A DNA stretch of 64,000 nt from Arcobacter roscoffensis. GTDB taxonomy: Bacteria; Campylobacterota; Campylobacteria; Campylobacterales; Arcobacteraceae. Positions within the stretch are counted from its first letter, which is position 1; every line of letters starts with the position of its first letter. Both the position numbers and the translations under genes were made by a program. Under the pieces are notes generated by a model. It made no database searches and was not told where the DNA came from. It was given only the letters and a program-made list of their open reading frames with translations. The stretch spans positions 1 through 64,000 of the forward strand of contig NZ_CP100595.1 of assembly GCF_024267655.1 (NCBI RefSeq), given 5' to 3'. Shown one piece after another: positions 1 to 64,000 of this stretch.

Positions 1-1317
1 ATGACAAATAAAGATTTTTTAGCGCTTATTGAAAAAGAAGCAACATCTATTGATTATGATAGGTACTTAAAACAGTTAACATACAAGAAAATCTCATCTG
101 ATGAGAAGCTTGCTGTATTTGAAGTATCAAATAAATATGTAGCTTCATGGATAAAAAGTAAATTCACAGGACTTATTCAAAATTGCTTTGAGCAGTACGA
201 TGGTACAAAGCCTAAGGTAGAGATTAAAATAGCTGGTGAAAAAAAATCCAAAAAAGAGATTATAAAAGAGCAAGTACGAAATGAAACAGCAGAAAGTACT
301 ATACTAAATCCATCATATACATTTGATTCATTTGTAGTAGGACCATCTAACCAAATGGCCTATAATGCGTCACTTGCAGTATCAAACAAACCTGGAACAC
401 AGTATAATCCACTATTTATTTATGGGGGGACTGGTCTTGGAAAAACACACTTACTTCAAGCTGTTGGAAATGCTGCTATTGAAAAAGGTCAAACAGTTAT
501 CTATGTAACAATTGAGCAGTTTATGAATGACTTTACATTCTCAATTAAAAACAAAAATATGGAGCATTTTAGATCAAAATATAGAAAGTGTGATGTTCTA
601 CTAATAGATGATATTCAGTTCTTAAGTGGGAAAGAGCAAACTCAAGAAGAGTTCTTCCATACATTTAATGAACTACACAATGCAAAAAAGCAAATTGTAA
701 TGACAAGTGATAGACTTCCATCACAAATTGCAGGTTTAGTTGATAGACTAAAGTCTCGGTTTGAGTGGGGTTTAACAGCTGATATTCAAATTCCAGGACT
801 TGAAACAAAAATTGCAATTATTGAGAAAAAATCTGAGTTAAACGGTATTGCCTTAACAAGAGAGATTATTAACTTTATTGCTACGAACCTTGATAATTCT
901 ATTAGAGAAATAGAAGGAGTGCTTATTAGAATTAATGCAAGTGCTTCTTTATTAAATCAAGATATTACACTTGAGATGGTACAAGGTTTACTAAAAGAGC
1001 AAATAAAAGAGACAAAAGAGAATATTAAACTCCCTGACGTTATCGATATAGTCGCACGTGAGCTTAATATTAAACCAAGTGATATTAAATCTAAGAAAAG
1101 AACAGCAACTGTAGCAAATGCTAGAAGAGTTGTTATATATCTAGCAAGAGAGCTTACACATAACTCAATGCCTGATATTGCAAAGTTCTTAGGAATGAAA
1201 GATCACTCTTCAATTTCTCATAATATTAAGAAAGCAAATGAGTTAATTGAGAAAGATGAAAACTTTAAATTAATCATTGAAAATTTAAAGAATAAAATCA
1301 TAAATAAGGAGTGGTAA
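1..1317 (+). CDS. dnaA: Chromosomal replication initiator DnaA
   Basis: Initiator ATPase that binds DnaA boxes at oriC and opens the duplex. The 438-aa product has the usual four-domain layout: an N-terminal interaction domain, a variable linker around residues 75-100, an AAA+ core with Walker A GGTGLGKT at about 142-149 and Walker B LLIDDIQF near 200, and a C-terminal DNA-binding domain with DHSSISHNIKKA near 400. Length is normal for the family. It opens the window and is followed by a DnaA-box-bearing intergenic region and dnaN. Its own promoter lies outside the window. Confidence 0.98.
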   Translation: MTNKDFLALIEKEATSIDYDRYLKQLTYKKISSDEKLAVFEVSNKYVASWIKSKFTGLIQNCFEQYDGTKPKVEIKIAGEKKSKKEIIKEQVRNETAESTILNPSYTFDSFVVGPSNQMAYNASLAVSNKPGTQYNPLFIYGGTGLGKTHLLQAVGNAAIEKGQTVIYVTIEQFMNDFTFSIKNKNMEHFRSKYRKCDVLLIDDIQFLSGKEQTQEEFFHTFNELHNAKKQIVMTSDRLPSQIAGLVDRLKSRFEWGLTADIQIPGLETKIAIIEKKSELNGIALTREIINFIATNLDNSIREIEGVLIRINASASLLNQDITLEMVQGLLKEQIKETKENIKLPDVIDIVARELNIKPSDIKSKKRTATVANARRVVIYLARELTHNSMPDIAKFLGMKDHSSISHNIKKANELIEKDENFKLIIENLKNKIINKEW

Positions 1318-1487
1318 AAAGTAGTAAGAAAAAAAAGTTTCAAAGCAATGTGTGAAAAGGTGTGAATATTTCATTTCGTTATATCACATGAAAGTCTTTC
1401 GATACAGTCGTCGATTTGAAAGTGTTTTCATCTTTTCACACACACTACTACTTCCACTAAAGATATATAAATAATAGGAGATATAAA
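1318..1487. other. Putative oriC / DnaA-box cluster between dnaA and dnaN
   Basis: This 170-bp gap contains TGTGTGAAAAG at 1349-1359 and its exact reverse complement CTTTTCACACA at 1432-1442. A further box-like TGTGAATAT lies at 1361-1369. The TTCACA core fits DnaA boxes described for Campylobacterota. The 3' part (about 1459-1480) is very AT-rich and could serve as unwinding element. Calling this the functional origin is inference; the region upstream of dnaA is not visible and could also contain boxes. Confidence 0.55.
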
Positions 1488-2558
1488 ATGAGGTTTATAA
1501 TTACTAAAAATATCATTGAAAATGTAATAGCTTCAATGCAACCTTTTTTAGAAAAAAAAGATGCTAGTGCAATTACATCACATATATATTTAGAGATTGC
1601 AAATACAAAATTAATTTTAAAAGCTACTGATTATGAAATAGGATTAGAGTCTCATATCGATAGTATTAATGAAATAGAAGAAGGTAAGGCAACCGTAAAT
1701 GGTTCTAATTTACTTGGAATTATAAAAAGATTAAAAAATGAAGATATTATATTTGAAACTACAGGAAACAATCTTGTAATAAAACAAAACAAGTCTATAT
1801 TTAAATTACCAATGTATGATGCATCTGAATATCCTAATATGCTAAAAGATGAAAATCTTAATAAACTAGATATATCTACATTAAACTTTATTAATTCTAT
1901 TAGAAAAATAACACCAGCAGTTGATAACAATAATCCTAAGTTTGAATTAAATGGTGCACTAATAGATGTAAAAAATGATAAAATTAACTTTGTAGCAACA
2001 GATACTAGAAGACTAGCTATTTCTCATTTACAAAATATAGCAAATAATGAATCTCAATTTATTATCCCTAAAAAAGCTATTATTGAAATACAAAAACTTT
2101 TTATAGATGAAGCAAGTATCTCTTATGATGAAACAAATTTAGTAATACAAAATAGTAACTCTAAATTCTTTACAAAGTTAATTAATGGTAAATTCCCTGA
2201 TTATGAAAGAATTATACCTTCTAACTTAAAATATAGTTTATCATTACCAAAAAGTCAACTAGTAGAGTCAATCAAATTAGTTACATCACTATTTTCAAAT
2301 ATCAAAATTTCATTTACATCAAATGCAATTATATTTGAATCTTTAGATGAAGATAGTGAATCACAAACACAAATAGATATAAATTTAAATATTGAAGAAA
2401 ACTTCTATTTAGCAGTTAATGCAAAATATTTATTAGATTTCTTAAGTATGACAAACAATGAAAATGTTACTGTTGGATTTAATGAATCCAATTTACCATT
2501 CTACTTAGAAGATGAAAAATTCTTTACAATTGTAATGCCAATTGTTTTAGAAAAATAG
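1488..2558 (+). CDS. dnaN: DNA polymerase III subunit beta (sliding clamp)
   Basis: Ring-shaped processivity clamp of the replicase. The 356-aa protein has normal length and the diagnostic C-terminal end FFTIVMPIV, where the hydrophobic pocket for clamp-binding motifs lies. It starts at ATG after the SD-like AATAGGAG. Position between dnaA and gyrB is the classical replication-origin gene order. No terminator is visible before gyrB, so the two may be cotranscribed. Confidence 0.97.
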   Translation: MRFIITKNIIENVIASMQPFLEKKDASAITSHIYLEIANTKLILKATDYEIGLESHIDSINEIEEGKATVNGSNLLGIIKRLKNEDIIFETTGNNLVIKQNKSIFKLPMYDASEYPNMLKDENLNKLDISTLNFINSIRKITPAVDNNNPKFELNGALIDVKNDKINFVATDTRRLAISHLQNIANNESQFIIPKKAIIEIQKLFIDEASISYDETNLVIQNSNSKFFTKLINGKFPDYERIIPSNLKYSLSLPKSQLVESIKLVTSLFSNIKISFTSNAIIFESLDEDSESQTQIDINLNIEENFYLAVNAKYLLDFLSMTNNENVTVGFNESNLPFYLEDEKFFTIVMPIVLEK

Positions 2559-2604
2559 ATTTAAATATATAAAAAATAGAAATTAGAAATAAGGACAAAA
2601 ATAG

Positions 2605-4923
<2,319 letters not shown>

Positions 4924-4941
4924 TCTATTTAGAGACTAAAT

Positions 4942-4981
4942 AGAGACTTTTTTAAAAAGTCTCTAAAAAGTCTCCTTTTTT
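4942..4981 (+). terminator. Rho-independent terminator after gyrB
   Basis: AGAGACTTTTT (4942-4952) and AAAAAGTCTCT (4954-4964) form an 11-bp stem with a one-base centre. A second GTCTCC copy and a T-run follow at 4970-4981. It lies 18 bases past the gyrB stop. Confidence 0.8.
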
Positions 4982-5065
4982 AAAAATCTTACAATTTGAA
5001 ATAAAAAACCAATCATTTACTTTTTTAATATATAATTTCTTACATATTCAAAAAAAGGATTTAAT

Positions 5066-5476
5066 ATGAAGTTATGTGGAGTAGAATTAAAAGCAAATAA
5101 TGCAATTTTTTCGGTATTTGAGAAAAATGATGATGATATTATAATTTATATTGACCTAAAAATAAAAAAAATCACTTTAGATGATGATGAGTCAAGTGAA
5201 TGCGTAAAAGAGTTTACAAGTAAAGTAAATAGCTTTTTGCAAGAAAATCAAATAGAAAAACTATTTATTAAAAAAAGAGCAAAAAAAGGAAACTTTGCAG
5301 GTGGAGCTGTTACATTTAAAATGGAAGGACTTATTCAATTAAATAGCTTTTGCAAAACATCTTTAGTATCTTCTCAAAGTGTAAGTTCATTTGAGAAAAA
5401 AAATATGATTGAATTTCCGAATGAATTAAAAAAATATCAAGAAGGATCTTACCTTACTGTACTTGCAGCTGCCTAA
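5066..5476 (+). CDS. DUF3010 family protein
   Basis: Uncharacterised 136-aa soluble protein. I recognise the DUF3010 pattern: N-terminal LCGVELKANNAIF, then KKRAKKGNFAGGAVTFKMEG near residues 69-88, and a C-terminal YLTVLAAA. The family occurs in gammaproteobacteria and Campylobacterota with no function known to me. It has its own AAAAAGGA ribosome site and sits alone between the gyrB terminator and an AT-rich gap, so it is probably monocistronic. Confidence 0.65.
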   Translation: MKLCGVELKANNAIFSVFEKNDDDIIIYIDLKIKKITLDDDESSECVKEFTSKVNSFLQENQIEKLFIKKRAKKGNFAGGAVTFKMEGLIQLNSFCKTSLVSSQSVSSFEKKNMIEFPNELKKYQEGSYLTVLAAA

Positions 5477-5755
5477 AATGTTATCTAAATAGTTATGTTG
5501 AGTTTTTTTATTTTTCTAACTTGATACATAATACTTCTTTTTTTCAAATCTCAAGAAAACCTTTATAAAAAAACTAGAAACTTAAATTCTTTGAAATTTT
5601 TACTTAGTATTAAAACAAATGTTTAAATCATTAAATAAACACAATTAAAAACTTATAAAAATCACAAAAAGTTTATTTTTTATTGTTTTTATATTAATAA
5701 AACTTTAAACTTATGATATAATTTCACTCTTTATAGATAATTAAAGGAGACTCAC

Positions 5756-6082
5756 ATGGGACTTATTGGTAAAACAATAGATGAATTAATAGACCTAGCA
5801 AATAGTACTACAAATCTAAGAGAAATGTTATTTTTAGTAAAAAACCCTTCTATGAATGTAAGAAGAGCTCTAGCAAGAAATAGAAATTTATATGATGAAG
5901 TATTAAATACACTATTATATGATCCCGTTGAAAATGTTTCTTATATAGCTTCAAAACATCCAAACATTAAAGAAAAAAGAGAATTTGATAATCCAAGACC
6001 TTGTGTTACTTGCAATAAGGATGAAAAAAACTTAAATTGTAAGGACTGTGTACTTCTAACAAGTTATTACACAAGCCAATAA
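5756..6082 (+). CDS. Hypothetical protein with HEAT-like repeats and a Cys4 motif
   Basis: 108 aa, not recognised as a named family. The first two thirds contain two to three short helical repeats of the type LVKNPSMNVRRALARNRNL / LLYDPVENVSYIASKHPN, similar to leucine-rich-variant or HEAT repeats. The C-terminus carries CVTCNKDEKNLNCKDC, a probable zinc or metal site made of two CxxC pairs. It starts at ATG after AAAGGAG. A TATAAT box at 5717-5722 (extended -10, TG upstream) is a plausible promoter. Role unknown; a protein-interaction adaptor is possible. Confidence 0.6.
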   Translation: MGLIGKTIDELIDLANSTTNLREMLFLVKNPSMNVRRALARNRNLYDEVLNTLLYDPVENVSYIASKHPNIKEKREFDNPRPCVTCNKDEKNLNCKDCVLLTSYYTSQ

Positions 6083-6092
6083 GTTTTGAGAG

Positions 6093-6122
6093 TTAGATAA
6101 AACACCTAAGTGTTTTATCTAA
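6093..6122. terminator. Bidirectional hairpin between convergent genes
   Basis: TTAGATAAAACAC (6093-6105), loop CTAA, GTGTTTTATCTAA (6110-6122): a perfect 13-bp stem between the stops of a plus-strand and a minus-strand gene. It probably serves both; U-runs are short. Confidence 0.7.
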
Positions 6123-6124
6123 AA

Positions 6125-7141
6125 TTAGTTAGCAGGGTTTAAAACGCTAGCAACTTTTTCAGTGTGAGAGAAGATTCTTCCTCTTTTTCTTATGATATTA
6201 TTTACAATATGATATCCGTGATTTAAAGCGATTGCAATAGATCCACCTGATTTAAATGCAATATCACCAGCAACATATACACATTTTGCAGAAGTTTCTT
6301 GGTGCTCATCGAAGATCGGTTGGTTGTTTTCATTTACTTCTACACCACACGACTTTAAGAAGTCAACAGGAGTTGTTCCACCAATTGCGTAAATTACTCT
6401 ATCATAAAGTACTGAAAAACCATCATTAAAGTTTACTTTTACTTTTCCTGAATCATTTTCTAATGATTCAATATCAGTATTCATTCTAAGTCTTAATTTC
6501 TCTTCACCATGGTATTTATGTAAAATCTCTTCATTTGTTTCATTTAATCTTGAAAATTCTGCTTTTCTATAAACCATAGTTACATTATTGCTTTGATCAG
6601 CTAAGTCATAAGCATATTCAGCAGCAGAGTTTCCACCACCAACAACTAAAATTTTCTCATTTGAAGAACATTTGTCAAGGTTAAAGTTAACATTTGCTTT
6701 AATTGATGGAGGGATTTTGTATGATGGTTTATTAGGTTTACCCATTTTTCCAATAGAAATTACTGCATTTCTAGATTTTACTAGTCCAGAACTAGTATGA
6801 ATGTATAATAAGTCATCAGTCTCTCTTACAATCTTTTCAACTTCTGTATTAAACATCGAGTCAATTTTCTCACTATCTAATAAATCATCAAAGTAATCAA
6901 GTGTTGTTTCTTTTGTTCCATCGTAAAAATCAACATTTCCTTGAAGTTGTGTTACTTGACCTTTATAATCTTTATCTACTCTTTTATTGTCTTTATAAAA
7001 TTTTCTAATAGTATTTGAGTGATTATCTGTTTTTTCAATTAGTAATATCTCCCCAATTTTATGAGCTGAAGCTTCAATAGCAGTACCAATACCACCAGGA
7101 CCTCCACCGATAATTACAATGTCATATATTTTTTGTTCCAT
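6125..7141 (-). CDS. Thioredoxin-reductase-like FAD/NAD(P) oxidoreductase
   Basis: Two-nucleotide-binding flavoprotein of 338 aa. N-terminal FAD Rossmann motif IVIIGGGPGGIGTA (about 8-21), central NAD(P) motif VVGGGNSAAEYA near 165-176, and C-terminal VYVAGDIAFKSGGSIAIALNHGY, the second FAD contact. No redox-active CxxC of true thioredoxin reductases is present, so it belongs to the YpdA-like or ferredoxin reductase-like branch. Substrate unknown. The start follows GAAGGTAAT on the minus strand and the gene ends at the shared hairpin. Confidence 0.8.
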   Translation of the reverse strand: MEQKIYDIVIIGGGPGGIGTAIEASAHKIGEILLIEKTDNHSNTIRKFYKDNKRVDKDYKGQVTQLQGNVDFYDGTKETTLDYFDDLLDSEKIDSMFNTEVEKIVRETDDLLYIHTSSGLVKSRNAVISIGKMGKPNKPSYKIPPSIKANVNFNLDKCSSNEKILVVGGGNSAAEYAYDLADQSNNVTMVYRKAEFSRLNETNEEILHKYHGEEKLRLRMNTDIESLENDSGKVKVNFNDGFSVLYDRVIYAIGGTTPVDFLKSCGVEVNENNQPIFDEHQETSAKCVYVAGDIAFKSGGSIAIALNHGYHIVNNIIRKRGRIFSHTEKVASVLNPAN

Positions 7142-7261
7142 ATTACCTTCTTATAGTTTTTATATTTTGTTAGTTTTATAGCATAAGTATAGCGATTATA
7201 CTTAAATATGAATTATTATTCAATAAACAATTAAATATGCTAACTATAAGAAAGTTATTAT

Positions 7262-7945
7262 TTAGAACTTACCATTACTATTTTGCCATTTATCTTTTGG
7301 TAAAATTTCTTCTTTAATTTTCCAACTTTTTTCAATTTTGTTTCTTTTTACAAAAAACAGTTCATAAAGTGCAATCTCTTTATCTATTGAATTTGTTTCA
7401 TTTACTGCTAAAACAAACTCACCTTGACCTAACAATAGATGATTTCTTCCATACTTTTTATTTTTGATATGTTTTTTTACAATATCTTTATTTGATTTTG
7501 TTTTTTCAATATCTTTTATAGTTGTAGGAAAGTTATTTATTAAATCTTTATTTTTTATACTTTCAATATTATCCCAGTGTTCTACCATTAAGCCATTCTC
7601 AAACCTAAAAATATCAATTATATGAGAATAACTATTTTCATATCTCGACAAACTTTGAGCTACAACATAATTATTGTCCTCAAATACTCTTATTACTTTT
7701 GTTTCGATATCTTTGCCTTTTAGGTAATCTAAATACCCAACTAATCCATTTTTCCCATTTGCTGCTTGTAAATTATGTTGAATGTACTTTTTGTCATTTA
7801 CATATTTTAATACACTTCTATCTTGATTTTTATTGAAAGCTTTTTCTAAAACTAAAACTGTTTTTTCTTTGTTTGATAAGTCACTTGCTAAAGTGTTTAT
7901 TCCTATAATTAAAAGGAAAATTGTTAATAAATTTTTTAATTTCAT
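7262..7945 (-). CDS. SnoaL-like (NTF2 fold) exported protein
   Basis: 227 aa with a hydrophobic N-terminus (LLTIFLLIIGINTLAS) that looks like a signal peptide. The body from about residue 30 to 130 resembles the SnoaL/NTF2-like family: FNKNQDRSVLKYVNDKKYIQHN and VEHWDNIE. Such proteins are known as predicted ester-cyclase-like enzymes, but function here is unknown. It starts after AGGAG and lies directly downstream of an AraC-family gene on the same strand, which may control it. Confidence 0.65.
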   Translation of the reverse strand: MKLKNLLTIFLLIIGINTLASDLSNKEKTVLVLEKAFNKNQDRSVLKYVNDKKYIQHNLQAANGKNGLVGYLDYLKGKDIETKVIRVFEDNNYVVAQSLSRYENSYSHIIDIFRFENGLMVEHWDNIESIKNKDLINNFPTTIKDIEKTKSNKDIVKKHIKNKKYGRNHLLLGQGEFVLAVNETNSIDKEIALYELFFVKRNKIEKSWKIKEEILPKDKWQNSNGKF

Positions 7946-8035
7946 TTTTTACTCCTGTGGTAATTTTAAGTAATTATATACCTATTAGAATTGATAATAA
8001 AGGTTAAAAATGATTTAAAAATGGTAAAAATCGAA

Positions 8036-8890
8036 CTAGATACTATGACTTTGCCTAAAAACACTAGGAGAAATATTGGTATGCTTTTTAAAATATTTTA
8101 CAAAATTTGTAGTTTCTATAAAACCTAATTCATATGAAATCTCTTTTATAGCTTTGTTTGTGCTTATAAGTCTTCTTTTTGCTTCTAAGATTATGTAGTT
8201 GTCAATTATCTGTTTTGTATTTAGTTTTGAATGCTCTTTACATATAACATTTAGGTGTTTTGGTGTGATTTTTAATAAATCACTATAAAAGTTCACGCTT
8301 CTGTTTTTATTGTAATTATTATAAAGATGGTTTTTAAATTTATTATATATCAGTGTATATTTTTCATTTATATTTGCTAGGTTTTGTTTTGAGATATCCT
8401 CTTGAGCTTTTAAAATTATATAGTTAAATAAGCTACTATTGAGTTTCTCTTTATATAAAGAATTATTTTTATAGTCTTTATAAAGTTCTTCAAATAAGAA
8501 TTTATATTTTGAAGACGCCTTTGCTAAAATTGAGGGTTTAAGAAGTATATTAAACATAGATTTTTCTAAATTTAGTAGGTTTCTTTTTAAAAACTCATCA
8601 GTAAGAAGTATCACGTAACCTTCATAGTTTGCTGTTTTACTAAAACTATGAACTTGATCTTTTGATAAAAAAAGTAAAGTATTATCTTCAATTTTATAGT
8701 TTTTAAAATCAATAAAGTGATAATCATTTGATTTTGTAAAGTATAAGATATGATAAAACTTTATTCTATGAGGTTTTGTCATAAAGTGAGTATTTAAATC
8801 TATATTTTTAAATAACTCATTAAAACTTGCTATTTCAAAGCCATAATCTTTTAAACTATCCAAAAACTCTACTTCTAGTAATTCTTCCAT
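8036..8890 (-). CDS. AraC-family transcriptional regulator
   Basis: 284 aa. The C-terminal ~100 residues contain two helix-turn-helix motifs, with the second matching the AraC signature: IKEISYELGFIETTNFVKYFKKHTNISPSVFR. The N-terminal ~150 residues resemble a cupin-type sensing domain (HFIDFKNYKIEDNTLLFLSKDQVHSF). It is divergent from queF and upstream of the SnoaL-like gene, the likeliest target. The inducer cannot be read from sequence. Confidence 0.85.
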   Translation of the reverse strand: MEELLEVEFLDSLKDYGFEIASFNELFKNIDLNTHFMTKPHRIKFYHILYFTKSNDYHFIDFKNYKIEDNTLLFLSKDQVHSFSKTANYEGYVILLTDEFLKRNLLNLEKSMFNILLKPSILAKASSKYKFLFEELYKDYKNNSLYKEKLNSSLFNYIILKAQEDISKQNLANINEKYTLIYNKFKNHLYNNYNKNRSVNFYSDLLKITPKHLNVICKEHSKLNTKQIIDNYIILEAKRRLISTNKAIKEISYELGFIETTNFVKYFKKHTNISPSVFRQSHSI

Positions 8891-8995
8891 ATTTTATTTT
8901 AATGTATAAATACTTCATTTTTCATTTGTACTAAACATGTAAGGGATTTTTAGATAAAATGGCCTAAAATAAAGATATGAAAGGTTATAAAACAT

Positions 8996-9379
8996 ATGGA
9001 AATGAAATATGGTGAAAAAGAGATTATTGAGTTTGATATTAATAATGAAGAGAATTTTTGGCCTAACACAAATGATAAAAATTATATTATAGATATTGAG
9101 TTACCAGAATTTATGGCAAAGTGTCCAAGAAGTGGATATCCTGATTTTGCTACAATAAAACTTCAATATACACCGAATAAAAAAGTTATTGAATTAAAAG
9201 CATTAAAAATTTATATTAATACTTTCATGTATAGAGAAGTTTCTCATGAAAACTCTGCAAATGAAATTTTTGATACACTTTTCGAAAACTTACAGCCAAA
9301 ATGGATGAAGGTTATTGCAGATTTTAAACCAAGAGGAAATGTACATACAGTTATTGAAATTGACAGTGCAAAAATGTAA
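8996..9379 (+). CDS. queF: NADPH-dependent 7-cyano-7-deazaguanine reductase
   Basis: Reduces preQ0 to preQ1 in queuosine tRNA modification, in the cytoplasm. 127 aa, the short monodomain type. It contains the catalytic cysteine in KCPRSGYPDFATI (near residue 42) and the NADPH motif ELKALKIYINTFMYREVSHEN (near 63-83). Start ATG 8996 follows AAAGG. No preQ1 riboswitch was recognised upstream. Confidence 0.93.
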   Translation: MEMKYGEKEIIEFDINNEENFWPNTNDKNYIIDIELPEFMAKCPRSGYPDFATIKLQYTPNKKVIELKALKIYINTFMYREVSHENSANEIFDTLFENLQPKWMKVIADFKPRGNVHTVIEIDSAKM

Positions 9380-9390
9380 GGACTTATACC

Positions 9391-10065
9391 TTGGAAAGAT
9401 TAGTTACTACCTCACAAGCGGCTCAAATTTTGGGTCTTTCTTTACAAGGTGTACACTATAGAATAAAAAAAGAACAATTAAAATCTATCAAAAAATCAGG
9501 TAGAACTTATGTTTATATAAGTGATGAGATGGAAAGAGCTGCTTCAACAAACAAAGTAAATGTTCAAGCAGTTCAAACTCCAAATACTACTAATAACTCA
9601 CAGACTCAAAAAGAAAATGAAGAGCATATACAATCTATTATAGAAGTAAAAAATGAACAAATTTTGCTTTTAAAAGACTCTATGAAATGGATGAAAAAGC
9701 AATATAAGTCAGAAATAAACAGATTAGAAAAAAATCAAAAAAGAATTGTAAAGGTGTTTAATTCAGAAATAAAGCTACTCCAAGGTGCTTTTAATGAAAT
9801 GAGAACTATTTATAAAAATCAACCTGCACAAATTCAAAATATTCAAGCTTCTCAAACACAGCAAGAACAAAATATTGAAAATAAAGATTTAAATCTTATG
9901 ACACTACAAGAGTTTTCAGTTCTTATGAAAAAGTATAATAAAACTCAAAAAGAGATAAAAATTATAATATTTAAAGCCATTCAAGATGGTGATAATAGGT
10001 TTATTTATAATAAAAGAGATAAAAAACTTCTAATTTTAAAATCAGATTTCCAAGATTTAGTGTAA
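9391..10065 (+). CDS. Excisionase/MerR-like DNA-binding protein with coiled coil
   Basis: 224 aa from a TTG start 11 bases after queF, with GTAAGGAC as ribosome site. The N-terminal 45 residues form a helix-turn-helix of the excisionase/MerR type (TTSQAAQILGLSLQGVHYRIKKEQ) ending in YVYISDEM. Residues about 80-140 are a Lys/Glu-rich coiled coil, followed by a Gln-rich linker and a C-terminal domain (about 170-224) of unknown type. Probably a local regulator or nucleoid-associated factor; function unknown. Confidence 0.65.
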   Translation: MERLVTTSQAAQILGLSLQGVHYRIKKEQLKSIKKSGRTYVYISDEMERAASTNKVNVQAVQTPNTTNNSQTQKENEEHIQSIIEVKNEQILLLKDSMKWMKKQYKSEINRLEKNQKRIVKVFNSEIKLLQGAFNEMRTIYKNQPAQIQNIQASQTQQEQNIENKDLNLMTLQEFSVLMKKYNKTQKEIKIIIFKAIQDGDNRFIYNKRDKKLLILKSDFQDLV

Positions 10066-10104
10066 ATTTAGTAAATAAATTGTTATTAGATTTTGTGATA
10101 GTGC

Positions 10105-10134
10105 AAAAAAAAAGAGTACTTTAAAAAAGTACTC
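10105..10134 (-). terminator. Intrinsic terminator of the SRP RNA gene
   Basis: On the minus strand GAGTACTTT and AAAGTACTC (10134-10126, 10122-10114) pair as a 9-bp stem, followed by nine T residues (10113-10105). The stem base shares three bases with the end of the SRP RNA helix. Confidence 0.9.
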
Positions 10135-10234
10135 TTCTCCAGATACCCAAACACACCACTAAGAGAGGTGCCTTGCTATGTTCCCATCCTGGGGCGTTAT
10201 CTCAACATAATGATTGTAAGGGTCTAAAGAAGAG
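10132..10234 (-). ncRNA. ffs: Signal recognition particle RNA (4.5S-type)
   Basis: Small bacterial SRP RNA of about 103 nt that binds Ffh and targets nascent membrane proteins. On the minus strand the conserved domain IV is visible at 10191-10174: CAGG, ATG, the GGAA tetraloop, CAT, AGCA. The ends close as a long helix: CTCTTCT pairs with AGAAGAG, TTAGA with TCTGG, CCC with GGG, and GAGA...GCC with GGC...TCTC. A strong terminator follows. Exact ends are estimated from pairing. Confidence 0.9.
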
Positions 10235-10379
10235 CACTCAAAATATTTGAAATATTCTCAGTGTTCCTCTTTGTGAAACGAAATTATACTAAAATAAACT
10301 TTAACTTTTTATAAATTAATTTTTTTATTTGGAATAACAGATATAATTTCAAAAAAATTTCATATAAAAAGTATAAAAA

Positions 10380-11294
10380 TTGACAAATAATTTTAATTTA
10401 ATCGGTATTTTATCGCTTGTTTTTGCGATGTTTATTTGGGGAAGTTCATTTATTGCTTTAAAAGCTGCTATGGATGACTTAGCACCTTTTACTGTAATCT
10501 TTATTAGAATGCTTGCAGCTTCTTTATGTTTTGTTTACTTCATAAAAAGTTTTTTGAAGTATGATTTTACAAAAAAAGATATAAAGTTTATTTTGCTATT
10601 AGCTATTTTTGAGCCATGCTTGTATTTTATTTTTGAGGCTAAGGCTTTACAGCTCACATCTGCTTCTCAAGCAGGAATGATTGCATCACTTATGCCTTTA
10701 ATTACTGCAATGGCAGCTGGATATTTCCTAAAAGAGATTATTACAAGAAAACTTATTTTAGGTTCAGCTTTAGCAATGATTGGAGTTGTGAGTTTAAGTG
10801 TTAATGCTACTACTAGTGCTAGTGCACCAAATCCTCTATTAGGAAACTTTTTAGAGCTATTAGCTATGAGTTGTGCAGCAGGATATACTATAGTTGCAAG
10901 ATATTTAACCCATAAGTTTTCAGCTCTTTTTATTACAGCCATTCAAGCATTTATTGGAGCAATATTTTTCTTTCCTTTCTTTATTTACGAGTATTTTAAT
11001 ACTCCTATGGTATTCTCAGTTGAGGCTTTAAGTTGGACTTTATATCTAGGTGTTGTTGTAACTTTAGGTGGTTATGGCTTATATAATTTCGCTTTAACAA
11101 AACTAGAAGCTTCAAAAACAGCAGTTTTTGTAAATTTAATTCCTATTTTTACTTTGCTTTTAGCTTATATAATTTTAGGAGAAAAATTAACTAATTTTGA
11201 ACTTACAGCTTCAGCTGTAATTTTAGCAGGTGTTATACTTTCGCAAATGCCACCTATGAAAATGCCTAAAATTAGAAGGAAGAAAAAAATCTAA
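10380..11294 (+). CDS. DMT-family (EamA) transporter
   Basis: Inner-membrane drug/metabolite transporter of 304 aa with about ten hydrophobic segments in two EamA repeats. The first starts with LSLVFAMFIWGSSFIALKAA, the second with LLAMSCAAGYTIVARYLTHKFS. Substrate unknown. The start is TTG 10380; an internal ATG at codon 17 would cut the first membrane segment, so TTG is preferred. It overlaps the next gene by one base, implying translational coupling. Confidence 0.82.
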   Translation: MTNNFNLIGILSLVFAMFIWGSSFIALKAAMDDLAPFTVIFIRMLAASLCFVYFIKSFLKYDFTKKDIKFILLLAIFEPCLYFIFEAKALQLTSASQAGMIASLMPLITAMAAGYFLKEIITRKLILGSALAMIGVVSLSVNATTSASAPNPLLGNFLELLAMSCAAGYTIVARYLTHKFSALFITAIQAFIGAIFFFPFFIYEYFNTPMVFSVEALSWTLYLGVVVTLGGYGLYNFALTKLEASKTAVFVNLIPIFTLLLAYIILGEKLTNFELTASAVILAGVILSQMPPMKMPKIRRKKKI

Positions 11295-11701
11295 TGGTTT
11301 ATTTAACTCTTTTTGTATCAGCTTTAGTATCTGCAACACTAATTCCTTTTGGAAGTGAAGCATTATTAATTTATGATATAAAAGAGGGATATAACCTTTA
11401 TTTACTACTTTTCTTTGCAACACTTGGAAACTCTCTTGGTTCTATAATAAACTATTTTTTAGGTTTAAAAGGGGAAGAGTTTCTAGTGAGAAAAAAGCTT
11501 TTGAATAAAAAAAGAGTTTTAGAAACTAAAAAGTACTTTGATAAGTATGGTTTTTGGTGTATTTTACTTTCATGGGTTCCAATAATAGGTGACCCTATTA
11601 CTTTCATAGCAGGAGTTTTAAAATTTAATTTAAAACTCTTTATTCTACTTATAGTTATTGCTAAGTTTTCAAGATATGCTTTTATAGCTTTTTTGATTTA
11701 A
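11294..11701 (+). CDS. YqaA/DedA-like membrane protein
   Basis: 135 aa with about four hydrophobic segments. It has the SNARE-associated DedA/YqaA pattern: an N-terminal LIPFGSEALLI, the Gly-rich LGNSLGSIINYFLG, and WVPIIGDPITFIAGVLKF near residues 92-110, matching the conserved re-entrant motif of YqaA proteins. Family members are implicated in lipid handling or membrane homeostasis; the role here is not known. It is coupled to the DMT gene and ends overlapping the convergent pseudouridine synthase by four bases. Confidence 0.75.
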   Translation: MVYLTLFVSALVSATLIPFGSEALLIYDIKEGYNLYLLLFFATLGNSLGSIINYFLGLKGEEFLVRKKLLNKKRVLETKKYFDKYGFWCILLSWVPIIGDPITFIAGVLKFNLKLFILLIVIAKFSRYAFIAFLI

Positions 11702-12612
11702 GAATTAAACTCATTTATAATATCTTTGTTTTTAGAGAAGATTTTGTAAATCACTCCTTGAAAAGTAAACTCTAAATAGTTTGCATGAAGCCAAAGCCTT
11801 GAGGCTTTAGTCTCTTTTTCTCTTATACTTTGTTCCAAAGTTTTATTTAAATAAGCTTCAGCAATATCATCATTAACTCCATATATAGGATCACCTATGA
11901 TTCTATGTCCTATTGAGTATAAATGAACTCTAATTTGATGTTGCCTTCCTGTGATGGGTTGAGCCTCTACTAAAGTAATGTTTCTTTCACTATTATATTT
12001 TATTGGTTTTATAATAGTACATGACTCTTTTCCTTCATCTCCTGCACTCATTCTAACACCAATATTTTTACCCTCTTTTTGAAGTTTACTATCAATAGTT
12101 ACTTCCTTATCAATTTCACCCTCAACTATTGCAAGATATGATTTATGATACTGTTTTGTTTCAAACATATCTTTTAATTGTTTTTCAGATTTTTTATTTT
12201 TTCCAACAATTACAAGTCCTGATGTTTCTGCATCAATTCTATGAATTAAGTTTGCATTTTCTCCAAAATGGTATCTAATTTCATCTAGCAATGAATATTT
12301 AGTGTTCTTAGAAATTGGGTGTACCATAAGGTTCGTTGGTTTATCAAAAATAGCAAAATTTTCAAACTCAATTAGAGGCTTTAAACCCCTCGTAGCACCC
12401 TCAAAAACAGCCATGTATATGTAATGTGTATCTATTATGTCTTTTGGTTTTAAAACCTTCATGTTTTCATCAAAGACTCTTCCTCTAGAAGCGTACTTCT
12501 GGGCTTTTGTATGGTGTATAGTTAAGTTTTGTAGCAAAAAAAGGCTTAGTTTTTTACCTTTTTCGGCTTTTATTTTCTTTAAAATAAATGGCAAATTCTT
12601 TTCCTGAAACAA
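11698..12612 (-). CDS. RluA-family pseudouridine synthase
   Basis: 304 aa. Contains the catalytic motif HRIDAETSGLVIVGKNKKS with the active Asp (near residue 124), the GRQHQIRVHLYSIGHRIIGDPIYG segment near 225-248, and an S4-like N-terminus. Such enzymes isomerise uridines in 23S rRNA or tRNA; which site is modified here cannot be told from sequence. Length fits RluA/RluD relatives. Confidence 0.88.
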   Translation of the reverse strand: MFQEKNLPFILKKIKAEKGKKLSLFLLQNLTIHHTKAQKYASRGRVFDENMKVLKPKDIIDTHYIYMAVFEGATRGLKPLIEFENFAIFDKPTNLMVHPISKNTKYSLLDEIRYHFGENANLIHRIDAETSGLVIVGKNKKSEKQLKDMFETKQYHKSYLAIVEGEIDKEVTIDSKLQKEGKNIGVRMSAGDEGKESCTIIKPIKYNSERNITLVEAQPITGRQHQIRVHLYSIGHRIIGDPIYGVNDDIAEAYLNKTLEQSIREKETKASRLWLHANYLEFTFQGVIYKIFSKNKDIINEFNS

Positions 12613-12775
12613 TCAAATAGGGCAATTTTTGTCTTATTTAATTCTTTTGTATTTTTTAGTTAAATTTTTTATCTTATTTAATCAAATTTTTTGACTTTTT
12701 TAGATAACATATCATACATAAATTAAAAGAAAAATGTGATAAATTTTGAAAACATTGATAATAGGGGATTTGTAG

Positions 12776-14104
12776 ATGGTTGAAAGATATGCAAGAGAAG
12801 AGATGGCAAAACATTGGACACAACATGCAAGATATGCAGCATGGCTTGAAGTTGAAAAAGCAGCTGTAAAAGCTTGGAACAAATTAGGACTTATTCCTGA
12901 TAAAGATTGTGAAAAGATTGTAAAAAACGCAACTTTCTCAGTAGAGAGAATTGAGGAAATTGAAGCAATTACTAAACATGACTTAATCGCATTTAACACA
13001 AGCGTTTCAGAGTCTTTAGGAAAAGAGTCTAGATGGTTCCACTATGGTATGACTTCATCTGATGCAGTTGATACTGGTGTTGCTTTACAAATGAGAGATT
13101 CACTAAAATTAGTTATCAAAGATGTAAAAATGCTTATGAAATCTATCAAAAGAAGAGCTAAAGAGCATAAATATACACTAATGGTAGGAAGATCTCACGG
13201 CATTCATGGTGAGCCTATTACATTTGGTCTTACTTTAGCTGTATGGTATGATGAAATGAAAAGACACCTTAAAAACTTAAAAGAGACTCTAAAAGTTATC
13301 TCTGTTGGACAAATTTCAGGTGCTATGGGTAACTTTGCTCACGCTCCTTTAGAGTTAGAAGAGTATGCAATGAAAGAATTAGGTTTAAAACCAGAGCCTT
13401 GTTCAAACCAAGTTGTTCATAGAGATAGATACGCAAGACTTGCTACTGCATTAGCTTCTATGGCATCAACTATTGAAAAATTTGCTGTTCAAGTAAGACA
13501 CTTACAAAGAACAGAAGTTTATGAAGCAGAAGAGTTCTTTGCAAAAGGTCAAAAAGGATCTTCTGCTATGCCTCACAAAAGAAACCCTATTTTAACTGAA
13601 AACATTACAGGACTTGCAAGATCTATTAGAGCTCACGCAATTCCAGCTATGGAAAATGTAGCTTTATGGCACGAAAGAGATATCTCTCATTCATCAAGTG
13701 AAAGATTCTGGTTACCAGATGCATTTATTACAACTGATTTCATGTTACATAGAATGAACAATGTAATAGCAAATTTAACTGTAATGCCTGAAAATATGAT
13801 GAAAAACTTAAATCAAACTGGTGGTTTAGTATTCAGCCAGCGAGTATTATTAGAGTTACCACTTCAAGGTGTAAGTAGAGAAGATGCATATAAAATCGTT
13901 CAAAGAAATGCAATGAAAGTATGGGCTGAGATTAAAGAAGGTAAGCCAACAGTAAATAAAAAAGGCGAGTCTTTATACTTAGGACACTTATTATCTGACA
14001 AAGATTTAAGAGCTAAATTAAGCGAAAAGCAAATTAGAGAGTGTTTCAACTTTGATTACTACACTAAAAACGTTGATGCAATCTACAAAAGAGTATTTAA
14101 ATAA
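12776..14104 (+). CDS. purB: Adenylosuccinate lyase
   Basis: Splits SAICAR and adenylosuccinate in purine synthesis; cytoplasmic homotetramer. The 442-aa sequence has the fumarase/aspartase superfamily signature GSSAMPHKRNP near residues 261-271 with the catalytic Ser, plus TSSDAVDTG near 92 and the basic-residue motif GRSHGIHGEP. Start ATG follows ATAGGGGA. It has its own AT-rich upstream region and a 77-base gap to nrdA without a clear terminator. Confidence 0.95.
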   Translation: MVERYAREEMAKHWTQHARYAAWLEVEKAAVKAWNKLGLIPDKDCEKIVKNATFSVERIEEIEAITKHDLIAFNTSVSESLGKESRWFHYGMTSSDAVDTGVALQMRDSLKLVIKDVKMLMKSIKRRAKEHKYTLMVGRSHGIHGEPITFGLTLAVWYDEMKRHLKNLKETLKVISVGQISGAMGNFAHAPLELEEYAMKELGLKPEPCSNQVVHRDRYARLATALASMASTIEKFAVQVRHLQRTEVYEAEEFFAKGQKGSSAMPHKRNPILTENITGLARSIRAHAIPAMENVALWHERDISHSSSERFWLPDAFITTDFMLHRMNNVIANLTVMPENMMKNLNQTGGLVFSQRVLLELPLQGVSREDAYKIVQRNAMKVWAEIKEGKPTVNKKGESLYLGHLLSDKDLRAKLSEKQIRECFNFDYYTKNVDAIYKRVFK

Positions 14105-14181
14105 AAATACTCTTTCATTTAACAAAAAATTGATAAAAATACTAACAAATATAAACAAGGTAATTAAGAAAGGCAATTAAA

Positions 14182-16566
14182 ATGGCAATTATGATTCAAA
14201 AAAGAAATGGTCGTAAAGAGGTTTTAGATATTACTAAAATCCAAAAAATGACTATTGATGCAACAAAAGATTTAGATGGAGTATCTCAAAGTGAATTAGA
14301 GCTTGATTCTCAAATCAAATTTGTAGATGGAATGAAAAGTTCTGATGTACAAGATGCTCTAATTAAAACAGCAGTAGAAAAAATTGATATAGATGTTCCA
14401 AACTGGACATTTACTGCAGCAAGACTTTATTTATTTGACCTTTACCATAGAGTAGGAAAAGAGACTCATGGTATCAAAGGTGAGCCTTATTGCCATTTAA
14501 AAGATTACCTAAAGTATGGTAAAGATGCTGGAAGACTTATCCCAAATTTAGGTGAAGGATATGATTTAGATGATTTAAATAATCATATGGATCCTTCTAG
14601 AGATTTACTTTTTAATTATCTTGGAATTAAAACTCTATACGATAGATATTTAATTAAAAACAAAAAAGGTAACCCTATTGAGTTACCACAGCAAATGTTT
14701 ATGGCAATTGCAATGTTCTTAGCTCAAGATGAAGATAATAAACAACAAGCAGCTAAAGACTTCTATGATGTAGTATCTAAGTTTGAAGTTATGCTAGCAA
14801 CTCCTACTTTATCAAATGCAAGAACAAATAGACACCAATTATCTTCATGTTATATAGGTTCTACTCCTGATAATATTGAAGGTATTTTTGATTCATACCA
14901 TGAAATGGCACTATTATCTAAATATGGTGGCGGTATTGGTTGGGATTGGAACCAAGTAAGAGCTTTAGGTGGCGTTATTGATGACCATAAAAGTGCTGCT
15001 GGTGGAACTGTACCATTCCTTAAAATCACAAATGACGTTGCTTTAGCAGTTGATCAATTAGGTACTAGAAAAGGTGCAATTGCTGTATATCTTGAGCCTT
15101 GGCATATGGATATAGTTGATTTTATTGACCTTAAGAAAAATTCTGGTGAAGAAAGAAGAAGAGCCCATGACTTATTTCCATCATTATGGATTACTGATTT
15201 ATTCATGGAAAGAGTATTAGAAGATTCTCATTGGACTTTATTTGACCCTTATGAAGTAAAAGATTTATCTGAACTTCATGGTGATGCATTTAGAGCTAGA
15301 TATGAAGAGTATGAGCAAGATGAAAACATCACAAAAGATAGAATAAAAGCAAAAGATTTATGGAAAAAAATCCTTACTTCTTACTTTGAGTCTGGTTCTC
15401 CATTCCTTTGTTTCAAAGATAATGCAAACAAAGCAAATCCAAACTCTCATGTAGGACATATTAGATCTTCAAATCTTTGTACAGAGATTTTCCAAAATAC
15501 AAATCCTAACCACTATAAAATCAAATTAGAGTTTGAAGATGGAAGTATCGAAACATATGAAGAAAATGAATTAATCACTGTTGATGGTGGTATTCAAAAG
15601 AAAGCAAATAAAGTAACTGCACTTGATTCAATCAATGGAAAAAGAGTATTTATCGTAGAAAAAGATAAAACAGATGGAGATACTGCTGTATGTAACTTAG
15701 CATCTGTTAACCTATCTAGAATTAACACTCAAGAAGATATTGAAAGAGTTGTTCCTATTGCAGTTAGAATGCTTGACAATGTTATTGATTTAAACTTCTA
15801 CCCACTAAGAAAAGTAAAAGCAACTAACTTAAAATCAAGATCAATTGGTCTTGGAGTAATGGGTGAAGCTCAAATGTTAGCAGAACAACAACTTGTATGG
15901 GGAAGCCAAGAGCACTTTAAAAAGATTGACCAAGTTATGGAAGCAATTTCTTATAATGCTATTAAATCTTCATCTGATTTAGCTCTTGAAAAAGGAACTT
16001 ACCCTACTTTTGAAGGTTCTAAATGGTCGCAAGGTCTTATGCCTCATGATCACGCACCTCAAGCAGTAAAAGCTTTAGTAAATAGAGATTTATTTGACTC
16101 TGCTTATAACTGGGAAGAGTTAAGAGAGAAAGTTAAAAAAGACGGTATGAGAAATGGTTACCTAATGGCAGTGGCACCTACTTCATCTATTTCTATTTTA
16201 GTTGGTACTACTCAAGCAATTGAGCCTGTATATAAAAGAAAATGGTATGAAGAGAATTTATCAGGATTAATTCCTGTTGTTGTTCCAAAATTAAGCCCAG
16301 AAACATGGTCTTACTACACTCCTGCATTTGAAGTTGATCAATTAAATGTAATTAGAGCAGCAGCTATTAGACAAAAATGGATTGACCAAGGTCAGTCAAC
16401 AAATATCTTTATGAGTTTAGATAAAGCAAGTGGTAGATATTTACATGAAATTTATACACTAGCTTGGAAACTAGGTCTTAAATCAACTTACTACCTAAGA
16501 AGTCAATCTCCTGAAGCTAACAATGATGTAGAAGATAGAAGTATGGAGTGTGCAGGTTGTCAATAA
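14182..16566 (+). CDS. nrdA: Ribonucleoside-diphosphate reductase, alpha subunit
   Basis: Catalytic subunit of aerobic class Ia ribonucleotide reductase. 794 aa with an N-terminal ATP-cone (residues 1-95), the redox cysteine in LSSCYIGS near 228, the thiyl-radical region NLCTEIFQN near 431-439, AVCNLASVNLS near 505, the Tyr pair region APTSSISILVGTTQAIEP, and a C-terminal CxxC tail (ECAGCQ). Between the two active-site segments lies an extra charged stretch of about 45-60 residues that I associate with Campylobacterota NrdA. nrdB follows 77 bases downstream. Confidence 0.96.
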   Translation: MAIMIQKRNGRKEVLDITKIQKMTIDATKDLDGVSQSELELDSQIKFVDGMKSSDVQDALIKTAVEKIDIDVPNWTFTAARLYLFDLYHRVGKETHGIKGEPYCHLKDYLKYGKDAGRLIPNLGEGYDLDDLNNHMDPSRDLLFNYLGIKTLYDRYLIKNKKGNPIELPQQMFMAIAMFLAQDEDNKQQAAKDFYDVVSKFEVMLATPTLSNARTNRHQLSSCYIGSTPDNIEGIFDSYHEMALLSKYGGGIGWDWNQVRALGGVIDDHKSAAGGTVPFLKITNDVALAVDQLGTRKGAIAVYLEPWHMDIVDFIDLKKNSGEERRRAHDLFPSLWITDLFMERVLEDSHWTLFDPYEVKDLSELHGDAFRARYEEYEQDENITKDRIKAKDLWKKILTSYFESGSPFLCFKDNANKANPNSHVGHIRSSNLCTEIFQNTNPNHYKIKLEFEDGSIETYEENELITVDGGIQKKANKVTALDSINGKRVFIVEKDKTDGDTAVCNLASVNLSRINTQEDIERVVPIAVRMLDNVIDLNFYPLRKVKATNLKSRSIGLGVMGEAQMLAEQQLVWGSQEHFKKIDQVMEAISYNAIKSSSDLALEKGTYPTFEGSKWSQGLMPHDHAPQAVKALVNRDLFDSAYNWEELREKVKKDGMRNGYLMAVAPTSSISILVGTTQAIEPVYKRKWYEENLSGLIPVVVPKLSPETWSYYTPAFEVDQLNVIRAAAIRQKWIDQGQSTNIFMSLDKASGRYLHEIYTLAWKLGLKSTYYLRSQSPEANNDVEDRSMECAGCQ

Positions 16567-16643
16567 GATAACCTTACACTTTTTTCATACGAAAAATTTA
16601 AAAAAATTAATAAAATATATTAAAAACTTAGAGGAAAATCCTA

Positions 16644-17675
16644 ATGGATAGAAAAACAATATATAACCCACAATCAAATGAAAATCTAACAGATAGAAGA
16701 ATATTTGGGGGAAACCCTGATGGTATGATCAACTTTACAAAGATGAAATACCAGTGGGCATTGAACTTATGGGATACTATGGAAGCAAATACTTGGTTTC
16801 CTAAAGAAGTTCAAATGACAGGTGATGCAAAAGATTATAAATATCTAACAGCACCTGAAAAAAGAATGTATGATTTAGTTTTATCACAACTAATCTTCAT
16901 GGATTCATTACAAACAAACAATTTAATGGATAATATGAATCCATATATCACAGCTCCTGAAGTAAATGCATGTTTATCAAGACAAGCATATGAAGAGGCA
17001 AATCACTCTAAATCATACGCTGTTATGGTAGAGTCTATTTCTGATAACACAGATGCTATTTATGATATGTGGAAAACAGATACAAAATTAAGAGAGAAAA
17101 ACAACTATATCGCAGATGTATATAAAAGCTTAACAGCTGGTGATGAAAGTGATATTACTGATGAGAAAATTTTACTTGCTATGTTTGCTAACCAGATCTT
17201 AGAAGGTTTATACTTCTATGCAGGATTTGCAGCAATGTATGCACTAGGAAAATCAGGAAAAATGCTTGGTTCTTCTCAAATGATTAGATTTATTCAAAGA
17301 GATGAAGTAACACACTTACTTTTATTCCAAAATATGATTAACTCTGTAAGAAAAGAAAGACCTGATTTATTTACACCTGAATTAGAGCAAACTGTAAGAG
17401 GTATGTTTAGAAAGGCTGTAGAGCTTGAAGCTTCATGGGGTTCATATATCACGCAAGGACAGATTTTAGGGTTCACAGACGCTATTATCACTCAATATAT
17501 CCAATACCTAGCAGATAGGAGACTAGAAGCAGTAGGGTATAAACCAGAATACAACGTAAAACACCCTATTCCGTGGGTAGATGGTTATGCGTCATTTAAT
17601 GACCAAAGAACCAACTTCTTTGAGGGGAATGTTGTAAACTATTCGAAAGGTTCGATAGACTTCGACGATTTTTAA
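16644..17675 (+). CDS. nrdB: Ribonucleoside-diphosphate reductase, beta subunit
   Basis: Di-metal radical-generating subunit of class I ribonucleotide reductase, partner of the upstream NrdA. 343 aa with metal ligands visible in [11 protein letters not shown] (Glu and His near 118-121) and [10 protein letters not shown] (Glu and His near 219-222). The C-terminal tail ends in GSIDFDDF, the usual NrdA-docking type of acidic/aromatic end. Start follows AGAGGAAA. Its TAA stop lies inside the left outer arm of a nested inverted repeat. Confidence 0.95.
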
Positions 17676-17817
17676 TAGGTCTTTTTCTCAAAGAGAGTCT
17701 AACGACTTGACCTAATCTCTGCGTTGGAGCAGTTTTCTTACTCAGTCACTTACTGACTGTAAGCTCCTTCGCAATAAAACTGCTCCGCTTTGACCTTGAC
17801 TAAAATACCTATTAAAA
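17670..17817. repeat. Nested 148-bp imperfect palindrome after nrdB
   Basis: Three concentric inverted pairs are visible. Outer: TTTTAATAGGT (17670-17680) with ACCTATTAAAA (17807-17817). Middle: GGAGCAGTTTT (17726-17736) with AAAACTGCTCC (17776-17786). Inner: CAGTCA (17743-17748) with TGACTG (17754-17759), flanked by CTTA/TAAG. The centre is richer in G+C than its surroundings. It could act as a terminator, a small mobile repeat (MITE/REP-like) or a structured RNA; the type is undecided. Confidence 0.7.
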
Positions 17818-17828
17818 GGAGTCATTTT

Positions 17829-18340
17829 ATGTTTGATTTTTCTATTCTAAATGTATTAAATAGATTGGGTAAAATTCCATTTTTTATTTTTTTAGCTCTA
17901 TCTTTATTAACTACAATTTTACTTTTTCATCAAATACTTTTTTAAATCAGTTAGGTTTATTAGATATTAGCGATAATTATAAGTCTTATTTAGGTATTAC
18001 TTTTTTATTATCATCTATAATTGTTGTAATTAAAAGTATTGATTATTTATTTGTCTCAATTATTAAAGAATATATTGATGATTATAAAAGTCTAAAAAAT
18101 ATAAAACAGTTATTGGAAAATTGCTCTGCAGATGAAAAAGAGTATTTGAAAAAATATATAGAAGAGGATAAATCTACATTTTACTTCCCTATATCTGATG
18201 GAATAGCAAATGGTTTAAAGTTAAAAGGTATTTTATTTGTATCTTCGAATATTGGAACACATGGAGCTACTTTTCCTTTTAATATTCAACCTCATGTAAA
18301 GAAGACTTTGTTAAATTATCCTAATATTATAAAAGCTTAA
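17829..18340 (+). pseudogene. SieB-like superinfection exclusion protein, frameshifted
   Basis: Two reading frames together spell one SieB-family membrane protein. ATG 17829 (ribosome site AAAGGAG) reads a hydrophobic N-terminus for about 31 codons and then hits TAA at 17943-17945. From about 17924 the -1 frame continues without a stop to 18340: SSNTFLNQLGLLDISDNY, a second hydrophobic segment near 18000-18055, then TFYFPISDGIANGLKLKGI and FPFNIQPHV, the conserved SieB C-terminus. The shift lies near ACTTTTTC (17921-17928). Known SieB blocks superinfecting phage. A mutation or homopolymer sequencing error are both possible. Confidence 0.7.
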
Positions 18341-18389
18341 TATCTTACTAATCCAGACTTTGTGTGAAGTCCTATCTTTAGTATTTTGA

Positions 18390-18480
18390 TTGTTTTTTTA
18401 ATAAAAAAAGAATATAAATTTGAATTAACAGCTTAAATATAGAAACAGTATCAGGGGAGTGATTAGTTCCCCCTTTCGTT
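18390..18480 (+). ncRNA. Candidate small RNA, left unit of a convergent pair
   Basis: Promoter TTGTTT (18390-18395), 17-bp spacer, TATAAA (18413-18418). The predicted transcript carries CTTAAATA (18432-18439), TATCAGG (18449-18455) and AGTGATTA (18458-18465). The same three blocks occur in the same order in the minus-strand unit at 18638-18671. A short GGGGA/TCCCC hairpin (18454-18472) followed by CTTTCGTT could end it. Expression is not shown; the call rests on promoter shape and paralogy to the right-hand unit. Confidence 0.4.
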
Positions 18481-18541
18481 AATATGCTCTAATTGCGAAA
18501 ATTAGAAATATTAACAGTAATACTGTTAACTTATAATACAT
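18479..18541 (-). CDS. Tiny hydrophobic peptide (20 aa), candidate type I toxin-like
   Basis: ATG at 18541-18539, stop TAA at 18481-18479, with AAAAGGAC five to six bases upstream as a good ribosome site. After MYYK the peptide is almost entirely hydrophobic (LTVLLLIFLIFAI) and ends RAY, so it would span the membrane. The coding DNA contains a perfect 19-bp palindrome at 18511-18529. Size, composition and the RNA-like promoters on both sides resemble type I toxin loci. No homologue is recognised, so the peptide may not be real. Confidence 0.4.
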   Translation of the reverse strand: MYYKLTVLLLIFLIFAIRAY

Positions 18542-18586
18542 GCTTGTCCTTTTATTTGCACTCCCACCCATCACTACCCACAAAGC

Positions 18587-18673
18587 AAAAAAAAAGGCAA
18601 GAGGTTAACCTCTTGCCTTCAGTGCTATTTTTTCAGGTAATCACTCCTGATAGAATAAGCATGTATTTAAGTT
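18587..18673 (-). ncRNA. Candidate small RNA with consensus promoter and terminator
   Basis: On the minus strand a perfect sigma-70 promoter is seen: TTGACA (18708-18703), exactly 17 bp, TATAAT (18685-18680). Transcription from about 18673 would meet a perfect 26-bp palindrome (18619-18594) followed by a run of T (18595-18587), giving an RNA of about 85 nt. It contains CTTAAATA, TATCAGG and AGTGATTA, shared with the plus-strand unit at 18432-18465. Read-through would enter the 20-aa peptide ORF. Function unknown. Confidence 0.6.
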
Positions 18674-18808
18674 AGAATAATTATAGTAAAAATTAATAAG
18701 TTTGTCAATACATAATAAAAAAATTATTAATATAATAAACCAAACATTCAAACAAAATTCTATATAATCAATCCATATAAATACAAACAAAATTACTTAG
18801 GAGAGAGT

Positions 18809-18952
18809 TTGAAAAATATATTTATAATAGTTTTGATTGTTGTTTCGATGGCTTATATGGTAAATATTTTAGTTGATAAATACAATAATATCATAGAGCA
18901 AGAACAACAGCAAAAACAAAAGGTTTTACCTCAACAGCCAGTACAAAAGTAG
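18809..18952 (+). CDS. Small single-pass membrane protein (47 aa)
   Basis: TTG start at 18809 after the strong ribosome site TAGGAGAGAG. Codons 2-22 encode a hydrophobic segment (KNIFIIVLIVVSMAYMVNIL) followed by a Gln-rich tail (EQEQQQKQK, PQQPVQ). A hairpin lies just past the stop. Ribosome site, signal-anchor layout and terminator support a real gene. No family is recognised. Confidence 0.55.
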   Translation: MKNIFIIVLIVVSMAYMVNILVDKYNNIIEQEQQQKQKVLPQQPVQK

Positions 18953-18953
18953 T

Positions 18954-18982
18954 AAAGAAGAAAAACTTCTGTTTTCTTCTTT
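18954..18982. terminator. Bidirectional terminator hairpin
   Basis: AAAGAAGAAAA (18954-18964), loop ACTTCTG, TTTTCTTCTTT (18972-18982): an 11-bp stem between the 47-aa ORF and the convergent DsrE-like gene, with T-rich flanks in both directions. Confidence 0.75.
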
Positions 18983-19319
18983 ATATGCTTATGATATTAT
19001 CTCCTGATTGTATCCAATCAGTTAGAAGTTTTCCCGTGTGAAAAACATCTATATTACAAGCCACTAGGCTATCTTTTACTCCTAGATTTTCGCTACATTT
19101 TTGACAAGCTACAATTTTTACACCATCAGCTACCATCTCTTTTACTTTTTCTTGGATTTCTTTATCTTCATTTATTAGCTCTTGTGAGGCTCCCCATACA
19201 AGAATAGTTACATCTTCAATCCAGCCTTGTTTTTTTGCGTTGTGTGCATAAAGACACACCATATTTAGTGATGTTTCTTTATTGTTTGTAGTCCATAGTA
19301 TTTTTGCTTCTGATTGCAC
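18981..19319 (-). CDS. DsrE-family protein
   Basis: 112-aa cytoplasmic protein read from a GTG start. The pattern AKILWTTNNKETSLNMVCLYAHNAKKQGW at the N-terminus and VKIVACQKCSENLGV near residues 68-82 fit the DsrE/DsrF-like sulfur-relay fold, with candidate reactive cysteines in CQKC. Last gene of a three-gene minus-strand set after a dienelactone hydrolase and a cytochrome. The biochemical role is unknown. Confidence 0.75.
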   Translation of the reverse strand: MQSEAKILWTTNNKETSLNMVCLYAHNAKKQGWIEDVTILVWGASQELINEDKEIQEKVKEMVADGVKIVACQKCSENLGVKDSLVACNIDVFHTGKLLTDWIQSGDNIISI

Positions 19320-19328
19320 TTATCTCTC

Positions 19329-20057
19329 CTATTTTAAAGTTTCTTGTAAAACTTCTGTAAATCTATTCCATGACTTTTTATCTGCTTCTTCATGGTATCT
19401 TTTACTTCCAAATACTGTAAAAGCATGAGGAGCACCGCTGTATGTAATCATTTCATGTTTTAAGCCAGTTTGTTCAAGTTCAACTGCAAGGTTTGCAAAC
19501 TCTTGCATACTCACAGCCTTGTCTGCTGTTCCATGAAATACTACAACTTTACCTTTTGTATTTTTATAGTCTTGCCCCTTTGGAGTAGAAAGCCCTCCAT
19601 GGAAAGGTACATAAGCCTTTAGCCCTGCACCACTTCTAGCAAGTTCTAAAATAGCTGCACCACCAAAACAGTATCCTGTACCTAAGGCATTTGCAGTATT
19701 TGCACCTTGTTTTTTAGCCACTTCTAGTCCTGTAAAAAGTCTTTTTCTCATTTCTTCTCTATTTGTATATAAAGATTTAGTTAAAGCTTTTTTATCTTTT
19801 GTTTCTGTGGGTCTAATACCTTTTCCATATAAATCCACAGCAAAAGCTGCATAACCAAGCTTATTTAGCATTTCAACTCTTTTGATTTCATAGTCAGTAA
19901 CTCCATCCCAATCATGAACCATATAAACTAAAGGAGCATTTTTAGCAGCTGAACTGTAGTAACCTTCATACTCTTTACCATCAATCTCATAAGTAACATA
20001 GCCATTAGCAAAAGCTAAACTTGAAAGAACTGTAAGTGTTGTAAAATTTTTTTTCAT
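19329..20057 (-). CDS. Dienelactone hydrolase family protein, exported
   Basis: Alpha/beta hydrolase of 242 aa with a signal-like N-terminus ending near VLSSLAFANG. The nucleophile cysteine is seen in GTGYCFGGAAI near residue 128, the acid in HGTADKAV near 176, and the histidine in PHAFTVFGS near 208, giving the Cys-Asp-His triad of dienelactone hydrolases. Natural substrate unknown. Ribosome site AAGGAAAAG. Ten bases separate it from both neighbours, so an operon with the cytochrome and DsrE genes is likely. Confidence 0.83.
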   Translation of the reverse strand: MKKNFTTLTVLSSLAFANGYVTYEIDGKEYEGYYSSAAKNAPLVYMVHDWDGVTDYEIKRVEMLNKLGYAAFAVDLYGKGIRPTETKDKKALTKSLYTNREEMRKRLFTGLEVAKKQGANTANALGTGYCFGGAAILELARSGAGLKAYVPFHGGLSTPKGQDYKNTKGKVVVFHGTADKAVSMQEFANLAVELEQTGLKHEMITYSGAPHAFTVFGSKRYHEEADKKSWNRFTEVLQETLK

Positions 20058-20066
20058 ATCTTTTCC

Positions 20067-20558
20067 TTATTCAAACTCTTTTTCTATATTATGATAGTAC
20101 TTATTTACTTCATTGAATCCCTCAAGGAAGTATAAAAAGTGTCCAACTGTTCTTATCTCATCTTCTGTAATTTTACCTTTCATACTAGGCATTGTATCAA
20201 AGTGTCTTATTACAGCTTCTAGACATATAGTCTTTTTTATATCTGGATTATAAAGATAATCTACTAAGAAATCCCCTGTCTCCATAAGTTGAAACTCTAT
20301 ATCATCTTTACTTCCAATTTGGCTTTTAAGTCTATATGATATTTCATTTCCTGTAGGAGCTTTTAGATTTAATAGTTTGTTATCTTCTTCTACAAAGTTT
20401 TTCATAAGAAGTCCTATGTTCATAGACTTTTTATGACATTCACTACATTTATTATCAAATATTTGCTCGCCCTCATTATAAAGTTCCCTATCAAACTCAT
20501 CCGGTGGGGAAGCAAAAACAGCACTTATTAACACAAAAATAGTAAGCAATGTTTTCAT
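20067..20558 (-). CDS. Periplasmic c-type cytochrome
   Basis: Start chosen at MKTLLTIFVL (20558) because AAAGGAGAGAC lies just upstream; a longer in-frame start at 20591 would precede the ribosome site. The 163-aa product has a signal peptide ending near AVFASP and one haem-attachment motif CSECHKK (about residue 41). The methionine in HFDTMPSMKGKITEDEI is a likely axial ligand. First gene of the set with dienelactone hydrolase and DsrE. Confidence 0.8.
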   Translation of the reverse strand: MKTLLTIFVLISAVFASPPDEFDRELYNEGEQIFDNKCSECHKKSMNIGLLMKNFVEEDNKLLNLKAPTGNEISYRLKSQIGSKDDIEFQLMETGDFLVDYLYNPDIKKTICLEAVIRHFDTMPSMKGKITEDEIRTVGHFLYFLEGFNEVNKYYHNIEKEFE

Positions 20559-20669
20559 AGTCTCTCCTTTTTTAAATTCTAACATAAACATGAGTAAATT
20601 ACTATATTATATAGCTTCAAGGTATAAAAACATAAAATACGCGTATTAAATAGAAACAAGGATTTTATA

Positions 20670-20933
20670 ATGATAAAAGAAAAAGTAAAAGATTTTTTAG
20701 ATAAACAGTTAGTAGATTTTACAAACTTTAGGTATGAATTTGAAGAAGATGGTGAGTATTTATATGTTATGTTCAAAGAAGCCTTTGGAGAGCAAGTAGA
20801 TATTGAAACTACTTTTAAAATAATCAAAGATACTTTATATTTTCATTCTACATCATTTGGATGGAAAGCTGTAGAAAAAGGAAGTGGTAATAAGTTTTTT
20901 TGGATAGAAATAACTAAAGAGAGTAAAATATAG
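20670..20933 (+). CDS. Hypothetical protein (87 aa)
   Basis: Small acidic soluble protein, not recognised. Predicted alpha/beta with VKDFLDKQLVDFTNFRYEFEEDGEYLYV and a C-terminal FGWKAVEKGSGNKFFWIEI. Ribosome site AAGGAT lies seven bases before ATG. It has its own start region divergent from the cytochrome operon and sits 33 bases upstream of a VOC-fold gene. Confidence 0.6.
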   Translation: MIKEKVKDFLDKQLVDFTNFRYEFEEDGEYLYVMFKEAFGEQVDIETTFKIIKDTLYFHSTSFGWKAVEKGSGNKFFWIEITKESKI

Positions 20934-20972
20934 ATTTTTTGTAATGATATATAAAATTATAAGGCAATGACT

Positions 20973-21356
20973 ATGATAAATACTTCTCACTTAGACCATC
21001 TTGTTTTAACTGTAAAAGATATTCATAAAACAGTAGAATTTTATGAAAAAGCCTTAGGTATGAAAAAAGAGATTTTAAAAGAAAATCGAATAGCCTTAAA
21101 ATTTGGAAATTCTAAAATAAATCTTCATCAATTAGGAAAAGAGTTTGAGCCCAAAGCATTTAACGTAAAAACTGGAAGTGCTGATTTATGTTTTATTATT
21201 GATACACCAATAGTAGAAGCAAAAAAATATATCGAGTCTTTAGGTATTAAAATAGAAGAAGGAATAGTAAAAAGAACAGGAGCAAATGGCGAAATAAACT
21301 CTATTTATCTAAGAGATCCAGATAAAAATCTTATTGAACTTTCAAATTATCTCTAA
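20973..21356 (+). CDS. VOC-family (glyoxalase/dioxygenase fold) protein
   Basis: 127 aa. Start ATG 20973 is preferred over 20967 because the AAGG ribosome site lies eight bases before it and only two before the other. Two beta-alpha-beta-beta-beta modules are visible: HLDHLVLTVKDIHKTVEFYEKALGM and SADLCFIIDTPIVEAKKYIESLGI, ending in YLRDPDKNLIELSNY. Metal-ligand candidates are the first His and the final Glu. Substrate unknown. Confidence 0.82.
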   Translation: MINTSHLDHLVLTVKDIHKTVEFYEKALGMKKEILKENRIALKFGNSKINLHQLGKEFEPKAFNVKTGSADLCFIIDTPIVEAKKYIESLGIKIEEGIVKRTGANGEINSIYLRDPDKNLIELSNYL

Positions 21357-21404
21357 AGTTAAAAGTACTTGACTTATGTACAAAAAATGTGATATATTCT
21401 TTCC

Positions 21405-21420
21405 TTGACTGTATAGTCAA
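21405..21420. promoter_or_regulatory. Palindromic operator before the AEC transporter
   Basis: TTGACT-GTAT-AGTCAA is a perfect 6-bp inverted repeat just downstream of a promoter-like TTGACT (21369-21374), 18-bp spacer, TATATT (21393-21398). It therefore overlaps the expected transcription start and looks like a repressor site. The regulator is not identified. Confidence 0.5.
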
Positions 21421-21434
21421 AATTAGGAGAGAAT

Positions 21435-22361
21435 ATGTCACTGTTTTTTATAATCTTACTTAAGATTTTTCCACTTTATATAAATATAGTTTTAGGTTAT
21501 GTAGCCACTAAGTTTTTAGATGTAAAAAGAGAGTCAATAGCTAATGTATTGATTTATATTTTAGGCCCTATTGTTGTATTTTCAGCAACACTTAGTGTTA
21601 AAATAGATTTATCAATTCTGTTTTTACCTGTCTTTTTATATCTGTTTTGCTCTATTATTGCCTTTTTGTCTCTATTTATCTGGGGTAAATCATGGAATGA
21701 CCCAACAGGAAATATCTTAGCTTTTAGTGCAGGAACGGGAAATACTGGATATTTTGGTATTCCTTTAGCGATTATATTTTTTCCTCCCCATTTAGCAGAT
21801 ATCTATATCTTTACTGTTTTAGCTTCTCTTTTATATGAAAGTACAAGTGGTTTTTATGTAACTGCAAAAGGAAACTTTACTGTAAAACAATCAATTCAAA
21901 AGATGTTGAGACTTCCTATTTTATATGCATTTATTTTAGGTATTATTTGTAACTTAATAGGGGTTCAAATACCTGAGGCTATTAGTGCTTATACTGGACA
22001 GTTTAAAGGTGCTTATGGAATCTTAGGAATGATGATGCTTGGTATGGGTCTTATTGGTCTTCAAAGGGGAAGTGATTTAGATGCTAAGTTTATCTCTATT
22101 ACTTTTATTTTGAAGTTTATTTTCTGGCCTTTAGCAATGCTTGCTGTAATTTACATAGACAAAACATATATTATGTTTTTAAATGAAGATTTATATAAAG
22201 TACTATTTTTGTTCTCAATAGTTCCACTTGCAGGAAACACAGTAACCCTAGCAGTACTTTTAAATGCAAAGCCTCAAAAGGCAAGCTTTACAGTGATTTT
22301 AAGTACTATAGTTTCTATTCTTTATATACCTATAGTTCTTGCTTTATATGGAGGTTTTTAA
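21435..22361 (+). CDS. AEC-family transporter
   Basis: Inner-membrane protein of 308 aa with about ten hydrophobic helices, matching the auxin-efflux-carrier family: VLIYILGPIVVFSATL, the conserved FSAGTGNTGYFGIPLAI near residues 99-115, and GMMMLGMGLIGL near 198. Members export or import organic acids and similar compounds; substrate unknown. Start follows TTAGGAGAG. A palindromic operator overlaps its promoter. Confidence 0.85.
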   Translation: MSLFFIILLKIFPLYINIVLGYVATKFLDVKRESIANVLIYILGPIVVFSATLSVKIDLSILFLPVFLYLFCSIIAFLSLFIWGKSWNDPTGNILAFSAGTGNTGYFGIPLAIIFFPPHLADIYIFTVLASLLYESTSGFYVTAKGNFTVKQSIQKMLRLPILYAFILGIICNLIGVQIPEAISAYTGQFKGAYGILGMMMLGMGLIGLQRGSDLDAKFISITFILKFIFWPLAMLAVIYIDKTYIMFLNEDLYKVLFLFSIVPLAGNTVTLAVLLNAKPQKASFTVILSTIVSILYIPIVLALYGGF

Positions 22362-22387
22362 ATAAAAGAGCAAAAGCTCTTTTATTT
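22360..22387. terminator. Bidirectional terminator
   Basis: AAATAAAAGAGC (22360-22371), AAAA loop, GCTCTTTTATTT (22376-22387): a perfect 12-bp stem joining the 3' ends of the AEC transporter and hcp. Confidence 0.85.
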
Positions 22388-23711
22388 ATGCAATAAGAAG
22401 TTTTTGTAAGTCATCTTTTGCATTAGTAGTAAGTGTAAGATTAAATGTTTCTGATAAAAAATTATAAATATCTTCATTTACAAATTGTGGAGGTTTTGGT
22501 CCTAAATAGATATTTTTTACACCTAGTGAGAATAAAGCAAGTAAAATAATCACAGCTTTTTGTTCCATCCAAGATAATACAATTGATACAGGTAAATCAT
22601 TTATTGGTGTATTTAGTGCCTCACTTAAAGCTTTTGCAATTTCAACAGCACCATTTGAATCATTACATTGTCCTAGGTCTAAGTATCTTGGAATTCCAGT
22701 ATCTTCTATCTCTCCAAAATCAATATCATTGAATCTAAATTTACCACATGAAGAAGTTAAAATAACTGTATCTTTTGGTAAAGACTCAGTTAGTTCCCTA
22801 TAGTACTCACCTGGCTTTCCAGGGGCATCACATCCAGCAACTACAAAGAATTGTTTGATTTTACCCTCTTCTAAAGCTTTTAGAATTTGAGGTGCTAAAG
22901 TAAGAACTGTTTTATAGTGATGTCCTGTTGTTAAAGTACTATCTTCATTTAAATCAACACCATTTGCATCAGGGCAAGATAAAGTTTTTTCTATTAATTC
23001 ATCAAAATTATAATCAAGAATAGGAGTTGAACCTTCAATACCAACTATTTTATGTGTAAATACTCTATCAAGGTAAGAACAGTTTTTCTTTGGTGGTACA
23101 ATACAGTTTGTATTTACTACAAATGTTCCTGTGAATTTTTCCATAAGTTTGGCTTGATCAAACCAAGCTTTTCCTACATTTCCTTTTAAGTGTTTAAACT
23201 TTCTTAACTCTGGGTAAGCATGTGCTGGTAACATTTCCGAGTGCGTATATACGTTAATACCTTTACCTTCTGTAGCAATAAGTAGTTTCTCAAAAAACTC
23301 TAAGTCATGTCCTGAAACTAAAATAGCTTTTCCTTCTACCTTGTTTTGAGAAACTTTTACAGGTGTTGGAATACCAAATTTATTAGTATGTGCATTTGAT
23401 AGTCTATCCATAACTTTAACCCCTGCACTACCTATTTTCATTAGCTGATTAATATGGTCTTGGAAATTAAAGTTTACATTTGTAAGTGTAAAATATAGTG
23501 TCTCAGACATTACATCATCAATCTCTTTTGTAAGTTCTGGTTTAAAGGTATTTAAATGCTCTCTATAGGCACTAAGACCCTTAAGCCCAAAAATCATAAT
23601 ATCTTGTAGTCTAGCTAAGTTTTCATCCTTACCACAAGTTCCAACTGTTGCACCTGTACTACCACAACCACCTTTTTGACTCATTTCACATTGGTAACAA
23701 AACATACTCAT
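22386..23711 (-). CDS. hcp: Hybrid cluster protein (hydroxylamine/NO reductase), short class
   Basis: Fe-S/hybrid cluster enzyme involved in nitrosative stress. 441 aa with N-terminal cluster cysteines C5, C8, C16 and C26 and hybrid-cluster ligand motifs NTNCIVPPKKNC, VAGCDAPGKPGEYY, SSCGKFRF and DLGQCNDS. It is about 100 residues shorter than class I/II Hcp. The missing part is the central helical domain, as in class III enzymes, so it is not truncated. An FNR-type palindrome lies 71 bases upstream. Confidence 0.92.
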   Translation of the reverse strand: MSMFCYQCEMSQKGGCGSTGATVGTCGKDENLARLQDIMIFGLKGLSAYREHLNTFKPELTKEIDDVMSETLYFTLTNVNFNFQDHINQLMKIGSAGVKVMDRLSNAHTNKFGIPTPVKVSQNKVEGKAILVSGHDLEFFEKLLIATEGKGINVYTHSEMLPAHAYPELRKFKHLKGNVGKAWFDQAKLMEKFTGTFVVNTNCIVPPKKNCSYLDRVFTHKIVGIEGSTPILDYNFDELIEKTLSCPDANGVDLNEDSTLTTGHHYKTVLTLAPQILKALEEGKIKQFFVVAGCDAPGKPGEYYRELTESLPKDTVILTSSCGKFRFNDIDFGEIEDTGIPRYLDLGQCNDSNGAVEIAKALSEALNTPINDLPVSIVLSWMEQKAVIILLALFSLGVKNIYLGPKPPQFVNEDIYNFLSETFNLTLTTNAKDDLQKLLIA

Positions 23712-23781
23712 GTTATAAATCCTTTTTTATTTTGTATTTTAAAAATTTGAGGAATTATATGAGCTTTAATTGATAAATACA

Positions 23782-23795
23782 TTGATATAAATCAA
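23782..23795. promoter_or_regulatory. FNR/CRP-family binding site upstream of hcp
   Basis: TTGAT-ATAA-ATCAA is a perfect match to the TTGAT-N4-ATCAA box of FNR-type regulators. It lies 71 bases before the hcp start and 72 before the divergent histidine kinase. hcp is commonly controlled by such regulators in response to NO or oxygen limitation. Confidence 0.7.
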
Positions 23796-23866
23796 TGAAT
23801 AAAAATAACTATTGTTTTCAATTTCTGTTTATTGTAGAATAAATGTATAAATAATTAGGATATTCA

Positions 23867-25237
23867 ATGATTTATAAAAACACATATAAAAAGCGTATTA
23901 TACTTTTTATAATATTAGCTATCTTATCTTTTTTTATATCTGTATTTTTAATTATAAATATAAATAAAAATATTAGTAAACATAAACATATTGAAGAAAA
24001 TATTGTTTTATCTCAAAAAATAAAATATTATGATGAAGTTCTTACTATGTCTTCAAGAATGGCTTTATATCAAGATACTTTATATTGGAATAATAGATAT
24101 TACAAGTATGTCCAAAAACTTGATGAGGTAATAAATCAAATAAAACAAAATATGCCCATTGTAAGACAAGAGCTAAAAAAAGTTGATAAAGCAAATATGA
24201 AATTAGTAGAGCTTGAAGAAAAAGCTTTAGAATATGCTATGAATAAAAAGTATGAACTTGCAAAAGGTTTTCTTTTTTCAAAAGAGTATGAAGAATCAAA
24301 AAGTATTTATCAAAAGGCATTAGATAAAGCACTACTTTTATTAGAAATAGAAGTTAAAGAACTTGAAGAAAAATTTCAAAGGGATATTTTACTTTCATCT
24401 TTTGTGACACTATTTTTTATAGCTTTAATTTTGATTTTCTCATACTATATTTTTAAATATCTTATTAATTATAATAAGACTTTAGAAAAAGAAGTAAAAG
24501 AGCAAGTAAAAAAAGCAAATAAAAAAGATTTACTTTTAATAGAGCAGTCAAAATTAGCTTCAATGGGAGAAATGCTTGAAAGTATCGCTCATCAATGGAG
24601 ACAGCCATTATCTTCTATTAGTACTTCTGTATCAGGAATAAGACTTAAAAAGAGTTTTAATGAGTTAGATGATGAAGTTTTAGAGTATTCATTAAGTTCT
24701 ATTGCACGTGCTACAAATCATTTATCAACAACTATTGATGTATTTAGACAGTTTTACAAGGATGATTCTCTTAAAGAGTTTAGTTTAAAACAAATGCTTT
24801 TAAAAGTACAAGCACTTCTTAGTTCGAAGTTTAAGCATAAAGATATTTTGTTTTTAGATGAAAGTATAGATTATAAAGTAATTGGTAGAGAAAACGAACT
24901 TGTACAAGTGATTATAAATATAATCTCAAATGCAATTGATGAACTAGAACAGCTTGAAAAAACCAAACTTATAAAAATCCAAACACTTCAAAAAAATGAA
25001 TTTATTAGCTTAGAAATTATAGATAATGCAGGAGGAATAGATGATGCTATCTTAGATAAGGTTTTTGATTATAAGTTTAGTACTAAAAAAGATAAAAATG
25101 GTACAGGTATAGGCTTATATATGAGTAAACTTATTATGGAAAAAGCAAAGGGATTTATTAGTGTAAGAAATATGAAGTTTGAGTATGAAAACGAACTTCA
25201 AGTAGGTGCATGTTTTAAACTTGATATAAAAAAATAG
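23867..25237 (+). CDS. Membrane sensor histidine kinase
   Basis: 456 aa. Two membrane segments (about residues 8-30 and 175-195) flank a helical periplasmic sensor domain rich in Lys/Glu. The kinase core has the H-box LASMGEMLESIAHQWRQPLSSI with the phospho-acceptor His near 242, N-box QVIINIISNAIDEL, and G-boxes DNAGGIDDAI and GTGIGLYMSKLIM. No response regulator is adjacent, so it is an orphan here. It is divergent from hcp with the FNR-type box between them. Confidence 0.88.
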   Translation: MIYKNTYKKRIILFIILAILSFFISVFLIININKNISKHKHIEENIVLSQKIKYYDEVLTMSSRMALYQDTLYWNNRYYKYVQKLDEVINQIKQNMPIVRQELKKVDKANMKLVELEEKALEYAMNKKYELAKGFLFSKEYEESKSIYQKALDKALLLLEIEVKELEEKFQRDILLSSFVTLFFIALILIFSYYIFKYLINYNKTLEKEVKEQVKKANKKDLLLIEQSKLASMGEMLESIAHQWRQPLSSISTSVSGIRLKKSFNELDDEVLEYSLSSIARATNHLSTTIDVFRQFYKDDSLKEFSLKQMLLKVQALLSSKFKHKDILFLDESIDYKVIGRENELVQVIINIISNAIDELEQLEKTKLIKIQTLQKNEFISLEIIDNAGGIDDAILDKVFDYKFSTKKDKNGTGIGLYMSKLIMEKAKGFISVRNMKFEYENELQVGACFKLDIKK

Positions 25238-25260
25238 TATTTATGCACCTATTTTATGTT

Positions 25261-25566
25261 TTAAAGAAAATTAGACTTGCTAAGTTTACTTAATTCTTCG
25301 TTTATCTCAAAGATTTTGCTTTTAATATCTGTATATCCAAAAGATTCAAGTCTTGTTGTGTGTTTTTCTAAATATTTTTTTGCATCATCAAGATTATCAA
25401 AAAGATAAATTCCACCAGCTTCTTTTGCATCTTTATTTTCAGTCCATAATTTAAATATTAATCCATTTTCATTTGCTATATCTTTTGCTAAATCACTCAT
25501 AGCAGCAGTTAATTCATCACCAAAAGGTCCTTCATGAGGAAAGTCAATCTGCATAAGGTATTTCAT
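25261..25566 (-). CDS. YdhR-like putative monooxygenase
   Basis: 101-aa ferredoxin-like-fold protein with the YdhR pattern: MQIDFPHEGPFGDE at the N-terminus and GLIFKLWTENKDAKEAGGIYLFDNLDDAKKYLEKH near residues 35-70. Relatives are dimeric cofactor-free putative monooxygenases. Start follows AAAGGAG. It is divergent from a MarR-type gene with a palindromic operator between, so it is the likely regulated target. Confidence 0.82.
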   Translation of the reverse strand: MKYLMQIDFPHEGPFGDELTAAMSDLAKDIANENGLIFKLWTENKDAKEAGGIYLFDNLDDAKKYLEKHTTRLESFGYTDIKSKIFEINEELSKLSKSNFL

Positions 25567-25586
25567 GTTATACTCCTTTAAATTTA

Positions 25587-25606
25587 TTAGTGTAAGTTTA
25601 CACTAA
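25587..25606. promoter_or_regulatory. MarR-type operator between ydhR-like and marR-like genes
   Basis: TTAGTGTAA-GT-TTACACTAA is a perfect 9-bp inverted repeat with a two-base centre. It lies 21 bases from the YdhR-like start and 31 from the MarR-like start. Size and symmetry fit a MarR dimer site. Confidence 0.7.
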
Positions 25607-25636
25607 AACTATACTTATGTCAACTAGGTTTACAAA

Positions 25637-26065
25637 ATGTCAATATGTTTTTTATCTTTAGAAACAAGCAAGGTTTTTAATGAGTTAATTTTAAAAGAGT
25701 TAGAAGAAGTTGGTTTTTCTGGTCTTTCAAGCTCTCTTATAACTATTTTTCCTTATATAAAAGAGTATGAAAATATTTCTATTTCAAATTTAGCAAAAAA
25801 GCTTGGATATTCAAGACAAGCCATGCACAAAAATTTAAAAAAACTAGAAGATTTAGGCTATCTTAGCTTTTCTCAAGAGTTAAATAAAAAAGAAAAAACA
25901 GTAATATTAACTAAAAAAAGTGAAAGCTTAATAAGCAAAGCAAATGAGTTTATCCAAAAGATTCAAGATGAACTTTGTAGTACCTTAGGAAAAGAAGAGT
26001 TAGATAAATATATAAAAACTCAAAATGTAATTTATGAGTTTTTAGAAACAAAAAATAAGGCTTAA
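25637..26065 (+). CDS. MarR-family transcriptional regulator
   Basis: 142 aa with a winged helix: ISISNLAKKLGYSRQAMHKNLKKLEDLGYLSFSQ near residues 49-82, followed by the wing KKEKTVILTKKSE and a C-terminal dimerisation helix. Probable repressor of itself and the divergent YdhR-like gene through the operator at 25587-25606. The ligand is unknown. Confidence 0.85.
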   Translation: MSICFLSLETSKVFNELILKELEEVGFSGLSSSLITIFPYIKEYENISISNLAKKLGYSRQAMHKNLKKLEDLGYLSFSQELNKKEKTVILTKKSESLISKANEFIQKIQDELCSTLGKEELDKYIKTQNVIYEFLETKNKA

Positions 26066-26228
26066 GAAGTCTTATTTCTTATTAAAATACACTTTATTTA
26101 AAATCTTCAAACTATTTTTTCTTCCAAGCTAATATTTGTCTTAAAAAAACTCACTATTACAGTTATTTTTTATAAATTTTATATATAATATAGTTTTTAA
26201 ATAATCTACCTATTTTAGGGAGTAAAAT

Positions 26229-27062
26229 ATGTCATTTGGTACAAAGATTTTTTCGTTATTATTTATCTTAATAGCTCTAATAGTTTATACTGTAGCTAGT
26301 TTTGATTATAACAAAGTACAAGATAGTTCAGGTCAAGCTATAAGTACAAATGAGAAGCTTATAGACTTCGATACAAAAGTTATTATAAACTATATTGAAG
26401 AAGTAAAAAACAAAGCCCTAAAAATTAAAGATGAACTATTAAAAGATAGTTTAGACTCAAAGCCACAAGTTGAATTGAATAAAGTGGATAAGATCGTAGA
26501 AAATGAACAAAAAATTCAAGATAAGTTAACTGTTGATGATAATATGGCAGATGAAGAGGCAATGCAAGATAATGAAGATCAAGTAGAAGAAAGTCAAGAA
26601 AATTCTCAAGAAGAAGCTAAAGAACAGCCTGTAATTGAAGAGACTTTACAAGAAGAAACTCTAGAAGAAGAGCAAGTGCCTGTGCTAACATCAGAAGAAA
26701 TACAAGAACAAATAAATGCTATTTTAAAAGATAATAAAATTATATTTAAAAGAGGAAGTGCGGATATCGCAAAAAACTCTTTTTCAAGTGTACAAAAAGT
26801 ATCAGATATTTTAAAAGAACATGAAAATATAAAAGTAGAAATTGCAGGACATACAGATTCAAGAGGAAGAGCTTCATTAAACTTAAGAATATCACAAGAT
26901 AGAGCAAATAGTGTTAAAAAAGCATTAGGTTCATTAGGTATTAGTGATAATAGATTAAAAGCAGTTGGTTATGGAGAGAAATTTCCAATAGCAAAAGATG
27001 ATAAAAACGGCTTATCTGAAATAAACAGAAGAGTTGAAATAAATATAATAGGAGAAAATTAA
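26229..27062 (+). CDS. OmpA-family protein
   Basis: 277 aa with one N-terminal membrane anchor (residues 7-25), a long acidic Glu/Gln-rich linker (about 90-155) and a C-terminal OmpA-like peptidoglycan-binding domain: NKIIFKRGSADIAKNSF, VEIAGHTDSRGRASLNLRISQDRANSVKKAL and GYGEKFPIAKDDKNGLSEINRRVEI. It is probably inner-membrane anchored rather than a barrel. Start follows TAGGGAGT. It overlaps the next gene by one base. Confidence 0.88.
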   Translation: MSFGTKIFSLLFILIALIVYTVASFDYNKVQDSSGQAISTNEKLIDFDTKVIINYIEEVKNKALKIKDELLKDSLDSKPQVELNKVDKIVENEQKIQDKLTVDDNMADEEAMQDNEDQVEESQENSQEEAKEQPVIEETLQEETLEEEQVPVLTSEEIQEQINAILKDNKIIFKRGSADIAKNSFSSVQKVSDILKEHENIKVEIAGHTDSRGRASLNLRISQDRANSVKKALGSLGISDNRLKAVGYGEKFPIAKDDKNGLSEINRRVEINIIGEN

Positions 27063-27559
27063 TGTTTGAAATAGCTTCTTTAATTGTACTAAATTTAGTC
27101 ATAGCAGCATTTGTAGGTCTTTTAATAGGCTTCATGCTAGGTAGAGCTTCAAAGGCTTCATACACACCACCTGTGGATAACACAGAAAGTATGGATGATG
27201 GTGCTGGTTTAAAACCAAATGCAAGAAGATCAAATATTAATCCTATATTCAAAAAAAATTCAAGTGTTGATAACAAACCTTTAATTTTATCAAGCCCTAA
27301 ACAATCAGGGAAGGATAATCTTAAAAAGATAAAAGGTATTAACAGTAAAATTGAAGAAGATTTAAATAAAATTGGAATTTTCCATTTTGAACAAATTGCT
27401 AAATGGACAAGTAAAAATTGTGATTGGATAGAAGAGTTTTTACAACTTCCAAGATGTGTTAAAAAATACCAATGGGTTGACCAAGCTAGAATTTTAGCTT
27501 CAGGAAAAGAAACAGTATATTCTCAAAAAGTAGAGGATAATGAAGTAGAAGTTGATTAA
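27062..27559 (+). CDS. Membrane-anchored helix-hairpin-helix protein
   Basis: 165 aa: one N-terminal membrane segment (residues 5-27, with GLLIGFMLGRAS), a low-complexity linker, then a HhH-like domain at about 98-145 (DNLKKIKGINSKIEEDLNKIGI, FHFEQIAKWT, QWVDQARILASG). The pattern resembles the predicted 5' nuclease-like/NuoE-associated HhH proteins (COG3743). Translationally coupled to the OmpA-family gene, suggesting an envelope-associated function; the exact role is unknown. Confidence 0.7.
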   Translation: MFEIASLIVLNLVIAAFVGLLIGFMLGRASKASYTPPVDNTESMDDGAGLKPNARRSNINPIFKKNSSVDNKPLILSSPKQSGKDNLKKIKGINSKIEEDLNKIGIFHFEQIAKWTSKNCDWIEEFLQLPRCVKKYQWVDQARILASGKETVYSQKVEDNEVEVD

Positions 27560-27582
27560 TATAACTAGATCTCTAGTTATAT
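27559..27582. terminator. Palindromic bidirectional terminator
   Basis: ATATAACTAGA (27559-27569), TC, TCTAGTTATAT (27572-27582): a perfect 11-bp stem immediately after the HhH gene and before the 3' end of the convergent transglycosylase. Confidence 0.7.
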
Positions 27583-27600
27583 TTAATCTACTTTATAAGT

Positions 27601-28098
27601 TTAAACCTTAGCAGCTCTTAATTTTCTAATAATTGAAGCTATATCTCTTGAGTATTTTCTAGCTCTTTTAGAGTTGTAACTCCATCCGCCATTATAACTA
27701 CTCCAAACTCTTCTCCAATCATTTTTATGAACTTTTTTCCAGTATTTAAGCTCAGCAATTGCATTTTTTGTGGCAAATTCGAAGTCTGAAATAAGTTTCA
27801 TAGCGTATCTATTTCTATTCCATGAAGTATCTCTTACTTTTTCTCTGCTTATAACAGTTTTAATATTTGCTTGGTATAAGCCAAAGTCTTTACTATTAAC
27901 ATTTACAAGGTACTTACCTATAGAAGACTCTTTAATAGCTATAGCCATAAGTGAGTAGCTAAGACCATACTTAGCGCCTTGTTGTTTAATTAATTTTAGC
28001 ATTTTAATATCTTCCTTCGATAGTTTTGAAGGATTAAAGTTAGTTGCGAAGATATTGCTAATTAACAGTGAAACAAATAGAATTATTTTCAAATTCAT
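27601..28098 (-). CDS. Lytic transglycosylase (SLT-like) protein
   Basis: Exported 165-aa protein with a signal peptide ending near ISNIFATN. The catalytic-region motif AIAIKESSIGKYLVNVNSKDFGLYQ (near residues 50-75) fits the SLT lysozyme-like fold with Glu as general acid, and WRRVWSSYNGGW near 130 is the typical late motif. Cleaves peptidoglycan glycan strands. A consensus promoter precedes it. Confidence 0.82.
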   Translation of the reverse strand: MNLKIILFVSLLISNIFATNFNPSKLSKEDIKMLKLIKQQGAKYGLSYSLMAIAIKESSIGKYLVNVNSKDFGLYQANIKTVISREKVRDTSWNRNRYAMKLISDFEFATKNAIAELKYWKKVHKNDWRRVWSSYNGGWSYNSKRARKYSRDIASIIRKLRAAKV

Positions 28099-28135
28099 TA
28101 AGGTTCTCCTTTATTTTCACTTAATTTTGGCGCGC

Positions 28136-28164
28136 ATTATATATAAAATAGAATTATTTGTCAA
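28136..28164 (-). promoter_or_regulatory. Sigma-70 promoter of the transglycosylase gene
   Basis: Minus strand: TTGACA (28164-28159), 17-bp spacer, TATAAT (28141-28136), 38 bases before the ATG. Both hexamers match the consensus exactly. Confidence 0.75.
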
Positions 28165-28260
28165 ATTCTAACTATAAATTACTTGTTTTATGCCTTAATT
28201 TAATCTAGTATTTAGCTTTTAAGAATATAATTCCGAAAAAATTTTAACGAGTTATAAAAA

Positions 28261-28470
28261 TTGGAAAAAAGAGAATTTAAGAAAACAATAAAAGAAATAG
28301 GTTTCTCTTCACAGAAGAGTTTTGCAGAAAATATAGGTGTAAAAGCAACGACTTTTACAACATATAAAAGTATACCAAGTCATATAGAAAGAATTGTAAA
28401 TATGGCATTAATGGCTAAAAAAAATGGTATTCCTTTTGAAGAAATCAAAGAAGCTATGAAGATAGATTAA
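28261..28470 (+). CDS. Small HTH-like protein (69 aa)
   Basis: TTG start. The segment SSQKSFAENIGVKATTFTTYKSIPSHIERIV resembles a compact helix-turn-helix of XRE or phage-repressor type, but the protein is too short for a sure call. The C-terminus is charged. The ribosome site is weak (AACGAG). Convergent with the LMW-PTP gene. Confidence 0.55.
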   Translation: MEKREFKKTIKEIGFSSQKSFAENIGVKATTFTTYKSIPSHIERIVNMALMAKKNGIPFEEIKEAMKID

Positions 28471-28482
28471 TAAATCTATCTT

Positions 28483-28932
28483 TTAGCACTTTTCCTTAAT
28501 AAGGTTTTCTACACAAATTTCAATCATTTCATAAACTTTATCAAAACCTTCAAAACCTTCAAAGAAGTATGGATCTGGTACATCTTGTCCATCAAAGCCA
28601 AAATCTCCTAGTTTTAGTACATCTTTAGCACCTAATTTTTTAAGGTTTGTTATATTTGAATCATCTAAACCAACAACTAAATCATAATTTTTTAAATCTT
28701 CAATAGTTACTTGCTGAGCTCTTTGTTTTGAGATATCAAGGTCATTTTGTTTACAAACTTTTATAGAGTTTTCACAAGGTGGCTCACCTATATGCCAGTC
28801 ACCTGTTCCTGCACTTTGTACATCTAGGTCTAAATTATTTTGTTTTGCGTATCTTTGTCCTACTCCTTGAGCTATTGGAGATCTACAGATATTTCCAAGG
28901 CAAACAAAGATAATTGATTTTACTTTACTCAT
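28483..28932 (-). CDS. Low molecular weight protein-tyrosine phosphatase
   Basis: 149 aa with the P-loop VCLGNICRSP (catalytic Cys and Arg, residues about 10-19) and the general acid loop DPYFFEGFEGF near 120. Dephosphorylates phosphotyrosine or small phospho-compounds in the cytoplasm. Overlaps the upstream nitrilase gene by eight bases, indicating translational coupling. Confidence 0.9.
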   Translation of the reverse strand: MSKVKSIIFVCLGNICRSPIAQGVGQRYAKQNNLDLDVQSAGTGDWHIGEPPCENSIKVCKQNDLDISKQRAQQVTIEDLKNYDLVVGLDDSNITNLKKLGAKDVLKLGDFGFDGQDVPDPYFFEGFEGFDKVYEMIEICVENLIKEKC

Positions 28933-29650
28933 TTTTATCTAATCCTATATTTATATATTTTCTAACTTTTTTTATTTCATCTAAATCGGCACTTACTTTG
29001 ATAATCTCTTTATCATCATCTTTTACTACATTTCCAAAAGGTGAAATAATCGCACTTCCTTTTGCCATATTTTCATCAGCACTATTACTTGCTATTACAA
29101 AACATTGATTTACAAGAGCTAGAGATTTAGAGATAGTTTCATAGTGGTCTTTTCTTTTAAGTCCCCACATAGCAGGATTTAAAACTACATCAGCACCTTT
29201 AACTTTTTCCCAAAGTTGAGGAAATCTAAGCTCAAAGCAAATTAAAGTGGCTACTTTAAGACCGTTTATATCAAGAATTTTAATATCTTCTTTATTTCCT
29301 GCTTTAAAATGTTCAAGTTCATTTCCTAAAGGAAATAGTTTTAATTTTGATTGAGTATGTAAAATTTCTTGATTATGAAATATATGTAAAGTATTATAAA
29401 AAGCATTATTTTGCTTAGTAATAAATGTTAAAGCAATAGTTTTATTCTTTGCAAGGCTTTTTAGCTCTTCTATAGCCTTTATACTAAAATCAGAAGCCTC
29501 TTGCATCCTATCATAACAAAAGCCACTAAGAGCTATCTCAGGGGCTAAAATAATAGAGTTTTCTTCACACTTTTGAATCAAACTTTTTAAATGCTCTAAG
29601 TTTTTCTGAAAATCTTCACTTGTTTTAATTTGAAGTGCTATTAAGTTCAT
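28925..29650 (-). CDS. Carbon-nitrogen hydrolase (nitrilase superfamily)
   Basis: 241 aa with the Glu-Lys-Cys triad visible: Glu in LAPEIALSGF near residue 41, Lys in SKLKLFPLG near 104, Cys in LICFELRFP near 139. Substrate is probably an amide, perhaps an omega-amidase or NIT-like repair substrate; not decided. It overlaps both the phosphomannomutase and phosphatase genes, forming a tight minus-strand operon. Confidence 0.87.
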   Translation of the reverse strand: MNLIALQIKTSEDFQKNLEHLKSLIQKCEENSIILAPEIALSGFCYDRMQEASDFSIKAIEELKSLAKNKTIALTFITKQNNAFYNTLHIFHNQEILHTQSKLKLFPLGNELEHFKAGNKEDIKILDINGLKVATLICFELRFPQLWEKVKGADVVLNPAMWGLKRKDHYETISKSLALVNQCFVIASNSADENMAKGSAIISPFGNVVKDDDKEIIKVSADLDEIKKVRKYINIGLDKNE

Positions 29651-31034
29651 TTAATACCTTTTTTATTAAGTTTTCTACAGCAGTTTGATAAGAAATAGCT
29701 GTAGCATGAGAAGTGGCTTCATATTTAGTAACTAATTTTGGTTCTGTATTTGAAGCTCTAACTAAAGCCCAACCATACTCAAATACTATTCTAATACCAT
29801 CTACTTTAATTATCTCTTTTATTACAGGAAAACCCCTTTGAGGTTTTTTAATCTCTTCTTTTAGTTTTTTTATTAAAGCGAATTTAATATCTTCGCTTGT
29901 AAACATTTCTATATTTGGACTTGTATAAACACTTGGAAGTTTTTCTATTTGCTTATCAAGGTTTACACCTTTAAAAACTAGTTCTAATACTCTAAGTGTG
30001 GCATATATAGCATCATCATATCCATAATATCTATCATTGAAGAAAATATGTCCTGATACTTCTGCTGCTAGGTCTGCATTTAACTCTTTTAATTTTAATC
30101 TTAAGTTTGAATAACCTGTTTTATCCATAACTGTTTTACCATGATTATTTATTTCATCAAAGATATTTTGAGAGTAAGTAACCTCTCCAATAATGACAGG
30201 GTTTTTCATAGTTTGTGAGAAAAGATAGGCTAAAGTATCACCTTTTATATTATGTTTTTGAGTTAATACAGCAATTCTATCAGCATCTCCATCATAAGCA
30301 AAACCAAGATTTGTATCTTTTTTAAGAAGTTTTTTTAAACTAGCTAGGTTTTTCTCTTTTGATGGGTCTGGATGATGGTTAGGAAAGTTACCATCTGGTA
30401 TTGTATTTAAAGCTTTATATTTTAAATCAAGTTTATCAAGTATTTTACATATAACAGTATTTGCAACACCATTTCCACAGTCTATTGCAAACTTTTCTTT
30501 AAAACCTTGAAGATGTGAAAACTGTTTTACCATGTAATCTATATAAAGCTTTCTAGCATCTACTTTTTCGTATGTTAAATCTTTTTTGATTTCTATATTT
30601 GAATTCTTTTTGATTTGTTTATAAACTTTTATTAAATCATCTGCAAAAAAAGGTTCATTGTTTACTGTGATTTTAAAGCCATTGTATTTTTTAGCATTGT
30701 GACTACCTGTAATCATAATAGAAGCATTTGGTTTTATTTTTTGCTTTTTTATTTTAAAGCTTTGAAAAGAAGCAAAATAGTTAACACCAGTTGCAACTAA
30801 GCCACAGTTTAAAACCCTACAACCTGAGGCATTAAGACCACTAACAAGTGCTTTAAAAAGCATTTTTGAGTGTTTTCTTATATCATATCCTACAACTACA
30901 TAGGCATTTTCACAACTTTTCTTTTGGATTTGCTTTCCTAAGTGGTAAGCTATAATCTTTGTGTTTTCTTTTGTAAGTTGCTTGTTTACAACTCCTCTAA
31001 TGTCATACTGTCTAAAAATATTTTTATCTATCAA
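29625..31034 (-). CDS. Phosphomannomutase/phosphoglucomutase
   Basis: 469-aa alpha-D-phosphohexomutase that interconverts hexose-1- and 6-phosphates for polysaccharide or LPS precursors. Visible motifs: phosphoserine loop MITGSHNAKKYNG near residue 107, metal loop AYDGDADRIAV near 245, sugar loop EVSGHIFFND near 323, and a C-terminal phosphate loop RASNTEPKL near 433. Length is normal. The end overlaps the nitrilase start by 26 bases. Confidence 0.9.
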   Translation of the reverse strand: MIDKNIFRQYDIRGVVNKQLTKENTKIIAYHLGKQIQKKSCENAYVVVGYDIRKHSKMLFKALVSGLNASGCRVLNCGLVATGVNYFASFQSFKIKKQKIKPNASIMITGSHNAKKYNGFKITVNNEPFFADDLIKVYKQIKKNSNIEIKKDLTYEKVDARKLYIDYMVKQFSHLQGFKEKFAIDCGNGVANTVICKILDKLDLKYKALNTIPDGNFPNHHPDPSKEKNLASLKKLLKKDTNLGFAYDGDADRIAVLTQKHNIKGDTLAYLFSQTMKNPVIIGEVTYSQNIFDEINNHGKTVMDKTGYSNLRLKLKELNADLAAEVSGHIFFNDRYYGYDDAIYATLRVLELVFKGVNLDKQIEKLPSVYTSPNIEMFTSEDIKFALIKKLKEEIKKPQRGFPVIKEIIKVDGIRIVFEYGWALVRASNTEPKLVTKYEATSHATAISYQTAVENLIKKVLNELNSTSN

Positions 31035-31067
31035 TTCTTCACTTCTTAATAATTTTTTGTATTATAC

Positions 31068-31601
31068 TTAAGATTTTTTGTTTTCTAAATTAAGTAGAAA
31101 CTCTTTTTTCTCATCTCCACCTGCATAGACATTTGAAACACCCTCTTCTTTCATAACCCTATGACAAGGAACAATTATATTTAGCATATTTTGAGCACAT
31201 GGACTCTCTAAGGCTTTCTTTGATTTAAGTCCTTCTATTTGAGAGGCTATTTGTTCAAATGTTGCTGTTTGCCCATAAGGTATTTTTAGAAGCTCTTTCC
31301 ATACTTGTATTTGGAAAGTAGAACCAACTAACTGCATAGGTAGCTCAAAACTTGTTCTTTGTTTATTGAAATACTCATCAAGTTGTACTCTTAACATATC
31401 AAAATACTCACAGTTTGATGGAATAATATCCACATCAAAACTCTTCTTTAAAGTATCTATTCTAGCTTCTATATTAAAAGGTGTAAAGTAACATAACATC
31501 ACTAAACCTTTTTTTGTAGCTGCTGCAAACATTTGCCCTAGTGGTGTATCTATTGTTGTTGTTAAAATAATCTCTTTTGATTGTGTTTTATATTCTCTCA
31601 T
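31068..31601 (-). CDS. ogt: Methylated-DNA-protein-cysteine methyltransferase
   Basis: Suicide repair enzyme for O6-alkylguanine. 177 aa with the active-site IVPCHRV near residue 143, preceded by FQIQVWKELLKIPYGQTATFEQIA, the DNA-binding helix region, and followed by YAGGDEKKEFLLNLE. The stretch LESPCAQNMLN has CAQN where the more usual consensus has a small-residue GxAxxxNP pattern. Divergent from a response-regulator gene. Confidence 0.9.
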   Translation of the reverse strand: MREYKTQSKEIILTTTIDTPLGQMFAAATKKGLVMLCYFTPFNIEARIDTLKKSFDVDIIPSNCEYFDMLRVQLDEYFNKQRTSFELPMQLVGSTFQIQVWKELLKIPYGQTATFEQIASQIEGLKSKKALESPCAQNMLNIIVPCHRVMKEEGVSNVYAGGDEKKEFLLNLENKKS

Positions 31602-31642
31602 GGTGGGATTTTATCATAAAGAAATTAAGATATAATACAAAT

Positions 31643-32323
31643 ATGCAAAATATGGATACTAAAAATATAAAAGTTTTATTTGTAGAAGATGATGATATAG
31701 CAAGACAAAATGGTGTTGAGTATTTAGAAAACTATTTCGATTTTGTATATGAAGCAAGTAATGCCTTAGAGGCTTTAAAAATTTTTGAAAAAGAGCAAGC
31801 TCATATTATAATCACTGATATACAAATGCCAAAATTAAATGGTTTGGAGTTTGTACAAAAAATAAGACAAAAAGACAAAAAAGTACAAGTTATAGTAATC
31901 TCTGCTTTTTGTGATAAAGACTATTTGTTTAAAGCTATAGAGTTACAGCTTGTAAAGTATCTAGTAAAGCCTGTGGATGACAAAAAGTTTGATGAGGCAC
32001 TAAGCCTTTGTGTGAGTGCATTAAAAGAGGATAGCTCAAATATCATAAAACTAGATGAGCACTTTAGTTTTGATATGTTTAATTTAACTTTGTTTAAAAA
32101 TGATGAGCTTGTAAAACTAAGAGCAAAAGAGCTTGATTTCTTATCACTACTATTAAAAAATAAAAATAGATATGTAACCCATAGTGAGATTGAAAACTAT
32201 GTTTGGAGAGATGATGCGATGAGTAAGGATGCTTTAAAGACTTTGGTTAAAAACCTGAAAACAAAAATCCCAAAAGAACTTATCTCAAACCAATGGGGAG
32301 TGGGTTATAAAATAGATGTATGA
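31643..32323 (+). CDS. OmpR-type response regulator
   Basis: 226 aa from ATG 31643; an upstream in-frame start at 31577 would overlap ogt and adds a sequence unlike any receiver domain. The receiver domain has FVEDDDIA, phospho-acceptor Asp in IIITDIQMPKLNG, and LVKPVDDKK. The C-terminal winged helix (ELVKLRAKELDFLSLLLKN, then VWRDDAMSKDALKTLVKNLK) is OmpR-like. It overlaps the next kinase gene by eight bases, so the two form a two-component pair. Targets unknown. Confidence 0.88.
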   Translation: MQNMDTKNIKVLFVEDDDIARQNGVEYLENYFDFVYEASNALEALKIFEKEQAHIIITDIQMPKLNGLEFVQKIRQKDKKVQVIVISAFCDKDYLFKAIELQLVKYLVKPVDDKKFDEALSLCVSALKEDSSNIIKLDEHFSFDMFNLTLFKNDELVKLRAKELDFLSLLLKNKNRYVTHSEIENYVWRDDAMSKDALKTLVKNLKTKIPKELISNQWGVGYKIDV

Positions 32324-33626
32324 TTTAGCCCTTGTTTTAACTTATGGAATTACTTTTGGAATTGTTTTGATGACAATTATATATACTTTTATTAGGTATG
32401 TATACTCTAAAGAAATATTTTATATAAGCTATTGTTTGATGCAAATAGCTTCACTTATCTATATAGTTTCTTATAGTTCAATGTTTGATATAAGCATTCT
32501 TGTTCAAGAGTTAGCTTTAGTTATTGCTAGTTTAAGTGCCTTGGTCTTTGCTGTAAACTTCTATGAGGGAAAGTTTATACCAAAGATTACAAACTATAAA
32601 GAGTTGATACTAAATACTTTTTTATTAAATGTAGTGATACTTACAGCCTTTTACCACTATATGCTTTTTGAGTATTTGCCTTATACTATTATTTATGCTG
32701 TTTTATTTATCTCAGTGATTTTTAATCTAAAGCAAGGAATAAAACCAACTTTAGTTTATGTTCTTGGTTGGTCGGTTTTTTGTTTGATACTTTTTATTGG
32801 TGACTTCAAAGGCTTTTATACAACAAATGGCTATATGGATTTAGTAATAGTTGCTTTCTCTATTGAAGCAGTGCTATTTACTATGTCAGTAGCTTATAAA
32901 TACAATAGTTTAAAGCAACAAAGTCAAAATTATGAAGAGATGCTATTTCAGCAATCAAAACTTGCAAAAACTGGACAAATGCTTCAAAATATCACCCATC
33001 AATTTAGACAACCTTTAAATAATATTTCATATATCTTGATGAATCTAAAAAAAAGATATGAAAACAAAAGATTAGATGATGAGTTTTTTTTCAAAAAAAC
33101 CCAACAAGCAAATGAACAGTTACAGTATTTATCTAAAACTATTGAAGATTTTAGACAGTTTTATACACCATCAAAACAAAAAGATAACTTTTTAGTAAAA
33201 GATGCAATACAAAAAGCCATAACCATAATAGAACCTGATTTAAAAAAGCACAATATAGAACTTGATTTTAGTATTAATACCCATGAAAATATTGAGATTT
33301 ATGGAATTTTAAATGAACTATCTCAAGTAATACTATCTTTACTTACAAATGCAAAAGATGAGTTAATAAATCTAGAAAAACCAAAAATAAAATTAGAGTT
33401 AGACTCTTCAAGTGCTGAGGTAGTAATAAAAATACTTGATAATGCAGGTGGTATAAAAGATATAAATAAAATTTTTGAACCATATTACACGACAAAAGAT
33501 GAAGGCTTAGGCATAGGACTTTATTTAGTAAAACAGATAATAGAAGATAGTTTTGAAGGAAAAATCGAAGTTCTAAATCAAAAAGAGGGAGCTTTATTTA
33601 CCCTCTTTTTGGAAAAAGCTAATTAG
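32316..33626 (+). CDS. Sensor histidine kinase with seven-helix membrane sensor
   Basis: 436 aa. The N-terminal 195 residues form about seven hydrophobic helices, like a 7TM-type sensor. The kinase part has H-box AKTGQMLQNITHQFRQPLNN with His near 228, N-box QVILSLLTNAKDEL, DNAGGIKDI, and YYTTKDEGLGIGLYLVKQI. Partner of the overlapping response regulator. The end overlaps the convergent ccoG by four bases. Signal unknown. Confidence 0.87.
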   Translation: MYDLALVLTYGITFGIVLMTIIYTFIRYVYSKEIFYISYCLMQIASLIYIVSYSSMFDISILVQELALVIASLSALVFAVNFYEGKFIPKITNYKELILNTFLLNVVILTAFYHYMLFEYLPYTIIYAVLFISVIFNLKQGIKPTLVYVLGWSVFCLILFIGDFKGFYTTNGYMDLVIVAFSIEAVLFTMSVAYKYNSLKQQSQNYEEMLFQQSKLAKTGQMLQNITHQFRQPLNNISYILMNLKKRYENKRLDDEFFFKKTQQANEQLQYLSKTIEDFRQFYTPSKQKDNFLVKDAIQKAITIIEPDLKKHNIELDFSINTHENIEIYGILNELSQVILSLLTNAKDELINLEKPKIKLELDSSSAEVVIKILDNAGGIKDINKIFEPYYTTKDEGLGIGLYLVKQIIEDSFEGKIEVLNQKEGALFTLFLEKAN

Positions 33627-34972
33627 TTTTTTTCTTTGAAAAGTGAATTTCTAGGGTAAATAAAAGATAAGTCTTTTGTTTGAGTAGCTTCTTTATTTTC
33701 TAAAGCTTTTATATTTACCTTTATACTTAAAGCTGTATCTTTTTTATCTGATAAAAAAAGTCTCTTTTTAGTCTCTAAAATCACTACTTTCTTTACTCTA
33801 CTGTTTGGTTTTAGTTTAAATGGCTTAAATCTTTTTACATAAAAGTCTTTATTTTGAACATCTAAATTAAAAGTATAGGCTTTGTTACTTGTATTGTGGA
33901 AGGTAAATATATAGTTGTTTGAAACTTTTCCTTCATCTTTTATAGTATAAAGCTTAGTTGTTTTGTTTATATTTACTAAGAAATACTCTTTTGTTGAAGC
34001 AAAAGATATTGTAAGTATCACACATAAAGCAAGAGATACAAAATAAGCGATATTTCTTTTTGAGAATATTGATACTTTTTTCTTTTTTATAACTTCATTT
34101 GTACTTCCCCAGTTAATAAGTGATTCTTTACCCATTTTTCCCATAACAGTATCACAAGCATCACTACACTCTAAACAGTTGATACACTCAACTTGTAAAC
34201 CTTTTCTAATATCAATATGTGTAGGACATACTTTTACACAGGCTTCACAAGTAGTACATTCATCATTTTTTTCAAGCTCTTTCATTTTGAAAATTGACTT
34301 TACATTGTCTTTGTAAATATCTCCACCTCTATTTGTATCATAAACTACTTGTTTTGTGTCATCATCGTAAAGTACTGATTGAATTCTTGAATAAGGACAC
34401 ACATAAACACAGAAGTTCTCTTTCATAAAAACAACATCATAGATTAAAAATAGTGCAATACTTAAAATAAACATTATTAAAAGTGAATGGTTTAGTGGAT
34501 CTTGAAGTTTAGCAAAGAACTCTTCAGGTGGTACAAAATACCATAGGAAATTTGATGCAGCTACAAGTGATAAAAATCCCCAGATTAATATAGCTAGATA
34601 TTTTTTAATTTGATTTGATTTTTTTGAATAGTCAATATCTTTTTGTTTATTTTTATGCCTTCTCATACCTAAAAGTTTTGTCTCAATTAGGTCTCTATAA
34701 ATAACTCTAAAGATAGTTTGAGGACAACCCCAACCACACCATAATCTACCAAACATTGAAGTTATTGCAAAAATACCAATAAATAAAAGCATTAATAAAA
34801 ATGGCATTATATAAAGTTCATTTACATTAAAAGCAAAGCCCATAAAATGAAACTGCATTTTCTCGAAAGATAACAGTAATAAGTGGTTCCCATTGATTGT
34901 GATAAATGGCAGTAAAAAAACAACAATACTAATGATTGAATATGTAAGATATCTCTTTTGTGTATATTTCAT
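33623..34972 (-). CDS. ccoG: Cytochrome c oxidase accessory protein CcoG
   Basis: Membrane polyferredoxin needed for copper delivery to cbb3 oxidase. 449 aa with several membrane helices, cysteine motif CGWGCPQ near residue 78, NFCVYVCPYSRIQSV near 186, two 4Fe-4S motifs (CTTCEACVKVCPTH and CINCLECSDACD near 239-270) and a C-terminal Ig-like FixG domain. The cbb3 structural genes are not in the window. Confidence 0.93.
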   Translation of the reverse strand: MKYTQKRYLTYSIISIVVFLLPFITINGNHLLLLSFEKMQFHFMGFAFNVNELYIMPFLLMLLFIGIFAITSMFGRLWCGWGCPQTIFRVIYRDLIETKLLGMRRHKNKQKDIDYSKKSNQIKKYLAILIWGFLSLVAASNFLWYFVPPEEFFAKLQDPLNHSLLIMFILSIALFLIYDVVFMKENFCVYVCPYSRIQSVLYDDDTKQVVYDTNRGGDIYKDNVKSIFKMKELEKNDECTTCEACVKVCPTHIDIRKGLQVECINCLECSDACDTVMGKMGKESLINWGSTNEVIKKKKVSIFSKRNIAYFVSLALCVILTISFASTKEYFLVNINKTTKLYTIKDEGKVSNNYIFTFHNTSNKAYTFNLDVQNKDFYVKRFKPFKLKPNSRVKKVVILETKKRLFLSDKKDTALSIKVNIKALENKEATQTKDLSFIYPRNSLFKEKN

Positions 34973-35082
34973 CTAAAACTCCTTTTAAAAGATTTTATAA
35001 CTACTTGGTGTTCACTTAGTGGTATAAAAAGCTTTTTTCTATTTTTTTGATACAATATTGAATAATTTTATAAAGGTATTTT

Positions 35083-35712
35083 ATGATTGAACTAACAGAG
35101 CTTTATATGTTTATAATCGCTTCATTTTTATTATGTTTAGCCCCCGGTCCTGATAATATATATGTTTTAACACAAGGGATGACAAAAAGTAAAAAAGCTG
35201 CAATAGTTACTACTTTAGGTTTAGCAACAGGTCTTATTATCCATACATCAGCAGCTGCTTTTGGTATTTCTGTGATTTTTCAAACTTCAGAGCTTGCTTT
35301 TGATATTGTTAAGTTTGTTGGGGCTGCTTATTTACTTTATATAGCTTATCAAGCTTTTAAACATAGAAATGAAAAACTTGATTTGAGTGCTCAAAACTCT
35401 ACAAAAGAGCTTAAAAAGCTTTACTTCAAAGGCTTTATTATGAATATTTTAAATCCAAAAGTATCTATTTTCTTTTTGGCTTTTCTTCCTCAGTTTGTAA
35501 ATACACAAGCTGGAAATGTACCAATGCAGATGATTATTTTAGGAGCTGTTTTTATGGCATTAACTATTATAGTTTTTTCAAGTATTGGAATAGCTGGAAA
35601 TTTACTAAGCAAGAGACTTTTAGAAAAACCTAATATTGTAAAGTATATGAATATTTTAACTTCTTTTGTTTTAGTGGGACTTGGAATAAAACTTGCATTA
35701 TCACAAAGGTAG
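35083..35712 (+). CDS. LysE/RhtB-family exporter
   Basis: 209-aa inner-membrane protein with six hydrophobic helices and the family motif FLLCLAPGPDNIYVLTQGMTKSKKAA (near residues 16-41), plus FKGFIMNILNPKVSIFFLAFLPQF near 115-137. Exports amino acids or derivatives; substrate not predictable. Ribosome site AAAGG. A cytochrome-like gene follows three bases after the stop. Confidence 0.88.
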   Translation: MIELTELYMFIIASFLLCLAPGPDNIYVLTQGMTKSKKAAIVTTLGLATGLIIHTSAAAFGISVIFQTSELAFDIVKFVGAAYLLYIAYQAFKHRNEKLDLSAQNSTKELKKLYFKGFIMNILNPKVSIFFLAFLPQFVNTQAGNVPMQMIILGAVFMALTIIVFSSIGIAGNLLSKRLLEKPNIVKYMNILTSFVLVGLGIKLALSQR

Positions 35713-35715
35713 AGA

Positions 35716-36117
35716 ATGAAAATCTTAATAATAGCTTTTCTTTTAGTAAGTTCAGTTTTTTCTCTTAGTTTAAAAGAAGAGATTGAAAAGTGTACAACTT
35801 TAGAACAAAATGAAAATAGACTTGTGTGTTTTGATAAAATAGCCAAAAAAATAAAGCCAAGCCAAGAGTTTATCACCAAAGGTTATATCATGGTTACTGA
35901 GTGTAAAAACTGCCATGGTAAGAACTGGGAGATTTCAACTGATGGGGAAATGTTAGTTAAGGATATGAGTGAAGAAGAGATTTATAACTCACTAATTGCT
36001 TATAAAAATAAAGAAAAAAAATTTCTTGCTATGAACTTTCAAATGAGCAAATACACAAAAGAAGAAATCAAATTCATGTCTGAATATATAAGTTATGAAA
36101 TAATGACTTCTAAGTAA
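35716..36117 (+). CDS. Small periplasmic c-type cytochrome-like protein
   Basis: 133 aa with a signal peptide ending near SSVFSLS and one haem motif CKNCHGKNWE near residue 63. Before it lies a short CTTLEQNENRLVCFDKIA segment whose two cysteines may form a disulfide. The tail NFQMSKYTKEEIKFMSEYI has a candidate methionine ligand. Directly after the LysE gene, so probably cotranscribed. Partner unknown. Confidence 0.75.
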   Translation: MKILIIAFLLVSSVFSLSLKEEIEKCTTLEQNENRLVCFDKIAKKIKPSQEFITKGYIMVTECKNCHGKNWEISTDGEMLVKDMSEEEIYNSLIAYKNKEKKFLAMNFQMSKYTKEEIKFMSEYISYEIMTSK

Positions 36118-36132
36118 AAAATACTTAGAAGT
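36106..36132. terminator. Bidirectional terminator
   Basis: ACTTCTAAGTA (36106-36116), five-A loop, TACTTAGAAGT (36122-36132), an 11-bp stem overlapping the stop codons of the cytochrome-like gene and convergent chrA. A-run and T-run flanks fit termination both ways. Confidence 0.8.
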
Positions 36133-37288
36133 TAAAAAAAGTCTTTACAAAACCAAATAAAATAAATCCTAAAATTAAAAAGAAAATATTAGTTTTATAA
36201 ACTCTTAGAATAAATAGCCCTATTAAAACTACTAAAAAATCAAAGATTGAGTAAACAGCATTTGGAAAGACTGTATTTATAAGTACTGCAAAAAGCAAGG
36301 CAACAACTCCTGCATTTATACCTATCAAGGCTTTTTTGATACTTTGTTTTTTACTCAATGACTCAAAACTATCATAAAAAGCTAAAATCAATAAAAACCC
36401 TGGAAGAAAAATAGCTAGTGTTGCAATCAAAGCTCCCATGAAAGCTTGCTCTTCTGTGATTGTTGCACCTAAATATGAAGCAATTGTAAACATAGGTCCA
36501 GGAACTGCCTGCGCAAGTGAGTATGAAAGTATAAAATCATCTTTTGATACAAGGCTTCCTAGAGTATCTTGAAGTAGGGGAAGTACAACATGCCCTCCTC
36601 CAAATACTAAACTTCCAGTTTCATAAAAAGAGCTAAATATCTTAAGTTCGATACTACTTGAAGCAATAAGAGGCAAGATAAATAAAAGAGCAAAAAATAT
36701 AAAAAGTGGAAATTTTTTACTTTTTATGTTTGTACTGTTTTCCTCTTTTTTGTTTTCTTTTTTTACAAAAAAATAGCTAACAACTCCTGCAAAAACTAAA
36801 ACTAAGATTTGCATATATACAAATGAAAAGCTAATAAGTAAAATAGTACTTATTGCAAATATTGATATTGTAAGCTTGTCTTTACAAAAGCTTTTAAACA
36901 TAGAGATAATAGCATCACTTACAATCACAACTGCAAATAGTTTTAAACCTATAATCAAAGCTTCAATACTGCTATTTTGGCTTGAAGATAAATCAAAAGT
37001 GGCTATAAAATATAAAAGTATAAAAGAAGGAAAAGTAAAAGCTACAAAAGCTGTAATAGCTCCTATTAAACCACCTTTTTTAAGTCCTATTGCAAAGCCA
37101 ACTTGTGAAGAGCTAGGTCCTGGAAGAAATTGGCTTAAAGCTAAAATCCTTGAGTAAGAACTATCATCAAGCCAGTTTAGTTTTTCAACAAATGTTTTTC
37201 TAAAATAGCCTATATGAGCCATAGGACCACCAAAACTAAAAAGTCCTAAAGTAAAAAATTTTATAAAAATATCAATGTAGTTTTTCAT
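36125..37288 (-). CDS. chrA: Chromate transporter family protein
   Basis: 387-aa membrane protein of the two-domain CHR family. The N-terminal repeat has FSFGGPMAHIGYFRKTFVEKLNWL and LSQFLPGPSSSQVGFAIGLKKGG; the second has SLVFGGGHVVLPLLQDTL and AQAVPGPMFTIASYLGA. The PGP motifs are diagnostic. Known members export chromate; physiological substrate here is not certain. Confidence 0.88.
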   Translation of the reverse strand: MKNYIDIFIKFFTLGLFSFGGPMAHIGYFRKTFVEKLNWLDDSSYSRILALSQFLPGPSSSQVGFAIGLKKGGLIGAITAFVAFTFPSFILLYFIATFDLSSSQNSSIEALIIGLKLFAVVIVSDAIISMFKSFCKDKLTISIFAISTILLISFSFVYMQILVLVFAGVVSYFFVKKENKKEENSTNIKSKKFPLFIFFALLFILPLIASSSIELKIFSSFYETGSLVFGGGHVVLPLLQDTLGSLVSKDDFILSYSLAQAVPGPMFTIASYLGATITEEQAFMGALIATLAIFLPGFLLILAFYDSFESLSKKQSIKKALIGINAGVVALLFAVLINTVFPNAVYSIFDFLVVLIGLFILRVYKTNIFFLILGFILFGFVKTFFNF

Positions 37289-37357
37289 TACAACCTCTTA
37301 AAAAAGAGATGATTATATCTACTTTTTTAAGAAAGGCTTGTAATCAATTTGTAATAA

Positions 37358-37684
37358 TTAATTTACTTCGTCTGTGTATACACAAACGTTGAAGTCTGCA
37401 ACTAAACCATCAGGGTTTACGCAATGAGTTTCAAAAAACTCTGTGATGTAAGGTTTTTGGCAGTGAAGTTCAAAGTCTTCATTTGATGCCCAGATTTCAT
37501 TAAAAACTATAGGAAAAGATTTTCCCATAGCATTTGGATGTTCAAAATGTTTTGTAACTATATATTGAATACATCCATCTTCTCTTGTAGTTTGAGGTTC
37601 TAAGCCTTGTAAAACTTCAATTAACTCTTGCTCTTTCCCCTCTTTTGCTTTAAATGAAGCAACACAATATACTTTTTTTGACAT
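37358..37684 (-). CDS. Antibiotic biosynthesis monooxygenase-like (ABM) protein
   Basis: 108 aa with the ABM dimeric alpha/beta pattern: VASFKAKEGKEQELIEVLQGL, TREDGCIQYIV and FNEIWASNEDFELHCQKPYI. Relatives include quinol monooxygenases such as YgiN. Its ATG overlaps the proA stop by one base, implying coupling to proA. Function undefined. Confidence 0.8.
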   Translation of the reverse strand: MSKKVYCVASFKAKEGKEQELIEVLQGLEPQTTREDGCIQYIVTKHFEHPNAMGKSFPIVFNEIWASNEDFELHCQKPYITEFFETHCVNPDGLVADFNVCVYTDEVN

Positions 37685-38916
37685 TATCTTGTTTGCCCTT
37701 TTCCGTAGATTTTATACTTAAATGTTGTTAAGTCATTAATACCCATAGGTCCTCTTGAATGAAGTTTATTAGTTGAAATACCAACTTCTGCTCCAAGTCC
37801 AAAGGCTCCACCATCTGTAAATCTTGTACTTGCATTTGCATATACACAAGCAGCATCTACAGCATCTAAAAACTTATTTACAGCTGTATAGTTTTCACTT
37901 AAAATTGACTCTGAGTGTCCTGAACCATATTTTGAGATATGAGCAATAGCTTCATCTACATTTTGAACTATTTTAATATTTAAAATATTTGCTAAATACT
38001 CTGTATCATAATCTTCATGTGTTGCACACTGAATATCTAAGTGTTTTAAAGTCTCTTTACAACCTTTAAGTTGTGTTCCATGTTCCATAAACGCGTCATA
38101 AAGTCCAGGTAAAATATAAGGGGCAATTTCTTGATGAACTAGTAATGTTTCCATGGCATTACAAACACCAGGTCTTTGAACTTTTGCATTTAAAGCAATA
38201 TCTATGATTTTATTATGAGCTGCATCTCTATCAATATAGATATGGCATAAACCTTTATCGTGCTTTATTACAGGAACTGATGAGTTCTCACTTACATATC
38301 TAATTAGAGCTTCTCCACCTCTTGGTACGATTAAATCTACATATTTATCTTGTTTGATTAGCTTGGCTACACCTTCTCTTGTAGAGTCTGGAAGTAAAGA
38401 AATTGCTTGTTCTGGTAGTTTGTTTTTTGCTAATACTTGTCTTAAAACATTTGCAATTGCTTTATTTGAATGTTGAGCCTCTTTACCACCTTTTAGTACA
38501 CAAACATTTCCACTTTTAAAACAAAGTGCTGCTGTATCAGATGTTACATTTGGTCTACTTTCATAAATAATACCAATTACTCCAATAGGAACAGATACTT
38601 TTTGGATATTTAGGTCATCTTCTGTTACCCATCCATCAAGTAGTCTTCCTACTGGCTCTTTTTGTGAAGCAATTTGTCTAATTGCATCAGCCATTCCTTG
38701 AACTCTCTCTCCTGTAAGAAGAAGTCTGTCAAGTAAGGCTTCACTTAAGTCATTCATATTTCCTTCATGCATATCTTTTCTATTGTGGTCAACTATATAA
38801 TCACAATGTGCCATTAATGCATCAGCCATTTCGTTTAGTACTTTGTTTTTTGTTTTAGTACTAAGGTTTGCAATAGTTCGGCTAGTTTTCTTAGCCTCTT
38901 CTAAAAATTGTTGCAT
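37684..38916 (-). CDS. proA: Gamma-glutamyl phosphate reductase
   Basis: Second step of proline synthesis, reducing glutamyl-5-phosphate with NADPH. 410 aa with PIGVIGIIYESRPNVTSDTAALC near 114-136, the catalytic Cys in RPGVCNAMETLLVH near 250, and FGLGAEVGISTNKLHSRGPMG near 370. Length is normal. proB and proC are not in the window. Confidence 0.95.
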   Translation of the reverse strand: MQQFLEEAKKTSRTIANLSTKTKNKVLNEMADALMAHCDYIVDHNRKDMHEGNMNDLSEALLDRLLLTGERVQGMADAIRQIASQKEPVGRLLDGWVTEDDLNIQKVSVPIGVIGIIYESRPNVTSDTAALCFKSGNVCVLKGGKEAQHSNKAIANVLRQVLAKNKLPEQAISLLPDSTREGVAKLIKQDKYVDLIVPRGGEALIRYVSENSSVPVIKHDKGLCHIYIDRDAAHNKIIDIALNAKVQRPGVCNAMETLLVHQEIAPYILPGLYDAFMEHGTQLKGCKETLKHLDIQCATHEDYDTEYLANILNIKIVQNVDEAIAHISKYGSGHSESILSENYTAVNKFLDAVDAACVYANASTRFTDGGAFGLGAEVGISTNKLHSRGPMGINDLTTFKYKIYGKGQTR

Positions 38917-38975
38917 TACATATCCCTATATTTTATTTTAATGCGATATTATATCAAAATTAGCTATTAAGTCTT

Positions 38976-39965
38976 TTAATCACTTATTTTAACTACGTAT
39001 CTTCCTACAGCTTTACCTTCAAGTAGTAATTCATAGGCTTTTTTTACTTCATCTAAAGCTATTTCATTTGTGATATTTTTAAGGTCTTCTATCTTCCATT
39101 TACTTGCTATTTTTTCCCAAGCAGCTTGTTTTTTCTCTAGTTTACACTCAACAGAATCAATACCAATAAGTCTAACCCCTCTTAAAATAAATGGGAATAC
39201 ATTTGTATTTAATTCATGTGAAGATGTAAGTCCACAACAAGTAGCAACACCATCATATTTGATAAGTTTTAAAGCATTTGCTAAAACCTCTCCACCAACA
39301 GTATCAACTACACCTGCATATTTTTCACCTAAAAGTGGTCTTTTAGAACTCTCTTCATTAAATTCATCTCTTAAGATAACTTCACTAGCTCCTATTCTTT
39401 TTAAGTAGTCAACTTTTTCAGATTTTCCAGAAATAGCTACAACTTTATAACCAATCTTACTTAAAATAGATACAGCAATAGAACCAACTCCACCAGTTGC
39501 ACCTGTAACTAAAATAGCTCCATTTTCTGCTTTAACGCCATTATCAATTAATTCATTTATTGATAGAGCTGCTGTAAGTCCTGCTGTACCAAATGTCATG
39601 ATTTCTTTATCAGTAATTGCATCAGGAGTTCTTGCTACCCAAGAAGAAGGAACTTTTACATATTGAGCATGTCCTCCATCTGTATTCATTCCTAAATCAT
39701 AACCAGTTACAAGTACCCTCTCCCCTGCTTTAAAAATAGGTGATTTTGACTCATAAATCTCACCAGCTAAATCTATCCCTGTGATATGAGGAAAGTTTCT
39801 TGTAACACCAGGATTTCCAGCTGAGCTTAGGGCGTCTTTATAGTTTAAAGATGAGTAGTTTACTTTTATAATTACCTCATTATCTCCACACTTTGGCATA
39901 GATAATTCTCTAACTTCTGTACTAAACTCTTTATCTGCTATTTTTTCTACAACTAATGCTTTCAT
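38976..39965 (-). CDS. YhdH/AcuI-type quinone oxidoreductase (MDR family)
   Basis: 329 aa from ATG 39965, chosen because CTAAGGATT precedes it; an upstream in-frame ATG at 40025 has no such support. N-terminal GroES-like domain (VKVNYSSLNYKDALSSAGNPGV, FPHITGIDLAGEI) and Rossmann motif LVTGATGGVGSIAVSIL near residue 150. No zinc ligands, as in AcuI acrylyl-CoA reductases. Divergent from an HxlR regulator, its probable controller. Confidence 0.85.
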   Translation of the reverse strand: MKALVVEKIADKEFSTEVRELSMPKCGDNEVIIKVNYSSLNYKDALSSAGNPGVTRNFPHITGIDLAGEIYESKSPIFKAGERVLVTGYDLGMNTDGGHAQYVKVPSSWVARTPDAITDKEIMTFGTAGLTAALSINELIDNGVKAENGAILVTGATGGVGSIAVSILSKIGYKVVAISGKSEKVDYLKRIGASEVILRDEFNEESSKRPLLGEKYAGVVDTVGGEVLANALKLIKYDGVATCCGLTSSHELNTNVFPFILRGVRLIGIDSVECKLEKKQAAWEKIASKWKIEDLKNITNEIALDEVKKAYELLLEGKAVGRYVVKISD

Positions 39966-40077
39966 ATATATAATCCTTAGTTTTGATATTTTTAAAAGTT
40001 TAGCTAAAATACATCTAAAGAGCAAGAACTGACAAAAAAGATAGGTACTTACTAAAAAGATGCTATGGAGTATTAAA

Positions 40078-40425
40078 ATGACTAAAAAAATAGATGAAAA
40101 AATAGAACAAAGTATTGAGAAATGCCCAGTAGAAACGGCACTTGATGTACTTGCAGGAAAATGGAAAATATTAATTTTATGGTATTTAAGAAGTGAGAAA
40201 AAGAGATTTAATGAATTACAAAAACTTCTTCCAAGAACAACACAAAAGATGTTAATCCAAAAATTAAGAGAGCTGGAAGAGGATGGAATAGTTCATAGGG
40301 AAGTATACCCAGTTGTACCTCCAAAGGTGGAGTACTCTTTAACTGAATATGGACAGAGTTTAAAACCTATATTAAAACAAATGTATTTATGGGGTGAGAT
40401 ACATAAAGAGAAGTTTAACTCTTAG
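40078..40425 (+). CDS. HxlR-family transcriptional regulator
   Basis: 115 aa; ATG 40078 has GGAG seven bases upstream, favouring it over ATG 40060. It has the HxlR winged helix: [53 protein letters not shown] and [16 protein letters not shown], with the N-terminal Cys typical of redox or electrophile-sensing members. Divergent from the AcuI-like gene; the intergenic GGTACTTACTAA may be part of its site. Confidence 0.88.
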
Positions 40426-41117
40426 TTTAAACTTCTCTGCTTTAGAAGAAAATAAATAACTATACTAAGTCCTGTTCCTGATAGAACCATTGACATTATC
40501 ATAATTTGATACCTTACAGCTATTAGTGGGTCAACTCCTGATAGGATTTGACCTGTCATCATCCCAGGTAGTGATACTAATCCTACTGCTAATAATGAGT
40601 TGATTTGAGGTATCATTGAAGCTTTAAATGCGTCTCTTCTTGAAGTTATAAAATCTTTTGTTCTATCATACTCACTTTCAAATCTCTCAATAGCCAAAGA
40701 TAGGCCATTCATATTATTTGCAAAGACCATTCCTGCAAGTGGTATTACGTACTGTGGTTCGTATATATTTACTAAACCTAATACGAAATATAATATCAAA
40801 ATTAGATGGATTAAACTAGAAGTAGTAGATGAAATAAATACATTTATATATTCGCTTTTTGTTTTGTTTTTTATGTTTCTTATACATATCCAAGTAGAAA
40901 CTATTAACATAAAAGAAATGACTACTATTCCCATATAGATATGTTTGTTTTCAAAAAGTATTAAAAGTAAATAACCTATTGCTAGTAGTTGTACTACCAT
41001 TCTAATGGTAGCATATAAAATCTCTGTTTGATTGCCAACCCAAGATTTATAAAAATACCAAACTATAATTAGTGGTAAAAGTAAGTACAATAAGTTTATT
41101 AAAGGAATTGTTTGCAT
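40422..41117 (-). CDS. fetB: FetB/UPF0014-type ABC permease
   Basis: 231-aa membrane protein with about six helices. It matches the FetB (YbbM) family: [40 protein letters not shown] and [23 protein letters not shown]. In E. coli FetB works with the ATPase FetA in iron export. No ATPase partner lies beside it here. It follows exbD by 20 bases, so it is probably in the tonB-exbB-exbD transcript. Confidence 0.8.
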
Positions 41118-41137
41118 AAACTTATTGTAGAAGAACT

Positions 41138-41536
41138 TTACTTTTTATCTTCTTTTGTTACTAAAAGAAGATTTGATAGTGAGAGTTTATTTAGTAAATC
41201 AAGTAGCTTTACTACTCTTTCGTATTTTACTTCTTTATCAATTCGTACTATCAAAGCTCTTTTTTTATCTATGTCTTTTAAAGACTCTTCAAGCTGTAAA
41301 AAATCAGTTTCTTTACTATTATAAGCCAGTTTTTCTTTTGTAATCTCTATTACAACTTCTTCTTTTTTAACAATTTGAGAACTACTTTGTGAAGCAGGAA
41401 GGCTTAGATTTAAAATAGTTTCATTTTTTTTAAACTCACTTGCAACAATAAAAAAGATTAATAGTAAAAACACCACATCAATAAGTGGTGTTAAATCCAT
41501 AGAAATTAGCTCTCTTTTTTTAACTAATCTTCTCAC
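41138..41536 (-). CDS. exbD: ExbD-family biopolymer transport protein
   Basis: 132 aa with one N-terminal membrane helix carrying the essential Asp: SMDLTPLIDVVFLLLIFFIVAS. The C-terminal periplasmic domain ends VKLLDLLNKLSLSNLLLVTKE. Part of the proton-driven TonB motor. Overlaps exbB by 17 bases. Confidence 0.92.
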   Translation of the reverse strand: MRRLVKKRELISMDLTPLIDVVFLLLIFFIVASEFKKNETILNLSLPASQSSSQIVKKEEVVIEITKEKLAYNSKETDFLQLEESLKDIDKKRALIVRIDKEVKYERVVKLLDLLNKLSLSNLLLVTKEDKK

Positions 41537-42059
41537 GAGTTATCCTATGTACTATTAAAGACTCATATTTAGCCTCTAGCTTTGTAAAAGCACCTTGAAG
41601 ATAGTTATATCCCACATAGTGAGGAAGAGCAACTATAAGCCCTCCTACTGTTGTAATAAGTGCAAGGGAAATACCTGAGGCAAAAGAGTTAGCCCCACTT
41701 GAAAAACCAGTTGCTGCAATAGTCTCAAAAGATGAAAGTACACCTATAACAGTTCCTAAAAGTCCTAAGATAGGAGCAATAGTTGCGATTATCTTGATAG
41801 TATTCATTCCTGATTCACAAGAAAGTAAATATTTTGAAGCTTTATTGTATATCTCATCTTCTAAATGAACAAAGGCTGTAGAGTGTTCTTTTTGTACTTC
41901 ATTAAAGATATTTGTTACTATTTTTTGGGCTTTTCTTTTTTCAACTTGTAGTTGTATAAACTTCCAAAGTAAAATAGTAAGACCAACTATATTTAAAAAT
42001 ACTAAAATATACATAACATAACCACCTAGGTGTATGTATTCTATTAGCGAGTGTTGCAT
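41520..42059 (-). CDS. exbB: ExbB/TolQ-family proton channel protein
   Basis: 179 aa with three membrane helices. The conserved region IATIAPILGLLGTVIGVLSSFETIAATG (near 88-115) and GISLALITTVGGLIVALPHYVGYNYL are the ExbB/TolQ signature. Works with ExbD and TonB to energise outer-membrane receptors. Follows tonB by ten bases. Confidence 0.92.
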   Translation of the reverse strand: MQHSLIEYIHLGGYVMYILVFLNIVGLTILLWKFIQLQVEKRKAQKIVTNIFNEVQKEHSTAFVHLEDEIYNKASKYLLSCESGMNTIKIIATIAPILGLLGTVIGVLSSFETIAATGFSSGANSFASGISLALITTVGGLIVALPHYVGYNYLQGAFTKLEAKYESLIVHRITREKIS

Positions 42060-42068
42060 AGGTTTTCC

Positions 42069-42833
42069 TTATTGTAGTTTAAACTCTATAGGGATAATTA
42101 TATCCATATATGAGGCTTTTATTTTTTTATCAAATGCCATAAAAGAGTTTGTATCTGATATTGCTTCAAGTGCTGCTTTATCCAATCTTTTTTTAGAACT
42201 TGTTTTTAAAACTTTTATATTTATAAAATTTCCATTTTTTAATACTCTAAAAGAGATATTTACAACTCCTTGTTCTTTTAGTCTTTTTGAGATTCTTGGA
42301 TAGTGTTTATTCTCATTTATTTTTGCTCTTAGTGCATGTAGATATTGATTTTTTAATCTATCTTGTTCTTTTTTGATTTTCTCTTTGTTTATACTTATTA
42401 TAGGCTGTACGCTTTTTATAGGCTTTGTTGGCTTTTTTACTAGCTCTTGTTTTGTCTCTTTTACTTCTTTTTTTACTTCTTTTGTTTTTTTAATTTCTGA
42501 TTTTACTTTTTGTTTAATTATTCTTTCTTTTACTGGTTTTTTCTTTTCAACTTTTTTCTTTACTGTCTTCTTTATAATAGGTTTTTTAGTCTCTTTTTTG
42601 GGAAGTTCTTTTTTTATAACAGGCTTTTCTTTAGGTTTTGGTTGTGGTTTTTGTATTTGAGCCATTTGAAGATGTACTTTATGCTCTTTTGCGATATCTT
42701 GTTTTATAGGTATGTTTTTATTTTCAGGCATAGGCATACTAAATAAATAGTAATGAATAGTAGAAATTGATAAAAGGGATATTGTAAATAAAAATAAGTT
42801 CATAATTGCCGTTTTTCTTTTTTGATTAGGCAT
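42069..42833 (-). CDS. tonB: TonB-family energy transducer
   Basis: 254 aa: N-terminal membrane anchor (LFLFTISLLSISTIHYYLF), a long Lys/Pro/Glu-rich periplasmic spacer (about 50-150), and a C-terminal TonB domain with YPRISKRLKEQGVVNISFRVLKNG and a SSKKRLDKAALEAI segment. First gene of tonB-exbB-exbD, reverse of the more usual exbB-exbD-tonB order. No Fur box was recognised in the short upstream gap. Confidence 0.9.
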   Translation of the reverse strand: MPNQKRKTAIMNLFLFTISLLSISTIHYYLFSMPMPENKNIPIKQDIAKEHKVHLQMAQIQKPQPKPKEKPVIKKELPKKETKKPIIKKTVKKKVEKKKPVKERIIKQKVKSEIKKTKEVKKEVKETKQELVKKPTKPIKSVQPIISINKEKIKKEQDRLKNQYLHALRAKINENKHYPRISKRLKEQGVVNISFRVLKNGNFINIKVLKTSSKKRLDKAALEAISDTNSFMAFDKKIKASYMDIIIPIEFKLQ

Positions 42834-42861
42834 ATTTTAGTAAAGAAGTGTTAAAAAACTA

Positions 42862-43755
42862 TTAATTACTTAATAAGTCTTTTAAACTATCTAAGGGATT
42901 TTTCCCATCAAGTACTAGTTTTACTTCCTTTGCTATGGGTGTATATATTTCATGTTTTGAAGATAGGTTATAAATAGCTTCACTTGTTTTAACACCCTCT
43001 GCTACTTCTCCAAGCTCTTCTAAAATATCTTCTAAGCTTTTATTTTCTGCAAGACCAAGTCCTACTCTATAGTTTCGACTCATAGTAGAACTAGCTGTCA
43101 AAAACAAATCACCTGCACCACTTAAACCTACAAAAGATGATTTTTTAGCACCAAAGTGCTTACCAAATCTTTGCATTTCTACAAGACCTCTTGAAATTAG
43201 TGAGGCTTGTGCATTTTTACCAAGATTTAAACCTTCACAAATACCACTAGCAATTGCAAGTACATTTTTGTAAGCCCCTGCTACTTCAGCACCTATTACA
43301 TCATCACTATAATAAGTCTTAATAAAGTTAGGGAAAAATGGTTCAAAATCATCATATAGCTCTTTTGAAGATGAGTTTAAAACTAAAGCACAAGGAAGCC
43401 CTTGTATAACTTCAGCTGCAAAAGAAGGACCTGAAATAAAACCTATATTTTTTTCAGGTACAAAATCTGCATAAATTTCATTTAAAAACTCTCCTGAGCT
43501 TGCTTCTATACCTTTTGAAGCTACTAGGATTTTGTGATTATTGAATTTGAAGTTGTTTTTTAACCAAGCTCTTATTTCTTGAGCAGGAATTGCTATTACT
43601 AAAAAGTCACATTTTAAAGCAGTATCTAAATCAACAAAATTCTTAATATCTCTTTTTGTTCTTGATGTGATTAAACACTTTTGTTTTTGTGATAGTGCAA
43701 AGTGTAAGGCTTGACCCCATTTACCTGCACCAATTACTGCTATTGAACCTTTCAT
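42862..43755 (-). CDS. gpsA: Glycerol-3-phosphate dehydrogenase [NAD(P)+]
   Basis: Makes sn-glycerol-3-phosphate for phospholipids. 297 aa with N-terminal NAD motif VIGAGKWGQALHFAL, FISGPSFAAEVIQGLP near residue 125, AGAYKNVLAIASGICEGLNLG with the catalytic Lys near 175, and GLSGAGDLFLTASS near 228. Length is somewhat below 330 but usual for Campylobacterota. Ten bases after gatB. Confidence 0.93.
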   Translation of the reverse strand: MKGSIAVIGAGKWGQALHFALSQKQKCLITSRTKRDIKNFVDLDTALKCDFLVIAIPAQEIRAWLKNNFKFNNHKILVASKGIEASSGEFLNEIYADFVPEKNIGFISGPSFAAEVIQGLPCALVLNSSSKELYDDFEPFFPNFIKTYYSDDVIGAEVAGAYKNVLAIASGICEGLNLGKNAQASLISRGLVEMQRFGKHFGAKKSSFVGLSGAGDLFLTASSTMSRNYRVGLGLAENKSLEDILEELGEVAEGVKTSEAIYNLSSKHEIYTPIAKEVKLVLDGKNPLDSLKDLLSN

Positions 43756-43765
43756 TTCAGCCTTT

Positions 43766-45202
43766 CTAACCTAGTCTTTCTTTTAATAATTCATTTACTT
43801 TTTGTGGGTTTGCGCTACCTTTTGATGCTTTCATAGTTTGACCTACAAAGAATCCAAATAGTTTATCTTTTCCACTTTTGTATTGTTCTACTTTATCTTG
43901 ATTTGCTGCAAGAATTCCATCAATGATTTCTAAAATAGCTCCATCATCAGATACTTGTTTTAATCCAAGTTCATCAATAACTGCATCTACTTCAACTTCT
44001 GGTTTTTCCATTAAGTAATCAAGTACTTCTTTTGCTGCTTTTCCAGAGATTGTTCCATCTTCAATTGCTTTTACAACAGAAGCTAGCTTTTTGGCTTGAA
44101 CTGGTGAGTTTTCAAGTGTAACTCCCTCACCAAATCTTGCAGGTAATTCAACTGTCAACCATGTAGCAGCATTTTTACCTGTAATTCCTTCTTTCATCAT
44201 CTCATCAAAGAAGTTAGCAGTTTCTAGGTTTGCTGTAATAACCGAGGCATCATACTCTTTGATACCAAAGTCATTTACAAATCTAGCTTTTTTCTCATCT
44301 GGTAGTTCTGGAATCTGTGTGTATTTTTCCATCATTTCATCTGTAATAATTACAGGTAATAAATCAGGATCTGGGAAATATCTATAATCAGCTGCGTCTT
44401 CTTTCCCTCTCATAGATCTAGTTTCACCTTTTTCAGGGTCAAATAGTCTTGTTTCTTGAACGATTTCAGTATCATGAATACCATCTTCCCAAGCTTCAAT
44501 ATGTCTATTTACTTCATATTTAATAGCTTTTTCGATGAATTTAAATGAGTTCATGTTTTTGATCTCACATCTTGTATATAACTTATCATCACCCTTTGGT
44601 CTAATAGATACATTAACATCAGCTCTAAATGAACCCTCTTGCATATTTGCATCACTTATTCCTAAGTATCTTACAATAGAGTGAAGTTTTTTAAGGTATA
44701 AAATAGCCTCTTCTGAACTTCTCATATCAGGTTCTGATACGATTTCAAGTAGTGGTGTTCCTGCTCTATTAAGGTCAACATGAGAAGCATTTCCGGCATG
44801 TATACTCTTACCTGCATCATTTTCTAAATGGGCTCTTGTAACACCAATAGTCTTAGAAGTTCCATCTTCAAAATCAATAACTAATTCACCAAGTCCAACT
44901 ACAGGCACTTCAAATTGTGAGATTTGATATCCATTTGGTAAATCTGGATAGAAGTAATTTTTTCTATTAAAAATAGATTTTTTATTTATTTGTGAGTTTA
45001 AAGCAGTTCCTAGCATAATAGCTTTATGAACAGCTTCTTTATTTAATACAGGAAGTGCTCCTGGAAGTCCTAAACAAGTTGGACATACATTTGTATTTGG
45101 TTCTTCTCCAAAACTTGTTGCACATGAACAAAATAGTTTACTTTTAGTATTTAACTGAGCGTGTACTTCTAAACCAATAATTACTTCAAACATATCTGAC
45201 AT
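43766..45202 (-). CDS. gatB: Aspartyl/glutamyl-tRNA amidotransferase subunit B
   Basis: 478 aa. Part of GatCAB, which amidates Glu-tRNA(Gln) and Asp-tRNA(Asn). Contains [21 protein letters not shown] with zinc-type cysteines (CSC...CPTC), [25 protein letters not shown] and a C-terminal YqeY-like tail ([27 protein letters not shown]). Normal length. gatA and gatC are not in the window. Confidence 0.96.
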
Positions 45203-45232
45203 AAGTTTTTATCCTTTTTATTTTTTCCTGTT

Positions 45233-46057
45233 TTATCTTACTATTTTAATATTTGCTGTTAGTCTTTCTTTTTCAAAATAGTCTTTTAAATACTTTTTCT
45301 CTCTTATCTTCATAATATCATTGAAGATTTTTCCTTTTACAATTTCAAAGTCTAAAGTAGTTGAACCTTTTTTCTCTTTTACATAAAGCGTATTGTATGC
45401 TTTGTTTGATGTGAAAATAGGTGTAAAATTACTTTTTTTAGTTTTATTTAAAATAAATTGTAATTGAGGATTAAGTCTTGCACTATCTAAACTAATAGCA
45501 TTTCTTGTTACTTCATTTGATACTAATAAAGGGTTTTTAATAGTAGCTAATAAAGCTTTTTTGTTTTTTGATGAGTATTGAATAACTTCTATTGTTTGGG
45601 CAGTTTTAAACTGCTCTTGATTGTTATTATAATAGATTTTTAAATCTTCTTCATTTGCAATTTTTAATTGACCTTTAACAAGTTTTTCAATTAATTTTTG
45701 TCTAACTACAGTTTTTTTAGCTTCTTGTTCAAAAACATCATAGTCACTGTATTGTTGTCTAACAATAGATTTAAAAGAGTAAACATCCATACCATTCGCA
45801 GCTGCTAATTTTTCAATGTAGTTATTTACATCAAAAACATCTGCTGAAACATTATGTTTTTTTACTAATTGCTCAAAAAGTATTTCATCAATAAGGTCAT
45901 TTACTACCTTATTTTTAGATACATCTTTTTGAACCATTTGTTTATCTATATCATAAAGAGTTATAGGCTCGCCATTTACTGTAATTGCAATACCATTTAT
46001 AATACCAGCAAAACTAAGCGTTGAGCCTACTAGTAGGGATAATAAAAGTTTGTACAT
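45233..46057 (-). CDS. SurA-like periplasmic chaperone/peptidyl-prolyl isomerase
   Basis: 274 aa from ATG 46057, with AAGGA six bases upstream; the preceding in-frame TTG is disfavoured. Signal peptide MYKLLLSLLVGSTLSFAG, then a SurA-N-like segment GIAITVNGEPITLYDIDKQM and helices rich in Lys/Glu. The C-terminal half retains only a weak parvulin-like region, resembling Campylobacter Cj1289-type proteins. Likely role in outer-membrane protein folding. Confidence 0.75.
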   Translation of the reverse strand: MYKLLLSLLVGSTLSFAGIINGIAITVNGEPITLYDIDKQMVQKDVSKNKVVNDLIDEILFEQLVKKHNVSADVFDVNNYIEKLAAANGMDVYSFKSIVRQQYSDYDVFEQEAKKTVVRQKLIEKLVKGQLKIANEEDLKIYYNNNQEQFKTAQTIEVIQYSSKNKKALLATIKNPLLVSNEVTRNAISLDSARLNPQLQFILNKTKKSNFTPIFTSNKAYNTLYVKEKKGSTTLDFEIVKGKIFNDIMKIREKKYLKDYFEKERLTANIKIVR

Positions 46058-46074
46058 CAAAAATCCTTTTTAAT

Positions 46075-46115
46075 AAAACAGACATTTTACCAAAAAAATG
46101 GTAAATATCTGTTTT
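46075..46115 (-). terminator. Terminator hairpin after the D-lactate-dehydrogenase-like gene
   Basis: AAAACAGACATTTTACCA (46075-46092) pairs with TGGTAAATATCTGTTTT (46099-46115) with one mismatch and one bulge across a six-A loop, just past the minus-strand stop at 46129. Confidence 0.65.
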
Positions 46116-46128
46116 GACTAAAAAAAGA

Positions 46129-48969
46129 TTATAAATTTTTAGCTTTTGTAACTTTATTTACAAGATAGAAGATTGAGTTATAGTCAAGTCCTGACTCATC
46201 ACTTAATCCAATTTCACAAGTTTTTGAAGTTGAAAATGCCATTTTAGCACCAGCTGTTTGAGTTTTTAAACTTCTTAATGCAGATTTATTTAATTCAGGA
46301 AAATTAAATCCTCTATCCCCTGCAAAACCACAACATTGTACATCAGCAGGAACTATAACTTCTGTAGAGCATAAACTTGCTAGTTCTTTAAACTTAGCTT
46401 CTAATCCCATTTTTCTTGAACTACAAGTTGTATGAATTGTAATTGGTTCATTTATAGTTGTAAACTCTAAATCTTTAGCTAAGAAATCTAATGCAAACTC
46501 AATAGGCTCATAGATACTAATATCACTTTCAAAGCTTTCCATCATTTTTTTAGTACATGGGCTTGTGTCACAAAGCACTGGATATTCACCATTTTTACTT
46601 GCTTTATTTAAAGCTTTCTCAAGCTCTTGTGATTTTTGTTTTGAAGCGTCATTGAAACCTTTTGAACTAAATGGCATACCACAACATAAATTACCCATAT
46701 CTTCAGGGAAGATTATCTCATATTGAGCTTTTTGAAGTAACTCAACTGTCACATCAAATAGTTCTTTTTCTTCTTGTGATACTGAGCTTCTACCCATAGT
46801 TCTATTGATACAAGATGGGAAATAAACTACTTTTTTATCTCTAGATTTTTGTTCAAATTTAGTATTTATTGTAATTGCTTTTGGCATAGATGTAGACCAT
46901 TTTGCACTTTTACCTTTAGTCCAATCTCTAATTGTATCTGTTACACTTTCCATGCTAGCAGTTCCAATTAATTTATGCATTAAATTTGCTCCATGAAGAC
47001 CAAATTTCATACCTGTAAGTGTAGTTGAGAAGTTACTTGCTACAAAATTAGCAACACCATTTGCTCTTTGGCTATTTTGCTCTGCTCTTAGGTATTTAGT
47101 TAGGCTTCCTGTGTCAATCTTTACAGGACAAGCAGTTGAACACAATGAACATGTCGCACATGTTTCAATTCCATCATATTGATAAAGGTCTAAATACTCT
47201 TTAGCTTCTTCATCTTTTCCATTTCTTTTAAGTTCTGAAATTTCTCTATTGATTACAATTCTTTGTCTAGGACTTAAAGTCAATTCATTTGATGGACAAG
47301 TTGGCTCACAGAATCCACACTCAATACAAGTATCAACTAAATCATTTGTTGCAGGCATTGCTTTTAGGTTTTTAAGATGAGCTTGGGCATCATCATTGAT
47401 AATAACACCTGGATTTAATAAACCTTTTGGATCAAATAAATCTTTGATTCTTTTCATCATTGAATAAGCAGTTCTTCCCCACTCTACTTCAATAAAGGCA
47501 GCCATGTTTCTACCTGTTCCGTGTTCAGCTTTTAGTGAACCTTGGTATTTTACAGCAACAGAATCAACAACATCATTCATAAACTCATCATATCTTTTAA
47601 CTTCTTTTTCATCTGAAAAGTCTTGTGTAAATACAAAGTGGAAGTTTCCTTCTAAGGCATGACCAAAGATAAGTGCTTCACTGTAACCATGTTTTTTAAA
47701 TAAGGCTTGCAGTTCAAGTGTAGCTTCTGCAAGGCTTTCTATAGGATAAGCAACATCTTCAATAATTACAGTAGTTCCAACTTTTCTAACTGCACCAACA
47801 GCTGGGAATAAACCTTTTCTAATTTTCCAGTAAAGTGTATACTCTTGTACGTCTTTAGTGAAGTAAATATCCCTTACTACATCAAATTCTTCTAGTAACT
47901 CTTCTAACTGTGAAATTTGAATATCTAATTCTTTGTCATTTATAGCTCTTGTTTCAACTAATAAAGCTGTTACATTTTCGTCAAAGTCTTTGATAAAGTC
48001 AGGCATTGCTGGATCATTTTCAATACTTGCTAAACCTGCTCTATCCATTAATTCAACTGCATCAACAACTATAGTCTTAGCATCTCTTGCAAGTTTTAGT
48101 TTTGTAACTGCATTACAGGCTTCTTTTACATCTTTAAAGTACATTAGAGCAGATGCTTTATCTTTTAAATCCTCAACTGTGTAGTAAGTAATCTCTTCAA
48201 TAAAGGCCAAAGTTCCCTCAGAACCAATGATTAAGTGTTGTAAAATCTCAAATTCATCATCAAAATCAACAAGCGAGTTTATTGAATAACCACATGTATT
48301 TTTGATTTTAAATTTCTTTTTGATTAAAGCAGATAGTTCTTCATCATTTTTTGTTTCAGTAGCAATATTTTTTAAAGCTGTTAAAAACTCACCATGAGAT
48401 TTTCTAAAAGCATCTTTACTTTCACTACATCCTGTATCAAGCCTTGCTCCATCAGCAAAAATAAGTTTCATTGATTTTAAAGTCTTATATGAGTTCTGTG
48501 ATATACCACAACACATACCAGATGCATTATTAGCAGCAATACCACCAATCATAGCAGCATTAATAGAAGCTGGATCAGGACCTATTTTTTTACCAAATGG
48601 TGCAAGTAGGTTATTTGTTTGTGCTCCTGTAAGTGCAGGTTGTAGTGAAATTTCTGTTTTATCATCTGAGATTCTAAAATCAGAAAACTTTCTTGAAGTG
48701 ATGATTAATATAGAATCCGAAATAGCTTGACCAGAAAGTGAAGTACCAGCTGCTCTAAATGTTACACTTAGATTCATTTCATTTGATAAAGTAACTATTT
48801 TATGAACTTCATCTGCATTATCAGTTTTGATAACAATCTTAGGAATTAGCCTATAAAAAGAGGCGTCAGTTCCATACGCTAAGGTATGTAACTTATCAGT
48901 AAAAATATTCTCTTTTTTAATTTGAGTACTAATTTGTGTGTAAAAATCTTGATATTTACCTTCTAACAT
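46129..48969 (-). CDS. FAD- and Fe-S-binding D-2-hydroxyacid dehydrogenase (D-lactate type)
   Basis: 946-aa fusion of a GlcD-like flavoprotein with a GlcF-like iron-sulfur part. FAD-binding: VTFRAAGTSLSGQAISDSILI and GPDPASINAAMIGGIAANNASGM near 75-150; FAD-oxidase C-domain to about 490 (AEHGTGRNMAAF). 4Fe-4S motifs CIECGFCEPTCPS near 546 and CATCSLCSTACPV near 603; CCG-type motifs CCGMPFSSKG and CCGFAGDRGF near the end. Architecture and length match Dld-II-type D-lactate dehydrogenases that reduce quinone. It follows the TRAP operon. Confidence 0.88.
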   Translation of the reverse strand: MLEGKYQDFYTQISTQIKKENIFTDKLHTLAYGTDASFYRLIPKIVIKTDNADEVHKIVTLSNEMNLSVTFRAAGTSLSGQAISDSILIITSRKFSDFRISDDKTEISLQPALTGAQTNNLLAPFGKKIGPDPASINAAMIGGIAANNASGMCCGISQNSYKTLKSMKLIFADGARLDTGCSESKDAFRKSHGEFLTALKNIATETKNDEELSALIKKKFKIKNTCGYSINSLVDFDDEFEILQHLIIGSEGTLAFIEEITYYTVEDLKDKASALMYFKDVKEACNAVTKLKLARDAKTIVVDAVELMDRAGLASIENDPAMPDFIKDFDENVTALLVETRAINDKELDIQISQLEELLEEFDVVRDIYFTKDVQEYTLYWKIRKGLFPAVGAVRKVGTTVIIEDVAYPIESLAEATLELQALFKKHGYSEALIFGHALEGNFHFVFTQDFSDEKEVKRYDEFMNDVVDSVAVKYQGSLKAEHGTGRNMAAFIEVEWGRTAYSMMKRIKDLFDPKGLLNPGVIINDDAQAHLKNLKAMPATNDLVDTCIECGFCEPTCPSNELTLSPRQRIVINREISELKRNGKDEEAKEYLDLYQYDGIETCATCSLCSTACPVKIDTGSLTKYLRAEQNSQRANGVANFVASNFSTTLTGMKFGLHGANLMHKLIGTASMESVTDTIRDWTKGKSAKWSTSMPKAITINTKFEQKSRDKKVVYFPSCINRTMGRSSVSQEEKELFDVTVELLQKAQYEIIFPEDMGNLCCGMPFSSKGFNDASKQKSQELEKALNKASKNGEYPVLCDTSPCTKKMMESFESDISIYEPIEFALDFLAKDLEFTTINEPITIHTTCSSRKMGLEAKFKELASLCSTEVIVPADVQCCGFAGDRGFNFPELNKSALRSLKTQTAGAKMAFSTSKTCEIGLSDESGLDYNSIFYLVNKVTKAKNL

Positions 48970-49025
48970 TTTCTATCCTTTTGTTGTTTTTATTATATTG
49001 TTTTTTTTAATTAAAGGAATATGTA

Positions 49026-49142
49026 TTATTCAAGGCGAGGTACAGTATAGATTCTTTGTTGTGGATCATCAATAAATCCAAACATTTTATCTCTTACTTT
49101 TAAGATGATACTAGAGATTAGTTTTTTTAAGTCTTTTTTCAT
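49026..49142 (-). CDS. Small protein (38 aa) between TRAP permease and dehydrogenase
   Basis: ATG at 49142-49140 with AGGAG seven bases upstream; stop at 49028-49026. Sequence is basic at the N-terminus (MKKDLKKLISSIILKVRDK), with an amphipathic helix, then MFGFIDDPQQRIYTVPRL. Too short for automatic ORF calling but the ribosome site and position are convincing. It lies 57 bases before the dehydrogenase and 51 after dctM. No family recognised. Confidence 0.55.
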   Translation of the reverse strand: MKKDLKKLISSIILKVRDKMFGFIDDPQQRIYTVPRLE

Positions 49143-49158
49143 AGGCTAACTCCTATTA

Positions 49159-49185
49159 AAAAGTAAAAGCCAAGCTTTTACTTTT
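49159..49185 (-). terminator. Hairpin with T-run after dctM
   Basis: AAAAGTAAAAGC (49159-49170), loop CAA, GCTTTTACTTTT (49174-49185), a 12-bp stem; on the minus strand it is followed by TTTTTAATAGG. It may attenuate expression between the transporter and the downstream small protein and dehydrogenase. Confidence 0.7.
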
Positions 49186-49193
49186 AATTATCC

Positions 49194-50567
49194 TTAAGCA
49201 TTTGGATTGATACCAAATACCTCTGGATAGAATGCAACTAATAGAAGAACTATTATTTGTATTGCAATAAACGGTAACACACCTTTGTAAATCTGTGTTG
49301 TTCTAACAGTTGCTGGTGCAACTCCTTTTAAGTAGAACAGGGAGAATCCAAATGGCGGTGTTAAGAACGATGTTTGTAAGTTCATAGCAATTAAAATTGC
49401 GAACCATACAGGGTTAATATCTAATGCCATAGCAATTGGAACTAAAATAGGAACAATAATATATGAAATCTCAACGAAGTCAATAAAGAATCCTAAAACT
49501 AAAATTGCAATCATTGTAAAGATAATGAATCCCCATTTCTCATCACCAGGTAAACTTAACATAAAGTGCTCAACTAACTCTTCTCCACCTGTGTATGAGA
49601 ATACCATTGAGAATGCAGTTGCACCAATTAAGATACCAAATACCATAGAAGTAATTTTTACAGATTCTAGTGAGGCTTCTTTTACCATAGCAATAGAGAA
49701 TGTTCTATAAATAAATGATAATCCAACAGCACCTAAACATCCAACAGCTGCTGATTCAGTTGGAGTTGCAACACCACCAAAAATTGAACCAAGAACTAAT
49801 AAGATTAGTGTTAATGATGGAATAATATCAATTAAAGCTCTAACAACTTGCTTACCTTTTGAACCTCTTGATGGATCAGGTGGAATAGCAGGTGCTGTTT
49901 CTTTGTTAATAAATGCTAATACAACTATATATAAAATATATGCACCAACTAATGCTAACCCTGGCCATACAGCTGCTCTAAATAAATCACCTACAGGAAC
50001 TTGGAAAACATCCCCTAAGATAATTAATACAATTGAAGGAGGAATAATCTGTCCTAGTGTACCAGATGCACAAATTGTACCACAGGCTAAGGAAACATTG
50101 TATTTATACTTCATCATTACAGGAAGTGATATAACACCCATCGCAACAACTGAAGCTCCAACAACACCAGTAGAAGCTGCTAATAATGCACCAACTAATA
50201 CAGTTGAAATAGCAACTCCACCTCTAATTTCTCCAAATAAGAATCCCATAGATTCTAATAATCTTTCAGCAAGTCCTGTTTTTTGTAAAACAATACCCAT
50301 GAAAATAAACATTGGAACAGCCATTAAAATTGTGTTTTGCATAATTGACATAATTCTAAATGGCATAAAGTCGAACATTAAAACACCCTCAGTTAAACCA
50401 TCTAAGAATATCGCTGTCATTGTCATGTCTGGGTCTGCATAAGACCAAATTTCATAAATTCCAGCTATCATCCCAAAAAATACTGATACAGCTGCGAATG
50501 TAAATGCTACTGGAAATCCAAGAAGAAGCATAAACAATGCAGTAAAGAACATTATAATACCAATCAT
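49194..50567 (-). CDS. dctM: TRAP transporter large permease subunit DctM
   Basis: 457-aa membrane protein with about 12 helices of the DctM/TRAP-M family. Visible: FMFMGIVLQKTGLAERLLESM-like segment at about residues 85-105, GVVGASVVAMGVISLPVMMKYKYN, SGTLGQIIPPSIVLIILGD and the late GFFIDFVEISYIIVPILVPIA. Sodium-coupled import with DctP and DctQ. Overlaps dctQ by four bases. Confidence 0.93.
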   Translation of the reverse strand: MIGIIMFFTALFMLLLGFPVAFTFAAVSVFFGMIAGIYEIWSYADPDMTMTAIFLDGLTEGVLMFDFMPFRIMSIMQNTILMAVPMFIFMGIVLQKTGLAERLLESMGFLFGEIRGGVAISTVLVGALLAASTGVVGASVVAMGVISLPVMMKYKYNVSLACGTICASGTLGQIIPPSIVLIILGDVFQVPVGDLFRAAVWPGLALVGAYILYIVVLAFINKETAPAIPPDPSRGSKGKQVVRALIDIIPSLTLILLVLGSIFGGVATPTESAAVGCLGAVGLSFIYRTFSIAMVKEASLESVKITSMVFGILIGATAFSMVFSYTGGEELVEHFMLSLPGDEKWGFIIFTMIAILVLGFFIDFVEISYIIVPILVPIAMALDINPVWFAILIAMNLQTSFLTPPFGFSLFYLKGVAPATVRTTQIYKGVLPFIAIQIIVLLLVAFYPEVFGINPNA

Positions 50568-51160
50568 TTTTTATCTCCTTCTTCGATATTGTGCATGTGG
50601 TCTTGAATATCTTGTCTTAAGTGATCAATTTCACTTTTTAAACCACTTTCGTTGTATTGGTGTAAACCTTTAAAAATATTAAGGTTTTTAATAAAGAAAC
50701 CAACTGATGTGATAATCAGTAAGAAAAATGATAATGGAATCAATGCTTTTACAATCCATCTATTTGTTAATCCACCTGGATCACCACTTTGTTCATTTGA
50801 TGTGTAAGATTCTATTACATAATCAATTGAACCAATACCAATTAATAAAGCAATTGGTAAAATAAATGTAACTACACCAACCATATTAATGATTGCTTTT
50901 TTCTTATCAGTTAATCTGTCATAGATTAAGTCAACTCTTACGTGACCATCTTCTTTTAATGTATATGATATACCTAAAAGAATAATTACAGAGAATAGGT
51001 GCCATTCCATCTCTTGCATTGCAATACTTCCTGTATTAAAAAAGTATCTCATAATCACATCATAGAATACATTTAATATCATAAGCACCATAACAAATGC
51101 AGTAGTATATCCTATAATATCGGCAAATTTATCAAATGCCCTTTCTATTTTTAACAGCAT
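50564..51160 (-). CDS. dctQ: TRAP transporter small permease subunit DctQ
   Basis: 198 aa with four membrane helices and the DctQ pattern NVFYDVIMRYFFNTGSIAMQEMEWHLF near residues 30-56 and LKEDGHVRVDLIYDRLTDKKKAI near 64-86. The C-terminal tail is charged and longer than usual. Partner of DctM; the stop overlaps the dctM start. Confidence 0.92.
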   Translation of the reverse strand: MLLKIERAFDKFADIIGYTTAFVMVLMILNVFYDVIMRYFFNTGSIAMQEMEWHLFSVIILLGISYTLKEDGHVRVDLIYDRLTDKKKAIINMVGVVTFILPIALLIGIGSIDYVIESYTSNEQSGDPGGLTNRWIVKALIPLSFFLLIITSVGFFIKNLNIFKGLHQYNESGLKSEIDHLRQDIQDHMHNIEEGDKK

Positions 51161-51251
51161 AAAAATCCTTTTGATTCATGAATAGGTCATATAAATATAA
51201 GCTTCCCATATATATTTACATTACCCATTAGTTAAGTTCATCTTGAAGAAT

Positions 51252-51281
51252 ATAACCCCTCTTAAGAAGAAGAGGAGTTAT
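51252..51281 (-). terminator. Intercistronic hairpin after dctP
   Basis: ATAACCCCTCTT (51252-51263) pairs with AAGAGGAGTTAT (51270-51281), one mismatch, six-base loop. It has no good T-run. Such hairpins often protect the abundant binding-protein mRNA or attenuate the permease genes. Confidence 0.5.
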
Positions 51282-51291
51282 AACATATATC

Positions 51292-52365
51292 TTATAAGTT
51301 ATCTTTTAAGTATAAGTAATCTGACATTTTAGTCCATTCTCTAGCTTTCTTTTGGTAAGCGTCTTGAGAATCTAAAATCTCTTTTAATAATGGGTTGTTT
51401 TTAGTTTTTTCTGCTTTAAGTTCAGCATTTGCTTTCTTCATAGCGTCCATAACTTCTTTTGGGAAAGTTTTGATTTTGATGTTAGGGAAATCTTTTTCAA
51501 TTTTTGCCCATGCTTCAGCACTCATATGGTAGTTTTGAATATACATATCATATGCAGAAACTCTCATAGCTGTAATTAAGATTTGTTGTAAATCTTTTGG
51601 TAACTTTTTGAATTTTCTTTCATTTACAAGGTATTGTAAATCTAAACCTGGTTCATGCCATCCTGTGTAGTAGTAAGGTGCAATTTTGTTGAATCCCATT
51701 TTGATATCCATACCAGGGCCAACCCACTCTAGTGCGTCTAATGTACCTCTTTCAAGTGAAGTATATAATTCACCTGGAGCAATGTTAGTAACTGTTAATC
51801 CTAATTTTGCCATAACTTCACCAGCAAATCCAGGAATTCTCATTTTAAGACCTTTTAAGTCTTCAGTTGTATTAATTTCTTTTCTGAACCATCCACCCAT
51901 TTGGTTTCCAGTTGATCCACCAGGGAAAGATAATACTTTATGTTTTTTGTAAACTTTTTTCATAAGTTCCATTCCACCACCGTGGTAGAACCATGCATAT
52001 TGCTCAGGTGTAGTCATACCAAATGGCATTGTACTAAAAGGCATAGTGTTAATATCTTTACCTTTCCAGTAATATGACGCTGAGTGACCCATATCATATT
52101 GACCACCTTTTACCATATCTAAAATACCAAGTGCAGCTTTATGTTTATTTGAAGCATCAACTCTGATTAGTAATTGTCCATCAGACATCTCTTCAACCAT
52201 TTTAGCCATGTTTTGTGGTGCATCAATAAATGGTGTAAGTGTAGAACCCCAAGTTGTTGCAAGTTTCCACTTGTAAACTTTTTCTTTTGCTACAGCAGCT
52301 GTACTTAAACCTGCAATTAATGCAGAAGTTAAAAGTAGTTTTGTTGTCTTTTTTAACATCATCAT
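51292..52365 (-). CDS. dctP: TRAP transporter substrate-binding protein DctP, lactate/2-oxoacid type
   Basis: Periplasmic solute receptor, 357 aa, signal peptide ending near AVAKE. Conserved motifs KWKLATTWGSTLTPF, MGHSASYYWKGK, PFGMTTPEQYAWFYHGGGMELM, GNQMGGWFRKEINT, LKMRIPGFAGEV, LDALEWVGPGMD and YYYTGWHEPG follow the TakP/TTHA0766 subfamily, known to bind 2-oxoacids or lactate with a metal at the EWVGP glutamate. Three consecutive ATG codons leave the exact start open (52365, 52362 or 52359). Promoter with direct repeats lies at 52392-52424. Confidence 0.9.
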   Translation of the reverse strand: MMMLKKTTKLLLTSALIAGLSTAAVAKEKVYKWKLATTWGSTLTPFIDAPQNMAKMVEEMSDGQLLIRVDASNKHKAALGILDMVKGGQYDMGHSASYYWKGKDINTMPFSTMPFGMTTPEQYAWFYHGGGMELMKKVYKKHKVLSFPGGSTGNQMGGWFRKEINTTEDLKGLKMRIPGFAGEVMAKLGLTVTNIAPGELYTSLERGTLDALEWVGPGMDIKMGFNKIAPYYYTGWHEPGLDLQYLVNERKFKKLPKDLQQILITAMRVSAYDMYIQNYHMSAEAWAKIEKDFPNIKIKTFPKEVMDAMKKANAELKAEKTKNNPLLKEILDSQDAYQKKAREWTKMSDYLYLKDNL

Positions 52366-52391
52366 TCTCTCCTTTGATTTGTTATGCTTAA

Positions 52392-52424
52392 ATTCTAACC
52401 TTTAGAAATGATAATGATATGATA
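52392..52424 (-). promoter_or_regulatory. Shared direct-repeat promoter, dctP site
   Basis: Minus strand: TATCAT (52424-52419), N5, TATCAT (52413-52408), N10, TAGAAT (52397-52392). Same spacing as the five other sites in this region. This copy is low-complexity, so it is the weakest match. Confidence 0.45.
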
Positions 52425-52518
52425 TTTTCACTGATAAAATGTACTTTTTATGTATATTTTCATATAAATATTTTTATTTCATGCTTATATAATATGTTAA
52501 ATTATATATTAGGCCTCT

Positions 52519-52551
52519 TGCCATATTTTTATCATTATTTATATGTAACAT
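52519..52551 (+). promoter_or_regulatory. Shared direct-repeat promoter, FAD oxidoreductase site
   Basis: TGCCAT (52519-52524), N5, TATCAT (52530-52535), N10, TAACAT (52546-52551), upstream of the flavoprotein at 52579. The block TTGCCATA...TTTTATCATTATTTA is nearly identical to the site before the CoA-transferase at 63452. Confidence 0.6.
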
Positions 52552-52578
52552 TATAAAAATAATTTTGGAGAAGCAAAT

Positions 52579-53748
52579 ATGAGAAAAGTTATTATTATAG
52601 GGGCTAGCTATGCAGGACTTTATGCAATAAAAGAATTATCTAAGAATAAAGATATAGAGATTTTGCTTTTTGATAAAAAGGATTATCATTACATACAGGT
52701 CGAATCTTATGGCTTTGTAGCTACAAAATACAGTATTTCTGATGTAACAATAAACATTAGTAAATATATTAATGATATAAATTCTAATATAAAATTTTAT
52801 AAAGAAGAAATTACACACTTTGATTCAGAAAAAAAAGAAGTTACATCGTCTAACAATATTAAATACAAATATGATGATTTGATAATCGCAACAGGAGCAC
52901 TTACAAATTTTCCTCCTCAAGTTCCTAACATTAAGAAGTATTCTATTGGAATCAAAACTCTTCAAAAAGCGACAATAGTTAACCAGTCTTTTGATTCTTT
53001 GATAAGTAAAACAGTTTTAAAACAAGAAGATGAAGATAGTGTTTCTTATAATATTGTTATTGGAGGTGCAGGTCTTTCTGGGGTAGAAGTTGCTAGTGAA
53101 ATGGCCACTTTGATAAGAGAAGTAATACCTTATTCTAAAGCAAGTAATATAAAAGTTTATATTGTGGATGGTATGAAAACAGTTTTACCAAATATGGATA
53201 AAAGGCTAATTAGTGCATGCGAGAAAAGACTAGAAAATTTAGATGTCAAAACTTTTTTAGGCACCTTTATTAGAGATGTAGATGAAAATAAAATTTATTT
53301 AGATAATGGCGATGTTATTGACTATAACTGTTTTATTTTTACAGGAGGTATTAGAGGTATAACTATAGATTCAAAGAAATTTTATAATGTTAATAAATTA
53401 AATCAGTATATTGTAAATGAATATCTTCAATTAGAAGCAGAGGAAAATGTTTTTGTTATTGGAGATGCTGCTGAGATTATGTATGATAATAAATATATTC
53501 CTCCTACAGCACAGTTAGCTATACAAACAGGTACATTTGTTGCAAAATTTATAAAAAATAGAATGAGTAATAGATCTAATGAAAATTTTGTTCCTAAATC
53601 AAATGGTGTTTTAATTTCACTAGGTGGTTCATATGCTATTGGTTTACTTTTTAATACTTTATTTGTAAAAGGTTATATAGCACATTTTATTAAGCATTTT
53701 GTAACATATATGCATAAAATAAAATTTAAAAAGCTCAAGGCAAAATAG
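52579..53748 (+). CDS. NDH-2-like FAD-dependent oxidoreductase
   Basis: 389 aa with two dinucleotide-binding folds: VIIIGASYAGLYAIKEL (residues 3-19) and IVIGGAGLSGVEVASEMATLI near 158-178, plus a late FAD contact VFVIGDAAEIMYDNKYIPPTAQLA near 293-316. Resembles the type II NADH dehydrogenase/AIF group. A basic C-terminal helix may bind the membrane. Probably a quinone- or ferredoxin-linked reductase. Ribosome site TTGGAG. Divergent from dctP, and both have the same promoter type. Confidence 0.8.
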   Translation: MRKVIIIGASYAGLYAIKELSKNKDIEILLFDKKDYHYIQVESYGFVATKYSISDVTINISKYINDINSNIKFYKEEITHFDSEKKEVTSSNNIKYKYDDLIIATGALTNFPPQVPNIKKYSIGIKTLQKATIVNQSFDSLISKTVLKQEDEDSVSYNIVIGGAGLSGVEVASEMATLIREVIPYSKASNIKVYIVDGMKTVLPNMDKRLISACEKRLENLDVKTFLGTFIRDVDENKIYLDNGDVIDYNCFIFTGGIRGITIDSKKFYNVNKLNQYIVNEYLQLEAEENVFVIGDAAEIMYDNKYIPPTAQLAIQTGTFVAKFIKNRMSNRSNENFVPKSNGVLISLGGSYAIGLLFNTLFVKGYIAHFIKHFVTYMHKIKFKKLKAK

Positions 53749-53756
53749 TAATCAGC

Positions 53757-53789
53757 TGCCATTTTTTTGTCATTTAATAAATATATACT
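53757..53789 (+). promoter_or_regulatory. Shared direct-repeat promoter, MaoC site
   Basis: TGCCAT (53757-53762), N5, TGTCAT (53768-53773), N10, TATACT (53784-53789). It begins nine bases after the previous stop and 31 bases before the MaoC start. Confidence 0.65.
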
Positions 53790-53819
53790 AAATTCAAATA
53801 AATAAATAGGAGAAGTAAC

Positions 53820-54254
53820 ATGTCTAAATTAATTAATTTTGATACGCTATTATTTGAAGATATAAAAAGAGGGATGGAAGTTAGTTATACTCAAACGATA
53901 ACAGATTGTGATATTAAAACTTTTGCAGGTCTTTCAGGAGATCATAATCCTGTACATATTAGTGATGAATATGCTCAAAATACAAGATGGGAAAGAAGAA
54001 TTGCACATGGATTAATTTCTGTATCTTTTTTTTCTGGCTTAATGGGTACTAAACTTCCTGGTATTGGTTGTGTTTGGGTTTCTCAAACTATAAAGTTTTT
54101 AAAGCCAGTATATATTGGTGATACTGTTACTGCCAAATTAATTGTAACTGATATTGATCCTGAAAGAAGAAGAGTTTTTTTACAATCTATTTGTATTGTA
54201 AAAGGGGAAATTGTTATTGATGGTGAGTCAGAAGCTTTTGTTCCAAAACAATAA
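53820..54254 (+). CDS. MaoC-family (R)-specific enoyl-CoA hydratase
   Basis: 144-aa hotdog protein. The hydratase-2 motif with catalytic Asp and His is present: FAGLSGDHNPVHISDEYA near residues 36-53, then RIAHGLISVSFFSGLMGTKLPG. Similar to PhaJ, which hydrates crotonyl-CoA to (R)-3-hydroxybutyryl-CoA. In context it likely serves short-chain acyl-CoA metabolism. Ribosome site TAGGAGAAG. Own promoter and terminator make it monocistronic. Confidence 0.88.
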   Translation: MSKLINFDTLLFEDIKRGMEVSYTQTITDCDIKTFAGLSGDHNPVHISDEYAQNTRWERRIAHGLISVSFFSGLMGTKLPGIGCVWVSQTIKFLKPVYIGDTVTAKLIVTDIDPERRRVFLQSICIVKGEIVIDGESEAFVPKQ

Positions 54255-54274
54255 TTCTAAATAAACTTCATTTA

Positions 54275-54301
54275 GTAAAAGCTATAATTTATAGCTTTTA
54301 C
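54275..54301 (+). terminator. Terminator after the MaoC gene
   Basis: GTAAAAGCTATA (54275-54286), loop ATT, TATAGCTTTTAC (54290-54301): a 12-bp perfect stem 21 bases past the stop, followed by CTTTATAAT. Confidence 0.7.
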
Positions 54302-54390
54302 CTTTATAATTAAGACCTAAAAATATTTTATAAGAGTAATCTTAAAAACAATAAAAAAATTATATTTTTTTATTAAAAAAAAACTTTCAT

Positions 54391-54423
54391 TATCATTAAA
54401 TTGTCATCTTTTCCAAATATACT
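54391..54423 (+). promoter_or_regulatory. Shared direct-repeat promoter, transporter site
   Basis: TATCAT (54391-54396), N5, TGTCAT (54402-54407), N10, TATACT (54418-54423), 26 bases before the 18-aa leader ORF. Confidence 0.65.
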
Positions 54424-54448
54424 TTTTTAAATTAATAAGGAGAGATAC

Positions 54449-54505
54449 ATGAATATTAATTTAATTATCACAGCTACAAAAAGGATTTCTTATGCCATTA
54501 TATAA
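54449..54505 (+). CDS. Possible 18-aa leader peptide overlapping the transporter start
   Basis: ATG at 54449 has the best ribosome site here (AAGGAGAGATAC). The ORF reads MNINLIITATKRISYAII and stops at 54505, 14 bases inside the transporter gene in another frame. Could be a translational-coupling leader. No homologue known; may be chance. Confidence 0.35.
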   Translation: MNINLIITATKRISYAII

Positions 54506-55892
54506 AAGAGTTGATGGTCAAGAACAACCACATTGGCCTTTAGGTCCTTTTAAGATAAGACTTCCTTTTGTTCATTATCGTTGGGAATTACCTGAGATGA
54601 TACAAGGTTTCTTTATGTTTGTTGTAGGTTTAGCAATGATTCCATTGCTTCAAACTTATTTAGGTATGCCTTATGAAGCAGCTTTAGCATTTACATTTAT
54701 TGCAGGAATTGGATACATTCTCCCTGGTCTTCTAGGAGTACCTTTGGTACCAGGGTGGATTACTCCAGCTATTCCAGTTGTTTTATTATATCTAAAAGGT
54801 TTTGAACCAGGTCCAGAAGCTATTAAAGCAATGTTTGCTTTACAAATTGAAGTTACACTTATATTCCTATTTTTAGGAATAACAAGACTTGGAAGTAAGC
54901 TAGTTAATGCAATTCCCAACTCTTTAAAATCAGGGGTGATTATTGGTGCAGGTGTGGCAGCTTTAATGGGTGAGTTAAAAGTTGGAGGAAGAATTGATAC
55001 AACGCCTATTTCAATTATTATAGGTTCATTAGTTTCAGCTTATGTATTATTTTCTTTATCTTTTAAAAATGTAATACAAAATAACCCTTTTGCAAAACAA
55101 ATTGCAAATTTTGGTTTGGTTACAGGTATGATTATTGCTATTTTTGTTGGTTGGGCTGTTGGAGAATATCCTTTACCTGATATACAAATGGGAATTACTC
55201 AACCTGATTTTGCTTTGATGTGGAATTATTTAGTATTTGCAAATGGACTACCTTCATATGATGTATTTTTATTAGCAATACCTACAGCATTAATTGCTTA
55301 TGTAATTGCTTTTGGTGATATTATTATTGGATTTACATTAGTAAAAAGAGTTGATCATATTAGACAAGATGAAAAAATTGAAGAAAATGTAGATAGAGTA
55401 CATTTAGTTACAGCAATTAGAAATGGGCTTCACGCTTTCTTTGCACCTTGGCCTGGTTTATCAGGACCTTTATTTACTGCAGTTCATGCAACTGTAGCTG
55501 AAAGATATGCAATGGGTAAAAAGTCTATGGAATCCATTTATAGTGGTGGAGGAACATTTTGGATTAGTGGAATGATAGCTTTATTTATGTTGCCACTGGT
55601 AACTTTCTTTAAACCAGTACTTCCTATTGCTTTATCACTTACTCTAATTCTTACTGCATATATTTGTATTTTAGTTGGAATGGAACAGTTAAAAAATTCT
55701 ACTGAAAGAGGAGTTGCTGGTATTGTTGCAATTACTTTATCAATGCCTGATCCAAAGTCTACTTTATATGCTGTAGTTATTGGTTTAATCTTATATTTTT
55801 TACTTGAAAGACCTAAACTTCTAGGCAAACATGATGGGGAAAATAGTATTTTAGACTCTGAAGAAAACTCAAAAGAAAAAACTGCAAGTTAA
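54492..55892 (+). CDS. SLC23/NCS2-like membrane transporter
   Basis: 466-aa protein with about 12-14 hydrophobic helices. N-terminal cytoplasmic part contains PHWPLGPFKIRLPF, then IAGIGYILPGLLGVPLVPGWITPAIPVVLL and SLKSGVIIGAGVAALMGEL, and late FAPWPGLSGPLFTAVHATVAERYAMG. I associate this with SLC23-family-like carriers. Substrate unknown; the neighbourhood suggests an organic acid. Start ATG follows AAAAGGATTTCTT and is overlapped by a leader-like ORF. Confidence 0.6.
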   Translation: MPLYKRVDGQEQPHWPLGPFKIRLPFVHYRWELPEMIQGFFMFVVGLAMIPLLQTYLGMPYEAALAFTFIAGIGYILPGLLGVPLVPGWITPAIPVVLLYLKGFEPGPEAIKAMFALQIEVTLIFLFLGITRLGSKLVNAIPNSLKSGVIIGAGVAALMGELKVGGRIDTTPISIIIGSLVSAYVLFSLSFKNVIQNNPFAKQIANFGLVTGMIIAIFVGWAVGEYPLPDIQMGITQPDFALMWNYLVFANGLPSYDVFLLAIPTALIAYVIAFGDIIIGFTLVKRVDHIRQDEKIEENVDRVHLVTAIRNGLHAFFAPWPGLSGPLFTAVHATVAERYAMGKKSMESIYSGGGTFWISGMIALFMLPLVTFFKPVLPIALSLTLILTAYICILVGMEQLKNSTERGVAGIVAITLSMPDPKSTLYAVVIGLILYFLLERPKLLGKHDGENSILDSEENSKEKTAS

Positions 55893-55909
55893 ATAAACTT
55901 ATATCTCTT

Positions 55910-55937
55910 TTGTAAGTACTTTATATAGTACTTACAA
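55910..55937 (+). terminator. Hairpin after the transporter gene
   Basis: TTGTAAGTACT (55910-55920), TTATAT loop, AGTACTTACAA (55927-55937): an 11-bp stem 18 bases past the stop. Short of T downstream. Confidence 0.6.
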
Positions 55938-56000
55938 GGGATAAATACTTTTTTACACAAAAAAATATTTTAAATATTAATAATCTAATTATATATCTGG

Positions 56001-56033
56001 TGACATTTTTATGTCATTTTTTCTAATTATACT
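56001..56033 (+). promoter_or_regulatory. Shared direct-repeat promoter, acyl-CoA dehydrogenase site
   Basis: TGACAT (56001-56006), N5, TGTCAT (56012-56017), N10, TATACT (56028-56033). This copy is also an inverted repeat, TGACAT-TTTT-ATGTCA. It lies 28 bases before the start codon. Confidence 0.7.
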
Positions 56034-56061
56034 ACTTTTATAAATTAACTAGGAGTAAATG

Positions 56062-57201
56062 ATGAATTTTGAATTAAGTGAAGATCATAATGTATTAATA
56101 GATAGTCTTAAGGACTTTGTTAATAATGAAATAAAACCTTTGGCAGTTGAAATTGATGAAAAGCATGAAATCCCTTCATCTTTAATTTCTCAAATAAGTG
56201 AATTAGGATTTATGGGTACTTATATCCCTGAAGAGTATGGTGGTGCGGGAATGGACTACTTTTCATATATTTTAACAGTTGCAGAAGTATCAAAAGCTTG
56301 TGCTTCTACAGGAGTTTTAATTGCAGCACATACTTCATTATGTTGTGGACCAATCTTATCTTATGGTACGGAAGAGCAAAAGAAAAAATACCTTCCTTCT
56401 TTAGCAAGTGGTGAAAAAATTGGTTGTTTTTTACAAACAGAACCTAATGCTGGAAGTGATGTATCTAATATTGATACTAGGTATAAAGAAGAAGAAGATT
56501 GCTATGTAATCACTGGATCAAAAATATTTATTACAAATGGTGCATATAAAGGTACTGGAATTGTAATTGCAACAAAAGATAAAACTTTAGGACATAAAGG
56601 GCTATCTGCTTTTATTGTTGATTTAGAAAGTCCAGGAGTTGAGATTACAAAAAATGAAGTAAAAATGGGAATTAGAGGAAGTTATACAACGGCATTTGCT
56701 TTGGATGGAGTAAAAATTCCTAAAGAAAATATGTTAGGAAAAGAAGGTGATGGTTTTAAAATTGCTATGGAAACTCTAAATGCAGGAAGAATTAGTATTG
56801 GAGCACAGGCCTTAGGTATTGCAGAGGGAGCTTTGGAAAGATCGGTTGAATATACTCAAGAAAGAAAGCAGTTTAATAAGCCTCTTTCGGCATTTCAAGC
56901 AGTATCTATGAAACTTGCAGAAATGAAATTAAGAATTGAGCAAAGTAAAATTTTAATTTATAAAGCAGCGTGGCTTAAACAGAATAATAAAACATATATT
57001 ATGGAATCAGCAATGGCAAAATTATCTGCTTCTGAAACTGCAACTTTTGTTACAAAAGATGCAATACAAGTTCATGGTGGATATGGCTTTATTTGTGAGT
57101 ATGAAGTTGAAAGAATGTACAGAGATGCCAAAATCACAGAGATTTATGAAGGTACTAGTGAGATACAACGTGTGATTATTGGAAAGATGTTGTTTAAATA
57201 A
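56062..57201 (+). CDS. Acyl-CoA dehydrogenase (short-chain/butyryl-type)
   Basis: 379-380 aa. ATG 56062 has better spacing from AGGAG than ATG 56059. FAD flavoenzyme with EEYGGAGMDYFSY near residue 56, QTEPNAGSDVSN near 130, FAIDG-like TTAFALDGVKIPKENMLG near 213, and the catalytic-Glu region AKITEIYEGTSEIQRVIIGK at the end. Closest to short-chain enzymes. Reduces ETF encoded just downstream. Confidence 0.93.
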   Translation: MNFELSEDHNVLIDSLKDFVNNEIKPLAVEIDEKHEIPSSLISQISELGFMGTYIPEEYGGAGMDYFSYILTVAEVSKACASTGVLIAAHTSLCCGPILSYGTEEQKKKYLPSLASGEKIGCFLQTEPNAGSDVSNIDTRYKEEEDCYVITGSKIFITNGAYKGTGIVIATKDKTLGHKGLSAFIVDLESPGVEITKNEVKMGIRGSYTTAFALDGVKIPKENMLGKEGDGFKIAMETLNAGRISIGAQALGIAEGALERSVEYTQERKQFNKPLSAFQAVSMKLAEMKLRIEQSKILIYKAAWLKQNNKTYIMESAMAKLSASETATFVTKDAIQVHGGYGFICEYEVERMYRDAKITEIYEGTSEIQRVIIGKMLFK

Positions 57202-57218
57202 GAATAAATTAAGAATAA

Positions 57219-57237
57219 AAGCCTTTTTAAAAGGCTT
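57219..57237 (+). terminator. Hairpin between acyl-CoA dehydrogenase and etfD-like gene
   Basis: AAGCCTTTT (57219-57227), T, AAAAGGCTT (57229-57237), followed by GTTT. Weak T-run suggests attenuation with read-through, since no other promoter is visible before the next gene. Confidence 0.55.
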
Positions 57238-57251
57238 GTTTAGGGAGTATT

Positions 57252-59273
57252 ATGGAAGCTACTACAGAGATAACTAGAGAAGTATATTGGAATATAGGAA
57301 AAACTGCCACAACGGTTGGTCTAATGTATGCTTTAACTTTTTTAGCAATGGGGCTAGTTGTATATCTTTTTTATAAGAGATATAAGGTATATCAATTAGG
57401 AAGACCTTTAAATAGAACAGATAATATTGGTGAAAGAATAAAATATATGCTTACTAATATGATGGGGCAAATTAGAGTTAGAAGAAATAGTAGATCTGGT
57501 ATTGCCCATAGTTTATTTTTTTGGTCGTTTATAATTCTGTTCATTGGAACATTCTTGATTTTTGTTCAAACAGATATCACGGGAGTATTATTTGATTATG
57601 TCTTTTTAAAAGGTGATTTTTATAAGATTTATTCTTTATCTTTGGATATTGCTGGACTAGTTGGAGTTATCATGATGACAGGCTTATTTGTAAGAAGATT
57701 TATTCTTAAACCTGAAAACTTGATTACATCTCGGGAAGATACAATTATTCATGTGTTGCTATATATCATTTTAATTACTGGATTTTTAATTGAAGGATTA
57801 AGAATGGCTGCTACTGAACTTAAGACCAATCCTGAATGGATGATTTTTTCTCCAGTAGGAATGGTTATTGCAAAAATGCTTTCAGATGTTAGTCAAGTAT
57901 CTTTATTATTATCTCATAAAATATTATGGTGGTTTCATCTCGTTATAGTTCTTGCTTTCTTTGTTGTAATTCCGCTAACTAAATTAAGACATATGTTTAC
58001 AATTAGTGCTAATTATGTATTTAAAGATAAAGGTCCTACCGGAAAGCTAGTTACTTTAAATATGGAAGATGAAAATATAGAATCTTTTGGAGCTTCAACT
58101 GTAAAAGATTTTACTTGGAAAGATATATTTGATGCAGATGCTTGTATTAGCTGTAATAGATGTGAAGATATTTGTCCTGCCAATGCAACAGGAAAACCCT
58201 TATCTCCAATGAGTGTAATTCATAAAATCGGTGATGCTGCTTTTAATGATCCAGAGAGAAACTTAGTTGATGATATTGGGCAAGATGCTATTTGGTCATG
58301 TACAACGTGTAGAGCTTGTGAGGATATTTGTCCATCAGCAAATGAGCATGTAAGTAAAATTGTAGATATTAGAAGAAACCTTGTTTTAATGGAAGGTGAA
58401 TTTGCTGGCGAAGAAGTAATGAAAGCAATGGATAATGTTGAGGTAAATGGAAATCCTATGGGATTAGCATTGGCTTCAAGAGGAGATTGGGCAGAAGGTT
58501 TAGATGTTGCAATCATGAGTGATGCTACAGATATTTTAAAAGATCCAGTAGATGTTCTTTATTATGTTGGTTGTTATGCTTCATTTGATGCAAGAAACCA
58601 AAAAATTGCAAGAAATTTTGTAGAAATCTGTAATGCTTCAGGTATTAAAGTAGGAATTTTAGGAAAAGAAGAAAAGTGTTGTGGAGAGCCTATTAGAAAA
58701 ATGGGTAATGAATATTTATATCAAGAATTAGCAAAAGAAAATATTGAAAATCTTCATAAATATAATGTTCTAAAAATCGTAACTACTTGTCCCCATTGTT
58801 TTAATACTTTAAATAAAGATTATAGGGACTTAGGTTTAGAAACAGAAGTTGAACACTATACAGTTTTCCTTGATAGGTTAGAGAAACAAAAACTTATTCC
58901 TATGGAAGAAAAAGAGTTTGATTGTACTTATCATGACTCTTGTTATTTAGTAAGACACAATGATATTGACTCAGAACCTAGATCTCTTTTAGACTCAGCT
59001 GGTGCAAATATCATTGAAATGGCAAAAAGTAAAAAAGATACTTCTTGTTGTGGTGCTGGTGGAGGAAGAATCCTTGCAGAAGAGCATCTAGGAAATAAGA
59101 AAATTAATGTTGATAGAGTAAACATGGCTCAAGAAACAGGAGCCCCTACCCTGATCTCTAACTGTCCTTTCTGTCTTACAATGTTTGAAGATGGAATTAA
59201 GATGGCAGATTGTGAAGATAGTTTAGTTGTAAAAGATTTATCAGAAATTATAGTTGAAAGACTAAAAAAATAA
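57252..59273 (+). CDS. EtfD-type membrane Fe-S oxidoreductase (ETF:quinone link)
   Basis: 673-aa fusion of an N-terminal cytochrome-b-like/nitrate-reductase-gamma-like membrane domain (six helices, to about 270), ferredoxin motifs CISCNRCEDICP near 297 and CTTCRACEDICP near 349, and two CCG cysteine domains (KCCGEPIRKMGNEY, SCCGAGGGRI). This architecture is known from proteins that pass ETF electrons to menaquinone in acyl-CoA oxidation. It directly precedes etfB and etfA, which supports that role. Start follows TAGGGAGT. Confidence 0.87.
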   Translation: MEATTEITREVYWNIGKTATTVGLMYALTFLAMGLVVYLFYKRYKVYQLGRPLNRTDNIGERIKYMLTNMMGQIRVRRNSRSGIAHSLFFWSFIILFIGTFLIFVQTDITGVLFDYVFLKGDFYKIYSLSLDIAGLVGVIMMTGLFVRRFILKPENLITSREDTIIHVLLYIILITGFLIEGLRMAATELKTNPEWMIFSPVGMVIAKMLSDVSQVSLLLSHKILWWFHLVIVLAFFVVIPLTKLRHMFTISANYVFKDKGPTGKLVTLNMEDENIESFGASTVKDFTWKDIFDADACISCNRCEDICPANATGKPLSPMSVIHKIGDAAFNDPERNLVDDIGQDAIWSCTTCRACEDICPSANEHVSKIVDIRRNLVLMEGEFAGEEVMKAMDNVEVNGNPMGLALASRGDWAEGLDVAIMSDATDILKDPVDVLYYVGCYASFDARNQKIARNFVEICNASGIKVGILGKEEKCCGEPIRKMGNEYLYQELAKENIENLHKYNVLKIVTTCPHCFNTLNKDYRDLGLETEVEHYTVFLDRLEKQKLIPMEEKEFDCTYHDSCYLVRHNDIDSEPRSLLDSAGANIIEMAKSKKDTSCCGAGGGRILAEEHLGNKKINVDRVNMAQETGAPTLISNCPFCLTMFEDGIKMADCEDSLVVKDLSEIIVERLKK

Positions 59274-59287
59274 AAAAGGATGTATAA

Positions 59288-60055
59288 ATGAAAGTGCTTG
59301 TATGTATTAAACAAGTTCCAGATATGGAATCAAAATTTAAAGTAAATGCTCAAAATAATTGGTTTGATGAAAATGATTTAGCTTATCGTATCAATGAATA
59401 TGATGAATATGCTATTGAACAAGCTGTTCAATTGAAAGAGCAATTATCAGATGTTGATGTTACTGTTTTATGTGTAGGTCCTGCAAGAGTAAAAGAAGCC
59501 TTAAAAAAAGCCTTAGCAATGGGTTGTGATAGAGCTGTTCATATCGAAGATGCAGAGTCTTATATAAAAGACTCATCTCAGGTTGCTAGTTTAATTGCTG
59601 ATTTTGCAAAAGAAAAAGAGTTTGACATTATTTTTACTGGAATGCAGTCACAGGATAGAGGTTCTGCTCAAGTTGGAGTTATAGTTTCAGAGTTATTAAA
59701 TATTGCTTGTGTTTCTACAATTGCTGATTTTGAATACTCTGATGGAATTACAGTGAAAAGAGAGCTTGAAGGTGGATTAAAATCTATTATTAAAGTAGAC
59801 ACTCCTGTTGTATTAACTTGTCAATTAGGTCTTAATACTCCAAGATACCCTACTTTACCAAATATCATGAAAGCAAAAAAGAAAGAACTAATAACTATTG
59901 ATAGTTTAGAATTATCAAGTAGTGAGAGTTTGAATGAAACGCTTAATTTTTATTATCCACAAAAAAGTGGTGGTAGCCTTGTTTTAGAAGGTGATGTTCC
60001 AGAGCTTGCAGATAAATTGATTGCAATATTAAAAGAAAAAACTTCGGTTCTTTAG
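59288..60055 (+). CDS. etfB: Electron transfer flavoprotein subunit beta
   Basis: 255 aa. Contains VCIKQVPDMESKFKV at the N-terminus, NEYDEYAIEQAVQLKEQ near 37-53, and the ETF-beta signature VKRELEGGLKSIIKVDTPVVLTCQLGLNTPRYPTLPNIM near 158-195. Carries AMP and part of the FAD site. Accepts electrons from acyl-CoA dehydrogenase. Start 14 bases after the EtfD gene. Confidence 0.95.
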   Translation: MKVLVCIKQVPDMESKFKVNAQNNWFDENDLAYRINEYDEYAIEQAVQLKEQLSDVDVTVLCVGPARVKEALKKALAMGCDRAVHIEDAESYIKDSSQVASLIADFAKEKEFDIIFTGMQSQDRGSAQVGVIVSELLNIACVSTIADFEYSDGITVKRELEGGLKSIIKVDTPVVLTCQLGLNTPRYPTLPNIMKAKKKELITIDSLELSSSESLNETLNFYYPQKSGGSLVLEGDVPELADKLIAILKEKTSVL

Positions 60056-60068
60056 AAAGGAAATTATT

Positions 60069-60980
60069 ATGAAAATATTATTAGTTGGTGAGTATAGAGA
60101 AAATAAGTTATTAGATGTAACATATGACTTAATAGGATTTGCAGATAAATTAGAAGCAGATAAAGTAATGTTAGCAGTTGGTTATGAAGAAGATATTCCA
60201 AAATTTGATGGGAAACTTTATTTAGCTGATGCAAATACTCTTGGAGAGTATAATCCAAGTGCACATAAACAATTAGTTTTAGATGTGGTTAAAAAAGAGA
60301 ATCCAGATTTAATTGTATTTATTCATTCTTCTTTTGGTTGGGACTTAGCTCCTAGAGTTGCTACTTCATTAAAAGCTACACAATTCACAGAAGTAATTGA
60401 TTATAAAGAAAACTCTTTTATTGTTCCTTCTTGTAATTCAAAATTAAGAAGAGATTTAAAATCTAAGACTGATAAGACAGTTATTACTATTCAAGCTGGA
60501 GCATTTACTCCTATTGATGAACCTAGTGGTTCACCAGAAGTTGAAAATATTTCAGGTGATACAGCTTCAAATGTAAACTTTGTAGCTTATGAAGAAGCTG
60601 AAGCTAAAGGTTTGGATTTAACAAAAGCAGAAATTATAGTAACTGCTGGTCGTGGTGTTGGTAAAAAAGATAATATCCCTATTATTCAAGCTTTAGCAGA
60701 TAAGTTAGGTGGAGAATTAGGTGCTAGTAGGCCAGTTGCTGATAATGCATGGGTTGATCAAAGTCATCAAGTAGGAACAACAGGACAAACAGTTTCTCCT
60801 AAATTATATATAGCTTGTGGTGTTTCTGGAGCTATTCAACACTTAGCTGGAATGAAAAAATCAGAGTTTATAGTTGCTGTTAATACTGATAAAGATGCAC
60901 CGATTAATGAAGTTGCAGATATTTTAGTTGTAGCTGATGTACTTCAATTTGTACCAGCGTTAACTTCTAAATTATCATAA
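60069..60980 (+). CDS. etfA: Electron transfer flavoprotein subunit alpha
   Basis: 303 aa with the C-terminal FAD domain: VTAGRGVGKKDNIPIIQALADKLGGELGASRPVADNAWV, QVGTTGQTVSPKLYIACGVSGAIQHLAGM and INTD-like VNTDKDAPINEVADILVVADV. Forms the heterodimer with EtfB and hands electrons to the EtfD-type protein. Ribosome site AAAGGAAA. Confidence 0.96.
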   Translation: MKILLVGEYRENKLLDVTYDLIGFADKLEADKVMLAVGYEEDIPKFDGKLYLADANTLGEYNPSAHKQLVLDVVKKENPDLIVFIHSSFGWDLAPRVATSLKATQFTEVIDYKENSFIVPSCNSKLRRDLKSKTDKTVITIQAGAFTPIDEPSGSPEVENISGDTASNVNFVAYEEAEAKGLDLTKAEIIVTAGRGVGKKDNIPIIQALADKLGGELGASRPVADNAWVDQSHQVGTTGQTVSPKLYIACGVSGAIQHLAGMKKSEFIVAVNTDKDAPINEVADILVVADVLQFVPALTSKLS

Positions 60981-61002
60981 AAATAAAAAGTGGAGATATA
61001 TC

Positions 61003-61644
61003 GTGGATCTAGATTTTTGGAATGAGAGATGGGAAAAGGAAGAAATTGCTTTTCATATGAAAAAAGTTAATCCTATGTTGATTAAATATTTTCATAAATT
61101 AAATCTAGCACAAAAAAAACGTATATTTCTACCTTTGTGTGGTAAAACTTTAGATATTGCATGGTTATTATCAAAGGGTTATTCTATTGTTGGTATTGAG
61201 TTAAATAAAGATGCTATTGATGCGCTTTTTCATGAGTTAAATATTACTCCCTTAATATCAAAAGAGAATGATTTTGTTAAATATAGTGCTAAAAATATCG
61301 ATATTTATGTGGGTGATTTTTTTAAGATGAGTGCAGAAATATTAAAACCTATTGATGCTATTTATGATAGAGCTGCATTAGTTGCTCTTCCTTTAGAAAT
61401 GCGAATAGAGTATGTTTCTCATCTTTTAAATATTACAAATGTTGCTCCCCAATTACTCATAAGTTATGACTATGAGCAAAATATTATGAGCGGTCCTCCT
61501 TTTTCTGTTCCCTTATCAGAAATAGAACATCATTATAGTGATTATTATGAGATTAAATTACTTGATGAGAATATTGATATTCCTAGTGGTTTAAAACGTA
61601 AATCACAAGCAATAGAGACTGTTTGTATATTACATAATAGTTAA
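61003..61644 (+). CDS. Thiopurine S-methyltransferase-like protein
   Basis: 213-aa SAM-dependent methyltransferase of the TPMT family, GTG start after GTGGAGATATATC. Diagnostic: FWNERWEKEEIAFH near residues 5-18, IFLPLCGKTLDIAWLLSKGYSIVGIELN near 41-68 (SAM loop), and IYDRAALVALPLEMRIEYV near 118. Bacterial relatives methylate selenium/tellurium compounds or small thiols. Placement between ETF and 3-hydroxyacyl-CoA dehydrogenase genes is unusual. Confidence 0.88.
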   Translation: MDLDFWNERWEKEEIAFHMKKVNPMLIKYFHKLNLAQKKRIFLPLCGKTLDIAWLLSKGYSIVGIELNKDAIDALFHELNITPLISKENDFVKYSAKNIDIYVGDFFKMSAEILKPIDAIYDRAALVALPLEMRIEYVSHLLNITNVAPQLLISYDYEQNIMSGPPFSVPLSEIEHHYSDYYEIKLLDENIDIPSGLKRKSQAIETVCILHNS

Positions 61645-61669
61645 AATATAAATTATAAAAGGTAAAAAA

Positions 61670-62527
61670 ATGAATATAAAAGAAGTTGGAATTATAGGAT
61701 CTGGACAAATGGGTAATGGAATTGCTCATGTTTGTGCCTTATCAGGATATAAAGTAGTTTTAATAGATATTGCTCAAGATGCACTTGATAAAGCAATGGG
61801 AGTTATTAATAAAAACCTTAGTAGACAAGTTCAAAAAGGAAAAATTACACAAGAAGATATGGATAGTTCATTAGATAGAATATCTATTAGTACGGATTCT
61901 AGTACTCTAAACAATGCTGATCTTATTATTGAAGCTGCAACAGAAAACTTCGATTTAAAAGTAAAAATATTTCAAGGTTTATTAGAACACATAAAAGATG
62001 AATGTTTATTATCTACAAATACTTCTAGTATGTCTATTACTAAATTAGCAGCTGCTACAAATAGACCAGAAAGGTTTATCGGATTACACTTTATGAATCC
62101 AGTTCCAGTTATGAAATTAGTTGAACTTATTCCAGGAATTGCTACAAGTGATGAAATGTTAACAATTACAAAAGAATTTGCTCAGTCTTTAGGTAAAACA
62201 GTTGCTACTTCAAAAGATTACCCTGCTTTTATTGCTAATCGTATTTTAATGCCTATGATAAATGAAGCTATATGTGCTTTATATGAAGGGGTAGGAGATG
62301 TTGAATCAATTGATACAGCGATGAAACTTGGTATGGGTCATCCTATGGGACCTTTAGCCTTAGCAGATTTTATAGGCCTTGATACTTGTTTAGCCATTAT
62401 GAATGTATTACATGAAGGCTTTGGCAATCCAAAATATAGCCCTTCTCCATTGTTAGTTAAATATGTAGAAGCTGGATGGTACGGTGTTAAATCAGGAAAA
62501 GGTTTTTACGAGTACCCTAAAAAATAA
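61670..62527 (+). CDS. 3-hydroxybutyryl-CoA dehydrogenase
   Basis: 285 aa. NAD-binding VGIIGSGQMGNGIAHVCALSGYKVVLIDI, then TNTSSMSITKLAAATNRPERFIGLHFMNPVPVMKLVELI with the catalytic His-Glu pair, and GMGHPMGPLALADFIGLDTCL near 224-244. Stand-alone type (not fused to hydratase). Oxidises (S)-3-hydroxyacyl-CoA. Ribosome site AAAGG. Confidence 0.95.
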   Translation: MNIKEVGIIGSGQMGNGIAHVCALSGYKVVLIDIAQDALDKAMGVINKNLSRQVQKGKITQEDMDSSLDRISISTDSSTLNNADLIIEAATENFDLKVKIFQGLLEHIKDECLLSTNTSSMSITKLAAATNRPERFIGLHFMNPVPVMKLVELIPGIATSDEMLTITKEFAQSLGKTVATSKDYPAFIANRILMPMINEAICALYEGVGDVESIDTAMKLGMGHPMGPLALADFIGLDTCLAIMNVLHEGFGNPKYSPSPLLVKYVEAGWYGVKSGKGFYEYPKK

Positions 62528-62543
62528 CTTCTAGGAGAAATTT

Positions 62544-62966
62544 ATGAGTATTTGGAATAAAAAACTTAGCTTAGATGATCTTAATTCAATGGCTAAGAAT
62601 ACAGCTATTGAGAATTTAGGTATTAAACTTACTAAAATGGGAGATGATACTTTAATAGGTGAAATGCCAGTTAATTCAAAAAGTCACCAAATTCATGGAA
62701 TATTACATGGTGGAGCTTCTGTATTATTTGCTGAAACATTAGGAAGTTTAGCAGGAGTAATGGCATGTAAAGAAGGTTTTACAGCTGTTGGTTTAGAGAT
62801 TAATGCAAATCACTTAAAAGGAGTAAAAGATGGTGTTGTTGTAGGTGTTGCAAGTGCTATTCATATAGGAAGAAGTACACATGTATGGGATATTAAAATT
62901 AGCCATAAAGAAAGTGGGAAAATAGTGTGTGCTTCAAGATTAACAGTAGCAGTTATAAAAGAATAA
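62544..62966 (+). CDS. PaaI/EntH-type hotdog thioesterase
   Basis: 140 aa with the hotdog signature HQIHGILHGGASVLFAETLGSLAG (near residues 50-72) carrying the catalytic acid Glu, and HLKGVKDGVVVGVASAIHIGRSTHVWDI. Hydrolyses acyl- or aryl-CoA thioesters, probably a housekeeping release of trapped CoA in this pathway. Ribosome site AGGAGA. Confidence 0.88.
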   Translation: MSIWNKKLSLDDLNSMAKNTAIENLGIKLTKMGDDTLIGEMPVNSKSHQIHGILHGGASVLFAETLGSLAGVMACKEGFTAVGLEINANHLKGVKDGVVVGVASAIHIGRSTHVWDIKISHKESGKIVCASRLTVAVIKE

Positions 62967-62969
62967 AAT

Positions 62970-63344
62970 ATGAAAATTAGAATATATTACGAAGATACAG
63001 ATGCCGCAGGAATCGTCTATCATACAAACTTTATAAAGTTTTGTGAGAGAGCTAGGTCTGAAGTATTTTTCAAAGAAGGTTTATCCTCCCACGATGAATC
63101 AAAAAAAGAACACTTTGTTGTAAGAAATATAATTTGTGACTTTGTACAAGTTGCATTTTTAGGAGATCTACTAGAAGTAAGGACTCAAATTCTAGAGAGA
63201 AAAAACTCCTCAGTAATACTAAAACAAGATATATTAAAAGACACAGAACTTATTTGTTCTTTTGAAGTAGTATTAGTCTATGTAAAAGATTATAAAGCTA
63301 TAAAAATACCGGATAATATCTTTAATATATTAAAAAAAATCTAA
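62970..63344 (+). CDS. YbgC-type acyl-CoA thioesterase
   Basis: 124 aa, 4HBT class: RIYYEDTDAAGIVYHTNFIKFCERARSE, with the catalytic Asp in DTDAAG and typical HTNF. Three bases after the previous thioesterase stop, so coupled. It ends the operon at a strong terminator. Confidence 0.88.
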   Translation: MKIRIYYEDTDAAGIVYHTNFIKFCERARSEVFFKEGLSSHDESKKEHFVVRNIICDFVQVAFLGDLLEVRTQILERKNSSVILKQDILKDTELICSFEVVLVYVKDYKAIKIPDNIFNILKKI

Positions 63345-63357
63345 CAATACAATTAAT

Positions 63358-63397
63358 ACAATAGCTATGAAATGCCTCCACATAGCTATTGTTTTTA
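63358..63397 (+). terminator. Rho-independent terminator of the ETF/thioesterase operon
   Basis: ACAATAGCTATG (63358-63369), an 11-base loop, CATAGCTATTGT (63381-63392) and TTTTTAT: a perfect 12-bp stem 13 bases after the last stop. Confidence 0.85.
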
Positions 63398-63451
63398 TAA
63401 AAACTTTAATCTAAAAAATTATTTTATAAATTAATCTTTTAGTCTTGTTAT

Positions 63452-63484
63452 TGCCATAATTTTATCATTATTTACTCATATACT
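63452..63484 (+). promoter_or_regulatory. Shared direct-repeat promoter, CoA-transferase site
   Basis: TGCCAT (63452-63457), N5, TATCAT (63463-63468), N10, TATACT (63479-63484), 41 bases before the CoA-transferase start. Matches the site at 52519 almost base for base over the first 24 positions. Confidence 0.7.
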
Positions 63485-63525
63485 TTCATTGTAAACAAAT
63501 CTGATTTATAAAAGGAAATACTAGA

Positions 63526-64000
63526 ATGGATAAGAAAATAGAAATAAGTGAAATTGGAAAGTTTCTTACAGACGGTATGACAATTTCCATTGGTGGATTT
63601 TTAGGATGTGGAAATGCTCATAATATTATTGATGAGATATTAAAAACAGATGTAAAAGATTTGACATTAGTTGCAACTGATACTTTCTTTGAAGGAAAAG
63701 GAATTGGTAAGTTAATAACAAATAAAAGAGTATCTAAATTAATGGCTAGTCATATAGGTACAAATAAAGATACACAGCAACAAGTTAATGATGGCTTTAT
63801 TGAAGTAGAGTTAGTTCCACAAGGTACTTTAGCTGAGAGATTAAGATCTGCTGCTGCTGGACTGGGAGGTGTTTTAACAAGAACAGGTTTAGGAACATTA
63901 GTTCAAGAAGGAAAAGATGTAGTTACAGTTGATGGTGTAGAGTATATTCTAGAAAAACCAATACATATTGATTTAGCAATTCTTAAAGCATATAAATCAG
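63526..64000 (+). CDS. CoA-transferase subunit alpha (acetate/acetoacetate/butyrate type), cut by window end
   Basis: 158 complete codons are present with no stop, so the 3' end lies beyond the window. Contains the family-I CoA-transferase alpha pattern: LTDGMTISIGGFLGCGNAHNII (GGFxGxG oxyanion-type loop), VATDTFFEGKGIGKLI, LMASHIGTNKDT and PQGTLAERLRSAAAGLGGVLTRTGLGT. An AtoD-like enzyme that activates short acids using another acyl-CoA; the beta subunit is expected next. Ribosome site AAAGGAAA. Confidence 0.9.
   Translation, partial: MDKKIEISEIGKFLTDGMTISIGGFLGCGNAHNIIDEILKTDVKDLTLVATDTFFEGKGIGKLITNKRVSKLMASHIGTNKDTQQQVNDGFIEVELVPQGTLAERLRSAAAGLGGVLTRTGLGTLVQEGKDVVTVDGVEYILEKPIHIDLAILKAYKS

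Follow-up and report, generated by a model that had tools for sequence, protein, structure and literature searches.

A leader-terminator-peptide module of Arcobacteraceae with co-evolving RNA pairings and features of a type I toxin-antitoxin system

A 20-codon ORF for a hydrophobic peptide lies, in the genome of Arcobacter roscoffensis, among sequence blocks (CTTAAATA, TATCAGG, AGTGATTA) which recur in the same order on the two DNA strands. The first-pass annotation of the window (the whole stretch of 64,000 nucleotides analysed) viewed the blocks as parts of two convergent, paralogous RNA genes, and the question is whether the locus is really built in this way. The whole locus is a single minus-strand transcription unit, which runs from 18708 to about 18440 (~270 bases). 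The blocks are ordered on both strands, as claimed, but do not denote two paralogous RNA genes. Their inverted appearance reflects complementarity between the leader RNA and the mRNA that follows on the same strand, and the two co-vary. The features of the unit are the following.

18680-18708, minus strand: sigma-70 type promoter, TTGACA-17-TATAAT, 12/12 matches to the consensus
near 18673, minus strand: expected transcription start, from promoter geometry
18587-18673, minus strand: terminated leader RNA of ~87 nt, proposed antitoxin sRNA; predicted from promoter geometry (start) and the terminator (end)
18650-18673, minus strand: P1a, leader part complementary to the Shine-Dalgarno (SD)/start region; P1a/P1b duplex, -22.9 kcal/mol
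18633-18650, minus strand: leader hairpin HP1, stem TCAGG/CCTGA, loop AGTGATTA; co-varying complementarity to the 3' hairpin loop
18620-18626, minus strand: P4a, pre-terminator segment, partner of P4b; co-variation z -13.3 over 36 loci
18587-18619, minus strand: intrinsic terminator, stem of 12-13 bp and nine U; inverted repeat and T-run
18559-18581, minus strand: conserved G-rich spacer GTGGGTAGTGATGGGTGGGAGTG; alignment of relatives
18557-18563, minus strand: P4b, pre-SD segment; pairing analysis
18530-18553, minus strand: P1b, made by the SD (AAAAGGA), the start codon and the first codons; pairing analysis
18479-18541, minus strand: 20-codon ORF MYYKLTVLLLIFLIFAIRAY, proposed membrane toxin; length and coding selection in relatives
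18521-18527, minus strand: ORF side (AACAGTA) of a 5'-3' long-distance pairing; helix 1, z -11.2
18454-18472, minus strand: 3' hairpin HP3 (GGGGAACTAATCACTCCCC), loop with a YUNR U-turn, complementary to the HP1 loop; helix 4
18444-18450, minus strand: 3' side (TACTGTT) of the long-distance pairing; helix 1

Most of the individual signals pointed out earlier on the minus strand are confirmed. The consensus promoter matches in all 12 positions (18708-18680); perfect TTGACA/TATAAT pairs spaced 16-18 bp occur twice in the window, against 0.16 expected, and a TATAAT-like box is found 5' of the leader also in the parsed relatives. The other perfect TTGACA-17-TATAAT of the window (28136-28164, minus strand) precedes an ORF starting MNLKIILFVSLLISNIFA, likely encoding an exported protein. 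The palindrome of 26 bp followed by nine T is a perfect 13-bp inverted repeat (18594-18619, 26 nt), and is unmatched in strength by any other terminator-like site in 2 kb. A second inverted repeat (18535-18550/18652-18667, 88%) underlies the P1a/P1b duplex. The 20-codon ORF (18541-18479) has AAAAGG upstream as ribosome site.

A DNA search retrieved relatives which align across the whole interval. A second copy resides in the source genome (G000:C1:1999086-1999351), a further one on the Aliarcobacter cibarius plasmid pACIB. The order common to the aligned relatives, in mRNA sense, is promoter, leader, HP1, terminator, G-rich spacer, SD, ORF, HP3 and distal 3' segment. Two covariance models, restricted to the stretch from the SD to the 3' end, identified the module (E up to 0.01, the weakest matches being partly checked by eye) in 30/104 Arcobacteraceae genomes and 12/20 genera, including Arcobacter caeni and Aliarcobacter butzleri, as well as in families f16, f4 and f20 of the same order. 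All the 44 parsed loci feature the promoter, a leader hairpin, a strong terminator, the G-rich spacer, an SD, exactly 20 codons and a 3' hairpin, so that promoter, terminator and peptide, whose conservation had been singled out as a check, are all kept in relatives. Since the search models did not include the leader, the promoter, leader and terminator found upstream of the matches are an independent confirmation. Weak matches lacking the module architecture (L172-L174) were set aside. L102:2726-2840 (G449) is an orphan ORF with a 3' hairpin, from which promoter, leader and terminator are absent.

No Rfam model matches the module at gathering score, the matches being at chance level only (E 0.4-1), and no Pfam or NCBIfam model matches the 20-aa peptide. 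Phage relatives were found neither in phage records nor, by pattern, in viral contigs. Judged at the sequence level, the module is a well established new RNA/peptide family. The literature searched, to which the statement is confined, contained neither type I systems of Arcobacter nor a description of the module; the bare motif may have been detected earlier, among the unnamed Arcobacter-only motifs reported in PMC6429828.

The plus strand has none of this support. The plus-strand unit had been credited with a promoter of its own, and a scan of 17500-19500 lists zero plus-strand promoter-like sites; past the 3' hairpin and the short distal pairing segment, the sequence is not conserved in relatives. 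The plus-strand TATAAT at 18532-18537, supposed to start an antisense RNA inside the ORF, exists, but relatives do not keep it: an antisense -10 box matching at least 5/6 positions turns up in 61% of the ORF regions and in 75% of shuffles, hence not above chance. A convergent paralogous RNA, or an antisense RNA started within the ORF as in AapA/IsoA, or both, would fit the recurrence of the blocks in inverted order and the presence of this TATAAT, and antisense extended -10 boxes (TGNTAYAAT) do mark 14/15 ORFs of a sister peptide family, found in f13, another family of the order. The same box is found in 0/44 loci of the family to which the window copy belongs, and such an arrangement is highly improbable here. 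The candidate antitoxin is rather the terminated leader, made from the same strand and the same promoter as the peptide mRNA.

The ORF measures exactly 20 codons to the stop in 44/44 parsed loci, and 20-22 codons in ten more distant ones. Positions 5-16 of the peptide are hydrophobic in 98-100% of the sequences from the 44 loci; positions 4 and 18 are mostly K/R, and position 20 is Y in 38/44. The comparative check proposed for the ORF gave a pN/pS of 0.42 over the whole ORF and of 0.26 over codons 10-20, whereas shifted frames of the same alignments yield 1.04 and 1.52, a substitution pattern indicating that a peptide under purifying selection is encoded. The hydrophobic peptide is probably a membrane-acting toxin. 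Start codons in the 44 loci are ATG (23), TTG (14), GTG (4) and others (3), and the non-standard ACG, ATA and TTA were observed. Non-standard starts, and the location of copies beside housekeeping genes such as nrdB, suggest that some copies may be inactive.

Copies are scattered over many unrelated sites. Three (L121, L126, L111) directly adjoin phage integrase genes; other neighbours encode a NikA-like/ribbon-helix-helix mobilization protein, a plasmid Fic protein, a HEPN protein and an Mrr nuclease. The window copy resides between nrdB and other genes, beside a frameshifted SieB-like gene, and copies near nrdB were found also in two other genomes (G034 and G063). Copies located next to integrases or on the plasmid and copies located next to nrdB denote the existence of both mobile and settled elements. 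The SieB-like gene (superinfection exclusion, PF14163, E 2.9e-15; window 17831-18340, plus strand) follows nrdB and has a frameshift/stop near 17944. In one genome (G068), a 4.2-kb segment including the module and a phage integrase gene is present twice (L121, L122) at 100% identity and is, by this measure, a mobile segment that was duplicated recently. A 3.7-kb segment including the module and the Fic gene is shared, at 98.8% identity, by pACIB (L055) and a 2.3-Mb contig (L129, G064). Elsewhere in the window, a bacterial small SRP RNA (RF00169, 45 bits) was identified at 10133-10230, minus strand.

Complementarity within the unit was assessed over 36 non-redundant loci by setting the duplex energy of each cognate pair against that of pairs with exchanged partners, L102 (ORF without leader) and L105 being omitted from the pairing statistics. 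Pairing of the leader with the SD/start region (P1) has a cognate mean of -19.5 vs -8.6 kcal/mol (z -18.8), a difference reached in 0/20000 permutations; the cognate partner is the best of 36 in 30 loci. Pairing of the pre-terminator with the pre-SD segment (P4; z -13.3), of ORF codons with the distal 3' segment (z -11.2), and of HP1 with the 3' tail (z -5.4; loop-loop alone, z 11) was assessed on the same 36 loci. The same leaders matched to other segments, as controls, gave z values between -1.3 and +1.4. Pairing of the G-rich element with the 3' hairpin is not significant (z -1.3), that with HP1 weak (z -2.2). In a column-based count over 32 sequences, 92.9% of the pairs are standard, and 95 cells feature double changes, against 29.6 in shuffles. 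In helix 1, the long-distance pairing, 96% of the cells are paired, and 5/6 pairs changed on both sides. In ten loci outside these statistics the cognate P1 partner was again the best in 10/10, and P4 and the long-distance pairing were repeated too. Among copies coexisting in one genome, pairing of leader and SD is copy-specific in nearly all cases. The loop of HP3 carries the YUNR U-turn motif in 41/44 loci, 18.7 being expected. By these comparisons four pairings co-evolve: leader with SD/start, pre-terminator with pre-SD, leader loop with 3' loop, and ORF with 3' end.

The terminator has, in the parsed family, a mean hairpin energy of -15.5 kcal/mol and a mean U-run of 8.5. A separate toxin promoter between terminator and SD was considered and rejected, as even a 5/6 box is found in just 3/36 loci; a -10 search of the G-rich spacer (18559-18581) revealed no promoter-like box. 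With that interval mostly free of promoter-like boxes and occupied by the G-rich spacer, expression of the ORF is most simply explained by read-through. The spacer itself (GGGTAGTG..GGGTGGGAG) is strongly conserved between terminator and SD, in the window as in the relatives, and may be a candidate standby site, a G-quadruplex or a protein site. In some subgroups, alternative small hairpins (TTGCT..AGCAA, TTGCC..GGCAA) are found past the T-run.

Antitermination was likewise discarded, as neither the leader nor HP1 co-varies with the terminator arms. With terminators strong and antiterminator co-variation missing, leader RNA is predicted to outnumber mRNA by a high and constant factor. The same result bears on the hypothesis that the leader is a regulated, riboswitch-like attenuator of a useful small membrane peptide, rather than of a toxin. 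The succession of leader, terminator and ORF resembles an attenuator, and a G-rich conserved element is present; yet co-variation with the terminator arms is missing, each locus has its own leader sequence where an aptamer would be conserved, the copies are scattered and in part mobile, and the peptide resembles IbsC. The hypothesis seems quite unlikely.

In its anatomy the leader is an antisense RNA: its free 5' tail is complementary to the SD/start region, its loop is complementary to the target's U-turn loop, and it ends in a terminator. The module is probably a type I-like toxin-antitoxin system with type III-like wiring, in which a terminated leader would act in trans as antitoxin and rare read-through would provide the toxin mRNA. 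The annotation of the locus as a type I system of undescribed type is thereby well supported in kind, by purifying selection on the peptide, SD/start pairing, U-turn kissing loops and dispersed, partly mobile copies; the specific anatomy proposed with it, convergent paralogous RNAs and an antisense promoter in the ORF, is not supported, no such promoter being conserved.

The scheme builds on the anatomy, conservation, coding selection and co-evolved pairings observed; what it says of transcripts and their processing, of the termination ratio, of toxicity and of action in trans is predicted. It would work as follows. RNA polymerase would initiate near 18673 on the minus strand and mostly halt at the terminator, yielding an abundant RNA of ~87 nt, whereas occasional read-through would give the mRNA for the 20-residue hydrophobic peptide. 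The loop of the short RNA would first touch the U-turn loop in the 3' hairpin of the mRNA, and its 5' tail would then cover the SD and the start codon, blocking translation; the paired RNAs would probably undergo RNase III decay. In unprocessed read-through RNA, the leader would fold back in cis and close the SD, and the ORF would pair with the 3' end, so that the primary transcript should be silent. Toxin would be expected only from leader-free RNA, once decay has removed the unstable short RNA, for instance upon loss of the locus or a stop in its transcription.

Folding predictions for the full-length RNA nest P1 and P4 and form both in cis; over eight loci, the predicted folds lower the accessibility of the SD/AUG in most, leaving it unchanged in L125. 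Co-evolution alone fits cis pairing as well as trans pairing. The locus could be a gene for an attenuated toxin, or a small membrane protein, controlled in cis only by a self-inhibitory 5' domain, with a terminator lowering expression and the terminated RNA as a by-product; cis folding by itself would yield locus-specific co-variation. A strong terminator is kept, however, in 44/44 parsed loci, though cis closure would not require one, and U-turn motifs such as that of the target loop are typical of contacts between molecules. Two copies 1 kb apart in one genome (G067; L134:2881-2998 and L134:3918-4035) have nearly identical bodies and different leaders. The leader of copy A does not match its own SD/start region (-6.7), so that P1 is lost in cis, whereas the leader of copy B matches both copies (-19.3); apparently, gene conversion left copy A with a non-matching leader. 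Conserved terminator, U-turn motif and this pair of copies are suggestive of trans action, and control in cis only is rather unlikely.

On balance, one reading may be somewhat favoured: the toxin mRNA would have its antitoxin in its own 5' leader, which would be terminated prematurely and base-pair in trans as the free RNA and in cis within the read-through mRNA. This architecture is undescribed in the sources searched. With a terminated leader as antitoxin, one promoter and one terminator would fix the ratio of antidote to toxin. If confirmed, the family would join the base-pairing control of type I systems to the single-promoter terminator wiring of type III systems, provide a compact circuit setting that ratio, and indicate that an antitoxin can originate simply through premature termination of the toxin transcript. 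The module adds a candidate RNA and small-protein family to Arcobacteraceae and their relatives, for which the literature searched gave no type I system, and offers many natural variants for direct tests of pairing specificity and trans action.

In type I systems as described, the antitoxin has a gene of its own, which usually lies opposite the toxin gene or diverges from it. In type III systems (ToxIN, AbiQ, and AbiF/RCd22 of C. difficile) the antitoxin RNA lies upstream under one promoter, and the toxin mRNA arises when polymerase reads through a Rho-independent terminator, which thereby determines the RNA:toxin ratio (PMC8167048, PMC12373285). At the sequence level, the module shares with them the single promoter, the upstream RNA and the intrinsic terminator before the ORF. 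Type III RNAs, in contrast, bind the toxin protein, are usually repeated, and antagonize nuclease-type proteins; the RNA of the module is complementary to the toxin mRNA, its product is a 20-aa hydrophobic peptide without family match, and no tandem repeat was seen in the leaders of the parsed loci.

In par_pAD1 (Fst/RNA II, type I) a U-turn loop drives the first kissing contact, which is followed by sequestration of the SD/start region (PMC7472228); U-turn loops speed sense-antisense contacts also in hok/Sok and pIP501 (PMC6562991). The same succession is proposed for the module. par features, however, two convergent promoters, and its RNAs are complementary since repeats and a common terminator are transcribed from both strands, whereas the RNA of the module is a leader of the toxin transcript, from the same strand and the same promoter, and the toxin measures 20 rather than 33 aa.

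In the AapA/IsoA systems of Helicobacter pylori, 5'-3' long-distance pairing silences the primary transcript (PMC6733600), and type I toxins in general have closed primary transcripts (PMC6733600, PMC11228461). Both AapA/IsoA and the module belong to the same phylum, occur in multiple copies, encode small hydrophobic peptides and feature 5'-3' long-distance pairing. The pairing in the module involves ORF codons, not the SD itself; AapA measures about 30 aa, against 20 aa; and IsoA is transcribed from the opposite strand, as a cis-antisense RNA, whereas an antisense promoter is conserved in 0/44 loci of the module.

The peptide is similar in size and layout, and perhaps in sequence, to the Ibs peptides of the Ibs/Sib type I systems of E. 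coli (IbsC, 19 aa). Mean z values over shuffles are 2.6-2.7 for IbsC and IbsA and 1.2 for IbsB, with the shuffles losing the layout, and the likeness is in part that of a shared layout; the best alignment pairs IbsC with the L126 peptide. SibC is encoded opposite ibsC, whereas the leader of the module lies on the toxin's own strand. Members of the sister family in f13 (L165-L171, L182-L196; genomes G543, G497, G368) encode hydrophobic peptides of 19 aa with a similar layout, and form tandem clusters, with about 10 copies in G543. Their leader, TCTAGGGAAGTT...AACTTCTCTAGG, is conserved and, in the loci inspected, lacks a terminator, and the antisense TGNTAYAAT box occupies one fixed position. 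From this arrangement, the sister family looks to be under AapA/IsoA-style control. Related peptides may thus have gained RNA antidotes of two kinds, the cis-antisense RNA in the sister family, and the toxin's own leader in the module described here.
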